From contig CP136063.1 of the NCBI GenBank assembly GCA_032622095.1, positions 29,204,987 through 29,268,986 on the forward strand: a stretch of 64,000 nucleotides of DNA, in the 5' to 3' direction. The stretch's first letter is position 1. Each line of letters begins with the position of its first letter. Below the pieces are notes generated by a model. That model had not been told where the DNA came from and did not search any database. It worked only from the letters and a program-made list of their open reading frames with translations. Made by a program: the position numbers and the translations under genes. This DNA comes from Siphonodentalium dalli (Eukaryota; Mollusca; Scaphopoda; Gadilida; Siphonodentaliidae). Shown here piece by piece: positions 1 to 64,000 of this stretch.

Positions 1-773
1 GTGTTAATATGCTTAGGCAGGGAAACGGACTCACTAAATGCCTTTTGGAACACGTCACACTTGTATGGGCGAAGACTCTGTAAATTATCTTGTGTTGGTA
101 TGACTGAAGGCTATTCAAACCACGTCACAATCATATGGTCGATTTCCGTTGTGGATTCTTTTGACACGGAATCAGACTGACTAAGTGCCGTGCATGGGCG
201 ATTGACTGTGTGATTTATCTTGTGCTGGTATACATGGAAGCTGTTCAAACCACATCACACTCGTATGGTCAATTACCGGTGTGGATTCTTTTGTCACGGA
301 ACCAGACTGACTAAGTGCCTTTTGGTACACGTCACACGTGTATGGGAGATTGACTGTGTGATTTCTCTTGTGCTGGTATGCCTGAAAGCTATTCAAACCA
401 AGTCACACTCGTATGGGCGATTGCCGGTGTGGATTCCTTTGTGACGGAACTGGACTCACTAAATATATTCAGTCACAAGTCACACTCGTATGGGCGATAG
501 CCACTATGGATTATCGGGTTGACTTTGTCATGAAAATCGTTCAGCGCCCGTCAAATTGTATTGAGGCAGTTTACTTCAAAAGCTGTAATTTTGTTATTAC
601 AAAAGTGGAGACCTAGATTTTTACTACAAAAGCTGGCGTTTTTTACTTCAAAAGCGGAGACCTCATTTTACTACAAAAGCTGGCGATCTTATTACAAAAG
701 TGGTGAGGCGTTTTTTACTTCAAAAGTGGCGACCTACTTCAAAAGTTGTCATTACTTCAAAAGCTGGCGTAAC
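1..773. mobile_element. Right arm of a second copy of the ZNF-armed long-TIR element
   Basis: The stretch is colinear with 5,190-6,724 of the complete element: ~148-bp degenerate finger repeats (fingers on the minus strand), then the CGGGTTGACTTTGTCATGAA spacer, then the TTACTTCAAAAG minisatellite. It ends in GCTGGCGTAAC at 773, identical to the terminus at 6,724. The rest of the copy lies outside the window, so the 8 bp after it (AGTCAGTA, 774-781) can only be proposed as one half of a target-site duplication. Its end interrupts a LINE RT reading frame. Confidence 0.85.
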
Positions 774-1025
774 AGTCAGTACATGTTGTGCCACCTTTTG
801 TTATTTTTATTATTCTATATTTATTTGGATTGATACATAATCTCCATTTCAGGCAATATTCTTCAAATGAATTAAGACAATTTTGTAAACCTTTCTTTGA
901 CCTACTGATCAAAACTAGGTCATCAGCATAAAGTAGACAATTAACATTTTTAGCATATAGGATTGGTGTGTCAAAATCCTTGGCTGAGTCAAATAAATTT
1001 GGAATATCATCCACATGATAAAGAG
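774..1025 (-). pseudogene. LINE reverse transcriptase fragment, catalytic YADD part
   Basis: The minus strand encodes LLYADDLVLISRSKKGLQNC and continues with a W-R-L-C-I-N-P-N-K stretch. YADD is the catalytic palm motif of non-LTR retrotransposon reverse transcriptases, which copy RNA into DNA at the target. The frame is cut on one side by the ZNF-armed element ending at 773 and on the other by a MITE whose TTAA site is 1,026-1,029. Its N-terminal continuation lies at 6,808-7,069 beyond both insertions. Clade is uncertain (CR1/L2/jockey-like). It is dead: both ends are lost and there are frameshifts. Confidence 0.85.
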
Positions 1026-1029
1026 TTAA

Positions 1030-1478
1030 AGATGGACTATCTCTTTAAATAACAAATTTTAAATAGTTGCGTGGGTATAAAATAATAGATATGAACTGAA
1101 GACCTTTGTCCGGAAAAGCTTCTATCAATTAATATTGATTTTATTTCGAATATTAAATCGGGCCCATTTATGTTACTATTTTTAGAACCGACCATTCGGA
1201 TGAGACCTTATTGCGATATAGAGCACTGGGCTGTTCCTACGGCTACGCAACGAATGTCAAATGACACATATTGGTTGTTTGTATTGTTTTGTTCCACAGA
1301 TATAAGCGATAATGAGTATAATTAACGTTTATTTGTGACAAAATTGCACAATATAATTTCTGGTCTATGTTAACAGTAACCACTATTGTTCTTTAGCTGA
1401 ACAAACACCCCTTTTTAGACCAGAAAATATTCGAAATAAAATTAATATTAATCGATAGAAGCATTTCCGGACAGGAGT
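1030..1478 (-). mobile_element. TTAA-site MITE copy 1, first piece
   Basis: It begins after TTAA (1,026-1,029) with AGATGGACTATCTCTTT and runs 449 bp until broken by the element starting at 1,479. The remaining 71 bp are at 6,733-6,803, closing at another TTAA. Summed length is 520 bp, equal to intact copies at 11,704 and 41,808. Confidence 0.9.
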
Positions 1479-1735
1479 GTTACGCCAGCTTTTGAAGTAA
1501 TTACCACTTTTGAAGTAGGTCTCCACTTTTGAAGTAAAAAACGCCAGCTTTTGAAGTAACTCACCACTTTTGTAATAAAATCGCCAGCTTTTGTAGTAAA
1601 GTGAGGTCTCCGCTTTTGAAGTAAAAAACGCCAGCTTTTGTAGTAAAAAAACTAGGTCTCCACTTTTGAAGTAACAAAATTACAGCTTTTGAAGTAAACT
1701 GACTCAATAAATTTTGACGGGCGCTGAACGATTTT
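1479..1735. repeat. Subterminal minisatellite, left arm
   Basis: Alternating short units with the core CTTTTGAAGTAA, written CGCCAGCTTTTGAAGTAA or CTCCACTTTTGAAGTAA, repeat about ten times. Some units carry GTAGTAA or GTAATAA instead. Dense subterminal repeats are typical transposase-binding regions; that role is an inference here. Confidence 0.85.
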
Positions 1736-1764
1736 CATGACAAAGTCAACCCGATAATCAATAG

Positions 1765-2960
1765 TGGCTATCGCCCATACGAGTGTGACGTGGTTTGAAT
1801 AGCTTTCAGTCATGCCAACACAAGAGAAATCACAGTCAATCGCCCATACACGTGTGACGTGTACCAAAAGGCACTTAGTGAGTCCGGTTCCGTGACAAAA
1901 GATTCCACACAAGTGATCGACCATACGAGTGTGACGTGGTTTGAATAGCCTCCAATCGTACCAACACAAGAGAAATCACACAGTCAATCGCCCATACACG
2001 TGTGACTTGTACCAAAAGGCACTTAGTGAGTCCGGTTCCGTGACAAAAGATTCCACACAGGTGATCGACCATACGAGTGTGACGTGGTTTGAATAGCCTC
2101 CAATCGTACCAACACAAGAGAAATCACAGTCAATCGCCCATACACGTGTGACTTGTACCAAAAGGCACTTAGTGAGTCCCGGTTCCGTGACAAAAGAATC
2201 CACACCGGTAATCGACCATATGCATGTGACGAGGTTCGAATATCCTTCAGTCATACCAACACAAGAGAAATCACACAGTCAATCGCCCATACGCGTGTGA
2301 CGTGTACCAAAAGGCACTTAGAGAGTCCGGTTCCGTGACAAAAGAATCCACACCGGTAATCAACCATATGCATGTGACGAGGTTCGAATATCCTTCAGTC
2401 ATACTACCACAAGGTAAATCACATAGGAAATCGCCCATACGCGTATGACGTGTACCAAAATGCACTTAGTGAGTCCGGTTCCGTGACAAAAGAATCCACA
2501 CCGGTAATCGACCATATGCATGTGACGTGGTTCGAATATCCTTCAGTCATACCACCACAAGGTAAAACACATAGGAAATCGCCCATACGCGTGTGACGTG
2601 TACCAAAATGCACTTAGTGAGTCCGGTTCCGTGACAAAAGAATCCACACCGGTAATCGACCATATGCATGTGACATGGTTCGAATAGACTTCAGTCATAC
2701 CAACACAAGAGAAATCACACAGTTAATCGCCCATACGAGTGTCCCGTGTACCAGAAGACACTTAGTGAGTCCGGTTACGTGATAAAATAATCCACACCGG
2801 TAATCGACCATGACGTGGTTCGAATAGCCTTCAGTCATAACAGCAGAAGATAATTTATAGTGTCAATCGCCCATATAAGTGTGACGTGTACCGAACGGCA
2901 TTTAGTGAGTCCGTTTTCCTGCCTAAGCATATGAACACACATAGGTGATCAATCATACGA
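1765..2960 (+). pseudogene. Decayed C2H2 zinc-finger array, left arm
   Basis: About eight tandem units with ~148-bp period (CGCCCATAC starts near 1,841, 1,990, 2,137, 2,287, 2,433, 2,580, 2,728, 2,867). Reading with frameshifts, a unit gives HKRNHTVNRPYECDVYQKAL, then S-E-S-G-S-V-T-K, then IHTGDRPYECDV. That is two C2H2 fingers with their linkers. The second cysteine of one finger is Y, the other finger has V plus a stop, and about 7 bp spelling the H-K-R segment is missing. An intact finger pair would be 168 bp, so each pair has lost about 20 bp. Because all units share the same lesions, amplification came after the gene died. Confidence 0.85.
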
Positions 2961-3180
2961 GTATATAAGATTGTTCCTAGTCAGTCTGACAATGCACACT
3001 ATTGAATGCCCTTACGAGTGCGACCGTTGTCAGAAGAAGTTCGATGTTACATTGAGTCAGACAAGACTGAAGACGCTTTGTCAGTCCAGTAACATGACGA
3101 CATATATAGTTTCTCAAAATTAGGTGATGTATTAGTTCCAACGGAAAATAGTTGGTATATTTATTATTGGCCTCACTTTT
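2961..3180 (+). pseudogene. Finger remnant at inner end of left arm
   Basis: The plus strand reads CPYECDRCQKKFDVTLSQT at about 3,010-3,065: the C-x2-C half of a C2H2 finger with F, but the histidines are gone. It matches, inverted, the remnant at 5,020-5,125 on the other arm. Arm homology continues through AACGGAAAATAGTTGGT at about 3,139-3,155. Confidence 0.7.
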
Positions 3181-4889
3181 AATTGCATATTCGTACCCTC
3201 GAAATTAGGTGACCCGACGCGTTAGGGACAGCAGAACATGTTTGGTTTATTAGATTCGTCTCTGGAAGGCGACATTAACAACAATTTTCAATCATTAAAA
3301 TTATGTCACATAACCGAAGTCAAATGCAGCTTTAAAACACGGGAGCCAGTAATGTGTTGTGTGGAAACCGTTGGGTTCACATACACTCTGATGATTGAGT
3401 ATATAAAATAACGGATTCGATGGCATTATGTCGCTATACAGGGAAATGGAACGAAGTTGTTGATGTAGTTAAATAATAATTAGTCAAATTTCCATCGAAA
3501 GCAACCTCAAATTTGATATCACAGGATAGTGATCACATCAAACAATTAATTATACGCCAATGTGAGCACAGCAATTTTGAGGCAAACTAATGTGTGCGTA
3601 GATAGGGATAAAGTGTGTCTTAATATTATCAATGTAACCGTATCACTGTCGTCCGTGTGGTATTAAATAGCTATTATGTATAAACCAGTCTGAACAGAAC
3701 GAGTACACTCGTACAGTTTCGATTGTTAAATTACCGTTATCTCGATTGTTAAATTCAAGAAATTATATGTGTGTGGTTATGTTCTATGAAATATAAATGC
3801 AAGTAGATCAGATATTTCATATATCAGTCAAACTTTGCAAACATACATCTTAGTGCGCACTGGTCGATCATGATTGATATCTAGATCTACAATGTAGCTC
3901 ATAATTACTACTCCCCTCATTTTCAACTACGTTAGTTATAAACGCCTAGACCGGGCGCTTCTCGCAATGTGGTAACCCCTTTCCAAAACAAAAACTAAAT
4001 ACCAAATGCAGAACAAAATTGCAACAATGAATTTATTGATATAATGCAAACCATCGGTGCAAGGGATTGATGAGCAATTATGTATAACACAAAATAGAAT
4101 ATATGCCAGTCCCTTCCCAATAGTATTGCCCTCGACTTACCAGCAACTTACCGTAAAATACCTGCCCTATTCAGGGCAACACCAGTTACTGGCGATTGTG
4201 GCCAATGTTGACACCTCCCACTCGCAGAGGACTCACATTCAACAATGCAATCGCAGGCATAGCTACCACATGGAATAATACACGCTCGGAACACGGGCTC
4301 CACTGGTCGCCATGGAGAATCACCACAACATAATGCCTGAACATTAAATGTTATGATAAAACATTACAACTGTAGCGCCCAAAGAGGCCGGATCTACACA
4401 GTGATATGGTATGCGATTTTCTTGTTATCCTGTTCCCTCTTTTGGTGGTTCTAGAGCTGTCACGAAGTCTCGAACGATATAACACAATCCCGTAACAGAC
4501 GTGAGTATGTTCAATAATTTAGTTTGTAATTCCAGGAACCATTATCTCTCGTTATTAAAGTGTCCAAAGGAGATTGTATTCCAGTTGTAAATTGAATGAA
4601 CATCTTTGACTTATTATTCTGTAGAACGTGCATGATAATATTATTCTAACTGGGACAATGAGTCGTGAAATTATGCAGAATCGGTGTCTTGTTGTATGAC
4701 ATTCTTAATCACCTGACATCTGGACTTTCGTCCTTTGTTTCATAGTTAGCCAATCAGAATGAACCACGTTAAAAAGAAAATGGACTTATTTATCATTATT
4801 GATAATCGACTATAAAATTACAAAAAGGAGACTGAACCATTTGGCACCAGGAACATTGCGAATTGGAAGTTTGACATAGGACTGTTCTT
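3181..4889. other. Unique centre of the long-TIR element
   Basis: About 1.7 kb between the arms. I find no frame over 75 codons, no DDE/DDD-like block and no match to the other repeats in the window. Whatever transposase mobilises the family is not encoded here, unless it has decayed beyond recognition. Confidence 0.6.
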
Positions 4890-5019
4890 CCAAAGAAGAG
4901 GACAAATAGACCAACTATTTTCCGTTGTAACTGATACATTTGTCACGTCCCCCAATTTTGAGGAAATATACATGTTGCCATGTTACTGGACTGACAGAAC
5001 GTCTTCAGACACACATCTT

Positions 5020-5125
5020 GTCACCAGCGTGGGTTCTCTTATATATTGTAAGACTCGCGGTCACGGCGAACTTCTTCTAACAAACGTCGCACCTATAAGG
5101 TCGGTCACCAGTGTGGATCGTCGGG
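5020..5125 (-). pseudogene. Best preserved zinc finger of the element (right arm)
   Basis: The minus strand reads IHTGDRPYRCDVC, a stop, KKFAVTASLTIYKRTHAGDK. Both cysteines, the F, the L and the last histidine of a C2H2 finger are present. The first histidine is Y and a stop follows C-x2-C. Classical linkers (HTGDRPY, HAGDK) flank it. It shows the arm array was once a normal TGDRPY-linked ZNF gene. Confidence 0.8.
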
Positions 5126-5169
5126 TTGACGGACAGACTGGGAACAACATTGCATACTCGTATGATTGA

Positions 5170-6470
5170 CCACCTATGTGTTCTCATATGCTTAGGCAAG
5201 GAATCGGACTAACTAAATGCCTTTCTGGTAAACGTCACACGTGTATGGGCAATTGACTGTGTGATTGATCTGGTGTTGGTATGATTGGAGGCTATTCAAA
5301 CCACGTCACACTCGTATGGTCGATTACCTGTGTGGATTCTTTTGTCACGGAACCGGACTCACTAAGTGCCTTTTGGTACAAGTCACACGTGTATGGGCGA
5401 TTGACTGTGTGATTTCTCTTGTGTTGGTACGATTGGAGGCTATTCAAACCACGTCACACTTGTATGGTTGATTACCTGTGTGGATTCTTTTGTCACGGAA
5501 CCGGACTCACTGAGTGCCTTTTGGTACAAGTCACACGTGTATGGGCGATTGACTGTGTGATTTCTCTTGTGTTGGTACGATTGGAGGCTATTCAAACCAC
5601 GTCACACTTTTTGTCACGGAACCGGACTCACTAAGTGCCTTTTGGTACAAGTCACACGTGTATGGGCGATTGACTGTATGATTTATCTTGTGTTGGTATG
5701 ACTCAAAGCTATTCAAATCACGTCACACTCGTATGGTCGATTACCTGTGTGGATTCTTTTGTCACGGAACCGGACTCACTAAGTGCCTTTTGGTACAAGT
5801 CACACGTGTATGGGCGATTGACTGTGTGATTTCTCTTGTGTTGGTACGATTGGAGGCTATTCAAACCACGTCACACTTTTTGTCACGGAACCGGACTCAC
5901 TAAGTGCCTTTTGGTACAAGTCACACGTGTATGGGCGATTGACTGTGTGATTTCTCTTGTGTTGGTACGATTGGAGGCTATTCAAACCACGTCACAATCG
6001 TATGGTCGATTACCTGTGTGGATTCTTTTTGTCACGGAACCGGACTCACTAATTTCCTTTTGGTACACGTCACACGTGTATGGGCGATTGACTGTATGAT
6101 TTATCTTGTGTTGGTATGACTCAAAGCTATTCAAACCACGTCACACTCGTATGGTCGATCACCTGTGTGGAATCTTTTGTCACGGAACCGGACTTACTAA
6201 GTGCCTTTTGGTACAAGTCACACGTGTATGGGCGATTGACTGTGATTTCTCTTGTGTTGGTACGATTGGAAGCTATTCAAACCACGTCACACTCGTATGG
6301 TCGATCACCTGTGTGGAATCTTTTGTCACGGAACCGGACTCACTAAGTGCCTTTTGGTACACGTCACATGTGTATGGGCGATTGACTGTGATTTCTCTTG
6401 TGTTGGCATGACTGAAAGCTATTCAAACCACGTCACACCCGTATGGGCGATAGCCACTATTGATTATCGG
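5170..6470 (-). pseudogene. Decayed C2H2 zinc-finger array, right arm
   Basis: Inverted counterpart of 1,765-2,960, again with ~148-bp units (GTGTATGGGCGATTGACTG recurs near 5,240, 5,392, 5,540, 5,660, 5,807, 5,926, 6,077, 6,226, 6,370). Two units near 5,600 and 5,870 share the same ~30-bp internal deletion, where TCACACTTTTTGTCACGG replaces a longer segment, so units are still being copied within the array. Plus-strand frames reading MCWYDWRLFKPRHT are antisense artefacts of this array. Confidence 0.85.
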
Positions 6471-6489
6471 GTTGACTTTGTCCGTCAAA

Positions 6490-6724
6490 ATTTATTGAGT
6501 CAGTTTACTTCAAAAGCTGTAATTTTGTTACTTCAAAAGTGGAGACCTAGTTTTTTTACTACAAAAGCTGGCGTTTTTTACTTCAAAAGCGGAGACCTCA
6601 CTTTACTACAAAAGCTGGCGATTTTATTACAAAAGTGGTGAGTTACTTCAAAAGCTGGCGTTTTTTACTTCAAAAGTGGAGACCTACTTCAAAAGTGGTA
6701 AGTTACTTCAAAAGCTGGCGTAAC
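6490..6724. repeat. Subterminal minisatellite, right arm
   Basis: TTACTTCAAAAGCTGGCG and TTACTTCAAAAGTGGAGACC units, the exact inverse of 1,479-1,735, end in GCTGGCGTAAC. The TTACTTCAAAAG core repeats about ten times. Confidence 0.85.
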
Positions 6725-6732
6725 ACAGGAGT

Positions 6733-6803
6733 CTTCGATTCAAATCTAATATTTTATACCCCGGTAACTATATAATACATGTTTACAAAGAGATAATCCA
6801 CCT
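6733..6803 (-). mobile_element. TTAA-site MITE copy 1, second piece
   Basis: Continues copy 1 after the insertion: CTTCGATTCAAATC through AAAGAGATAATCCACCT, then TTAA at 6,804-6,807. The TTAA at both outer edges (1,026-1,029 and here) is the target duplication of the MITE in the LINE gene. Confidence 0.9.
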
Positions 6804-6807
6804 TTAA

Positions 6808-7069
6808 AGAGTGTAGGACTGATATTATATCCTTGACGAAGACCTGTGGAGCAATTTATCATTTCTGTTAATCCATTAGGTAATTTAACTGCTGTCTTTA
6901 GGGTTGGAATACATACTTTTAAGAACTTCAATTATCTTAGAACTAACATTCTTCTTTCGTAATTTGTAGAAAAGTCCATCTCTCCATACGCTATCAAATG
7001 CTTTCTTCAGATCAATAAAACATAGGAATAATACCAACTCTTTTGTTAACATATTTATCGATTAGACTT
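6808..7069 (-). pseudogene. LINE reverse transcriptase fragment, palm motifs upstream of YADD
   Basis: The minus strand carries SLIDKYVNKR, then FIDLKKAFDSVWRDGLFYKL, then GLRQGYNISPTLF. These are RT blocks with the first catalytic aspartate (F-x-D) and the GLRQG motif, in the right order before the YADD block at 774-1,025. Removing the MITE and the 5.2-kb element joins SPTLF to a LYHVDDIPNLF stretch. At least two frameshifts separate the blocks, and another MITE cuts the frame at 7,070. Confidence 0.85.
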
Positions 7070-7073
7070 TTAA

Positions 7074-7585
7074 AGGTGGATTATCTCTTTGTAAACGTGC
7101 ATTATATAGTTACCGGAGTATAAAATATTTGATTTGAATTGAAGATTTCTGTCCGGAAATGCTTCTATCGATTAATATTCCTTTCATTTCGAATATTATC
7201 TGTTCTAAAATGTGTGTTTGTTCAGCTAACGAACAAAAGTGGTTACCTGGTTACTGTTAATAGAGACCAGACATTTTATTGTACACTTTTTTCACAAATA
7301 AACGTTAATTATACTCATTATCGCTTATATCTGTGGAACAAAACAATAAAAAAAATCAATCTGGGACATTTGACATTCGGTGCGTAGCCATAGGAACAGC
7401 CCAGTGCTCTATATCGCAATGTGGTATCATCCGAGTGGTATGTTCTAAAAATACTAACATAAACGATCCCGATTAATATTCGAAATAAAATCAATATTAA
7501 TTGATGGAAGCTTTTCCGGACAGGGGTCTTCAGTTTATACCTACGCAACTATTTAAAATTTGTTATTTAAAGAGATAATCCATCT
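7074..7585 (+). mobile_element. TTAA-site MITE copy 2
   Basis: Body AGGTGGATTATCTCTTT to AAAGAGATAATCCATCT, 512 bp, between TTAA at 7,070-7,073 and 7,586-7,589. Internally it has the family landmarks TCCGGAAATGCTTCTATC and, inverted near the far end, GATAGAAGCTTTTCCGGA (here with GATGG). The ends form imperfect ~120-bp inverted repeats. Confidence 0.9.
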
Positions 7586-7589
7586 TTAA

Positions 7590-7823
7590 TTAGCAGAAAA
7601 TTTCCTAGACTAAGAAATTGTCCAGGCCAGAATTATTTTCTGTGCTAAAACGTCTAGGATACGCATAATGCATACTCTACTTACAATTGGAAGGTAGTCC
7701 CTTATCACGGCCAACTTTGGTTTGGTCTGGTTTAAAATTGACGATTATCCAGATAATCCTTGTGTGCAGTTATCTCAAAAGTCCTTGTCATTCAACAATG
7801 AATTTGGGCTCTCTGCAGATTAC
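7590..7823. other. Spacer between MITEs, nothing recognised
   Basis: About 230 bp between copies 2 and 3. It could be the upstream part of the interrupted LINE, but I could not read RT motifs in it. Confidence 0.4.
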
Positions 7824-8139
7824 AGATGGATTATCTCTTTAAATAATAAATTTTAAATAGTTGCGTGGGTATAAAATAATAAAAATGAACTGAAGACTCC
7901 TGTCCAGAAAGGCTTCTATCAATTAATATTTATTTTATTTCAAATATTTTATTGGGCCCGTTTATTTGGCTATTTTTAGAACAGACCATTCGGGTGATAC
8001 CATATAGCGATAGAGAACATTAGCCCATTAATATTCGAAATAAAATCAATATAAATTGATAGAAGCTTTTCCGGACAGGGGTTTTCATTTCATATCTATT
8101 ATTATATACCTACGCAACTATTTAAAATTTATTATTTAA
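7824..8139 (-). mobile_element. Internally deleted MITE, copy 3
   Basis: Both ends belong to the AAATAGTTGCGTGGGTATAA end type, so it is a ~316-bp near-palindrome rather than the usual two-ended element. The middle (after ATAGCGATAGAGAACATTAG) jumps to AATATTCGAAATAAAATC. It abuts copy 4 through a partial GATGGATTATCTCTTT end. Confidence 0.75.
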
Positions 8140-8158
8140 AGATGGATTATCTCTTTAA

Positions 8159-8677
8159 AGGTGGATTATCTCTTTGTAAACATTCATTATATAGTTACCG
8201 GGGTATAAAATATTAGATTTGAATCGAAGACTCCTGTCCGGAAATGCTTCTATCGATTAATATTAATTTTATTTAGAATATTTTCTGGTCTAAAAAGGCG
8301 TGTTTGTTCAGCTAACGAACAATAGTGGTTACTGTTAACCAAGATCAGAATTTTTATTGTACAATTGTGTCACAAATAAACGTCAATTATACTCATTATC
8401 GCTTATATCTATGGAACAAAACAATACAAACAATCAATCTGGGACATTTGACTTTCGGTGCGTAGCCGTAGGAACAGCCCAGTGCTGTATATCGCAATAT
8501 GGTATTATCCGAATGGTCTGTTCTAAAAATACTAACATAAACGATCCCGATTTAATATTCAAAATAAATCAATATTAATTGATAGAAACTTTTCCGGACA
8601 GGGGTCTTCAGTTTATATCTATTATTTTATACACACGCAACTATTTAAAATTTGTTATTTAAAGAGATAATCTATCT
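8159..8677 (+). mobile_element. TTAA-site MITE copy 4
   Basis: 519-bp body AGGTGGATTATCTCTTT to AAAGAGATAATCTATCT, with TTAA at 8,155-8,158 and 8,678-8,681. Confidence 0.9.
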
Positions 8678-9227
8678 TTAATGGTATTTAAATGACATGG
8701 TCATTGAGACAACCTGCATGCCTTATGGCCATAGACGATTATACATAATCCGCATCACGCTAAAATCAGAGTGTTCGTGCATTTTGGCATACAGTTTATA
8801 TAAATGCAATTGTCGGATAAATGACTTGGATTCTATTCTAGAGAATGGGGTTATATATAGGTAGCACTGTCTTGATAGTACTGCAAGAGTTATGGGTGGA
8901 ACTAGAGCGCCTATTTTGGCAGCCATCTCGAGTATTTGTCACTGATTTTGTCCAGTTCATTTTATTTGTTACTTTATATCATAATACAAGTATTATAACA
9001 CATCATTAATGTAAAAAATAGTGTTATTGATACGGAATTGCCACTGGCATGATCGACATATACAAACAATTTTACGAATTTTGGTACTCAGCGGCCATCT
9101 TGAATAAAAATAGTTCCCCAAAGGTTACACATCTACATCAACCGGGATATCAATAAAGATACCTCAGTGATAAATTATTATCAGAGAAAAAAACTTTTAA
9201 CAGATAACTTTTGTCACATCCCAGTTC

Positions 9228-9790
9228 TGTTGGATTACCTGTTACAGTGATTGTTCCTCTGCCTAACAGAACCTCCCTAGGTACATCGGCGTTACAGTGA
9301 TTGTTCAGCTGTCTGACAGAGCCTCCCTATGTACATCGATGTTACAGTGATTGTTCGTCTGTCCGGCAGAACCTCCCTATGTACATCGGTGTTACAGTCA
9401 TTGTTCCCCTGTCTGGCAAAACCTCCCTAGGAACATCGATGTTACAGTGATTGTTCGGCTGTCTGGCAAAACCTCCCTAGGAACATCGATGTTACAGTGA
9501 TTGTTCGGCTGTCTGGCAGAACCTCCCTATGTAATCGGTGCCACTGGGGTTATTTCCCATGAGCTTTGACCAAACTCTATGTGCGGAATCCACTGCACAC
9601 TGCATCGGTGTTACAGTGATTGTTCCTCTATTTGGCGACAGAATCTCCCTAGGAACATCGATGTTACAGTGATTGTTCGGCTGTCTGACAGAACCTCCCT
9701 ATGTACATCGGTGTTACAGTGATTGTTCAACTGTCGGGCAGAACCTCCCTAGGAACATCGGTGTTACAGTGATTATTTCCCTTTCTGGCA
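9228..9790. repeat. 50-bp minisatellite downstream of ZNF gene 1
   Basis: About eleven units of CATCGGTGTTACAGTGATTG, then TTC-y-tCTGTCTGGCAGAACC, then TCCCTAGGTA. Units differ by a few substitutions and one is interrupted by a TGCCACTGGGGTTAT segment. The array has ~10 units in block 3 (39,140-39,645) and under two in block 2. Confidence 0.85.
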
Positions 9791-10015
9791 GAAGCTCCCT
9801 GTGTAATCGGTGCCACTGGGGTTATCATCCCATGAGCTTTGACCAAACTCTATGCGCGGAATCCATGTTGTACATAATTCGAGCGAGGCCTTCTAATCAT
9901 ATTGTTTATAGTTACATAGAATATTCATTCCGGCCTCTTTTTTGCTGTCATCAGAATCTAAGATTATTTCAAATTCTCCTGCGACGAACATATTAAATGT
10001 CAGAAACTACATATG

Positions 10016-10121
10016 GAGAGATGTATGTGGTCTTATCTCCAGTGTGGATTCTTTTATGTGTTGCTAAATTGCTCCATTGGAAAAATTATTCTCTACATAT
10101 CTCACATCGGTAAGGCTTATA
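10016..10121 (-). pseudogene. Extra finger beyond the stop of ZNF gene 1
   Basis: Directly after the stop the same frame reads YKPYRCEICRE, a stop, [18 protein letters not shown]: a 14th finger with both histidines but a second stop where KSF should be. The stop arises in the linker, where ACTGGAGAT has become ACTTGATAT. Blocks 2 and 3 carry the same linker lesion elsewhere, so it predates at least some duplication. Confidence 0.8.
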
Positions 10122-11258
10122 TCAAGTGTGGATCCTCTTATGTTTCACCAATGCGCTCGATTGATTGAACGATTTCCCGCATATATCACAACAGTAAGGC
10201 TTATCTCCGGTGTGGATTCTCTTATGTGCCACCAAGTAGCTCGACCGATTAAATGAGTTCCCACATATACCACAACGATATGGTTTATCTCCGGTGTGGA
10301 TTCTCTTATGTGTCACCAAGTAGCTCGATGTAGTAAATGATTTCCCGCATATATCACAATGGTAAGGCTTATCTCCGGTGTGGATTCTCTTATGTTTCAC
10401 CAAATCACCCGATTGACTAAATGATTTCCCGCATATATCACACTGGTAAGGCTTATCTCCGGTGTGGATTCTCTTATGTGCCACCAAGTAGCTCGACCGA
10501 TTAAATGAGTTCCCACATATATCACAACAATATGGTTTATCTCCGATGTGGATTCTCTTATGTGCCGCCAAGTTGCTCGATCTACTAAATGATTTCCCGC
10601 ATATATCACAATGGTAAGGCTTATCTCCAGTATGGATTCTCTTATGATTCACCAAGCTGCTCAACTGACTAAATGATTTCCCACATATATCACAATGGTA
10701 AGGCTTATCTCCAGTATGGATTCTCCTATGTGCCACCAAGCCGCTCATTTGGTTAAATGATTTCCCACATATATCACAACCGTAAGGCTTCTCTCCAGCA
10801 TGGATTCTCTTATGTGTCGCCAAGTCGCTCTTGTAGTTAAATGATTTCCCACATATATCACAACCGTAAGGTTTATCTCCAGTATGGATTCTCTTATGTA
10901 TCACCAAGACGCTCGTTTGGTTAAATGATTTCCCACATATATCACAACCGTAAGGCTTCTCTCCAGCATGGATTCTCTTATGTGTCACCATGTCGCTCGT
11001 GTAGTTAAATGATTTCCCACATATATCACAACCGTAGTGCTTATCTCCATGGTGTATTCGCTTATGTTTCACCAAGCTACCCGATTGATTAAAAGATTTC
11101 CCGCATATATCACACCAATAAGGCTTAACTCCGGTGTGGATTTTCTTATGTGTCACCAAGCTTTTTGATTGGGTGAACAATTCCCCACATACGTCACAAT
11201 GATGTTGTTTATTTCCTGTGTTGGCGGTCTCATGATCATTGAGGTTAGCATCTCCCAT
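10122..11258 (-). CDS. C2H2 zinc-finger protein, 13 tandem fingers (ZNF gene 1)
   Basis: Intact 378-codon frame. I take the ATG at 11,258 (context GATAATGG, A at -3, G at +4); a GTG two codons upstream is ignored because this is a eukaryote. A 17-residue leader (MGDANLNDHETANTGNK) precedes 13 uninterrupted fingers of the form C-x2-C-x12-H-x3-H, about 28 residues each, joined by TGDKPY or AGEKPY linkers. No KRAB, BTB, SET or other domain is visible, so it is a poly-ZNF protein, most likely a nuclear sequence-specific DNA binder. Framework residues ([18 protein letters not shown]) are nearly invariant while helix positions vary (for example NQSGSL, NYTSDM, SRSSNL, TTSSYL), as expected for fingers with different base preferences. 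No intron is needed. It is the only undamaged member of the three related blocks. Target and function are unknown. Confidence 0.87.
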   Translation of the reverse strand: MGDANLNDHETANTGNKQHHCDVCGELFTQSKSLVTHKKIHTGVKPYWCDICGKSFNQSGSLVKHKRIHHGDKHYGCDICGKSFNYTSDMVTHKRIHAGEKPYGCDICGKSFNQTSVLVIHKRIHTGDKPYGCDICGKSFNYKSDLATHKRIHAGEKPYGCDICGKSFNQMSGLVAHRRIHTGDKPYHCDICGKSFSQLSSLVNHKRIHTGDKPYHCDICGKSFSRSSNLAAHKRIHIGDKPYCCDICGNSFNRSSYLVAHKRIHTGDKPYQCDICGKSFSQSGDLVKHKRIHTGDKPYHCDICGKSFTTSSYLVTHKRIHTGDKPYRCGICGNSFNRSSYLVAHKRIHTGDKPYCCDICGKSFNQSSALVKHKRIHT

Positions 11259-11570
11259 TATCACGTCAAGTTGCTATATCAATTTATATAGGTCATCTAA
11301 TCTAATTCGAACCGAATTCCATTAGTACAGTGTAATTGTTAATTATGTAGTTCAAGTTGATGAAGGATCAAGTATCATTCGAACAAAGGACGGTGGATAT
11401 ATCCTATCCTGTTGAATAAACGTGCGTCTAAATATGTGGTTGTGTTTATAAGCGCCACTCACGAAACGATAGATGAATACACAGCCTACACGTGAGTCTA
11501 CACTACCGGACGGTTGAGAGTCACATGTCTCAAATGGGACAATACAGTAGTAAGTGGTTCAACTGTTTGA
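11259..11570 (-). promoter_or_regulatory. 5' flank of ZNF gene 1, conserved among the three blocks
   Basis: The sequence just upstream of the ATG is shared with blocks 2 and 3, including GAACCGAATTCCATT and GAAGGATCAAGTATCATTCG. An AT-rich TATATAAATT lies only ~15-30 bp before the ATG, too close for an ordinary TATA box unless translation starts downstream. The promoter or 5'UTR role is inferred from conservation and position only. Confidence 0.4.
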
Positions 11571-11703
11571 ATACTTCAGCGAATACAGACAAGATACTGT
11601 GAAATTATGTTTCTGATAATTACCCAAGGGTTCGAGGAAAAATAAAATTCTTCTAAATTTAATAACAGAAAATAAATTAATTCAAGACAAACATGCAAGT
11701 TAA

Positions 11704-12223
11704 AGATGGATTATCTCTTTAAATAACAAATTTTAAATAGTTGCGTGGGTATAAAATAATAGATATGAACTGAAGACCTATGTCCGGAAAAGCTTCTATC
11801 AATTAATATTGATTTTATTTCGAATATAAAATCGGGCCCATTTATGTTACTATTTTTAGAACCGACCATTCGGATGAGACCTTATTGCGATATAGAGCAC
11901 TGGGCTGTTCCCACGGCTACGCAACGAATGTCAAATGTCACAGATTGGTTGTTTGTATTGTTTTGTTCCAACGATATAAGCGATAACGCGTATAATTAAC
12001 ATCTATTTGTGACAAAATTGCACAATATAATTTCTGGTCTCTGTTAACAGTAACCACCATTGTTCGTTAGCTGAACAAACACACCTTTTTAGACCAGAAA
12101 ATATTCTAAATAAAATTAATATTAATCGATAGAAGCATTTCCGGACAGGAGTCTTCGATTCAAATCTAATATTTTATACCCCGGTAACTATATAATACAT
12201 GTTTACAAAGAGATAATCCACCT
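11704..12223 (-). mobile_element. TTAA-site MITE copy 5 (intact reference copy)
   Basis: 520-bp body, AGATGGATTATCTCTTT to AAAGAGATAATCCACCT, TTAA at 11,700-11,703 and 12,224-12,227. It contains the uninterrupted CCGGACAGGAGTCTTCG that serves as the empty site for the 5.2-kb element. Confidence 0.92.
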
Positions 12224-12227
12224 TTAA

Positions 12228-12769
12228 TAAATAGTACATAGGCATGCATGGACAAAACACATGCCAGACAACACTGTACACATCAACATTCATTCGATTT
12301 ATTTCAACCCGCCTGCAAAGTAGGAAAGACATCATTCTTTTCTGAATGGGATGGGAGGGTGGGAAAGTTTTCAAACTTGTAGCCTCAGAAGAACATATCA
12401 ATATAATGAATAAATTAACAAAGGCAATTATAAATTCCCGCGAACAAAGGGGTGCGTCAATTTAAACCAATGAAAAGGCGAGGTATGAATTTAAACCAAT
12501 GAAAAGGCGAGACAATTTATACTATAATTAACATATCAAAACTCTTGAACTATGGAAGACCAGATCGTACCTAAAGAAATTCTCGAATCACCGTTTGCTA
12601 ATTAATTTATTTGATCTGAAATAGAACCCATTGAGAGATAATTCAATCTGAAGTGACGGGAACCAGAGACGGCGATAAGTTTGTGCCGGAAAGTGAACCG
12701 GAACTCTCGGCTCGAGAATAACATACGATATCGCCAGATAAAACATAACTGAAACAGAAACCAAAATGA
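12228..12769. other. Unassigned spacer
   Basis: No gene recognised. A 23-bp direct repeat, ATTTAAACCAATGAAAAGGC plus GAG, occurs at 12,459 and 12,490. The right part may be the decayed endonuclease region of the LINE that follows. Confidence 0.5.
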
Positions 12770-14041
12770 ACATACCGTATATATGATTAGCAATAGGCAA
12801 CCCGGGACAAGAACGACAATAGGCATTACTGACATCGACATGAAGCCAAGTTACCGACATTCAAAACCGAGAAAGTGCTAACTATATAAAAGCAGACTGG
12901 ACGCAACTTGGACTGGACCTGCAAACACTGGGCGAAGCCCTACGAATACTAAATATTGGAACAGCGAAGGCTATGTGGACACATCTAAAGGAGAGCATAC
13001 ACAGAGCTGTGGACCAACATATACCCTCCAAGCTAATATCACCAAAGCAGAACACTCCATGGGTAAACCACAAGATAAAGAAATTGCTACGAAAGCAACA
13101 GCGCCCATACACAGGCAAATAAGAACAACAACTGTACCAACTATTGGGCCATGCAGAAAGAATTTAAAGGGTAAACGAGGAAGGCTGAGTGGGATTACAT
13201 CAATGCTAAGATTAAAGAAGGTTTAGAACAGAAGATGATAGAACAATTCTGGAGGTATATCAAGAGCAGAATACAAGATACCACCGGAGTGTCACCATTG
13301 AAATCACAAGGCTAGCGGATTGACGACCCAAAATGCAAAGCAGAAATCCTGGCAAAACAGTTCCAGTCAGTATTCGCAAAGAACCAACCACCACTACCTG
13401 ACCTTCAACCCAAATGCGAAAATATCGGCAAACTGACAGTCACAGTGAATGGCGTCGAAGCTCTGCTGAAGAGATTATACTCATCAAACGCTTCAGGCCC
13501 AGATGGTATCCCAAACTCTATACCGACGAAATACGCAAAACAAATGGCACCTGCCTGCAGGCTCATATTCCAACTCTTATTAGACAAAGCACAAGACAAA
13601 ACGGGAGAAGGTTCAACTAAAGCAGCAAGATTTATAAAACAGGACTACCGATCGAGAGAGAAAGGCCGTGTAACACATCAATGCTCAGTGATCTTCAACT
13701 ATTACCCCTAGAAGCAAGAAGAAAGGAACGGAGACTGACACTACTCTACACAGTGGTTAAGGTATTGGCCCCGGATATACACCACGAACACTACCTAAGA
13801 AACTACCGCCCAAAGAGGAAAAATAAATCCACACAATTCAAGGACTTGGTTAGTGACAACATTATGGAGAAACTAACCACAAACAACGAAAGTGCCTACG
13901 AACCAATTCAAACAAACACAGACCAATCGGGATATTCCTTCTTTCCGAGGACTGTACTTGACTGCAACAAAACTGGACAACAGCACAGTCAATGCCGCTG
14001 ACCTAGAAACATTCAAAGCGGCTCTGGGAGAACAAAAATAG
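12770..14041 (+). pseudogene. Dead L2/CR1-like LINE, endonuclease end to C-terminus with RT core deleted
   Basis: Fragments in LINE order across several frames: TDIDMKPSYRHSKPRK and ANYIKADWTQLGLD (linker after the endonuclease), PWVNHKIKKLLRKQQR, then LLKRLYSSNASGPDGIPNS (start of the RT domain) and FQLLLDKAQDK. The sequence then jumps to QCSVIFNYYPLEARRKERRL, FFPRTVLDCNK and, in another frame, ADLETFKAALGEQK followed by a stop at 14,041. These last blocks are the usual C-terminus of L2/CR1-type ORF2. The catalytic palm (F-x-D and YADD region) is missing between about 13,610 and 13,680. Different family from the RT at 774-7,069. Confidence 0.8.
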
Positions 14042-14116
14042 CGTTCCTACCACCGGCCTGTAAAAGTCACTAGGATGTAACAACTACAGATACAGAAGAA
14101 ACCCAGAAATGGTAAC

Positions 14117-14335
14117 GCCCTTTAATGGTTTCTCTTTAGAAACATGTATTATGTAGTTACCGGGGTATAAAATATTAGATCTAAATCGAAGACTTATGTC
14201 CGGAAATAAACAATAATTATACCCAGTATCGCTTATAACTATGGAATAAAACAACACAACCAGTCAATCTGGGTATTTCGCGCTCGGTACGTAGCCTAAT
14301 GCTCTCTACCGCTATACGCTATCACCCGATCAAAT
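14117..14335 (+). mobile_element. Decayed MITE copy 6
   Basis: TTAATGGTTTCTCTTTAGAA, then AGTTACCGGGGTATAAAATA and TGTCCGGAAATAAACAATAA: family landmarks with an internal deletion joining the left end to the TATCGCTTATAAC segment. The far end is lost near 14,335. It lies immediately before the odd finger array, as copy 13 does before the second array. Confidence 0.8.
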
Positions 14336-14344
14336 AGACGTTTT

Positions 14345-14499
14345 CTATGGCATAGATTGTTATTAAAACCGTAGATCAAGTCACTACAAAAAATAATCGG
14401 AGACACGAAAATTAAGTGGGCCTTTAAGATCCTATTATTATAAAATATATTGCAGCTTTATCGGAGTGAGTGTGGACAATCGGTATATATGTAACGGCT
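14345..14499. repeat. Leader shared with the 42,333-42,480 region
   Basis: AAACCGTAGATCAAGTCACT through TGTAACGGCTATGTAGTTGA is nearly identical to 42,333-42,475. The two odd finger arrays are therefore duplicated with their flank. Confidence 0.8.
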
Positions 14500-14925
14500 A
14501 TGTAGTTGAATATATGTGATCATTTAGGCAACAGGCACCAAAGGCGCCCAAGCGTCGATCGCACACCGGGAAGCGACCATATAAGTGTGGCGTGTGAGGA
14601 ATCATCTACATCCATCATAGAACGCCACATGACCAACACCCCGAGGAGCGACCATATAAGTGTGACATGTGTGGAGAATCATTATCTGCATCTATCATAG
14701 AACGCCACATGTCCAACAGTTTACACCCCGAGGAGCGACCATATAAGTGTGACGTGTGTGGGCAACCATTATCTGCATCCATCATAGCACGCCACATGTC
14801 CAACACCCCGAGGAGCAACCATATAAGTGTGACATGTGTGGGGAATCATTATCTGCATCCACAATAGAACGCCACATGTCCAACATTTCACTAAGCCCGA
14901 AAGCTAATATTATTTATGAATACTA
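14500..14925 (+). pseudogene. Array of unusual finger repeats, copy 1
   Basis: Four or five repeats of RPYKCDMCGESLSASIIERH followed by MSNSLHPEE. The spacing is C-x2-C-x11-H-x5-H, with L where the finger core F should be. The first repeat is more classical (HTGKRPYKCGV, then a stop), so the family descends from C2H2 fingers. Units come in two lengths, 87 bp with AACAGTTTACACCCC and 80 bp with AACACCCC. The 7-bp difference shifts the frame, so no single frame spans the array. The region ends at AACATTTCACTAAGCCCGAAAGC, shared with the 43,040 copy. Confidence 0.75.
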
Positions 14926-15541
14926 CCAAATATTTGCTGCCATGGATTTAGCAAATGACAATCATGTTACATATTGGTGCCTGTTCCTAATTATGTTTTT
15001 CACTTTCGGTAGAAAGTCTAATTTCATGCCCACAACTATTAAGAATTTTGATCCGCATAAGCATCTTTGTCGTCGTGATATTACACGTTATGAATCCGGT
15101 TTGATAATTCATTTTTATTGGACTAAAACAATTCAATATGGAAATAGAAAATTGGAAATTCCGATACCAAAGATTGATTCGTCGTGTTTGGACCCGGTTA
15201 CTGCTTTTAATAATATGTGTGCTAAATTTTCACTGGAACCCGACAAACCTGCTTTTGTTATTCGTGACAAAACTCGTATTATTCGTGTCACATATAACCG
15301 TTTCACAAGGTTTTTGCGTCACATGATTACAAGCATTGGTGAAAATGCGTCTAAATTTTCGTCGCACAGTTTCCGTCGAGAGGCTAGTACGCTAGCCTTT
15401 CAAGCAGGTGTTGCATCCGAGCTAATTCAAAAACACGGTGATTGGCGGAGCGACGCTTATAAGGCTTATTTGGAGTTTAGCTTCGATGACAAAAAGAAAG
15501 TTGGTACAGCATTAATTAATCATATTTTGCATTCCTCATAA
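14926..15541 (+). pseudogene. Tyrosine recombinase of a DIRS/Ngaro-like retroelement (N-terminally truncated)
   Basis: An open frame of ~205 codons without stops. From its start: YQIFAAMDLANDNHVTYWCL, FTFGRKSNFMPTT (first catalytic arginine region), HSFRREASTLAFQAG (H-x-x-R box), HGDWRSDAYKAYLEF (second H-region and nucleophile tyrosine). These are the R...H-x-x-R...Y residues of tyrosine recombinases, which integrate DIRS-type elements through circular intermediates. The 5' part (Gag, RT, RNase H and recombinase N-terminus) is absent: paralogous sequence at 43,075 diverges at TATGAATACTA, placing the junction near 14,926. The frame is continuous with the last finger of the preceding array, so a chimaeric 261-residue frame (14,756-15,541) exists. 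Whether it is expressed is unknown. Confidence 0.85.
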
Positions 15542-15559
15542 AGGTGTACACATAGATAT

Positions 15560-16140
15560 TGCGTCACATTATTATTACGAGATCAGTCTATGTATTTGAA
15601 CATTTATGGTAATTTTGTTGCAGCACGAGGTTCTAAAACAGTTACAATCATTACTGATTATCTGGCTAAATATGTAAATGGCATAGATGACACAGATATG
15701 CAAGTATTTAGAGGGGCGACTATTGCCAGAATAACAAGGAAAGTAGTGAACAATACCGCCTATGTAGATTATGACCACGTTATAATCATGGTTGAACCAA
15801 TGACGTGTTTTATCTCAACGAGAAACAATTTGACTCAAATTTCAACAACTTGGTCACAGCTGTAAGCGATCATACCTCGATCTATTGATTTCAATGATTC
15901 AAATCCCATTATTATCAAGGTTAATCAGGCATTGCGTAGACTTTGCGTCTTGCGCCATGTCACATATATACGAACTATCGAGGATTTTTTAATGCGAAAT
16001 CGAAACAACCTTTACACCATTTATATGCATCCAATGAAGAAGGTTTGAACCTCAACCGCGAGGGAACACATGTCTTACGCAATTTCTTTGTTCAAGTCAT
16101 CCGTCGTCTACCTCATTTTTCTTCTAGGGGAAGGTCCAGC
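15560..16140 (+). pseudogene. Decayed SGNH-hydrolase ORF of the same retroelement
   Basis: Reads KTVTIITDYLAKYVNGIDDT, FRGATIARITRKV, VDYDHVIIMV, then in a shifted frame TNDVFYLNEK, then NPIIIKVNQALRRLCVLRHV, and NLNREGTHVLRNFFVQVIRR. This matches the SGNH/GDSL-like hydrolase found downstream of the recombinase in Ngaro-type elements. The catalytic GDS block is degraded (TDY instead of GDS), a 1-bp deletion breaks the GTND block near 15,790, and the D-x-x-H block reads EEGLNLN without the histidine. Clearly inactive. Identification is by motif memory without a search. Confidence 0.75.
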
Positions 16141-16237
16141 TCGGTATCCACCAGCGCTTCTTCACGTACCGGATATTTATAGGCCCGAACATGATGCTTA
16201 TTTGTCCGTGTACTGCGGGTTTGGCGGCCGATGGATT

Positions 16238-16347
16238 GGCGGAGATTTTTGTGAGATATGGTTGTTATGCTGTATATACACGTAAGTGTTGTTTATCATA
16301 TTTAGTATGTTTCACACAATTTAGGGGGGTACATGTATTTATTCATG

Positions 16348-16380
<33 letters not shown>

Positions 16381-16585
16381 GCATGTAAGGTTAATTTGGA
16401 GATATTGTTTCACATATTTAGTTGGGTACATGTGTATATGTATATATAGGCATATATAAATGTAAGGTTTATTTGGATTATATTAATAATTGATTTTGTT
16501 ATATAATTTGAAATGTCATTGTAAATAATCATAAATCGGCCAAAGCAATAAACGCTGTTGTTTTATTTGCGACTCTTTTATATTA
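16238..16585. repeat. Direct repeat R1 (partner at 21,573-21,915)
   Basis: About 345 bp starting GGCGGAGATTTTTGTGAGAT, with TTAGGGGGGTACATGTATTT, a (TA) run and TCATAAATCGGCCAAAGC. It follows the SGNH ORF directly, so it may be the 3' direct repeat of that retroelement. Confidence 0.8.
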
Positions 16586-16589
16586 TAGT

Positions 16590-17236
16590 CTAGTCGTAAT
16601 TCTCAGAAACAAACCAACTTTTTTACCATAATTCGAAGGTGCCGAACACGAATAGACGAATAGCCCGATTGGATGAACATAGGGTTCAATAAAAGGCTTT
16701 TAAAATCTTCGTGAAATCACGTAACTGGCCTTGAACTTACTCAAACTTATATTCTCCTCGCGGAAAGTTCAAAGCCGCGTTGTATCATGATACTATCATC
16801 ACAGTAATAATGAAACATTAACATCATATTACTAGTAATCAGGTACGGTAAGACATTGCAGTTTTGTATTATTATCAACGATTCTCGTAAGAATTCTCTT
16901 ATAGTCCGGGAGCCAATATGGGTACCCTCGCAACCCCCCCCCCTACTGGGACTTAACATCACCCCACTCATTTTGTTCATTATTATGTCCTTCAACTCTA
17001 AACAATGTTAACGAGAAAAAAGTGGCCGTGTACACTCCAGATAAGATGGTGTCCATCATGGCCGCCGTTTTTCAGATCAGACCCTAAGTCAGTTTTATGC
17101 AAATTATAGCGGGAAAATCTAGAAAAATGTATACAAATGTATATATTTTCGTGAAGGGAAGTCATAATGACACTTGTTTTTGCACAAAATTGAAACCCAC
17201 CCTCCAAGATGGCCGCCAAAATGGCCGCCGGAAATT
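16590..17236. other. No gene recognised
   Basis: Contains a 13-C run near 16,937 and GATGGCCGCCAAAATGGCCG motifs near 17,210, which recur inverted at 20,445. No coding evidence. Confidence 0.5.
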
Positions 17237-17346
17237 GAAAATATGACGTTTTTCACAGATATCTTCTAGATCAGTTCATGTTGTTTGGAACTGGTCGAAT
17301 AATATTACTTTATTTTGTGTTTTGAATATTAACTGATCATTGGAGC
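17237..17346. repeat. Inverted repeat arm (partner 20,657-20,769)
   Basis: AATATGACGTTTTTCACAGA through AACTGATCATTGGAGC reappears inverted at 20,657-20,769 with ~90% identity by eye. Spacing is 3.3 kb. It may bound an old element or be two unrelated insertions of one repeat. Confidence 0.7.
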
Positions 17347-17479
17347 GGCATGTATGAGTACGGTATACGGTGAGTGCTGGTTTGTCATGTATGAGGTGTA
17401 TATGCAAGTATGGAAGGTATAAGTGGTCGTGTGTGTGTGTATGTATACCCAATGTATACACGTACACCTGACCCAATAC

Positions 17480-18780
17480 CACGGATGACCATACAGCCAT
17501 GAGTCACAATGGAGGCAGACCGTGTATACTCCTAAACATGACCCATAACCATATAGTCACTCCGTGTATACCCATGCATTCACCTCACCATTTGCCATGT
17601 CACTCCATGAATCATTATGTGTCACACCATAGCCGAATAGCGACACAAGATATACTAATACACCCCAGCCATGTCAGACGAGTCACTCCATGTATGCATA
17701 TGCACCTCATCCATAGCCATATAGCCACTAGCTATATACACATACCCCTCGCCCATGACCAGATAGCAACACGTGTGTATACCCATATAACCTACACATG
17801 ACCATACCGCCACGAGTCACCAAGCAGGAACACCAGGTATACTCATACACCTGACACCTGACCATTTAGTCACTCCCTGTATAGATATTCATTACATTTA
17901 TGATCATACAGTCACTCATTGTATACCTACACTTACTCATTTCACCATTGACCATAGAGTCACTACATGTATACCTATTCGACACACATAGGCATATAGC
18001 CACTCGATATATACATATGCAGCCCACCCTAGACCATAGTCATTCCATGTATACATATACACCTCACCAACGCCAATTCAGCCCTTCCAGATATACAAAA
18101 CAACCGCACACACGACCACTCATGCCTTCCATTCTTGCATATACACCTCACACATGACAATTCAGCAACTCACTGTATAATCATACACGCCATCCATGAT
18201 CATACAGCTAATCCATATACACCCACCAATGATAATACATCCTCTCGATATATAAATATATACAACAAGGACACTCCCTCTATACCCACACGTTCGATAA
18301 TGTCCACATAGTTTACTCCAGGTATGCATATACACTTCAATCATGATCGTACAGTCATTCCATGTATACACATTACCCGCAACCATAAAATAAATCCCTA
18401 TATATCCACACACCCCACCATGATCATACAGAAACACATGTACATCCCACCCATGACCTTACAATCACTCCATATATACATGTACATAATCAACACATAG
18501 GTGAATATGTAGCTATATCCATACAGGCACATCTGGTGCACCCGTACTGGATAGACACAACATACATCATACAGTCACTCCATTCATACCGATTCACCTC
18601 ACACATAACCATGACCTCTCCCTGTATACCGGTACCTATACATCTTACCATGGACAACCCACACATAACCATTTAGTCACTACTTGTATACCTATTCACA
18701 TCATTCATGACACACAATAACTCCCTGTATACCTATTCACCTCACCTATGACCATAGAGTAACTCACAGACTACCATATT
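17480..18780. repeat. Diverged ~42-bp minisatellite
   Basis: Around 30 loosely conserved units of the type CACTCCATGTATACATATAC, ACCTCACCCATGACCATATAG. Spacing and bases drift strongly, so it is old. Short frames in it (rich in H, S, P, T, Y) are by-products. Confidence 0.8.
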
Positions 18781-18784
18781 GGAA

Positions 18785-20656
18785 TCCACCCTGTATCCAG
18801 TTGACATTTGTTGTTATCATAATGGACCAGAGTAGCCACAGATTATGGTTCATCTCGCTTCCGTCTCAAAGTTCTGCCCATTTCCTTTCAATAATATGAC
18901 CAGAATCACAAAAGAGGTTCTCGGCAAAATTCCATACTTTAAAATGAGTTTGTCATGCCCCATACGGAACTGGGACAACCATAATAGAACATATAATTGT
19001 CAGTTAATTAACTAACACGTATACTAACCAAGTGAGTCACAATTTACTACCTTTTCGGATAACACAGATAATAATGTTCGGGATATAGGCCTATGTAAAT
19101 TTTTTTTTTTTAAATTTGGTTGCCATTTTGGAAGCCATCTTGAGCAATTTGGTCTATAAATACCATAGTGTGACACATTTAAGATAGACCAAAACAATAA
19201 ACACATTTGAATCTAAAGACAGTTACATTTTACTTGAAAAAATGGTCCATACCTGAAAAGTTAATTTTTGCCGATATTTATGTCAAGTTTTTGAGAGAAA
19301 AGTCCACTAATGTTGGTGATGTCAACGGTGACAATAGTAACAACTAGAATGCACTCAGAGAGATGCCAACGTGCGCAAAAATGTAATAAACAATAATTTT
19401 AAAAATAATTTCACTGTATTTTACTTAATTTATTTAATTTAATTTAATGTTAGCAAAAAAAGACAATTACCATTTCTCATTTCATCATGCACAGATAAAA
19501 GGCAAATTACTATATTAATCATTTAAGTAATTAAAACCAATTCCATGTTGCCGAAAGGATGAGACTTTAATATCGATTACATTTTTTTCAGTGGCATATT
19601 TTCATTTTCATTTTCCGATGGTCAAAGTTGACCAAAGGAGCAATTATAAGAAATAATTAATACTATTTGTGTAAATATTGATAGCAGCCAATATGCAACA
19701 ATAAATATCAATAATTAATCAATAATTAATCAATAACGATCATTTTATGTAATAATAAACTCTTTTGTTTTGTGTTACGTCATTCGTCGTATTTGACCCG
19801 GAACTCGGCTGAAGGTTAGGCTATTCAGCCTATTGCGTCGAATTACGAAATCGCGTTTTGAATGTCTCTCTTTCCCCGCACGATAAAAAGAGGTCTTCGC
19901 ACGAACCAAAAATGATAAAACTTCCCAATTATAAGTAAAAATACCCAAAATGAAGGAGTCTATGTAGGTCCCGAAGGAGTCTATAGACTCTTTGATGTAG
20001 AGTTCTGATGGAGAAAATGTAGGTCGATCTATTTTTGTCATAACTCTGACGTATTTTGACATGGGAGGAAAAATCGAAATCGAGGCTCACTACGAGCATG
20101 CCAGTTTTAAATATAGAAACAGGGAATCCTGACAAATGGCGATATCGGCGACAAACAAATAATCGAAAACAACACATAAAATAGCAAAAACGCGGCACAG
20201 TAAAAATGTCAGAACGCCACGAGGTTTTACGTCGTTTTTGGTGACGTCATGGAGTGTGACACCAAGCTACGAACGAATCTGTCTGATCGCCATACTGTTG
20301 CGCGAGCGCACGTAATTAACCACGGTGCATCAGACATGTTAGTATTCAATGTATATGAGGCAGAATAGCCAATTTTATACATCAACCACAGTGTGTAAGC
20401 GATTGCAGGGCAAGCTGGGCAATATTTACCATTTTCCATATTTCGGCGGCCATTTTGGCAGCCATTTTGAGCCGAAGTAAGATTTTTAGTTCCAATGAGT
20501 TGGAATATTCATAGGTAATGATATGCCTCACTTAGATTACAAAGTTCTGTTCATTTCTTGTTGAAATATGACTAGAATCCCAATTGTGTTTTTTTGTGAA
20601 ATTTTATACCACGTTCTAAAAAATCGAATAGGACCCCAATAATTGCATATTTAATT
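18785..20656. other. Repeat-derived spacer, no gene
   Basis: AAGTTCTGCCCATTTC near 18,870 and AAGTTCTGTTCATTTC near 20,540 are diverged direct copies. 19,345-19,480 (AACTAGAATGCACTCAGAGA onward) matches 32,628-32,734 plus 33,255 onward and is the MITE-free version of that site. 20,240-20,330 (GATCGCCATACTGTTGC) matches 34,615-34,703. No coding evidence. Confidence 0.6.
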
Positions 20657-20769
20657 GCTCCAATGATCAGTTAATATACAAAACACAAAATAAAGTCACA
20701 TTACTCAACCAGTTCCAAACAGCATGAACTGATCTAGAAGATATTTGTGGAAAAACGTCATATTTTCAA
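20657..20769. repeat. Inverted repeat arm (partner 17,237-17,346)
   Basis: GCTCCAATGATCAGTTAATA through AAAAACGTCATATTTTCAAC is the complement of the 17,237 arm. Confidence 0.7.
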
Positions 20770-21572
20770 CTTAATCCTGATTCACAGAACTTTCAACCGG
20801 GTGTGATGTCATGAAGAGCATTTATTTATTAAATAACATACTTGTCCATATATGTATAGCCGATGGTGAGATAGTTCTGACAGAAAGGTCACGAGGGGTG
20901 ATTCAAATAACAAAATATTCCAATGTTCATAAGATTATATGTATAACGAGTGTGAAATATGTCTCGATATTGACTTACTGTATTTTCGCGGCAATAAAAA
21001 CAGTATGTGACTTTAAGTTGATTTTATGGGTGAAATATTGGTCACAGGCAGCGACAGGCACCCTCATTGGATTCAGCATACTTGAATTATGCTAGAAAAC
21101 TTAGCTTCATGCTTTTCCCCAAAAATGCCTCTATGGTTCTAGTATTCCACAAATGTAGCTTTTTCCGACCAGACTATTACGACCAAAAGCCAATACGATT
21201 GCATTGATTCATTTTTGTGCTTCACAAAAATGCTTAATGCAATCCACGGCGGTGTTAGAGTTAATTACTTTTTCGAAGCGGCTTACCTATCGTACACATT
21301 TTGATCGATGAATACAAATCTCAATTATCTCGCACGAATAATTTTCGTTCACAATCAGGCGCACGGATAATCGTTGAATTCCTGCGTTCACGATTTACGC
21401 ATGAGATTTCTTCAGGCGTTTATTGCGTTGGCCAAATCACTTTGTGGTTTACTAACCTTTGGTAAAGTGGTAATTTTTTTTAACCCATATTGCCACCAAC
21501 CCACATGATAATTATGATATTCATATGAATATGGTTGCAGTTGGTTCAGTAATCTTGCGTGAACCTATACAT
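20770..21572. other. No gene; 32-bp direct repeat flanks R2 block
   Basis: TATTACGACCAAAAGCCAAT (21,175-21,206, 32 bp) recurs with two mismatches at 21,912-21,943, immediately after R2. The 737 bp between them could be one inserted or rearranged unit. Confidence 0.55.
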
Positions 21573-21915
21573 GGCGGAGATTTTGGTGAGATATGGTTGT
21601 TATGCTGTATATACACGTACGTGTTGTTTTTATCATATTTAGTATGTTTCACACAATTTAGGGGGGTACATGTATTTATGCATGTACATACATATATATA
21701 TATATATATATGCATGTAAGGTTAATTTGGAGATATTGTTTCACATATTTAGTTGGGTACATGTATATATGTATATATAGGCATATATGCATGTAAGGTT
21801 TATTTGGATTATATTAATAATTGATTTTGTTATATAATTTGAAATGTCATTGTAAATAATCATAAATCGGCCAAAGCTATAAATGCTGTTGTTTTATTTG
21901 CGACTCTTTTATATT
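21573..21915. repeat. Direct repeat R2 (partner of R1)
   Basis: GGCGGAGATTTTGGTGAGAT onward, ~97% like 16,238-16,585 by eye, same orientation. The TA run is shorter here. Confidence 0.8.
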
Positions 21916-21944
21916 ACGACCAAAAGACAATACGAATGCATTGT

Positions 21945-23190
21945 TGGTGTCTTGTCTATCAGAGAAATCAAGACAACTTTTCAACCATATGACACCCAAT
22001 AACAAATTCAGAGTCTCTACCCCATGGAGGCTTAATGTGCTGAGTTTACCCCACAGTCATCGGGTTTATTCATGGACGAAGCCGGCTAATCCTTTTACGA
22101 GTCTACCCTCTCATGGTGCTCGGTTTACGGGCGAGTCCCTCGCAACAACTATGGTATGAATTCACTTGCCAAAGTGACATCTTACCATAGTTGTTGCGGC
22201 GGACATATATATGTACGAGGAATGCCATAGTCACCATATGATGCTTTATACGTCTTAGATATATGGAAACGATCTCAGTCAGAACACATGCGCCGTGCAG
22301 AATGGAACATAGATCAAGTTCCGACGTACCTGCCGACGTCAAACACAAATTAAAAGTAATTATATCAGGGTTGGGTCGGAAAATATTTGAGTGGGTGTTA
22401 ATACCAATGCTATACTGTACATAGAGGTTATCAGAAGTTGGATCAGATGCACAATGGCCAACAATAACCCAAATTCAACTTGATAGAACAAGAAACTGCG
22501 CTACTGGAAAAATTAAATTTAATCAGGATTCCATCTACTGATATAACAAAATAACTATGCAGAACTCAGCTGAATATATGCAGTAAAATGAAAGCACCCT
22601 TGACCATATGTGACATGGACATACAGATATAATAAATAATGGAATATAATAGACTTTTGACAACATAAAACATAAAAATCTTACCATATAAATTGAAGGC
22701 CAGCCGGGCCAGCATGAACAATTTCAAATTGTTTTCTAAGTAATGTGGATCAGCTTGTAATATTAATCACAGTAACAAAGATTTTATCGTCTCTGATATC
22801 TTGAGCAAAAAAGAAGTGAGATTGGGCTATCCATCCATATGCTATTCCCAATTATTACAAAGCCTATTATTTCAGACAGTGGCTACCAGCCTACCATTAC
22901 ACGCTATAACATGTTTCCTCAGTTCTGGTTTCTGAGATGCCCCAAGAAGAGTCATGCGGGTATATCATTGTTATGTTTGGTATTTACATTAATCTTCAAA
23001 CTGGGATGAACAGTTGTATTTCAACATGTTTTGATAAACAATTTGGTTCAAGCAATATATCACATAGCAAATATAAAAATATCAAATAATCTGAAATGTG
23101 TTGTATCATGTAGTCTGCAGAATACTCAAATGTGATTATGTGACTACATCATGTGACTATATATTATAAAAATGAATGTTAATAAAAACT
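21945..23190. other. No gene recognised
   Basis: About 1.2 kb without convincing coding signal on either strand. A short inverted pair, CTCGCAACAACTATGGTA / TACCATAGTTGTTGCG, sits at about 22,139-22,199 (loop ~25 bp). Confidence 0.5.
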
Positions 23191-23194
23191 TTAA

Positions 23195-23484
23195 AGATGG
23201 ATTATCTCTTTAAATAACAAATTTTAAATAGTTGCGGGGTTATAAAATAATAGATATGAACTGAAGACCCCTGTCCGGAAAAGCTTCTATCAATTAATAT
23301 TGATTTTATTTCGACGAGTAAACCGTTTATGTTACTATTTTTAGAACAGACCATTCGGATGATACCATATTGCGATATAGAGCACTGGTCTGTTCCTATG
23401 GATACGTAACGAAAGTCAAATGTTCCAGATTGATTGTTTGTATTGTATGTTTCCACAGATATAAGCGATAATAAGTATAATTAA
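23195..23484 (-). mobile_element. MITE copy 7, truncated by the DIRS fragment
   Basis: TTAA at 23,191-23,194, then AGATGGATTATCTCTTT. The copy stops at ATAATTAA (23,484), where DIRS Gag sequence begins. About 230 bp of the MITE are missing. Confidence 0.85.
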
Positions 23485-23489
23485 AGGTA

Positions 23490-23740
23490 CTCAATCCGAT
23501 CAGAGGGTCGATACCAAATGGCTACTGTTGGGATTTCCATAGAGGCAAATATTGCGCAGGATGCAACTTCTCACACAGCTGCTTCCAGTGCAAACAGCCC
23601 CACAGCTTCACTAGATGTCCCCACCGGGGTAATACAAACAATTTCAAACCTCCCTACAACAAGGGGGGGGGGGACATAAGCCTCCACCGTTCACTAGAAA
23701 TACACAGACAAAAGCTGCCAACACCAATATTCATTCTGTT
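23490..23740 (+). pseudogene. C-terminal Gag zinc-binding region of a DIRS-like element
   Basis: Reads NPIRGSIPNGYCWDFHRG, then KYCAGCNFSHSCFQCKQPHS and FTRCPHRGN: closely spaced C and H residues (C-x8-C-x2-C-x4-H-x-C-x2-C) typical of the C-terminal Gag of DIRS-like elements, which packages element RNA. The N-terminal Gag is missing. A run of eleven G near 23,661 shifts the frame before the RT domain. Confidence 0.7.
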
Positions 23741-23750
23741 ACTAAATGAA

Positions 23751-24629
23751 TTGTTATCAGGTTACCACAACCAGGCATATCTGATTGAAGGTTTCACAGA
23801 CGGATTCAGAATGGGCTACGAGGGTGGCGAAAAGTCTCGTGAGTCTCTCAACTTAAAATCGGCAATTGAGTTTCCGGAGATCGTTGCAAAGAAAATTGCC
23901 AAGGAGTTATCCTTGGGTAGAATAGCTGGCCCATTCACAACTCATCCCCTACCTAATTTTATTGTCTCCCCGATAGGTGTGGTGCCAAAAAAGCAACCTG
24001 GTGAACATCGCTTAATTCACCACTTATCCTATCCACATGGGGATTCGGTCAACGACCACATTAACATTGAGTACAAATCAGTATCTTATGCCGCAGTCCA
24101 AGATGCGATTGGTGTTATTCAAAAGCTACCAAATGGATCGTACTGCAGCAAAGTTGATATTCTTTCTGCTTTCAGAGTTCTCGTTTCGCACCCAGACGAC
24201 TATCACCTTCTTGGCTTTAAAGTTAATGATCAGTACTTTTTTGACCGGTGTTTGCCAATGGGGGCTTTGTCCAGTTGCCACAATTTTGAGGCTTTCAGTT
24301 CCTCTCTTGAATGGATTGCTAAAAAGAAACTCGCAATTTACAACTGCGTACACTATCTAGACGATTTCTGCCTCATCGCTCCTTCGGAGTCCGTCTGTGA
24401 AGCCTATTTGCGTTCATTTCTCAACATGTGTGACCTATTACATGTGCCAATTGCACACGAGAAAACCATTCCTCCGTCTACCGTTATTACCTTTCTCGGG
24501 ATTCAATTGGATACAGTTGAGATGTGTGCATCACTCCCCCGCGATAAACTGCTTGAGTGCGCTCACCGCATTCGTTCACTTTTAGCCAGAAACAAGGCCA
24601 CACTCCGAGAATTTTTACTTGTTCTGTGA
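23751..24629 (+). pseudogene. DIRS-like reverse transcriptase
   Basis: A 292-residue open frame. Blocks in order: AYLIEGFTDGFRMGYEG (DIRS RT leader), FIVSPIGVVPKKQPGEHRLI (finger region with K and R), CSKVDILSAFRVLVSHPDDY (first catalytic D), LPMGALSSCHNFE, VHYLDDFCLIA (YLDD catalytic motif), EKTIPPSTVITFLGIQLDT. YLDD and the LPMG-type block are characteristic of DIRS-order retroelements. The frame opens at TTG, so its true start is not defined; in these elements RT usually begins just upstream. It ends prematurely: ATLREF is followed by a small deletion with frame change around 24,612-24,626, after which RNase H continues in another frame. It was probably translated as an RT-RH polyprotein and is now broken. 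Confidence 0.88.
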
Positions 24630-25264
24630 TATGGCCAGGGAGAATCTTTCTGGGTCGTCTTATCAACAAAACAATGGGCATCATTAAATTACACCACAGG
24701 ATAAGAATCACTCGCGAAGTGAAGCTCGATTTAAAAATCTGGCTACTGTTCTTGGAACATTTCAATGGAACCTCATTCTTCCTCGATCGTCATTTCACAA
24801 CCTCGCGCATGTTGCAATTTCATACAGACGCGGCAGCTTCGGCTGGATATGCCACGATTTTTTATCCAGAATATATGGTCGGGGAATGGTCATCACATGA
24901 GAGATCATTAAACATTTCTGTTTTGGAACTATATCCTATTGTTTTAGGCATTCATATCTGGGGAAGCCGTATAAAAAACAGATCCATTCTATTCTATTCT
25001 GACAAGATGGCCGTTGTGGCCGTCATAAACAAACAAACTGCACGAGATAAGCACATGATGATTCTCCTCCGCAACCTTGTTCTTTCATGCTTGTCGAATA
25101 ATATACTCTTTAAAGCCCGTCATATTAAAGGCATTTGTAACACAGGTGCCGACATGCTCAATCGTTTCCAATTCAGCAAATTCAAAAGTTTACATCCTTT
25201 CTTTCAGGAAACAACTTTCCAATTGCCGTCTCACCTCAAATTGCAGAACTTACTGGGACTTTAG
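24612..25264 (+). pseudogene. DIRS-like RNase H domain
   Basis: Frame +2 after the RT: SVIWPGRIFLGRLINKT (RT-RH connection), FHTDAAASAGYATIF (first D), GEWSSHERSLNISVLELYP (E), LFYSDKMAVVAVINKQTA (second D), then KARHIKGICNTGADMLNRF (final D). All four acidic positions of an RNase H fold appear present, although the usual D-N of the third block is D-K. The domain would remove the RNA template during reverse transcription. The preceding frame is ATLREF/CSVIW, joined by a deletion of roughly ten codons. Ends with a stop at 25,262-25,264, overlapping the recombinase frame. Confidence 0.85.
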
Positions 25265-26147
25265 ACCTCCTTTTATCACACGCTTTGGCGCCATCATCAC
25301 AAAGACAGCACAGAACGTATTGGAATCACCTAATAACTTTTTGTAATGAATTTTATATATCCGTTTGTGCTCCCACTATCTGTTCACACTATATGTCTAT
25401 TTATCTCCTTTTTGTATAGAAAAGGCTTAACAGCAGGTTCCATAACTAGTGCCATGTCTATCTTTCATTCATAAGGTCAGAGACAATTCAGATCCAACAC
25501 ATACCTTCCTAGTTAAGAAGGTTCTGTCTGCAATCAGACGTCTACATCCAGTCAGCGACTTTCGCTTACCTATAACACTTCCAATTCTGCGAAGACTAAT
25601 ACACTTCCTTCCGACATTAGGTTTAACTTTCTACAAACAACAGCTCTTTGCTGCTATTTTCACAACGGCCGTTTTTGCGATGGCTCGTATTGGGGAACTT
25701 TGCCCCACTGCGCAGGCCCTCTCAACAAAGGTATTGCAACTGGCCGATTGTCTCATATCAGACTCTGATGCTACCGTCACTTTCCGCGTTTTCAAACACA
25801 ACACAAATAGCACTCCACATGGGATATGCTTATCACGGCGTTCTGAATTTCACATTTGTCCGGTCTGGAATTTACATAGATACTGCCTTCTGCGGCGACT
25901 GGAACAAGGTCCTCGTTTCTCCTATCCGGCCGGTAAACCAATTCTTCGCTCCCATTTTGATACGGTGTTTAAACTGTGCCTGAACGGTTGCAATCTCAGT
26001 ACTGATTTGTTCATGACACATAGTTTCCGTATAGGGGCAGATTCTTTGGCTGCAGATCAGGGTTTCTCTGACGCTCAAATACGCCGGATGGGTCGTTGGA
26101 AATCAAATGCCTTCCATCGTTACATTCGACCTAGCCCGCTTCTTTGA
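25248..26147 (+). pseudogene. DIRS-like tyrosine recombinase
   Basis: Begins overlapping RNase H with LTGTLDLLLSHALAPSSQRQ and HRTYWNHLITFCNEF. It shifts frame near 25,405 (LYRKGLTAGSITSAMS) and again near 25,451 (LSFIHKVRDNSDPTHTFLVK). The 3' 230 residues are open. Catalytic residues: R in FAMARIGELCPTAQ, H-x-x-R in FMTHSFRIGADSLAADQ, then RRMGRWKSNAFHRYIR with the nucleophile Y. DIRS elements use this enzyme instead of a DDE integrase. It differs in sequence from the recombinase at 14,926-15,541, so two lineages are present. Two frameshifts make it inactive. Confidence 0.87.
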
Positions 26148-26829
26148 ACTTAACAAGCAAGTGTGATCTGAAATGTCTTCTTTCCAAGTTTAGCCGCGTG
26201 TTGGCTTAAGAAGTATTAATATTTCCGGTGCTTGTACATAGTTTCAGACTTTTATACATTTGTTGAACCATGGAGTGCTCACATTGTTCATTTAAACATG
26301 TTTAACATATTATTCTTCAAATTTTCAGATATTTTGTCAAACAAACAAACACATTCTAAATCCCATGTCTTAATGGGCTTAGTCACTCGTACATTGTACT
26401 CTTGGGTGCCAAATGAACGTGCTGGCGCGCTTATTATTTTTAGGAGTATGTTGGCCATCACCTTTATTTGGTCATGATATATATAAAAAAAAAAATATAT
26501 ATATAAAACAATGCCAGCACGATTAATTAATTTCATGGTTAAATGTAAGTCAACTTTTATACTTTTATTCAACCATCACTTTTATTTGGCTCCTTAGAGT
26601 GTGGGTTTTTTTTTTACAATTCTAGTCAAACTAATCATAACCTATGCCACATTGCTTCTGATAATGTCACCTCATGCTCGACGTGCTATTGTCAATTAGT
26701 TACTACTTAGTGCATATCATCATTTCACATGTGGAGTTCCTAGTTACAAATGGTTTTGGACCATGCTGTGCCTTTTCTTTTTGGGACAGTGGGTGCGTCT
26801 CGGGCAAATTTTCCTTTGCACTCTTCTCG
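26148..26829. other. 3' untranslated part of the DIRS element
   Basis: Between the recombinase stop and the first direct repeat. AT-rich, with AT and A runs near 26,480. No ORF recognised. Confidence 0.55.
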
Positions 26830-26983
26830 TGGCGTTTTCAGACCCACTGTATATACGTTCTTGTTCGGCTACCTATATTACTTGTTCAGATTTTATAGTT
26901 ATATATTTTTATATAGAATATAGGTAGTCCATATCGCAACACCAAGTCTTTCTTAGTCCTTTCCTTGATGTTGGGGATATAAA
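26830..26983. repeat. Split direct repeat B1
   Basis: 154 bp from TGGCGTTTTCAGACCCACTG to TTGATGTTGGGGATATAAA, repeated at 27,752-27,905 with about three differences. Confidence 0.9.
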
Positions 26984-27751
26984 TTACCATTGGATCTGTA
27001 AGTTCCAAGGGTTTTATATCTTCTACATCACCTACAATTACGACTCGCTAATCTATTTCGTATTTCGCGCTACCTCTCGATACAAGTCTCTCAGCCAGCG
27101 AGATCTGGCGAGATCTCACATGTAAACAGCCGAAGCACTACTTTTAAAAAAGTATACGCATTGTTTATTTCAATTATTGTGCAATAGTTACAGATCAATC
27201 TACCAACCAACAGTTTTTAACTAATTTCAATCTGATACACATCCGTAAATGCTTTCCTCACTACGTCTTGTATTTAATAATGCCGTTCGCAAGACGATCT
27301 CCTTTTTACTACAGATCTATATTTTTTTATGCGCACGAACACAAAACTACGCAGTAAGTAATTCATTCCCTATATTTTTGTCACAAGGTGCAGACGCATA
27401 TTTTACTCTATCTCACAACTTTTTCACCCACCACCTCCCTTTCAACCACCTGGCTTCGCTCAGCCTGATCCATTATCTTTTGTTTCTTCCACCTTCACGG
27501 TTTTCCCCACCCACCAGTTGTTTTGTCTCAATGCTACTTCTGCAGCCTTTAAAAGCATACATTTTCCTTTTATAATCCAATATTTGTTTTCACAGATTAA
27601 GTGCCCCCCTTTTTTCCACAACTGGTGGGTGGGGACTTTTTTCATATCTTTCAGGTGTGTCCGGGTTTTTCATTTTCATGTTTCTTGTTCATCCCCGGTC
27701 TTTCCATTTAAGCCTTTTAGGCTTTTGTACTCTTGTTACTTTTATTTGTTA
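26984..27751. repeat. Putative A2 segment between B1 and B2
   Basis: 768 bp lying exactly between the two B repeats. In PAT/Ngaro-type elements the 3' end is B1-A2-B2 and the 5' end is A1. The 5' end here is truncated at 23,484, so A1 cannot be compared in this window. Confidence 0.55.
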
Positions 27752-27905
27752 TGGCGTTTTCGGACCCACTGTATATACGTTCTTGTTCGGCTACCTATAT
27801 TACTTGTTCAGATTTTATAGTTATATATTTTTATATAGAATATAGGTAGTCCATATCGCAACACCAAGTCTTTATTAGTCCTTACCTTGATGTTGGGGAT
27901 ATAAA
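27752..27905. repeat. Split direct repeat B2
   Basis: Second copy of the 154-bp repeat, TGGCGTTTTCGGACCCACTG onward. It would be the 3' terminus of the DIRS element, giving an end at about 27,905. Confidence 0.85.
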
Positions 27906-28039
27906 ACAATAAAAAAATTCTCTGGTGTGGTTACAATGTCAACTTAAAAAAAAAGGTCATATAAACATCGCATGAAAAATACAGCCTAACCGCAAATGTG
28001 AGGTGGACCACGGTCTGTGGCGGTATAACTGACTGCGGT

Positions 28040-28400
28040 TGAACGCATTAACACGCTTGAATACTGCGGTAATATCCGCTGGTCAACCTTTATAAGGCGA
28101 GTTGATTAATTAAAGCATAGCCGTAATTTTCCATGTATGCTCTATGGACTTTGTTGGGAAAGAGAATATAGCTGTCCGACAATGGATGATATTTCCCCAC
28201 CTCAGCAGGAGTCGATTGCAGAAAAATATACCAAACATGCTGGTAGTCTGTTAACACTCATAATATAAGTTAGAAATTTTCCAATCGAAACCTCATAATA
28301 AAAAATATAAATTCAGTTCTCAATTTTCGAACACTTCTAGGAAATTGTTCAAAATTATTGTTAAAAGATGACCATTCGATTTGACACTGTAAATACACCC
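28040..28400. repeat. Diverged direct repeat, copy 1
   Basis: ACTGCGGTAATATCCGCTGGTC through TTTGACACTGTAAATAC, with GGGAAAGAGAATATAGCTGT inside. Matches 28,915-29,215 at perhaps 75%. Confidence 0.75.
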
Positions 28401-28914
28401 CTGTTCAAGTGGCCCTGCTAATGTGCTATGATGCGGTTGGGTCCTGCTGAATTGCTATGATGCTCTTCGGGCAAAGACTTGCCAAAGATGCTGTTAACAA
28501 AAAAGTACCATTATATATTTTTTAAATTTGTCCTAATTAAATTACCCCACCCCAGCAACAAGATTGACCACCGGTATTTGACTGTTCAACCACATTCAAT
28601 TACAATGCCGCCGACCGCTGCAATGCCTCATAGTATTTACGGTATTTAGATTAATCGACAACACCGCTGTTACAAACAGTACTGTCTTACAGAGCCTACA
28701 TTTTAAGTATATTGGCAGTTCAATAACATATCGACAAACAAAACTATTGAACATTCTCCTGCAAACATGAATTTTAAATGTACATGTACCAGCAGATATT
28801 GTATACTAGTATCAACTAGGGCTGTAACAATTCATCTTGAATGATGAATCCATGCATTGTTTCGCTATATACTATCAAACTATGGTATAAATGACAGCGG
28901 TTGATCGATTTGTT
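28401..28914. other. No gene recognised
   Basis: AT-rich spacer between the two diverged direct repeats. No coding signal. Confidence 0.5.
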
Positions 28915-29215
28915 ATGGACTGCGGTACTAAATACTAGTTGTCAACCTCGATAAGGCGGGTCGATTAATTAGGGCACAACTGATTAGTTTGGAAAGAGAA
29001 TATAGCTGTCCGGCTAAATGGATAATATTGTCCCGCCAAAGCAGGCATCGATTACAGAGAAATATACAAAATAAACTGTTAGTCTGATCATACTCTGATC
29101 AGCTACGTTAGAAATGAATAAATTTAGTTTATTATATAAATTTTCGAATATTTCAAAGAACCTGTAATTATAATTACTTAAAGATTTCCCACTCAATTTG
29201 ACACTGTAAATCTAC
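28915..29215. repeat. Diverged direct repeat, copy 2
   Basis: TGGACTGCGGTACTAAATAC through TTTGACACTGTAAATC, same order and orientation as copy 1, offset about 865 bp. Confidence 0.75.
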
Positions 29216-29664
29216 TGTAATGGTTCCGGTTTTCCAAACCGAATATAGCGCCTCTCAAGCTGTAGCAATGTTTTATTTGAGAGGGTCCTATGTTTATGTA
29301 GGTTAGAACAATGGACAGAGATCCTGAGAGATGCATGCCAAATAATGGATTTATGCCGTACTGTAGTTGAGGCCTGACGGCATACATGTACATGTATATG
29401 TAGTGTTGAAACAACTAGGGATTTTCATAGTGTTTTAGAGAGAGGAGGGTAATCCAAGTGGTTATAGCAATCCCTTTTGTCATAAATCAATTTATGAACA
29501 TATAGGTTACATGTATGTTTAAACCATAGTCGACATAAATGCTACATGTACTTTATGCTCATTTGGAATTTCATTTGGGTGTTATTTAATTCTGTTTATC
29601 TTAGGTAACTATGATGGCTGCACTGCTAAATTTGGACACATTTGATGTCATTTATTTATTATTA
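29216..29664. other. No gene recognised
   Basis: Spacer before block 2. Nothing supported on either strand. Confidence 0.45.
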
Positions 29665-30524
29665 AATAGTTGTGGGAATCTGATTGGCCGCTCCCCCAAG
29701 ACGTCATGTAGGAAATTATTCCTCTTTTCATCGCAGTTGGAAACACCCAAAGCCCAAGGTACGCACTATATAATGCAAGATCAATGGAATAACTACCGCA
29801 TTATGTATATAAGCCATTCGTGACGTTGCGCATACTATGCACCATATCAGTGGCAGTTTAATGTTATTTATACCGACATGGCCATTGAGACAACCTGCAT
29901 GCGTTATGGTCATAGACGATTATGCATAATCGGCATCACGCTGACATCAGAGAGTGTTCGTGCATTTGGGCATACAGTTTACACAAATGCAATTATCAGA
30001 TAAATGACTTGGATTGTATTCGAGAGAATGTGGTTATATATAGGTAGCACTGTCTTGATAGTACTGCAACAGTTATTGGTTAACAGCGGTCATCTTGAAT
30101 AAAAATAGTTCCCCAAAGGTTACACATCCACACCAACCGGGATATCAATAAAGACACCCCCGTGATACATTATCAACAGAGAAAAAATCTTTAACAAAGA
30201 ATTTTGGTCAGACCCCAGTTCTGCTGGATTACAGTGATTGTTCAACTATCGGGCAGAACCTCCCTAGGAACATCGGTGTTACAGTGATTATTCCCCTTTC
30301 TGGCAGAAGCTCCCTGTGTAATCGGTGCCACTGGGGTTATCATCCCATGAGCTTTGACCAAACTCTATGCGCGGAATCCATGGTGTATATAATTCGAGCG
30401 AGGCCTTCCAATCATATAATTTATAGTTACAAAGAAGATTCATTCCGCCCTCTTTTCTGCTGTCATCAGAATCTAAGATGATTGTTTCCAATTATCCTGC
30501 GACGAACATATTAAATGCCAAAAA

Positions 30525-31609
<1,085 letters not shown>

Positions 31610-31613
31610 TTAA

Positions 31614-32365
31614 ATGATTACCCGCATGTCGCATTGGTAGGGCTTATCACCTGTGTGGATTCTCTTATGTCTCGCCAAGTTGCCCGATTTATTAAATGAT
31701 TTACCGCATATATCACAACGATAAGGCTGATCTCCGGTGTGGATTCTCTTATGCGTCGCCAAGGGGTCTGATCGATTAAATGATTTCCCGCATATATCAC
31801 AACGGTAAGGCTTATCTCCGGTGTGGATTCTCGTATGTTTCACCAAAAGACCTGATTGACTAAATGATTTCCCGCATATATCACAACGGTAAGGCTTATC
31901 TCCGGTGTGGATTCTCTTATGTGTCACCAAGTGGCTCGATGTATTAAATGATTTCCCGCATATATCACAATGGTAAGGCTTATCTCCAGTATGGATTCTC
32001 TTATGTGTCACCAAGTGGCTCGTTCGGTTAAATGATTTCCCACATATATCACAACCATAAGGCTTATCTCCAGCGTGGATTCTCGTATGTGTCACCAAGT
32101 TGCTTGAATTAGTAAAGGATTTCTCGCATATATCACAATGGTAAGGCTTATCTCCAGTGTGGATTCTCTTATGTGTCACCAAGTTGCCCGATTGATTAAA
32201 AGATTTCCCGCATATATCACAGCAATAAGGCTTAACTCCGGTGTGGATTTTCTTATGTGTCACCAAGCTGTTCGATTGGGTGAACCATTTCCCACATACC
32301 TCACAATGATGTTGTTTATTTCCTGTATTGACGGTCTCATGATCATTGAGGTTAGCATCTCCCAT
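31614..32365 (-). pseudogene. ZNF gene 2, N-terminal part (8 fingers plus a broken ninth)
   Basis: ATG at 32,365 (MGDANLNDHETVNTGNK), the same leader as gene 1. Eight complete C2H2 fingers follow, with TGDKPY linkers (first CEVCGKWFTQSNSLVTHK, last [18 protein letters not shown]). The ninth finger reads PYQCDM and leaves frame through a 2-bp deletion (CGACATGCGG for CGACATATGCGG), then hits the MITE. Fingers 1-2 align with gene 1, but helix residues and finger order differ downstream, so arrays have been reshuffled since duplication. A truncated 8-finger protein could still be made. Called a pseudogene because the rest is destroyed. Confidence 0.85.
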
Positions 32366-32580
32366 TGTGTGGAATAATCAGATCTAATCTAATTCGAACC
32401 GAATTCCATTGGCACAGTGTAACTGTAAATTATGTAGTTCACGTTAATGAAGGATCAAGTATCATTCGAACAAAGGACGGAGGAAATATCGTATTCTGTT
32501 TAATAAACAAGCGTCTAAATATGTGGTTGTGTTTAGAAGCGCCATTCGCGAAACGATAGATGAATACACAGCCTATATAA
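32366..32580 (-). promoter_or_regulatory. 5' flank of ZNF gene 2
   Basis: Shares GAACCGAATTCCATT and GAAGGATCAAGTATCATTCG with blocks 1 and 3. Homology stops near 32,577. The near-ATG TATATAAA stretch of blocks 1 and 3 is deleted here. Confidence 0.4.
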
Positions 32581-32734
32581 TATTGAGTTGCATTAGAGCA
32601 GAGCGGGAATCTGATTGGCCGCTCCCTAAACTAGAATGCATTCAGAGAGATGCCAACGTGCGCGAAAATGTAATAAAAAATAATTAAAAAAATAATTTCA
32701 CTGTATTTTACTTAATTTATTTAATTTAATTTAA

Positions 32735-33254
32735 AGGTGGATTATCTCTTTGTAAACATGTATTATATAGTTACCGGGGTATAACATATTAGATTTGAAT
32801 CGAAGACTCCTGTCCGGAAATTCTTCTATCGATTAATATTAATTTTATTTCGAATATTTTCTGGTCTAAAGAGGTGTGTTTGTTCAGCTAACGAACAATG
32901 GTGGTTACTGTTAACAGAGACCAGAAATTATATGGTGCAATTTTGTCACAAATAGATGTTAATTATACTCGTTATCGCTTATATCGTTGGAACAAAACAA
33001 TACAAACAACCAATCTGTGACATTTGACATTCGTTGCGTAGCCGTGGGAACAGCCCAGTGCTCTATATCGCAATAAGGTCTCATCCGAATGGTCGGTTCT
33101 AAAAATAGTAACATAAATGGGCCCGATTTTATATTCGAAATAAAATCAATATTAATTGATAGAAGCTTTTCCGGACATAGGTCTTCAGTTCATATCTATT
33201 ATTTTATACCCACGCAACTATTTAAAATTTGTTATTTAAAGAGATAATCCATCT
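32735..33254 (+). mobile_element. TTAA-site MITE copy 9
   Basis: 520-bp body between TTAA 32,731-32,734 and 33,255-33,258. The host repeat without the MITE exists at 19,345-19,480. Confidence 0.92.
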
Positions 33255-33307
33255 TTAATTTAATGTGAGCAAAAAAAGACAATAACAATCTTCAATAATC
33301 TTATTTA

Positions 33308-34003
33308 GGGGATAACAGTGTGGTGTTTTGTGATTTCGGAAAGGTACATGGCGAATTTACTATGGCAAGTTTAGTTAATGGGCGACGGCGGAGCCGGAGC
33401 CCATTAAAGATGGATTATCTCTTTAAATAACAAATTTTAAATAGTTGCGTGGGTATAAAATAATAGATATGAACTGAAGACCTATGTCCGGAAAAGCTTC
33501 TATCAATTAATATTGATTTTATTTCGAATGTTAAATCGGGCCCATTTATGTTACTATTTTTAGAACCGACCATTCGGATGAGACAGTATTGCGACATAGA
33601 GCACTGGGCTGTTCCTACGGCTACGCAACGAATGTCAAATGTCACAGATTGTTTGTTTGTATTGTTTTGTTCCACAGATATAAGCGATAATGAGTATAAT
33701 TAACGTTTATTTGTGACAAAATTGCACAATATAATTTCTGGTCTCTGTTAACAGTAACCAATATTGTTCGTTAGCTGAACAAACACACCTTTTTTACCAG
33801 AAAATATTCGAAATAAAATTAATATTAATCGATAGAAGCATTTCCGGACAGGAGTCTTCGATTCAAATCTAATATTTTATAACCCGGTAACTGTATAATA
33901 CATGTTTACAAAGAGATAATCCACCTTTAACGGGTATTTGCCAAAGTATATTCGCCATGTACCTTTCCGAAATCACAAAACACCACACTGTTATCCCCAT
34001 TCT
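33308..34003. mobile_element. Hairpin element with 62-bp TIRs, itself carrying a MITE
   Basis: GGGGATAACAGTGTGGTGTT at 33,308 is matched inverted at 34,003, and the arms stay nearly perfect through CATGGCGAATTTACTATGGC. Only ~115 bp of own interior remain once MITE copy 10 is removed. A third diverged end copy is near 34,415-34,490. I could not find a clear target duplication. Confidence 0.8.
33408..33926 (-). mobile_element. TTAA-site MITE copy 10 inside the hairpin element
   Basis: 519-bp body, TTAA at 33,404-33,407 and 33,927-33,930. Flanks CCAT and CGGG differ outside TTAA, so the duplication is exactly 4 bp. Confidence 0.92.
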
Positions 34004-34703
34004 AATGTTCTTCGAACTTAAAAATGTTAATTAGACAAACAAATGGCTCGTAATTATCAACGAAATGTGCGGCCATAGAAAACACTCAGCCAATTAACGA
34101 CTTTTTATTTTATATTTAATGCGCTAGATAAAATATAGTCCCCCAATTACCATCGCTCTTATCGTTAAAAATACTGATAAACATGAAAAATTGCCACCTC
34201 AAATAGAAATAAATATGCACAACAATTAGTTTCTGCGTGTACCTGATGTCTTTTTCAGATGTTTACCACTAACGGTTTTGATTTTACCAGCGATCTTGAA
34301 GTTGAATTGAAACAATGGGAAATTGGTTACTCTATGCGATGTATTTCACGCCGTGTCTGTCGCGGTTTTATGTCAAGAAATTTGGTCAAATGATATCGAG
34401 ACACTGACATTGGTGTGGTATAACGTTGTGGTGTTTTGTATTTTCTGAAAGTACATGTATACATGGCGAATGTACTGGCTGTCTGTCAATTTTCGACAAA
34501 AGCCAGATCGCTGGTCTGTTTATATAGAAACGAGCTAGTAACGGTAGTCAGTGCCAAGGGCGTCAACTCTATAATCTACTCTGTAACGTCGCCGGCATGT
34601 ACTGCGTAAGGGTGACGTCATGGAGTGAAACCGGTAGGGTAACACCAACGTACGTACCTACGAATCTGACTGATCGCCATACTGTTGCACGAGCGCACGT
34701 AAT
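34004..34703. other. No gene recognised
   Basis: Contains the third hairpin-end copy (34,415-34,490) and a segment (34,615-34,703) matching 20,240-20,330. No coding signal. Confidence 0.5.
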
Positions 34704-35330
34704 AAGCGCACCGCACACGATGCGATAGTTGTTGCACGATATTTGTCGCAGACCCTTGCGACGTAAAATCTGTGTACGCACACGCTACGATTTTAGTCGT
34801 GCGACTTTTGTTTTTATCACCTGCGATAGACCGCCAAACACGATGCGATCGGATCGTACGATCTGGTTGTTTACTTTCTCGTGAATGCAATGGGTTATAT
34901 AGTTATATAGACTAGTAGGCCATATAACTGATTTAATTCTCCACACAAATTCACAATCAAATAATATTTTGCTTGTGTCCAGTCCACCTGTTTCAATATT
35001 GTACCCGTAGTTGTATTGTAGAGCCATGCATGTATTACGCCGTCCAAAATATCCCGCTACTCTGACTTTGAAGGATACTGCATGGGCGCCATGTTGTTAT
35101 GAAATAAAACATGTGATCGACGCGTGATCACATTAATAGCTGAATCTGATTGGCTACTTCGAATAAATTGTACGACTCGATCGTAGAAAATCAAAATTAT
35201 TTGATTCCTTGCGGGGCAGATCGTACGACAAAATGTCCTGCGATTTTCCACCGCACACGCTGCGATTTGACCCGTAACCGGTGCCCGATATTTGTCGTAC
35301 GATATATATCGCATCGTGTGCGGCGGCCTT
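34704..35330. mobile_element. Inverted-repeat element with GCACACGATGCGATA ends
   Basis: Left AAGCGCACCGCACACGATGC and right, inverted, AAGGCCGCCGCACACGATGC. Inside are many TCGTACGA/CGCACGAC words on both strands and two further internal CGATGCGAT copies. About 627 bp, no ORF of note. Flanks do not show a duplication; the right flank (AAGACATCATGTAGG) is segment P sequence while the left is another repeat. Confidence 0.7.
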
Positions 35331-35780
35331 AAGACATCATGTAGGAAAGGATTCCTCTTTTCTTCGCAGCTGGAAACACTGAAGGCTCCAGATACGCACT
35401 ATATAACGCGAGGTCAATGTAATAACGACCGGATTATGCATATATATAAGCCATTCCTGACCGTGCACACACTATGCACCATACGAGAGGCAGTTTAATG
35501 GTATTTATAGTGATATGGCCACTGAGACAACCTGCATGGTCATAGACGCTCACGCATAATCGACATCACGCTAAAATCAGAGAGTGTTCGTGCATTTGGG
35601 CATCCATCAGTTTACATAAATGCAATTGTTGGAAAAGTGACTTGGATTGAATTCGAGAGAATGGAGTGAATGCACTCAGATGTGTCATAAAGAAGAAGCA
35701 AAGTCGACATGGCTGATAGAGACTCTTAAAACTGGAGCTGCGTATTGACCCACTTGATCCGAATAATATGTACTCTGAAC

Positions 35781-37345
35781 CAGGGATGGGGTAATTGTAA
35801 TTTGTAATTGATTGTAATTAATTACATTTTTTCAAGTAATTGCATGTAATTGGTAATTGAGTTTATTCTCAATTACATGTAATTGCAATTGTAATTGGTT
35901 AGGATGTAATTGTAATTGTAATTAGGGTCTTAATTTCAATTACTTCAAAATCACAGGTACTTGTTTCTTCTCAATTCATCCAATGGTTTCTTCAAATGTT
36001 TTTTTTCTCCAAATTTCAAAGCGTAAGACTGGTGACTGGCTATCACTATGTTGTCACAACACTGAGTCTTTATCCACTGTGTCTCAATTGTGAATTCTGT
36101 TGACACCTCCTGTTTGTTTGCTTAAGCATTGGTTAACCTTTGAGGTAGAAGCCTACTAGAAGGCTTGTTTTGATAAATACAATGAGAAACCAACTTCAAA
36201 TAATTGACAATAGATCACTATAATATATCACTCTTTACTTATGATCATGTTTCGTTATCTCCATCTGTTATGGTAGAAATTCATACCAACCATTGCTAAT
36301 GCTATCAACATGTCTACAAAAAATCTGGCAGCATTTTAATTTGCAGAAAGACACACCGTGTCCTATGAAAGCGAAGTGCAAACTTTGCCCAACTACAATA
36401 TCCAGTTCCAAAAAAGTTACCTCCAATTTTGTGACACATCTGAAGGTAAGTTTCCATTTTTATGTATTAGTTTTGTTTAATTCCATTGACATATAAATTC
36501 AGTCATATGGTGGTATTGGTATATGCATTGTTTATTGTCCCTTCTAATTTGCAACTGAATGACAAAGTGGGGACAAATCCCTGCCTCAATAATCCCCCAA
36601 TTAGCACTGTCTAGTGGCGGCATTGTGTTACCAGTAAGCTGGTGGCCACAAAGCCTAATTAAGTTTATGACTCTAATTAACAATCAGAGTGTTGATTATC
36701 TCATTGTCCTTTACAATTGGCCTGGCTGTGTGTCTGACTTACTGAGATAGTCTTATTCGCTTAATAATTAAATGATGGATACATGTGTGTTACTAAAAAT
36801 TATTTTCATTTTATAGCGAAAGCATCAAGATGTCTATGAATCCACAGTCACACAAGCACCATCAGCAAGTGATCAACAACCTACTAGGATCTTTCAGTAT
36901 GCAAAAACATCGGTCAAGAATGCCAAAGCATTGAAGATAGTTAGCAAAGTTCATAAATCTCTGATATCATTCCAATTTCTAGAAGATCAACCCGACTACA
37001 AGCTGCCAATGCAACACGCTGGAATTGCCAGCTATAAATCATGATTCGCTCAGTTCTACGAACACCTACACTGTACCAAGTGTGCTTCACTGTGTATTTC
37101 ATCTTGCTTGTATTAAATTTATGTTTTGTTATCAAATAGAGTTTATATAAATAAAAAAGTGTTCCTACTTCAATGATGTGCTGAAATGTAATTGTAATTG
37201 TAATTGAATTACATTTCAAAGTAATTGTAATTGTAATTAGTTACATTGTGAAATAGATGTAATGGGAATTGTAATTGTAATTGAAAAATGTTGAAGTAAT
37301 TGTAATTGTAATTAATTACATTCACAAGTAATTGCCCCAAGCCTG
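35781..37345 (+). mobile_element. Non-autonomous hAT element, 8-bp TSD CTCTGAAC
   Basis: CAGGGATGGGGTAATTG at the left and, inverted, CAGGCTTGGGGCAATTAC at the right. CTCTGAAC is duplicated at 35,773-35,780 and 37,346-37,353, and removing the element and one copy restores the pseudogene sequence (compare 47,220-47,227). CAGGG-type ends and an 8-bp duplication are diagnostic of hAT. Subterminal regions are dense in GTAATTGTAATT on both sides. Length is 1,565 bp, with a BED exon but no catalytic transposase domain. Confidence 0.93.
36299..37044 (+). CDS. BED-finger fragment of a hAT transposase, two exons
   Basis: Exon 1 is 36,299-36,445, exon 2 is 36,817-37,044. The donor is CTGAAG|GTAAG and the acceptor TTTTATAG|CGAAAG, phase 0, giving 124 residues. 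Exon 1 encodes IWQHFNLQKD, CKLCPTTISSSKK and SNFVTHLK. Exon 2 starts RKHQDVYESTVTQAPSASDQ. Spliced, the C-x2-C and H-x4-H ligands with the leading W and F form a BED zinc finger, the DNA-binding head of hAT transposases. The tail (KSLISFQFLEDQPDYKL) resembles the start of the hAT dimerisation/catalytic region and stops; no DDE residues follow. The ATG is the first in frame. The product, if made, could bind element ends without catalysis. This is inference. Confidence 0.7.
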
Positions 37346-37559
37346 CTCTGAACAAGTGACTACCAATTCCTCGGTCAATGTGGATAAGATAGCGAAAATT
37401 GGTCAAGAACTGATTTCCAGTTTTCATACATGTAGTACAAATAGCGGGAACGTGAAAACGATTTCAACAGTCAGTAAGCACATACACATTGGCAACGCAA
37501 ACAAGTTTGATATATAAGTTATTTCAGTCAATAGCACGGGAGTTTGAAAATTGATGACA

Positions 37560-38058
37560 TCTCATATATATTTTGAAGACCTCTGTCTGTCTGTCTGTCT
37601 GTCTGTCCTTAATACAAATATACGATTCTCGACCGATCGGGACGAAACTTGGTACGTGTGTGTAGTTTGACCAGGCGGTGGTCGTTGTCGTATTGGCGAG
37701 CCCGTGCGACACCCGTGCAGCGCATGCGCAGGCGAGATCTCGGAAACGGGTGGAGCTATCGACTTGAAATTTGGTATGTGAATGTATCTTGCCCCGAGTA
37801 CGAATTTTATCGGGTCGCCGAGCCCGTGCGACGCCAGCTTCGCGCATGCGCAGACGAGATCTCGGAAACGGGTGGAGCTATCGACTTGAAATTTGCTATG
37901 TGAATGTATCTTGCCCCGGATACGAATTTTATCGGGTCGCCGAGCCCGTGCGACGCCAGCTTCGCGCATGCGCAGACGAGATCTCGGAAACGGGTGGAGC
38001 TATCGACTTGGAAATTTGGTTTTTGAATAGCCCGGACAACGTCGGGCTCATCGGCTAG
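37560..38058 (+). mobile_element. Non-autonomous Helitron
   Basis: Starts TCTCATATATATTTTG and ends GGCTAG, inserted exactly between A (37,559) and T (38,059). Excision restores GATGACATCTTTATATATAA, matching 47,455-47,480. A hairpin GCCCGGAC-AAC-GTCGGGC (38,030-38,047, one bulged base) sits 7 bp before the CTAG terminus. 5'-TC, 3'-hairpin plus CTRR, AT target and no duplication are the Helitron hallmarks. The interior has (CTGT)6 at about 37,585 and 2.6 tandem 121-bp GC-rich units. No Rep/helicase is encoded. Confidence 0.88.
37697..38020. repeat. 121-bp tandem repeat within the Helitron
   Basis: CGAGCCCGTGCGAC starts at about 37,697, 37,818 and 37,939. Each unit carries GAGATCTCGGAAACGGGTGG. 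GC-rich relative to the surroundings. Confidence 0.85.
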
Positions 38059-38210
38059 TCTTTATATATAAGCTATCGCCCTACCTACTTTCAAAGTTTG
38101 AGTCCAATGAACATACAGAGGAAGAATATTCCAAACAGACAAGATGAATGCTCAACGCGTCGACATCACAGCTGGCGTACAAAAAACGGGGTCAGCAATG
38201 CCACATTTAT

Positions 38211-38680
38211 ATCAATTAATATAAATTAATATTAATTTTATTTCGAAGATTTTCTGGTCTAAAAAGGTGTGTTTATTCACATAACGAACAATAGTGGTTA
38301 CTGTTAATAGAGACCAGAAATTTTATGTAACAATTTCGTCACAAATAAACGTTAATTATACTTATTAGCGCTTATATCTGTGGAACAAAACAATACAAAC
38401 AACCAATCTGTGACATTTGACTTTCGTTGCGTAGCCGTGGGAAAAGCCCAGTGCTCTATATCGCAATGTGTTATCAAGCCCAGTGCTCTATATCGCAATA
38501 TGGTATCATCCGAATGGTCTGTTATAAAAATAGTAACACGAACGGTCCCGACTTAATATTCGAAATAATATCAATATTAATTGATAGAAGCGTTTCCGGA
38601 CAGTGGTCTTCAGTTCATATCTATTATTTTTATACCCACTCAACTATTTAAAATTTGTTATTTAAAGAGATAATCCATCT
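38211..38680 (+). mobile_element. MITE copy 11, 5'-truncated
   Basis: Starts within ATCAATTAATAT and ends AAAGAGATAATCCATCT with TTAA at 38,681-38,684. A short internal duplication repeats AGCCCAGTGCTCTATATCGC at 38,446 and 38,477. Confidence 0.85.
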
Positions 38681-39139
38681 TTAATTTACCAATGTTGACT
38701 TGCATAATTATGCCAATAATAATTCATTTGTTTCTCTCCTAATCACATGTTGATGCAAAATAATGAGAAGACGTTATATTTTGGAAGCACTGTCTTGATA
38801 GTACTGCAACAGTTATGGGTGGAACTAGAGCGGTCATTTTGGCAGCCATCTCGAGTATTTGTCACAAATTTTGTGCAGTTCATTTTATTTGTCACTTTAT
38901 ATCATAATACAAGTATTATATCACATTATTAATGTAAAAAATTGTGTTAGTGAAACGCTGGCATTGTCGAGATATACAAACATGTTTACGATTTTTGGTA
39001 CTCAGCAGCCATCCTGAATAAAAATAGTTCCTCAAAGGTTATACATCCACATCAACCGGGATATCAATAAAGATATCCCAGTGATAAATTATCAACAGAG
39101 AAAAAAAAACTGACAAAGAAGATAGGTCACACCCCAGTT

Positions 39140-39645
39140 ATGCTGGATTACATGTTACAGTGATTGTCCCTCTGTCTAACAGAACCTCTCTAGGTACATC
39201 GGTGTTACAGTGATTGTTCATCTGTCTGGAAGAACCGCCCTAGGAACATCGGTGTTACAGTGATTGTTCATCTGTCTGGCAGAACCGCCCTAGGTACATC
39301 GGTGTTACAGTGATTGTTTCTCTGTCTGGCAGAACCGCCCTAGGTACATCGATGTTACAGTGATTGTTCCTATGCCTGGCAGAACCACCCTATTTACATC
39401 GGTGTAACCGCCATTATTCATCTGCCTAACAGAACCTCCCTAGGTATATCGAGGTTACAGTCATTGTACCCCTGTCTGGCAGAACCTCTCGAGGTACATC
39501 GATGTTTCCATCATTGTTCCCCTGTCTGGCATAAGCTCGCTATGTACATCGATGTTACACTGATTGTTCCTCTGTCTGGCAAAACCTCCCTATGTACATC
39601 GGTGTTACAGTGATTGTTCCTATGTCTAGAAAAACCACCCTATGT
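39140..39645. repeat. 50-bp minisatellite downstream of ZNF gene 3
   Basis: About ten units of CATCGGTGTTACAGTGATTG type; see 9,228. Units include CCGCCCTAGG variants not seen in block 1, so the arrays evolve separately. Confidence 0.85.
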
Positions 39646-39879
39646 AATCGGTGCCACTGGGGTTATCATCTCATGAGCTTTGACCAAACTCTATGCGTGG
39701 AATCCATGTTGTACATAATTCAAGCGAGGCCTTCCAATCATATAGTTTATAGTTACAAAGAAGATTCATTCCGCCCTATTTTCTGTTCTGTCACCAGAAT
39801 CTAAGATTGTTTCCAATTTTCCTGTGACGAACATATTAAATATCAGAAACTACATTTGGATAGATGTATGTGATGTTAT

Positions 39880-40847
<968 letters not shown>

Positions 40848-41129
40848 TATCACGTTAAGTGGCTATATAAATATCTATAGGTCATCTAATCTAATTCGAA
40901 CCGAATTCCATTAGCACAGTGTAATTGTAAATTATATAGTTCACGTTAATGAAGGATCAAGTATCATTCGAACAAGGGACATAGAGATATCGTATTCTGT
41001 TGAATAAACATGCGTCTAAATATATGGTTGTGTTTATAAGCGCCATTCACGAACGATATATGAATAGACAGCCTACACGTGAGTCTACAATACGGTACGT
41101 TGTGCGTCACATGTCTCAAATGGTACAAC

Positions 41130-41279
41130 CAGGCGCGTAGTTAGTATCCCCAAATAGGGGGGGGGGCTAAACATTATATGGGGGTCCTAGCAGGCATATC
41201 CCGAGTGCCGCAGGCCCGAGATGGGGGAGGCTCCGAGAGGGGCTGTCCCCCTCCTGAGGGTGGAAATTGTTTTTGAATG
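41130..41279. repeat. G-rich dispersed repeat end
   Basis: GGCGCGTAGTTAGTATCCCC, a run of 11 G near 41,157, and GGGGCTGTCCCCCTCC. It resembles GC-rich ends of short interspersed repeats of marine invertebrates. I cannot name it. Confidence 0.4.
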
Positions 41280-41283
41280 TTAA

Positions 41284-41803
41284 AGATGGATTATCTCTTT
41301 AAATAACAAATTTTAAATAGTTGCGTGGGTATAAAATAATAGATATGAACTGAAGACCTATGTCCGGAAAAGCTTCTATCAATTAATATTGATTTTATTT
41401 CGAATATTAAATCGGGCCCATTTATGTTACTATTTTTAGAACCGACCATTCGGATGAGACCGTATTGCGATATAGAGCACTGGGCTGTTCCTACGGCTAC
41501 GCAACGAATGTCAAATGTCACAGATTGGTTGTTTGTATTGTTTTGTTCCACAGATATAAGCGATAATGAGTATAATTAACGTTTATTTGTGATAAAATTG
41601 CACAATATAATTTCTGGTCTATGTTAACAGTAACCACTATTGTTCGTTAGCTGAACAAAAACACCTTTTTAGACCAGAAAATATTCGAAATAAAATTAAT
41701 ATTAATCGATAGAAGCATTTCCGGACATGAGTCTTCGATTCAGATCTAATATTTTATACCCCGGTAACTATATAATACATGTTTACAAAGAGATAATCCA
41801 CCT
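41284..41803 (-). mobile_element. TTAA-site MITE copy 12
   Basis: 520 bp, TTAA 41,280-41,283 and 41,804-41,807. Shares its right TTAA with copy 13, in opposite orientation. Confidence 0.92.
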
Positions 41804-41807
41804 TTAA

Positions 41808-42327
41808 AGGTGGATTATCTCTTTGTAAACATGTATTATATAGTTACCGTGGTATAAAATATTAGATTTGAATCGAAGACTCCTGTCCGGAAATGCTTCT
41901 ATCGATTAATATTAATTTTATTTCGAATATTTTCTGGTCTAAAAAGGTGTGTTTGTTCAGCTAACGAACAATAGTGGTTACTGTTAACAGAGACCAGAAA
42001 TTATATTGTGCAATTTTGTCACAAATAAACGTTAATTATACTCATTATCGCTTATATCTGTGGAACAAAACAATACAAACAACCAATCTGTTATATTTGA
42101 CATTCGTTGCGTAGCCGTAGGAACAGACCAGTGCTCTATATCGCAATACGGTCTCATCCGAATGGTCGGTTCTAAAAATAGTAACATAAACGGACCCGAT
42201 TTAATATTCAAAATAAAATCAATATTAATTGATAGAAGCTTTTCCGGACATAGGTCTTCAGTTCATATCTATTATTTTATACCCACGCAACTATTTAAAA
42301 TTTGTTATTTAAAGAGATAATCCATCT
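41808..42327 (+). mobile_element. TTAA-site MITE copy 13
   Basis: 520 bp, TTAA 41,804-41,807 and 42,328-42,331. With copy 12 it forms a 1.05-kb perfect-looking inverted dimer around one TTAA. Confidence 0.92.
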
Positions 42328-42332
42328 TTAAA

Positions 42333-43070
42333 ACCGAAGATCAAGTCACTACAAAAAATAATCGGAGACTCGAAAATTAAGTGGACCTTTAAGATCCTAT
42401 TATTATAAAATATATTGCAGCTTTATCGGAGTGAGTGTGGACAATCTGTATATATGTAACGGCTATGTAGTTGAATATATGTGATCATTTTAGGCAACAG
42501 GCACCAAAGGCGCACAAGCGTCGATCGCGAGGCCTAATACACACCGGGAAGCGACCATATAAGTGTGGCGTGTGAGGAATCATCTACACCCATCATAGAA
42601 CGCCACATGACCAACACCCCGAGGAGCGACCATATAAGTGTGACATGTGTGGGGAATAATTATCTGCATCTATCATAGAACGCCACATGTCCAACAGTTT
42701 ACACCCCGAGGAGCGACCATATAAGTGTGACGTGTGTGGGAAACCATTATCTACATCCATCATAGAACGCCACATGACCAACACCCCGAGGAGCGACCAT
42801 ATAAGTGTGACATGTGTGGGGAATCATTATCTGCATCTATCATAGAACGCCACATGTCCAACAGTTTACACCCCGAGGAGCGACCATATAAGTGTGACAT
42901 GTGTGGGGAATCATTATCTGCATTCATCATAGAACGCCACATGTCCAACAGTTTACACCCCGAGGAGCGACCATATAAGTGTGACGTGTGTGGGGAATCA
43001 TTATCTGCATCCATCATAGAACGCCACATGTCCAACATTTCACTAAGTCCGAAAGCTAATATTATTTATG
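42333..43070 (+). pseudogene. Array of unusual finger repeats, copy 2
   Basis: Same leader and fingers as 14,345-14,925. About six repeats, of which the last three share one frame (42,780-43,050): RPYKCDMCGESLSASIIERH, MSNSLHPEE. The first repeat is again the more classical HTGKRPYKCGV followed by a stop. Spacing C-x2-C-x11-H-x5-H. Units 80 or 87 bp long alternate and break the frame. It ends AACATTTCACTAAGTCCGAA, then a non-recombinase tail (DYNYDN...), which is the uninterrupted version of the 14,926 junction. Whether these altered fingers bind zinc is unknown. Confidence 0.75.
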
Positions 43071-43731
43071 AATACTATGATTATAATTATGATAATTTAA
43101 TAATAATTTATTGTATACAGCGTAACTACATTGACATGCTTTCAATTATGATACAAACTATAGTATGGTAAAACAATAAATGTATGCAAGCAACACAGTC
43201 TAATTGAAAGCATGCCAGTTAAAATATCGGGTGATAAAACATTACTATCTGCATGATTATTAATAACATATGCTATCGGATCTTAACTTGCTCGATTAAA
43301 AAACTAAATAATAATAATAATAAAAGAAAAACAAAAACAAATATTGCAGACTGAAATGCGATAAACGAGTAATTATTTCAGGTCTTCCTTTGCCACTTAA
43401 GCACCAAAAAGTTCAACGAATAAATATGTATTGAGTGCCGCTTGAAGTCATTGACAAACTCTTCTGCTCTCAGCTCTATCAGCTACGCATTCCACAGTGT
43501 GGGTCCGGCATAACTAAACGCACGTCTGGTATGGACGAGATTTTTGTGAAAGGGACACCAAATGAATTCCAATTAGCAGTTATCAAGTCTTTCACTGGTT
43601 TATGTTCAATCAATAGATATGTGATGTAATCTCACTGCTATAGACACATATTCCGCCGCTATAGACGTGTCCACTGCTATAGACATTCTGTATATAGGTA
43701 TATATGGTTGTACAACATTATTACAAATCAA
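43071..43731. other. No gene recognised
   Basis: AT-rich spacer with an ATAATAATAATAA run near 43,309. A 64-residue open frame at 43,435 has no recognisable motif. Confidence 0.45.
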
Positions 43732-43863
43732 TCGACTTATGACACCTTGCACTTCGCTGGACTCATCGACTTATGACACCTTGCACTTCGCTGGACTCCT
43801 CGACTTATGACACCTTGCACTTCGCTGGACTACTCGACTTATAACACCTTGCGCCTCGCTGAA
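43732..43863. repeat. 34-bp tandem repeat, four units
   Basis: TCGACTTATGACACCTTGCA, CTTCGCTGGACTCA repeated with few changes; the last unit has TATAACACCTTGCGCCTCG. Confidence 0.9.
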
Positions 43864-44099
43864 ACGGTAAGGCGTCTAACAAGGTTTGCCGAGTGTCTTC
43901 GAGGTTTGCATATTGGATTTAAAAGGCAAGTCAAATAGACCAATGGCATCTCTAGTCTCTAAGTTACCAACCGGTTTATTCTCTAAGTTACCTATATTTG
44001 TCTATTCACTACGTTACCAACTGGTCTAATATTTAAGTTACCAACTGGTCTATTCTTCCGTTTAGTTTCGAACCGGGTATGACGATCTACGTTAAAGGC

Positions 44100-44340
<241 letters not shown>

Positions 44341-44597
44341 TTGTACTACATAGTCTCCGCACAAAAACTATTCTGAACTGTAATATCTCTGCCGAAGAAA
44401 ACACATGCTTCCTTCTCACCAATGATATATTTTTCTAAGTCATATAATCATATTGAATAACAAAATGATACCAACTGGCCACACTACATGTTAAGTGTAA
44501 TTTTCTCGGCTCTTCAATTATTGCCTCTGTTGCCTTCCTTTTCACCAATGATAGTTTTTCTTAGTCTCATATTTATATGGGAAGAAAAAATAGTATT

Positions 44598-44758
44598 GGC
44601 GGACACTCTGGCCCATCCCCTCACTCGGGGACACTCTGGCTCACGTGTTTGTTTACCGGGGGCGAACTCTCTGGCCCATGGGCAACAGTGTCCAACATCA
44701 AGATTGTTTACCCGGGGCCAGAGAGTCATCGAGCGAGGGGTGGGCCAGAGTGCCCGCT
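44598..44758. repeat. GC-rich imperfect palindrome
   Basis: GGCGGACACTCTGGCCCATC at 44,598 pairs with GGTGGGCCAGAGTGCCCGC ending at 44,758, and inner CTCTCTGGCCCATGGGC and CCCGGGGCCAGAGAG also pair. Strongly GC-rich against the AT-rich surroundings. Confidence 0.8.
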
Positions 44759-44789
44759 CAGTGTCGGTCCACAGGTTGTGTTGAATTCC

Positions 44790-45492
44790 AAAGAATGTGT
44801 GCGCTTCGAATGGGTTTTGAAAGAAAAGTGGATTATTTACTAATGCTTCAATTTTTTCTCTGATTCTAATGGCAGTGTGGTAAGCGAAGGGCGTTCCACT
44901 TCGCTGGACACAATGAACTTAGAATAATACCGAGCAAAAATCGAAGCATTAGTAAATTGTTCTACTTTACCAGTGCATTTTTTAACAAAATTGAAAATCT
45001 TCGAATAGATTCGAAGACGCTAGCGTTATAAAATGTACTCATAGAAGTTACCTTTTTGTGAAATATTTGTTTCATTCGTAGAAATATGTTTTTGACAAAA
45101 AAGAAACACACTTGTTTTGACGTTCGAGAAATCCCGTGAAAACACAACAAACGATTATATACCAAGTTATCAACAGTTCGCAATGGGAAGAACAGACACA
45201 TTTGTTACGGAATATTTGTCAGGAAATGAAGGACTGGCGAAAGCAGATAACACAAAGACCGGTTCAATGTACAATCAACCTGAAACCTCAGACGATTGAC
45301 ATACCAATTCAAGTACATGGTTTCCAGAAAGAACCAACGAAGCGATCAACATTTGGATCACTCGGAAAGATTTAACAGTGATGAAGAAACAAAAGAAATT
45401 ATTTTTTATATTATTTTAAACGGCCTTAACTTAAAATTCACGACAGATACGCTCTGCATTATTATGCTAAATGGTGATCGAATTATAGATAA
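44790..45492. other. Unassigned stretch with two small open frames
   Basis: Plus-strand frames of 60-81 residues (for example EEQTHLLRNICQEMKDWRKQ at about 45,200) have a helical, charged look but no motif I recognise. Confidence 0.35.
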
Positions 45493-46041
45493 TCAAGGGG
45501 TGGAAGTGGGGTTTTGGCATTGTAGGGGAAGTATTCTTTGAGAAATTATGTGAACATTCTCTCCAAGTTCAGGAAGAATGAACAAATCGTACGATAGCAA
45601 GAGCGTATCTTTCGAAAAATTTGTGAGGCCCTGACAAGGGTCGTTTTCAATGGTTTCAGAAGAAACCACACTGTGTATTCGGGTTGAAATAAACCTGGAA
45701 GTGGTCTTCAGAACGTCGTAACCAAACGGCTGTACTATTAGTATTCCCCAGAGCGGTAAGAATTCGTAAACCCTGCTCCCTGAGAAAATCACGATAGAGC
45801 GCTGTAGCAAGGTAGCTGCGAGACGCACCATCAGTCTTGACACTCCCAGCAAGCTGGTGTGTCCGAACCACCGTGGCGGTAATCCGAAAACCCGATCTTT
45901 GTGGTCTGTCATCAGCATAGCGGTATATCTGTAGATATCGAAGAAGTTATCTACAGTACCCATTGTCGCTAACCTCAAAGACTTCCAGATCATATATGAT
46001 TCATCGCCAAAGGCACCACTCACCACCAACCCCTCCTCCAA
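45493..46041 (-). pseudogene. Unrecognised protein-like open frame
   Basis: A 182-codon open frame starting at ATG 46,041 (MEEGLVVSGAFGDESYMIWK). Segments such as LATMGTVDNFFDIYRYTAML and DRVFGLPPRWFGHTSLLGVS have the composition of real protein. After VSR a second minus frame (45,871-45,656) reads DGASRSYLATALYRDFLREQ and SEDHFQVYFNPNTQCGFF, also protein-like. A single frameshift near 45,850 may join them, which would mark a decayed exon. No family recognised, and no methionine context or splice site singled out. It could be chance, given two overlapping frames. Confidence 0.35.
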
Positions 46042-46249
46042 ATAGCCCTGCTACAGATCTCGGTAATCCATTTCGGTATTAATGAAGAATGGTGGATGTA
46101 TGTTTTTATTGAAAATGCGCGGACGTCATTGACGACATCATTGAATTTTTCTACAGAATTTCCCCAACTGTCAAATCAAGTGTGTTTCTTTAAACACAGT
46201 CTAGCAGCCAAGTGCAGGATTTTGGTCTAACCAAAATTCTCTGTTAAAG

Positions 46250-48733
46250 TTGTTTTCTCGGCTGATAATTCATTAGTAGGATCACGGCAACTGTTTTCCG
46301 GTTGTAACACCTGGGGAAATTAAAATATTCAAAATTGCAAAAAACCTACCCAAAAACGGCATATGGCCACACGGGTCTGATCATGTTCAATTTAGTATCA
46401 GGAGTGAGAAATCACGTTACATCGTATTTTTATGTATGTAAGTTTACACTAGATCTTTAAAATGTTACTTGCCTAACTTTCGTATATACAAAATGGCGGC
46501 CAAACTGGCGGCCGTAAAAGATAATTTATCGGAATTCATAACAAATGAACTTCAATCGGATATCTACACGTTTTGGAACGTGACTCAACTTTTACCCTCA
46601 TTATAGTAAACTGTATTTAGTTGCTGTGTATGTTACCACGTGCATGTAGAACAAAAATCTATTAAGGCATGTCGATATCATTATTCGCATTTCGTTACAA
46701 AGAAACATTCAAAAGCGATGAAAAGTGCAATTAAAACGCAATGCAATGAAATGTATCACGCGTATTCGGTGTATAATGTGAAGGACTGTCTAACCAAGCC
46801 CATGTTCATAATATTGAGTTGTATTGGATCAGAGCGGGAATCTGATTCCCCCACAAGACATCGTGTAGAAAATTATTCTTCTTTTCTTCTCAGCTGGAAA
46901 CACTCAATGCTCCAGGTATTCCTTATAAAACGCGAGGTCAATGGAATAATTACCGAATTATGTATCCATGAGGGTGCGCACACTATGCACCATATCAGTG
47001 ACAGTTTAATGGTATTTATACTGACATGGCCGTTGAGATAACCTGCGTGCATTATGGTCACCACGCTAAAATCAGAGAATGTTCGTTCATTTGAGCATAC
47101 AGTTTACATAACTGCAATTATCGGATAAACGACTTGGATTGTATTCGAGAGAATGGAGTGTCATAGAGACTCGTTAAAACTGGAGCTGCGTATTGACCCA
47201 CTTGATCCGAATAATGTGGAGTCTGAACAAATGACTACCAATTCCTCGGTCAATGTGGATAAGATGGCGAAAATTGGTCGAGAATTGGTGATAATTTTCT
47301 TTAAAATAGTGGGCGTCCAGTTTTCATAGTACAAATAGCCGGAACGTAAAATAAATTTCAACAGTCAGTAAGCCCATACACATTGGAAACGCAAACCATT
47401 TTGATGTACAAGTTATTTCAGTCTTGGGCTATGAGACCAACTAGCACGGAGCATGAAAATTGATGCCATCTTTATATATAAGCTATCGCCCTATATACCT
47501 GCAATGTTCAAGTCCAATGGACATACAAAGGAGGGATATTCTAAACAGACCTGATGAATGCTCAACGCGTCGCATCACAGCTGACGTATAAAAAAACGGA
47601 GTCATCAATGTCACCTTCCTTGGCGGCTGTGCAATTGTATTGCAATTATAATTATATTCTATTGCAGTTATATTCCATTCTATTCCAAGTATGTCGTTGG
47701 CTACCACTAGATTTAGCGCGACTTTCTTGATGCATTTATGTCAAACTACTCCATAAATGATAAAGATAGATGTATACTTGACACTCGATGGTACAATACA
47801 CTCAACAAATAAACGAATCCTAGTAAACTAAGGGATAAGATCCTATTTCTGTTGTAATAAGTACATAAGGTCGTGTTTATCAAGACGCTTGATCTCAGAT
47901 CGACTAAAAGAAGGAGATACTCTTATTGTCCTACATGTTGCGCGTGTAGCAGCCCAACCATCGTTAGTTGTAACAGATGACATCGATATATTTGTATTGT
48001 TGCTCCATGATTTTTATGTTATTTATCCGACCAGATACTGGTTGTCGCACCCACAAAAAGACGAACAATAATCGCGAATGAATTGCTAAAAGCTTGCATG
48101 GCATGTGAGCAACGCATGGACTTACAAGGTGTGATACCGTCGCAGCTCTTCGTTGAATAGGACAATATACTGCACTTAAAATTCCCAAAGTTTGAAATCA
48201 CACTCTGATATATTATTTGTAACAATAGGGAGAGTTGTAGACGACGCTAGACCAGTTAGTTTGGATTATTAAGGACAACCAAATTGCCAATCAACCAGAG
48301 GCTCGGTGGAAAATATGGTCAAACAACCGACGAAGCGTTAATTGAAAGTATCAAACGCGTTCACTTACACGTATGTGTATGGAGACATATTTATAGGAGA
48401 ACGTACGATTTTCTGCGAAACCGAAAGTAGATGTTTGAACCAATCACATTACAACAATAAAATCTGGTTGCTCATCTTCTGTCAGCACATCAAGTAAATG
48501 CTTCTTATTTTTGACACGCTGACGTTTATATTCAACAAGGTGATTACTGGAATTCCTCTGCTGTTTCCTGTCATCATTTTTCATTGTCACTTTCATTCAG
48601 GATAGTATTAATAGCAGTGACAATGATCGTGTAATAATTCTGGTCCTCAAATACATTTGTATGTTGTTTTTCATTGTATTCTTTACAGTTCTGAGAAAAC
48701 TGAGCTGTCCATATTCATTTGAAAAATAAGACC
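46250..48733 (+). repeat. Segment P, older diverged copy
   Basis: Colinear with 52,156-54,987 at roughly 90% by eye, from TTTCTCGGCTGATAATTCAT to AATAAGACCAAGCCAG. It lacks the ~450-bp GGAC-repeat insertion found at 52,530-52,985 and keeps ~140 bp around 47,360-47,500 that the younger copies have lost. Confidence 0.85.
46810..48070 (+). pseudogene. Segment P pseudogene, uncharacterised DTDVFVLLL-type family, copy B
   Basis: Reading with frameshifts: DSLKLELRIDPLDPNNVESE, SSVNVDKMAKIGREL, FKSNGHTKEGYSKQT, MNAQRV-type block, NVTFLGGCAIVLQL-like block, then EGDTLIVLHVARVAAQPSL and VVTDDIDIFVLLLHDF (47,905-48,010). The order (leader, INATFLGGCAIV, KIDVY-type, EGDT-x-IVLH, DDIDIFVLLLH) matches a widespread uncharacterised animal protein family that I recognise from such blocks but cannot name. 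Multiple stops and frameshifts; no function inferred. Confidence 0.6.
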
Positions 48734-48799
48734 AAGCCAGAATGAATTGTAACTGGCAAAACACTTCAATAGAAAATGTTAGACTTAATTAAGAAAAAA

Positions 48800-49522
48800 A
48801 TTCGTTCCGGAAGACATGGTATAGCAAGTGAACTCTGTTTTTTCAACTTGACCCCGATGACACCATAGCTGCATTAAACATCAGCTACTAGAGAAATTGA
48901 TGAAAAGAGAAGAAAATCCATTTGCCTTTTACTAGGAACAATCTATTTTATCATCTTTTAACTAGAATTTTCTCAATACAGCAGTTCAACTTATATTGTA
49001 ATGTACGATGACAGTATTTGGCCAGTTGCATATATTGTCACTGCTGCCTGTATTTCGCGTTTCCATCTTTCGGTCATGGACAGACCAGTCCAAAGCCGGC
49101 CATACATGGCAGTAGTGTGTATATGCAGGTGGCGAAGGGCTGTTGAAGTTCCATTACTTGTGTATTGACTTATTTTATCAGCTTTTCCTCTCCATATAAG
49201 TCTCGTTCTGAAATGGCTTTTATTTAATTTAATTATATTTTAAATACTTTTATACATTGTGCTCCGAAGTTTCGAACTTCACTCACTGCCCATGTGCCGA
49301 AAGCCACCAGGGACCGCAATGGAATTAAGTTCTCATTTAGAGAACTTTTTGCGTTATCCCTGATGGTCTCAGGTCACATGAGTATTTCTATTTTTATACA
49401 GATTTCTGCCACATAATTTACCTTATATTCTGACGGCAACCTCTATAAAATAAAATGAATTAATTCTTGAGAAAATTGATATATTCTCTTATATATCAAT
49501 TATTTACACAGTCTGAACTCCA
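48800..49522. other. Spacer of the duplicated unit, no gene
   Basis: No coding signal; the equivalent in unit 2 is 55,055-55,777. An AAGTTCTCATTTAGAGAACTTTTT inverted motif lies at about 49,327. Confidence 0.45.
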
Positions 49523-49720
49523 GGGGTGCTATTCACCGGCTGGGTTTATAATATAGTCCAGGTAGTTTTACGAGGCGACGCTCAATGCGAAGCTATCGGT
49601 GGACATATCGATGGGAAGACATCGCCGCGCCATGTTGGATTATCCAATCAAGGTGATTGGCGTCAATCATAGATTGACCACCGGTCACATAAACATGCTG
49701 CGTTTGTACACATTTCAACA

Positions 49721-50023
49721 ATGAGCAACCGAGGAAAAGGACGTGGGGCAAAATATACCACCGACGACATGAGGGGGTCTACAAAAAAAAATCCGTATAT
49801 AGGGCCGGGGTGGGTGGGTGGTCCAGAGGCCGAAACAATCGTGCTTGTAATTTTTTTCAAACAATTTACAAGTACTGACCATGTAATGTTGTTTGTAAGC
49901 ATGTTAGTATCATGTTTGTTGGCATATGGCTATATAGACAGCTATAGTGACTATTTAGCCTCAGATTTAGCAACATTCTGGATTTCACAGGATCCCGTCC
50001 CACTTCTCAGTGGAAAACAGTAA
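49721..50023 (+). CDS. Unrecognised 100-residue open frame (unit 1)
   Basis: ATG in a good context (CAACAATGAG). The basic, G/K-rich head (MSNRGKGRGAKYTTDD) is followed by a hydrophobic stretch (about residues 41-70) that could span a membrane once (HVMLFVSMLVSCLLAYGYI). Identical in unit 2. No family recognised. It sits ~200 bp inside the candidate Harbinger-like element, so it may be a first exon of an element gene or a chance frame. The antisense frame over the same bases is a shadow. Confidence 0.3.
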   Translation: MSNRGKGRGAKYTTDDMRGSTKKNPYIGPGWVGGPEAETIVLVIFFKQFTSTDHVMLFVSMLVSCLLAYGYIDSYSDYLASDLATFWISQDPVPLLSGKQ

Positions 50024-51590
50024 TTTAGTAAAAAAAATATTAATGTATTACCCAGTTGTATTACCCGAATAATAGTAATAAAATAAAAAAAACTGTATCA
50101 CAAATACTACATGGTGAATACTCAATGATGACTAGATATCATTGACCCGATTGTTGCATAACATGAAATTGAAAAGGGTATCTCACAAATTTCTAATGTC
50201 TGAAATACTGTCTTGTTCTGGCATGCAATCAAATTCATTCCTTCTGGTTATTTCTCATGTTTTTAATGATTGCAAGTAATGTTAATTTGCAGCACTTATC
50301 CAAATAAAACTGAATTGGTTATGATGAATGGCCGTTACTGTTTATTGTTCAGACAATCCCAACTGAAGGTGACGCTATTCTCCTTGAATTTACGAACTTC
50401 ATCTTGAAGCTTATATAATTAAATACTGCTCAACAAGACTAAACTCCAATACTAATTGTATACTGTTATCGCTTACAAATAGATGAACTGAAATAATGTG
50501 ATGCATTCAGATGCTTTGAGAAATGACATTCAAACTAAAAGCAAGAATAAAATCTGACTGAGACTATACTGCAGACTCTAGTGCACAAATATACATACAA
50601 ATGGTTGAGTTATAATAATGCAAAATGTGTTTACGGATGCAGCCAAGTTGGTAGCTCTGGTATGCATCGACAGGCAAAACCTGTGATATGCAGTAATATC
50701 TGCATACATCCTTCCCGTATCATTCCGGTCTATCACCATACCAAACCACTTCAAAATTCGACAACCGACACTTCAACTTATATGGCAAACACTTTGTACG
50801 GATTGAATTTCATAAACAGGGCCCATGGATAACTCTGGTAGGCATTGGTACTCACAATCCGTGATATTATGCATATTCGTTCCCCATTTCTGGTCCGTCA
50901 CATGTCATAGAGCATCAAAATATGACAACCGACTCTTGAGTTATGATGCAAAATGTTTGTACGGACGGACGCACGGACGGATCGAGACGTCAACTATATA
51001 CCCACCGACTAATATCGGGGATATAATAATCATATATCTATGTGTATACCTAACCAAACCAATTCCCCTCCCCACCCACCCCGGTGGATAAGACAAAAGA
51101 GTTCTTTGATCATACACAAATAATTGTAGAACCCCTGACCTGTTTACCACTATTTACACTGGCCGGTGTTCTCTGTCAGACTAAACACGCTCGATATATT
51201 AAGGCTATAATGCGGTCTTGTGCAATTTGTGACATACAGTGTACCTACACAATGCTTTATTATTGTTGTTAGATACTGGAAACACCTGGAAATACAGTTT
51301 ATTTTTCGTTTTTCTGACCTGTGTTTTACCGATTAAGGATGTTATTGCTTGAGTCTTAATTTTACACACTTTGCACCAAAACAGGATAGTGGAATGGGAT
51401 TGAAAGGCAGTTAACACAGTTATTGAAGAACGGCTAAAAAACTCTGATTTTTTTTATAAAAACATGAGAAAGGGGGTGGGTCCCTAACATTTGGAGGAAC
51501 AAATTTGCGTAAATGGGGTGGTGGGTCCCTCGGGGTCTGAAAAAAACTTTTTGGGCCCTATATGTGCAATTGTTTTCCAGACCCCCCCCC

Positions 51591-51767
51591 ACTGCCGACG
51601 AGCGTAACACTTTTTTGGGCATTGCGGAGAGAAGAATCAGAATATTAAAGAACAAAGAAACCGGCACCATTCACCAGCGCCGGAAAAATGATGCATGGAA
51701 AGAAATTTCTTTGGAAATAGCAGGGAAATATCCAAACAGAACCAAAACACAAACAAAATTCTTCTGA
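51591..51767 (+). pseudogene. Myb/SANT-like DNA-binding fragment (unit 1)
   Basis: TADERNTFLGIAERRIRILK, then NDAWKEISLEIAGKYPNRTK and TQTKFF before a stop. The pattern (acidic head, hydrophobic helix, AW-x-x-I, then a basic third helix with R-T) is that of Myb/SANT-like domains found in Harbinger partner proteins and MADF/Myb_DNA-bind families. It follows a polypyrimidine-like C-run preceded by CCAG, so it may be an exon starting near 51,582. The next residues are lost (the third helix is cut short), making it a fragment. Unit 2 differs by one substitution (F to L). Confidence 0.5.
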
Positions 51768-52529
51768 GACGTTATCTTCTTGGCTCTTCATTTTCACACT
51801 GTGCTAATTAAAAAACCTCATTAATATCATTGAAACTCATTCTGCAGATATTTGAACGCAAGCATGAGTCTCCACACAATTATACCCAAAAATTATACCG
51901 CTATACATGCCGATTGTGGCCAGTGAATGTTCATGAATTAGTCGTAAGACGGCGTCAATTGACAGGTGACAAATCTGATAGATTGGATCAATCACACCAT
52001 CGACAGCGTGTGTCGTTTGCGCTGAAGCAAAGATACCTTTGCGTTCAGCCGCTACCATATAAACTACCTGGTTTATAAAATAGTCTCGCTTGGTGAATAG
52101 CACCCCAAATGTCTCATCAGAACCCAACATATAACCCAAAATTTTATGGTAACGTTTTTTTCTCGGCTGATAATTCATTGTAGGATCTCGGCAGCTGTTT
52201 TCCGGTTCATGTGGACGAGTAACCCTTGGGGAAATTGAAATATTCAAAATTGCAACAACCTACCCAAAACGGCATATGGCCGTACGGGTGTGATCAAGTT
52301 CTATTTAGTATCAGGAGTGAGAAATCACGTTACAACGTGTTTTATGTGTATAAGTTTACACTAGATTTAAAATGTTACCTGCCTAACTTTCGTAGGATTA
52401 TACAAAATGGCGGCCAATCTGGCGGCCATAAAAGATGATTTATCGGATTTCATAACAAATGAACTTCAACCGGATATCTACACTTTTGTAACGTGACTCG
52501 ACTTGACCCTCCTTATAGTAAACTGCATT

Positions 52530-52985
52530 TGGTTTTATCACTACGAGGTGTGCACCCGCGTGCTAGCATACCCAACCGTTGGAAATTCAACACACATTAT
52601 CCGTAAACAGCATCCACACACACAAAATCCCAATCAAAATAAGTCGAAAATGAAGTGTAATGTTAGGAAAAACAGTCCGAGCCAACCCTGAGCCGCATCA
52701 CGTAGAGATGTGTTGTGAGATGCATGTATACCAAAAATTATTGAAATCGGTTCATATTTGTTAAAGTTATTAAGTCGGACAAAATAAATCGAAAAGTAAG
52801 GCGTAACTTAACAAAAAGAAAGTCGAAGCGCAATTAGCATCACGCGGAGAGGCGGTACTAATGAGATTGCATACAACACATTATTGAAATCGGTTCATAG
52901 TTGTTCGAGTTATGAGATCGGACGGACGGACGGACGGACAGACGCAGTCAATCCAGTATACCCCCTATTTTATTCAAAAGTGGGG
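52530..52985. repeat. Insertion with (GGAC)n and TATACCCCC/GGGGGTATA hairpin (unit 1)
   Basis: Absent from the older P copy (compare 46,609-46,675). It contains two ATTGAAATCGGTTCAT-A-TTGTT direct repeats, GGACGGACGGACGGACGGACA and an end hairpin TATACCCCC...GGGGGTATAA. A related tail (GGACGGACGCACGGACGGA, then ATATACCC...GGGGATATA) lies at 50,955-51,025. Probably a short non-autonomous element of unknown class. Unit 2 copy: 58,785-59,240. Confidence 0.6.
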
Positions 52986-53149
52986 GTATAAGAAAAATTG
53001 ATCAAGCATGTCGATATAATTGTTCACATTTCGTTACAAAGCAGCACTCAAAAGCGATGAAAAGAGCAATGGAAACGCAATGCAATGAAATGTATGACGC
53101 GTATTCGGTGTATAATATGAAGGACTGTCTAAACAAACACATGTTCATA

Positions 53150-54310
53150 ATATTGAGTTGTACTAGAGTAGAGCGGGAATCTGAGTGGCCGCTCCCCAAG
53201 ACATCGTGTAGGAAATTATTTATCTTTTCGTAGCAGCTGGAAACACTCAATGATCCAGGTACGCAGTATATAACGCGAGGTTAATGTAATAACTACCGGA
53301 TTATGTATATAAGCCATTCGTGAGGGTGCGCACACTATGCACCATACGAGTGGCATTGTAATGGTATTTATAGTGACATGGCCATTGAGACAACGTGCAT
53401 GCGTTATGGTCATAGACATCGACATCATGCTAAAATCAGAGAGCGTTCGTGCATGTGTGCATATATTTTACATAAATGCAATTGGCGGGTAAATGACTTG
53501 GATTGTATTCGATAGAATGGAGTGAACGCACTCAGATGTGTCATAAAGAAGAAGCAAAGTCGACATGGCTGATAGAGACTCATTAAAACAAGAGCTGCGT
53601 GTTGAACCACTTGATCCGAATAATGCGGAGTCTGAACAAGTGACTACCAATTCCTCGGTCAATGTGGATAAGATAGCGAAAATTGGTCGAGAACTGATGA
53701 TGATTTTCTAAAAAATAGTGGCATCCAGTTTTCATAGTACAAATATCCGGAACGTGAAAACAATTTCAACAGGATATTCCAAACAGACCTGATGAATGAT
53801 CAACGCGTCGACATCACAGCTGACGTACCAACACAAAACTGGGTAATCAATGCCACCTTCCTTGGCGGCTGTGCAATTGTATTTCAATTATATTATATTC
53901 TATTGCAATTATATTATATTATATTCCAAGTATGTCGTTGGTCAGCACTAGACTCAGTGCAAGACTTTCTTGACGCATTTGGGTCAAAAATACTTGCATA
54001 AATGACAAAGATAGATGTATACTAGATTCTCGATGGTACAATACACTCAACAAAATAAACGAATCCTTGTAAACCAAGGGAGAAGATCCTATTTCTGTTG
54101 TAATAAGTAAATAAGGTCATGTTGACCAAGACGCTTGATCTCAGATCGACTCAAGAAGGAGATACCCTTATTGTCCTACAGGTTGTGCGTGTGGCAGCCC
54201 AAACGTCGTTAGTTGTAACAGATGACATCGATATATTTGTATTGTTGCTCCATGATTTTTATGTTATTTATCCGACCAGATACTGGTTGTCGCACCAACA
54301 AAAGAACGAA
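53150..54310 (+). pseudogene. Segment P pseudogene, copy C (unit 1)
   Basis: ATG at 53,565 opens MADRDSLKQELRVEPLDPNN, ESEQVTTNSSVNVDKIAKIG, then leaves frame (DDDF-type continuation at 53,690). Later: MNDQRVDITADVPTQNWVIN, ATFLGGCAIVFQ, SALDSVQDFLDAFGSKI, KIDVY, EGDTLIVLQVVRVAAQTSLV, VTDDIDIFVLLLHDF. Compared with copy B it lacks the SKHIHIGNANKF block through an internal deletion near 53,770. Expanded TATTATATTCTATTGCAATTAT repeats break the GGCAIV block. Clearly non-functional; the family is uncharacterised. Confidence 0.6.
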
Positions 54311-54319
54311 CAATAATCG

Positions 54320-54987
54320 CCAATGAATTGCTGATAGTTCGCACGGCATGTGAGCAACGCACGGACTTACATGGTGTGATACCGTCGCGGCTCTTCGTTG
54401 AATAGGACAATATACTGCACTTAAAATTCCCAAAGTTTGAAATCACACTCTAATATATTATTTGTAACAATAGGGAGAGTTGTAGACGACGCTAGACCAG
54501 TTAGTTTGGATTATTAAGGACAACCAAATTGCCAATCAACCAGAGGCTCGGTGGAAAATATGGTCAAACAACCGACGAAGCGTTAATTGAAAGTATCAAA
54601 CGCGTTCACTTACACGTATGTGTATGGGGACATATTTATAGGAGAACGTACGATTGTCTGCGAAACCGAAAGTAGATGTTTGAACCAATCACATTACAAC
54701 AATAAAATCTGGTTGCTCATCTTCTGTCAGCACATCAAGTAAATGCTTCTTATTTTTGACACTCTGAAGTTCATATTCAACAAGGTGATCTTGCGATTAC
54801 TGGAATTCCTCTGCTGTTTCCTGTCATCATTTGTTCCATTGTCACTTTCATTCAGGATAGTATTAATAGCAGTGACAATGATCGTGGAATCATTCTGGTC
54901 GTCAAATACATTTGTATGTTGTTTTTTATTGCATTATTTACAGTTCTGAGAAAACTGAGCTGTCCATATTAATTTGAAAAATAAGAT
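54320..54987. other. 3' flank of segment P, no gene
   Basis: Shared by all three P copies (48,080-48,733; 60,575-61,242). No coding motif. Confidence 0.5.
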
Positions 54988-55975
54988 CAAGCCAGAATGA
55001 ATTGTAACTGGCAAAACACTTCAATAGAAAATGTTAGACTTAATTAAGAAAAAAATTCGTTCCGGAAGACATGGTATAGCAAGTGAACTCTGTTTTTTCA
55101 ACTTGACCCCGATGACACCATAGCTGCATTAAACATCAGCTACTAGAGAAATTGATGAAAAGAGAAGAAAATCCATTTGCCTTTTACTAGGAACAATCTA
55201 TTTTATCATCTTTTAACTAGAATTTTCTCAATACAGCAGTTCAACTTATATTGTAATGTACGATGACAGTATTTGGCCAGTTGCATATATTGTCACTGCT
55301 GCCTGTATTTCGCGTTTCCATCTTTCGGTCATGGACAGACCAGTCCAAAGCCGGCCATACATGGCAGTAGTGTGTATATGCAGGTGGCGAAGGGCTGTTG
55401 AAGTTCCATTACTTGTGTATTGACTTATTTTATCAGCTTTTCCTCTCCATATAAGTCTCGTTCTGAAATGGCTTTTATTTAATTTAATTATATTTTAAAT
55501 ACTTTTATACATTGTGCTCCGAAGTTTCGAACTTCACTCACTGCCCATGTGCCGAAAGCCACCAGGGACCGCAATGGAATTAAGTTCTCATTTAGAGAAC
55601 TTTTTGCGTTATCCCTGATGGTCTCAGGTCACATGAGTATTTCTATTTTTATACAGATTTCTGCCACATAATTTACCTTATATTCTGACGGCAACCTCTA
55701 TAAAATAAAATGAATTAATTCTTGAGAAAATTGATATATTCTCTTATATATCAATTATTTACACAGTCTGAACTCCAGGGGTGCTATTCACCGGCTGGGT
55801 TTATAATATAGTCCAGGTAGTTTTACGAGGCGACGCTCAATGCGAAGCTATCGGTGGACATATCGATGGGAAGACATCGCCGCGCCATGTTGGATTATCC
55901 AATCAAGGTGATTGGCGTCAATCATAGATTGACCACCGGTCACATAAACATGCTGCGTTTGTACACATTTCAACA

Positions 55976-56278
55976 ATGAGCAACCGAGGAAAAGGACGTG
56001 GGGCAAAATATACCACCGACGACATGAGGGGGTCTACAAAAAAAAATCCGTATATAGGGCCGGGGTGGGTGGGTGGTCCAGAGGCCGAAACAATCGTGCT
56101 TGTAATTTTTTTCAAACAATTTACAAGTACTGACCATGTAATGTTGTTTGTAAGCATGTTAGTATCATGTTTGTTGGCATATGGCTATATAGACAGCTAT
56201 AGTGACTATTTAGCCTCAGATTTAGCAACATTCTGGATTTCACAGGATCCCGTCCCACTTCTCAGTGGAAAACAGTAA
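55976..56278 (+). CDS. Unrecognised 100-residue open frame (unit 2)
   Basis: Identical translation to 49,721-50,023; same caveats. Confidence 0.3.
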   Translation: MSNRGKGRGAKYTTDDMRGSTKKNPYIGPGWVGGPEAETIVLVIFFKQFTSTDHVMLFVSMLVSCLLAYGYIDSYSDYLASDLATFWISQDPVPLLSGKQ

Positions 56279-57845
56279 TTTAGTAAAAAAAATATTAATG
56301 TATTACCCAGTTGTATTACCCGAATAATAGTAATAAAATAAAAAAAACTGTATCACAAATACTACATGGTGAATACTCAATGATGACTAGATATCATTGA
56401 CCCGATTGTTGCATAACATGAAATTGAAAAGGGTATCTCACAAATTTCTAATGTCTGAAATACTGTCTTGTTCTGGCATGCAATCAAATTCATTCCTTCT
56501 GGTTATTTCTCATGTTTTTAATGATTGCAAGTAATTTTAATTTGCAGCACTTATCCAAATAAAACTGAATTGGTTATGATGAATGGCCGTTACTGTTTAT
56601 TGTTCAGACAATCCCAACTGAAGGTGACGCTATTCTCCTTGAATTTACGAACTTCATCTTGAAGCTTATATAATTAAATACTGCTCAACAAGACTAAACT
56701 CCAATACTAATTGTATACTGTTATCGCTTACAAATAGATGAACTGAAATAATGTGATGCATTCAGATGCTTTGAGAAATGACATTCAAACTAAAATCAAG
56801 AATAAAATCTGACTGAGACTATACTGCAGACTCTAGTGCACAAATATACATACAAATGGTTGAGTTATAATAATGCAAAATGTGTTTACGGATGCAGCCA
56901 AGTTGGTAGCTCTGGTATGCATCGACAGGCAAAACCTGTGATATGCAGTAATATCTGCATACATCCTTCCCGTATCATTCCGGTCTATCACCATACCAAA
57001 CCACTTCAAAATTCGACAACCGACACTTCAACTTATATGGCAAACACTTTGTACGGATTGAATTTCATAAACAGGGCCCATGGATAACTCTGGTAGGCAT
57101 TGGTACTCACAATCCGTGATATTATGCATATTCGTTCCCCATTTCTGGTCCGTCACATGTCATAGAGCATCAAAATATGACAACCGACTCTTGAGTTATG
57201 ATGCAAAATGTTTGTACGGACGGACGCACGGACGGATCGAGACGTCAACTATATACCCACCGACTAATATCGGGGATATAATAATCATATATCTATGTGT
57301 ATACCTAACCAAACCAATTCCCCTCCTCACCCACCCCGGTGGATAAGACAAAAGAGTTCTTTGATCATACACAAATAATTGTAGAACCCCTGACCTGTTT
57401 ACCACTATTTACACTGGCCGGTGTTCTCTGTCAGACTAAACACGCTCGATATATTAAGGCTATAATGCGGTCTTGTGCAATTTGTGACATACAGTGTACC
57501 TACACAATGCTTTATTATTGTTGTTAGATACTGGAAACACCTGGAAATACAGTTTATTTTTCGTTTTTCTGACCTGTGTTTTACCGATTAAGGATGTTAT
57601 TGCTTGAGTCTTAATTTTACACACTTTGCACCAAAACAGGATAGTGGAATGGGATTGAAAGGCAGTTAACACAGTTATTGAAGAACGGCTAAAAAACTCT
57701 GATTTTTTTATAAAAACATGAGAAAGGGGGTGGGTCCCTAACATTTGGAGGAACAAATTTGCGTAAATGGGGTGGTGGGTCCCTCGGGGTCTGAAAAAAA
57801 CTTTTTGGGCCCTATATGTGCAATTGTTTTCCAGACCCCCCCCCC

Positions 57846-58022
57846 ACTGCCGACGAGCGTAACACTTTGTTGGGCATTGCGGAGAGAAGAATCAGAATAT
57901 TAAAGAACAAAGAAACCGGCACCATTCACCAGCGCCGGAAAAATGATGCATGGAAAGAAATTTCTTTGGAAATAGCAGGGAAATATCCAAACAGAACCAA
58001 AACACAAACAAAATTCTTCTGA
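57846..58022 (+). pseudogene. Myb/SANT-like DNA-binding fragment (unit 2)
   Basis: As 51,591-51,767, but reads NTLLGIAERR where unit 1 has NTFLGIAERR. Confidence 0.5.
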
Positions 58023-59404
58023 GACGTTATCTTCTTGGCTCTTCATTTTCACACTGTGCTAATTAAAAAACCTCATTAATATCATTGAAACTCATTCTGC
58101 AGATATTTGAACGCAAGCATGAGTCTCCACACAATTATACCCCAAAATTATACCGCTATACATGCCGATTGTGGCCAGTGAATGTTCATGAATTAGTCGT
58201 AAGACGGCGTCAATTGACAGGTGACAAATCTGATAGATTGGATCAATCACACCATCGACAGCGTGTGTCGTTTGCGCTGAAGCAAAGATACCTTTGCGTT
58301 CAGCCGCTACCATATAAACTACCTGGTTTATAAAATAGTCTCGCTTGGTGAATAGCACCCCAAATGTCTCATCAGAACCCAACATATAACCCAAAATTTT
58401 ATGGTAACGTTTTTTTCTCGGCTGATAATTCATTGTAGGATCTCGGCAGCTGTTTTCCGGTTCATGTGGACGAGTAACCCTTGGGGAAATTGAAATATTC
58501 AAAATTGCAACAACCTACCCAAAACGGCATATGGCCGTACGGGTGTGATCAAGTTCTATTTAGTATCAGGAGTGAGAAATCACGTTACAACGTGTTTTAT
58601 GTGTATAAGTTTACACTAGATTTAAAATGTTACCTGCCTAACTTTCGTAGGATTATACAAAATGGCGGCCAATCTGGCGGCCATAAAAGATGATTTATCG
58701 GATTTCATAACAAATGAACTTCAACCGGATATCTACACTTTTGTAACGTGACTCGACTTGACCCTCCTTATAGTAAACTGCATTTGGTTTTATCACTACG
58801 AGGTGTGCACCCGCGTGCTAGCATACCCAACCGTTGGAAATTCAACACACATTATCCGTAAACAGCATCCACACACACAAAATCCCAATCAAAATAAGTC
58901 GAAAATGAAGTGTAATGTTAGGAAAAACAGTCCGAGCCAACCCTGAGCCGCATCACGTAGAGAGGTGTTGTGAGATGCATGTATACCAAAAATTATTGAA
59001 ATCGGTTCATATTTGTTAAAGTTATTAAGTCGGACAAAATAAATCGAAAAGTAAGGCGTAACTTAACAAAAAGAAAGTCGAAGCGCAATTAGCATCACGC
59101 GGAGAGGCGGTACTAATGAGATTGCATACAACACATTATTGAAATCGGTTCATAGTTGTTCGAGTTATGAGATCGGACGGACGGACGGACGGACAGACGC
59201 AGTCAATCCAGTATACCCCCTATTTTATTCAAAAGTGGGGGTATAAGAAAAATTGATCAAGCATGTCGATATAATTGTTCACATTTCGTTACAAAGCAGC
59301 ACTCAAAAGCGATGAAAAGAGCAATGGAAACGCAATGCAATGAAATGTATGACGCGTATTCGGTGTATAATATGAAGGACTGTCTAAACAAACACATGTT
59401 CATA

Positions 59405-60565
59405 ATATTGAGTTGTACTAGAGTAGAGCGGGAATCTGAGTGGCCGCTCCCCAAGACATCGTGTAGGAAATTATTTATCTTTTCGTAGCAGCTGGAAACA
59501 CTCAATGATCCAGGTACGCAGTATATAACGCGAGGTTAATGTAATAACTACCGGATTATGTATATAAGCCATTCGTGAGGGTGCGCACACTATGCACCAT
59601 ACGAGTGGCATTGTAATGGTATTTATAGTGACATGGCCATTGAGACAACGTGCATGCGTTATGGTCATAGACATCGACATCATGCTAAAATCAGAGAGCG
59701 TTCGTGCATGTGTGCATATATTTTACATAAATGCAATTGGCGGGTAAATGACTTGGATTGTATTCGATAGAATGGAGTGAACGCACTCAGATGTGTCATA
59801 AAGAAGAAGCAAAGTCGACATGGCTGATAGAGACTCATTAAAACAAGAGCTGCGTGTTGAACCACTTGATCCGAATAATGCGGAGTCTGAACAAGTGACT
59901 ACCAATTCCTCGGTCAATGTGGATAAGATAGCGAAAATTGGTCGAGAACTGATGATGATTTTCTAAAAAATAGTGGCATCCAGTTTTCATAGTACAAATA
60001 TCCGGAACGTGAAAACAATTTCAACAGGATATTCCAAACAGACCTGATGAATGATCAACGCGTCGACATCACAGCTGACGTACCAACAAAAAACTGGGTA
60101 ATCAATGCCACCTTCCTTGGCGGCTGTGCAATTGTATTTCAATTATATTATATTCTATTGCAATTATATTATATTATATTCCAAGTATGTCGTTGGTCAG
60201 CACTAGACTCAGTGCAAGACTTTCTTGACGCATTTGGGTCAAAAATACTTGCATAAATGACAAAGATAGATGTATACTAGATACTCGATGGTACAATACA
60301 CTCAACAAAATAAACGAATCCTTGTAAACCAAGGGAGAAGATCCTATTTCTGTTGTAATAAGTAAATAAGGTCATGTTGACCAAGACGCTTGATCTCAGA
60401 TCGACTCAAGAAGGAGATACCCTTATTGTCCTACAGGTTGTGCGTGTGGCAGCCCAAACGTCGTTAGTTGTAACAGATGACATCGATATATTTGTATTGT
60501 TGCTCCATGATTTTTATGTTATTTATCCGACCAGATACTGGTTGTCGCACCAACAAAAGAACGAA
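59405..60565 (+). pseudogene. Segment P pseudogene, copy D (unit 2)
   Basis: Copy of 53,150-54,310 with only a few base changes (for example PTKNWVIN for PTQNWVIN). Confidence 0.6.
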
Positions 60566-61309
60566 CAATAATCGCCAATGAATTGCTGATAGTTCGCACG
60601 GCATGTGAGCAACGCACGGACTTACATGGTGTGATACCGTCGCGGCTCTTCGTTGAATAGGACAATATACTGCACTTAAAATTCCCAAAGTTTGAAATCA
60701 CACTCTAATATATTATTTGTAACAATAGGGAGAGTTGTAGACGACGCTAGACCAGTTAGTTTGGATTATTAAGGACAACCAAATTGCCAATCAACCAGAG
60801 GCTCGGTGGAAAATATGGTCAAACAACCGACGAAGCGTTAATTGAAAGTATCAAACGCGTTCACTTACACGTATGTGTATGGAGACATATTTATAGGAGA
60901 ACGTACGATTGTCTGCGAAACCGAAAGTAGATGTTTGAACCAATCACATTACAACAATAAAATCTGGTTGCTCATCTTCTGTCAGCACATCAAGTAAATG
61001 CTTCTTATTTTTGACACTCTGAAGTTCATATTCAACAAGGTGATCTTGCGATTACTGGAATTCCTCTGCTGTTTCCTGTCATCATTTGTTCCATTGTCAC
61101 TTTCATTCAGGATAGTATTAATAGCAGTGACAATGATCGTGGAATCATTCTGGTCGTCAAATACATTTGTATGTTGTTTTTTATTGCATTATTTACAGTT
61201 CTGAGAAAACTGAGCTGTCCATATTAATTTGAAAAATAAGATCAAGCCAGAATGAATTGTAACTGGCAAAACACTTCAATAGAAAATGTTAGACTTAATT
61301 AAGAAAAAA

Positions 61310-61741
61310 AAACTCGTCCAGGAAGCATTCAGACATGGCATAGCGAGTGGTTGAACTCAATCGCCCAATAGATATCTCCATTCTACGAAACCAGATTTTA
61401 AATATTTCTTGTGCAAAACAGAGAACGCCTGTGTTGAATGGTTTGTATTTGCGGAACAAAGTAGGCCTTCATTTATTGGCCAATAACATTTCTTTAAATG
61501 CGGTGCTGCGATGTCGAATATAAAACAGAACAATGTGGATGATGTTAAGCGTGCACAGACTGCATTTAGCGTCTTTGTTCCGAGGAATTAATCGATTCCG
61601 GTTCACTGACTCCAGTCACTCGGCACAAGTCACGATATATGCGGGACAATATTCATATACTGTCGATATCACATATGCGATCCGATAGTTCACTCGGATC
61701 TGATATTTGTGCGACAGTATTCGCACGCATGCTCTGGAAAT
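61310..61741. other. Upstream region of the plus-strand ZNF gene
   Basis: No recognisable promoter. From about 61,640 degenerate finger pieces appear across frames (DICGTIFIY; SDICATVFA), so the coding array once extended further 5'. An upstream exon could splice in, but I cannot place it. Confidence 0.45.
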
Positions 61742-62656
61742 ATGACTGCACACATAAATATAATCCATGCTGGTGATAGACCTTTTCAAAGCGATATATG
61801 CGAAAAATCAAGCACCCTGACGGAACACAAGATTATTAACACAAGCGACCATCCACAACATGAGTGTGATATATGTGGGAAAATATTCGCACAATCTAGA
61901 TATCTGACCAGACATAAGAGAATTCACACAGGTGATCGACCATTTCAATGCGATATATGTGAGAAATCGTTCACTCATTCGACTACTCTGTCGGAACACA
62001 AGATAATTCACACAGGAGGTCATCCACATGTCTGTGATATATGTGGGAAAATATTCACATGCTCTAGATATCTGACTAGACATAAGAGGGTTCACACAGA
62101 TGATCGACCTTATCAGTGTGATATATGTGCGAAATGGTTCCCTCTGTTAAGTACTCTGACACAACATAGGAAAATCCATATAGACTCACTCAAGTGTGAT
62201 ATATGCGGGAAACTATTCGCACTCTCTGGAAATCTCACAGTACATAAGAGAATTCACACTGGTGACCGGCCATATGAGTGCGATTTATGTCCGAAATCTT
62301 TCACTGACGCGGGTAAACTGGCGAGACACAAAATGATTCACACAGGAGACCGCCCATACAAGTGTGATGTCTGTGGGAAGTTATTTGAACGCCCAGCGCA
62401 TCTGATTGTGCATGAGAGAATCCACACTGGTGATCGACCTTTTCAGTGCGATGTGTGTGAGAAATCATTCACTGACCCTAATTACCTGACACAACATAAG
62501 CGAATCCACACGGGTGATCGTCCGTATCAATGCGACGTATGTAAGAAAAAGTTTACTCAGTCAAGTTCTCTAACGCGACATAGGAAAACACATAAACATA
62601 CAATAGCTCACACGAGTGTGATGTATGGCGACAGTCCACACGCTATGGACATCTGA
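61742..62656 (+). CDS. C2H2 zinc-finger protein, nine intact fingers (ZNF gene 5)
   Basis: Open frame of 304 codons from ATG 61,742 (MTAHINIIHAGDR); a GTG 33 bp upstream opens the same frame but is unlikely as a start. The first two repeats are degenerate: the tail of one finger (AHINIIHAGDR) and PFQSDICEKSSTLTEHKI, which lacks the first C and a few residues. Nine intact C-x2-C-x12-H-x3-H fingers follow, from CDICGKIFAQSRYLTRHK to CDVCKKKFTQSSSLTRHR, mostly joined by TGDRPY/F linkers. One linker is shortened (HIDSLKC). A ~20-residue tail follows. Linkers use R (TGDRPY) rather than the K of the minus-strand genes, the same as the finger remnants in the 5.2-kb element, so this gene is closer to the element's source. 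Probable nuclear DNA-binding protein, target unknown. The damaged 5' end leaves doubt that the start is authentic. Confidence 0.83.
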   Translation: MTAHINIIHAGDRPFQSDICEKSSTLTEHKIINTSDHPQHECDICGKIFAQSRYLTRHKRIHTGDRPFQCDICEKSFTHSTTLSEHKIIHTGGHPHVCDICGKIFTCSRYLTRHKRVHTDDRPYQCDICAKWFPLLSTLTQHRKIHIDSLKCDICGKLFALSGNLTVHKRIHTGDRPYECDLCPKSFTDAGKLARHKMIHTGDRPYKCDVCGKLFERPAHLIVHERIHTGDRPFQCDVCEKSFTDPNYLTQHKRIHTGDRPYQCDVCKKKFTQSSSLTRHRKTHKHTIAHTSVMYGDSPHAMDI

Positions 62657-63650
62657 ATGTACATATGGTGACAGTCCATAAGCTAGTCTGCACTGTTTAG
62701 AATTGTTTTAGTCCTGACGACAAGTCTTACAATAGCTCTATTTTATGAGTTAGTACATCCGAGATGGTAATATATAGGTAGATAGGGAATATTCAAGACC
62801 GCTAGTTAATATCTAATTTATCTATTTTTGGTTCTTGAATGGATGTAAACTCCAAAAGAGTTGTAGTTTCCGAAAACGTGACGTTTATAACATGAATGCT
62901 ATACAATTGAAAACAAATTGTATTAGTATGAGGGTTAGAGAACTTTAAAATTTACCGGCATAACTCACTCCAAGGAGAAATGTTCACTGCCATTCGTTAG
63001 TGATACTATTTGTGTAAATATATATGCAACAAATAATAATACAGAAACGAAAGTATGGCACACAGTACCATAAAACCACTTTAAAATGTCAATACAAAAC
63101 AATTCGCATTATTATGGGGAATCTGATACCGGTATGTTATATTCGAAACCTGTACATGAAGTAAGAACTGTCTGACTTGCTACTGGTTTGAGAAATTATT
63201 TATCCTGAGTTTGCAAAACATCAGAATAATATACGTGTACACATCGTGTAATAATGTACACACCATGTAATAATATACACACCATGTAATAACATGCACG
63301 TCATGTAATAATATACACACCATGTTTTATGATGCACATTTTATCAATTATGTATACAACAGTCAAAATGTTTAAATATAATGTGAATATTTTAATTTTG
63401 TATAAACGTATTTTATGGTGAAATTTGAATTTTCTGGCAGCCTGGAAATGACAGCTCTCCCTTCTACAATATACGAGCGTGGTTCACAGTTATTGATATA
63501 TAATGAACTCGAACAAACTGGTATTTTATCAATTTCGTCATAGCAATAAAATAGTCTTTTTTCTTTGGTGAAATAACCGGAAATTTAAAATAATGGACAA
63601 TATTTTGCTCAATTCCTCCTAAGGCAAGAACAAATATAAAAACTCATTCA
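62657..63650. other. 3' flank of ZNF gene 5
   Basis: No further gene. It holds a short tandem repeat at 63,240-63,325 (ACACCATGTAATAATATAC, about four units of ~22 bp). AATAAA-like signals are present but not diagnostic. Confidence 0.5.
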
Positions 63651-63835
63651 AGATGGATTATCTCATGAAATAACAAATTTGAAATAGTTTCGTGTGTATA
63701 AAATAATAAATATGAACTGAAGACCCCTGTCCGGAAAGGCTTCTATCAATTAATATTGATTTTATTTCGAATATTTTATTTGGACAGTTTATTTGTCTAT
63801 TTTTAGAACAGACCATTCGGGTAATACCACATTGT
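63651..63835 (-). mobile_element. MITE copy 14, truncated
   Basis: AGATGGATTATCTCATGAA, then TGTGTATAAAATAATAAATA and TGTCCGGAAAGGCTTCTATC, ending near ATACCACATTGTGG. The TTAA at its left end is mutated to TTCA. More diverged than the others. Confidence 0.8.
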
Positions 63836-64000
63836 GGCGTAGGGCATTATGCTTTTCCTATATATTGGGTATATACAATAATGGTAGTAAAAATGTAGTA
63901 AAACTGTCGTAATGATAAGAATTCATAAAATTGTAGTGATAGTGTGTTGAGAGATGAGATTATTGTGTGTGTATATAAACACATAAGAGCTTTTGAGTTG
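63836..64000. other. Window end, nothing recognised
   Basis: AT-rich, no coding signal. Confidence 0.5.

Follow-up and report, generated by a model that had tools for sequence, protein, structure and literature searches.

A putative Ginger-like transposon with inverted arms of zinc-finger-derived repeats in the scaphopod Siphonodentalium dalli

The element, its insertion site and its family

The window, a 64,000-nucleotide stretch of the Siphonodentalium dalli genome (contig CP136063.1, assembly GCA_032622095.1), carries near its left end a transposon with long inverted arms whose features are collected in Table 1. The original prediction placed perfect inverted termini at 1479 and 6724 beside an 8-bp duplication. 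The inversion is near-perfect, but each end was off by one, since other copies end in TGTTAC...GTAACA and so set the element at 1478-6725. The outer inverted match (1501-1720 with 6482-6701) extends over 220 nt with 100% complementarity and a second (1739-1980 with 6241-6482) over 242 nt with 98%, while positions 1686-3426 of the element have no inverted match, which gives arms of ~1.7 and ~1.8 kb.

Table 1. Coordinates of the element and associated features in the window.
Feature	Position	Strand	Remarks
Whole element	1478-6725		5248 bp; termini TGTTAC...GTAACA; placed by the ends of other copies
Target site duplication (TSD), left copy	1472-1477		CAGGAG, 6 bp; end comparison and empty site
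TSD, right copy	6726-6731		CAGGAG, 6 bp; end comparison and empty site
Left tip	1478-1735	+	258 bp; nine direct CTTTTG[ATC]AGTA copies; no finger-profile match
Left arm array	1770-2913	+	148-bp units, two C2H2 remnants each
Finger remnant, inner end of left arm	2993-3068	+	19.7 bits with the 61.6-kb gene profile
Core without inverted match	3163-4903		no ORF of at least 120 aa
Site of missing transposase-bearing middle	3446-3488		~4.6 kb in L011 and L039
Best-preserved finger	5029-5118	-	reads IHTGDRPYRCDVC*KKFAVTASLTIYKRTH
Right arm array	5192-6451	-	148-bp units, some only 121 bp
Right tip, inverted	6482-6725	-	placed by inverted match
Second, older copy (L027 895-3761), right part	1-774		TSD GTCAGT

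The duplication proved to be 6 bp rather than 8 bp long. Among 39 left ends tested, 26 have an exact 6-bp TSD, three a 5-bp TSD and ten none; these comprise 20 copies with both ends, 17 of them with the exact 6-bp TSD (L013, L019 and L039 lack it), and 19 further left ends, compared as 60-base stretches, with nine exact, three 5-bp (pairs L062/L063, L066/L067 and L072/L073, judged by eye) and seven without, nested copies being paired with more than one candidate right end. One 6-bp case repeats the context of another, leaving 25 distinct TSD sequences. An A precedes the duplication in 17 of the 26 cases, a T follows it in 17, and agreement extends to 8 bp in eight; the target-site preference is symmetric, GA|SWNNWS|TC, and accounts for the eight duplicated bases of the original claim.

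The element interrupts a copy of a host repeat. Its joined flanks (200 bases from the left, 60 from the right) align over their full 260 bases to seven other repeat copies in the window. Identity is 94.6-98.5%, and six of the seven alignments are gapless; an eighth copy aligns with gaps at 87.7%. These unsplit copies provide a paralogous empty site for the element. The repeat is abundant and interspersed, and lies in both orientations at window positions 1278-1477, 7086-7352, 8171-8430, 11952-12211, 31109-31368 and 41532-42079.

As anticipated, a search of the genome (2.23 Gb in nine contigs) with the tip recovered many copies whose ends agree. An exact 23-base end occurs 375 times (181 forward, 194 reverse) and its reversed control not once genome-wide, while the tip query gave at least 45 matches, 40 at 100% after rounding, with 40 of 850 first-look candidates scored. 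The copies compared here come from 20 genome regions and one additional region. The window copy agrees at ~99% over its whole length with L013 and L014, which suggests that it moved recently. Some copies are nested in the tips of other family members (L009 7379, L015 2496, L018 4362 and L017 4812), with the TSDs GGTACT, GTTACT, GAGGTC and the 5-bp GTTAC. At G000:C1:115949172-115956468 pairs of the exact unit word described below appear four times, 2375 bp apart, as if a fragment of the element were arrayed in tandem.

Elsewhere in the window, a segment apparently recurs at 47634, 53876 and 60131 with ~6.25-kb spacing and includes nearly identical 140-aa frames (51837-52259 and 58092-58514). 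Arrays of similar 50-bp tandem units lie at 9240-9537 and 39153-39653, each near a zinc-finger gene, and a plus-strand frame at 14753-15541, following finger-like repeats, weakly resembles tyrosine recombinases (Phage_integrase, 3e-5, short of the cut-off).

Architecture of the finger-derived arms

Each arm runs from a 258-bp tip at its outer end through tandem 148-bp units to a better preserved finger at its inner end. The left tip sequence is the same or nearly the same in 40 of the 45 genome matches listed. Its repeated CTTTTG[ATC]AGTA motif is absent from the remainder of the arm, the core and the window beyond 6725, and the array is a candidate set of transposase-binding sites.

Finger likeness was scored with two nucleotide profiles, one built from 39 fingers of five window ORFs and the other from the nine that the 61.6-kb gene encodes. 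The arms reach 37.1 and 49.3 bits respectively, whereas the left arm, shuffled 200 times with its dinucleotides preserved, gives maxima of 7.8 and 6.6 bits, and in all 19 copies scanned the matches lie on the plus strand in the left arm and on the minus strand in the right, which bears out the reading of the arms as decayed C2H2 fingers in mirror arrangement. The alignment of the inner finger covers all 90 profile positions, and in L009 and L021 a W occupies the place of its stop codon. In the outermost 258 bp neither profile finds a match, so that the finger origin proposed for the terminal inverted repeats (TIRs) holds for the inner arm units and not for the tip. No donor gene was found among the fingers of the window, where the top identity is 67.8%.

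The predicted units of ~148 bp are present in tandem in both arms, eight in one arm of the window copy and ten in the other. Each equals two finger profiles minus ~13 and ~7 bases (20 bases in total), from which we infer that frame loss preceded amplification; the units are out of frame, 148 being indivisible by 3. Their number varies between arms and between copies while positional likeness is retained, and in the 1.4-kb copy L008 the order is unusual, with five units pointing one way and a sixth the other. A comparison of 256 of the 275 units, those of at least 135 bp, gave a likeness of 0.906 for the same position in different copies (3715 pairs), 0.898 for the two arms of one copy (100 pairs) and 0.850 where both position and copy differ; since the first two values are alike, an ongoing homogenisation of arms within a copy is disfavoured.

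Taken individually, the outer units give modest finger scores (~8-24 bits), as might be expected if they were a satellite of other origin that resembles fingers by chance. Such an origin retains next to no probability: the top shuffle score of 7.8 bits and the full-length alignment of the inner finger speak against it, as does the distribution of an exact 24-base unit word, which occurs 770 times genome-wide against the 375 exact ends, fewer per end than in the sampled copies (154 in 38 ends), and on contig C1 90 of the first 100 words listed are no farther than 10 kb from an exact end. A satellite origin is rejected on these results, and as far as tested the units are not a separate satellite.

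Longer copies and classification

The longer, transposase-bearing form sought on the basis of the original prediction exists as copies of ~9 kb (L011, L009/L010 and L039), alongside one of 7 kb (L026). L039 has an open frame of 909 codons, and the long-copy protein matches the Pfam families rve (4.8e-11) and OTU (2.4e-6), both above cut-off, with integrase catalytic residues D173, D234 and E269, the last two separated by 34 residues (DD34E). Among solved structures phmmer ranked foamy-virus integrases best, followed by Ty3. The gene is interrupted in L010 and L011; an open transposase frame was seen in L039 alone, which is one of the ten left ends where the partners tried gave no TSD. Of 2396 candidates from a protein search 143 were scored, and among these, relatives with at least 71% identity occupy six loci, so the gene is apparently carried by few copies. 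The window copy matches L011 and L039 colinearly apart from the ~4.6 kb that it lacks, and on sequence comparison is a deletion derivative of the longer integrase-bearing form. As the ends are common to both forms, the integrase-like protein of the longer copies probably moves the short ones as well.

From its domains, termini and TSD the element is best called Ginger-like, a label that rests on the DD34E integrase-like protein with OTU encoded by the ~9-kb copies. Ginger1 elements are described as having a Gypsy-type integrase core with a C-terminal OTU or Ulp1 protease domain, an H2C2 zinc finger upstream of the core, termini TGTNR, TIRs of 40-270 bp, a size of 2.6-7 kb and a 4-bp TSD, CCGG or CCGT (PMC2836005). 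GPY/F and YPYY motifs are further marks of Ginger1. The Gypsy-like core, the C-terminal OTU and deletion derivatives are common to both, the start TGTTA fits TGTNR, and the tip falls inside the length range of the Ginger1 TIRs (PMC2836005). In contrast to the Ginger1 described there, the present element has a 6-bp TSD of 25 different sequences, inverted arms 1.7-1.8 kb long that consist of finger-derived repeats, and longer copies of ~9 kb (PMC2836005). Pfam gave no H2C2 match up to E 5 in the long-copy protein, and residues 27 to 226 of the L039 frame contain no cysteine; lacking both this finger and the 4-bp CCGG TSD, the element is kept out of Ginger1. The 6-bp TSD and the absence of an HHCC domain are shared with GingerRoot/IS3EU elements, whose termini are mostly TA..TA and occasionally TG..CA, the type seen here in TGTTAC...GTAACA, according to the account in PMC10045372. 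Ginger2/Tdd differ in having a 4-5-bp TSD and an RTATAY target in place of 6 bp and GA|SWNNWS|TC. A 6-bp TSD is likewise found in Polinton/Maverick elements, which carry polymerase and capsid genes; in the long copies our Pfam scan covered the frames of the integrase/OTU gene together with one other.

In form, though not in descent, the element is of foldback type, with long inverted arms and inner tandem repeats of variable number. It resembles Drosophila Galileo and Tetris, as described, in having long arms in which an outer end is followed inward by tandem repeats (of about 210 and 220 bp in those elements), in the differences in unit number between arms and in its deletion derivatives (PMC3573991, PMC4079207), and both Galileo and the present family include some copies without a matching TSD (PMC3573991). 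Galileo however belongs to the P superfamily and has a 7-bp TSD (PMC3573991), and the arms of Galileo and Tetris are reported to derive from the elements' own sequence, whereas those described here derive from a gene family (PMC3573991, PMC4079207).

Origin and significance of the finger arms

Several copies lie within or at the edge of C2H2 arrays (L008 1500-2914, L028 544-6405, L039 427-9640 and L001 up to 1492). In L008 a finger continues through the joined flanks of the empty site, and in L028 and L039 the finger matches stop at the insertion point. With ends nested in other copies mostly excluded, a finger match was found within 500 bp of 10 of 45 ends and at 8 of 28 loci. Among control tiles the frequency is 3 of 100 in 20 regions ~200 kb away (p 0.0005) and 15 of 114 in the window itself (p 0.12); with both controls pooled p is 0.011, and by locus the comparison is 8 of 28 against 2 of 20 (p 0.11). 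Ends that belong to one locus are not independent of each other. Exact finger words are too variable to gauge finger density, and some of the matches beside L009, which adjoin a remnant of another copy, and L010 may be element debris. As the two controls disagree, with p at 0.0005 or 0.12, targeting of finger arrays by insertion is no more than suggestive.

The best explanation, in which we place good confidence, is that of a non-autonomous Ginger-like cut-and-paste DNA transposon, probably moved by the long-copy protein, that is likely to have captured a piece of finger sequence which was then inverted and amplified. An ancestor would have acquired a piece of a C2H2 array next to one tip, break repair would have copied this piece, inverted, onto the opposite side, and the two-finger unit, its frame already lost, would have been amplified through unequal exchange, while the long-copy protein would bind the repeated tip motif and mobilise both long and short forms. 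Galileo arms are reported to grow by inverted recruitment of neighbouring internal sequence and tandem expansion, with unit numbers that may be unequal in the two arms of one copy (PMC3573991); if a finger array next to a tip went through these steps, arms like those seen here would result. The opportunity for recruitment existed, as copies are inserted in finger sequence (L008, L028 and L039).

The fingers might alternatively be the decayed remains of a second gene of the element itself, encoding a DNA-binding protein, with no capture from the host. Their presence in all 19 large copies scanned, those with transposase included, makes the finger sequence as old as the sampled family and agrees with this proposal; we nevertheless hold it unlikely, as the arms of the copies examined contain no intact finger frame, the units sit in both arms outside the transposase gene, and finger genes with this type of linker abound in the window. 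Host fingers could also have become enclosed if a single finger region had received two oppositely oriented copies that then moved together, an idea to which the copies within finger arrays (L008, L028, L039) and in one another's tips (L015, L018, L009) lend some substance. This composite origin is decidedly improbable, because enclosure does not explain units in mirror orientation on both sides and inverted copying would still be required.

Under the favoured history the finger arms are in all likelihood passengers that the element tolerates and that have no function of their own. The repeated motif expected of binding sites would be that in the tip and not the finger array, and the length and complementarity of the arms would be enough for a hairpin in read-through RNA. 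That such transcripts form finger-like double-stranded RNA which lowers host zinc-finger repressors, with insertion preferring finger arrays, seems very unlikely; if true, an element living among C2H2 clusters would turn finger sequence against those genes. The original prediction knew of no described family with this structure; through its integrase and OTU the family has a Ginger-like affiliation. Its combination of traits appears new: an integrase-plus-OTU transposon with a 6-bp TSD, foldback-like arms, and units derived from a gene family, for which we found no joint report in the open-licence part of PubMed Central. Since the units can still be traced to a gene family, it becomes testable here in what order capture, inversion and amplification took place, which is hard where foldback arms are of unknown origin.
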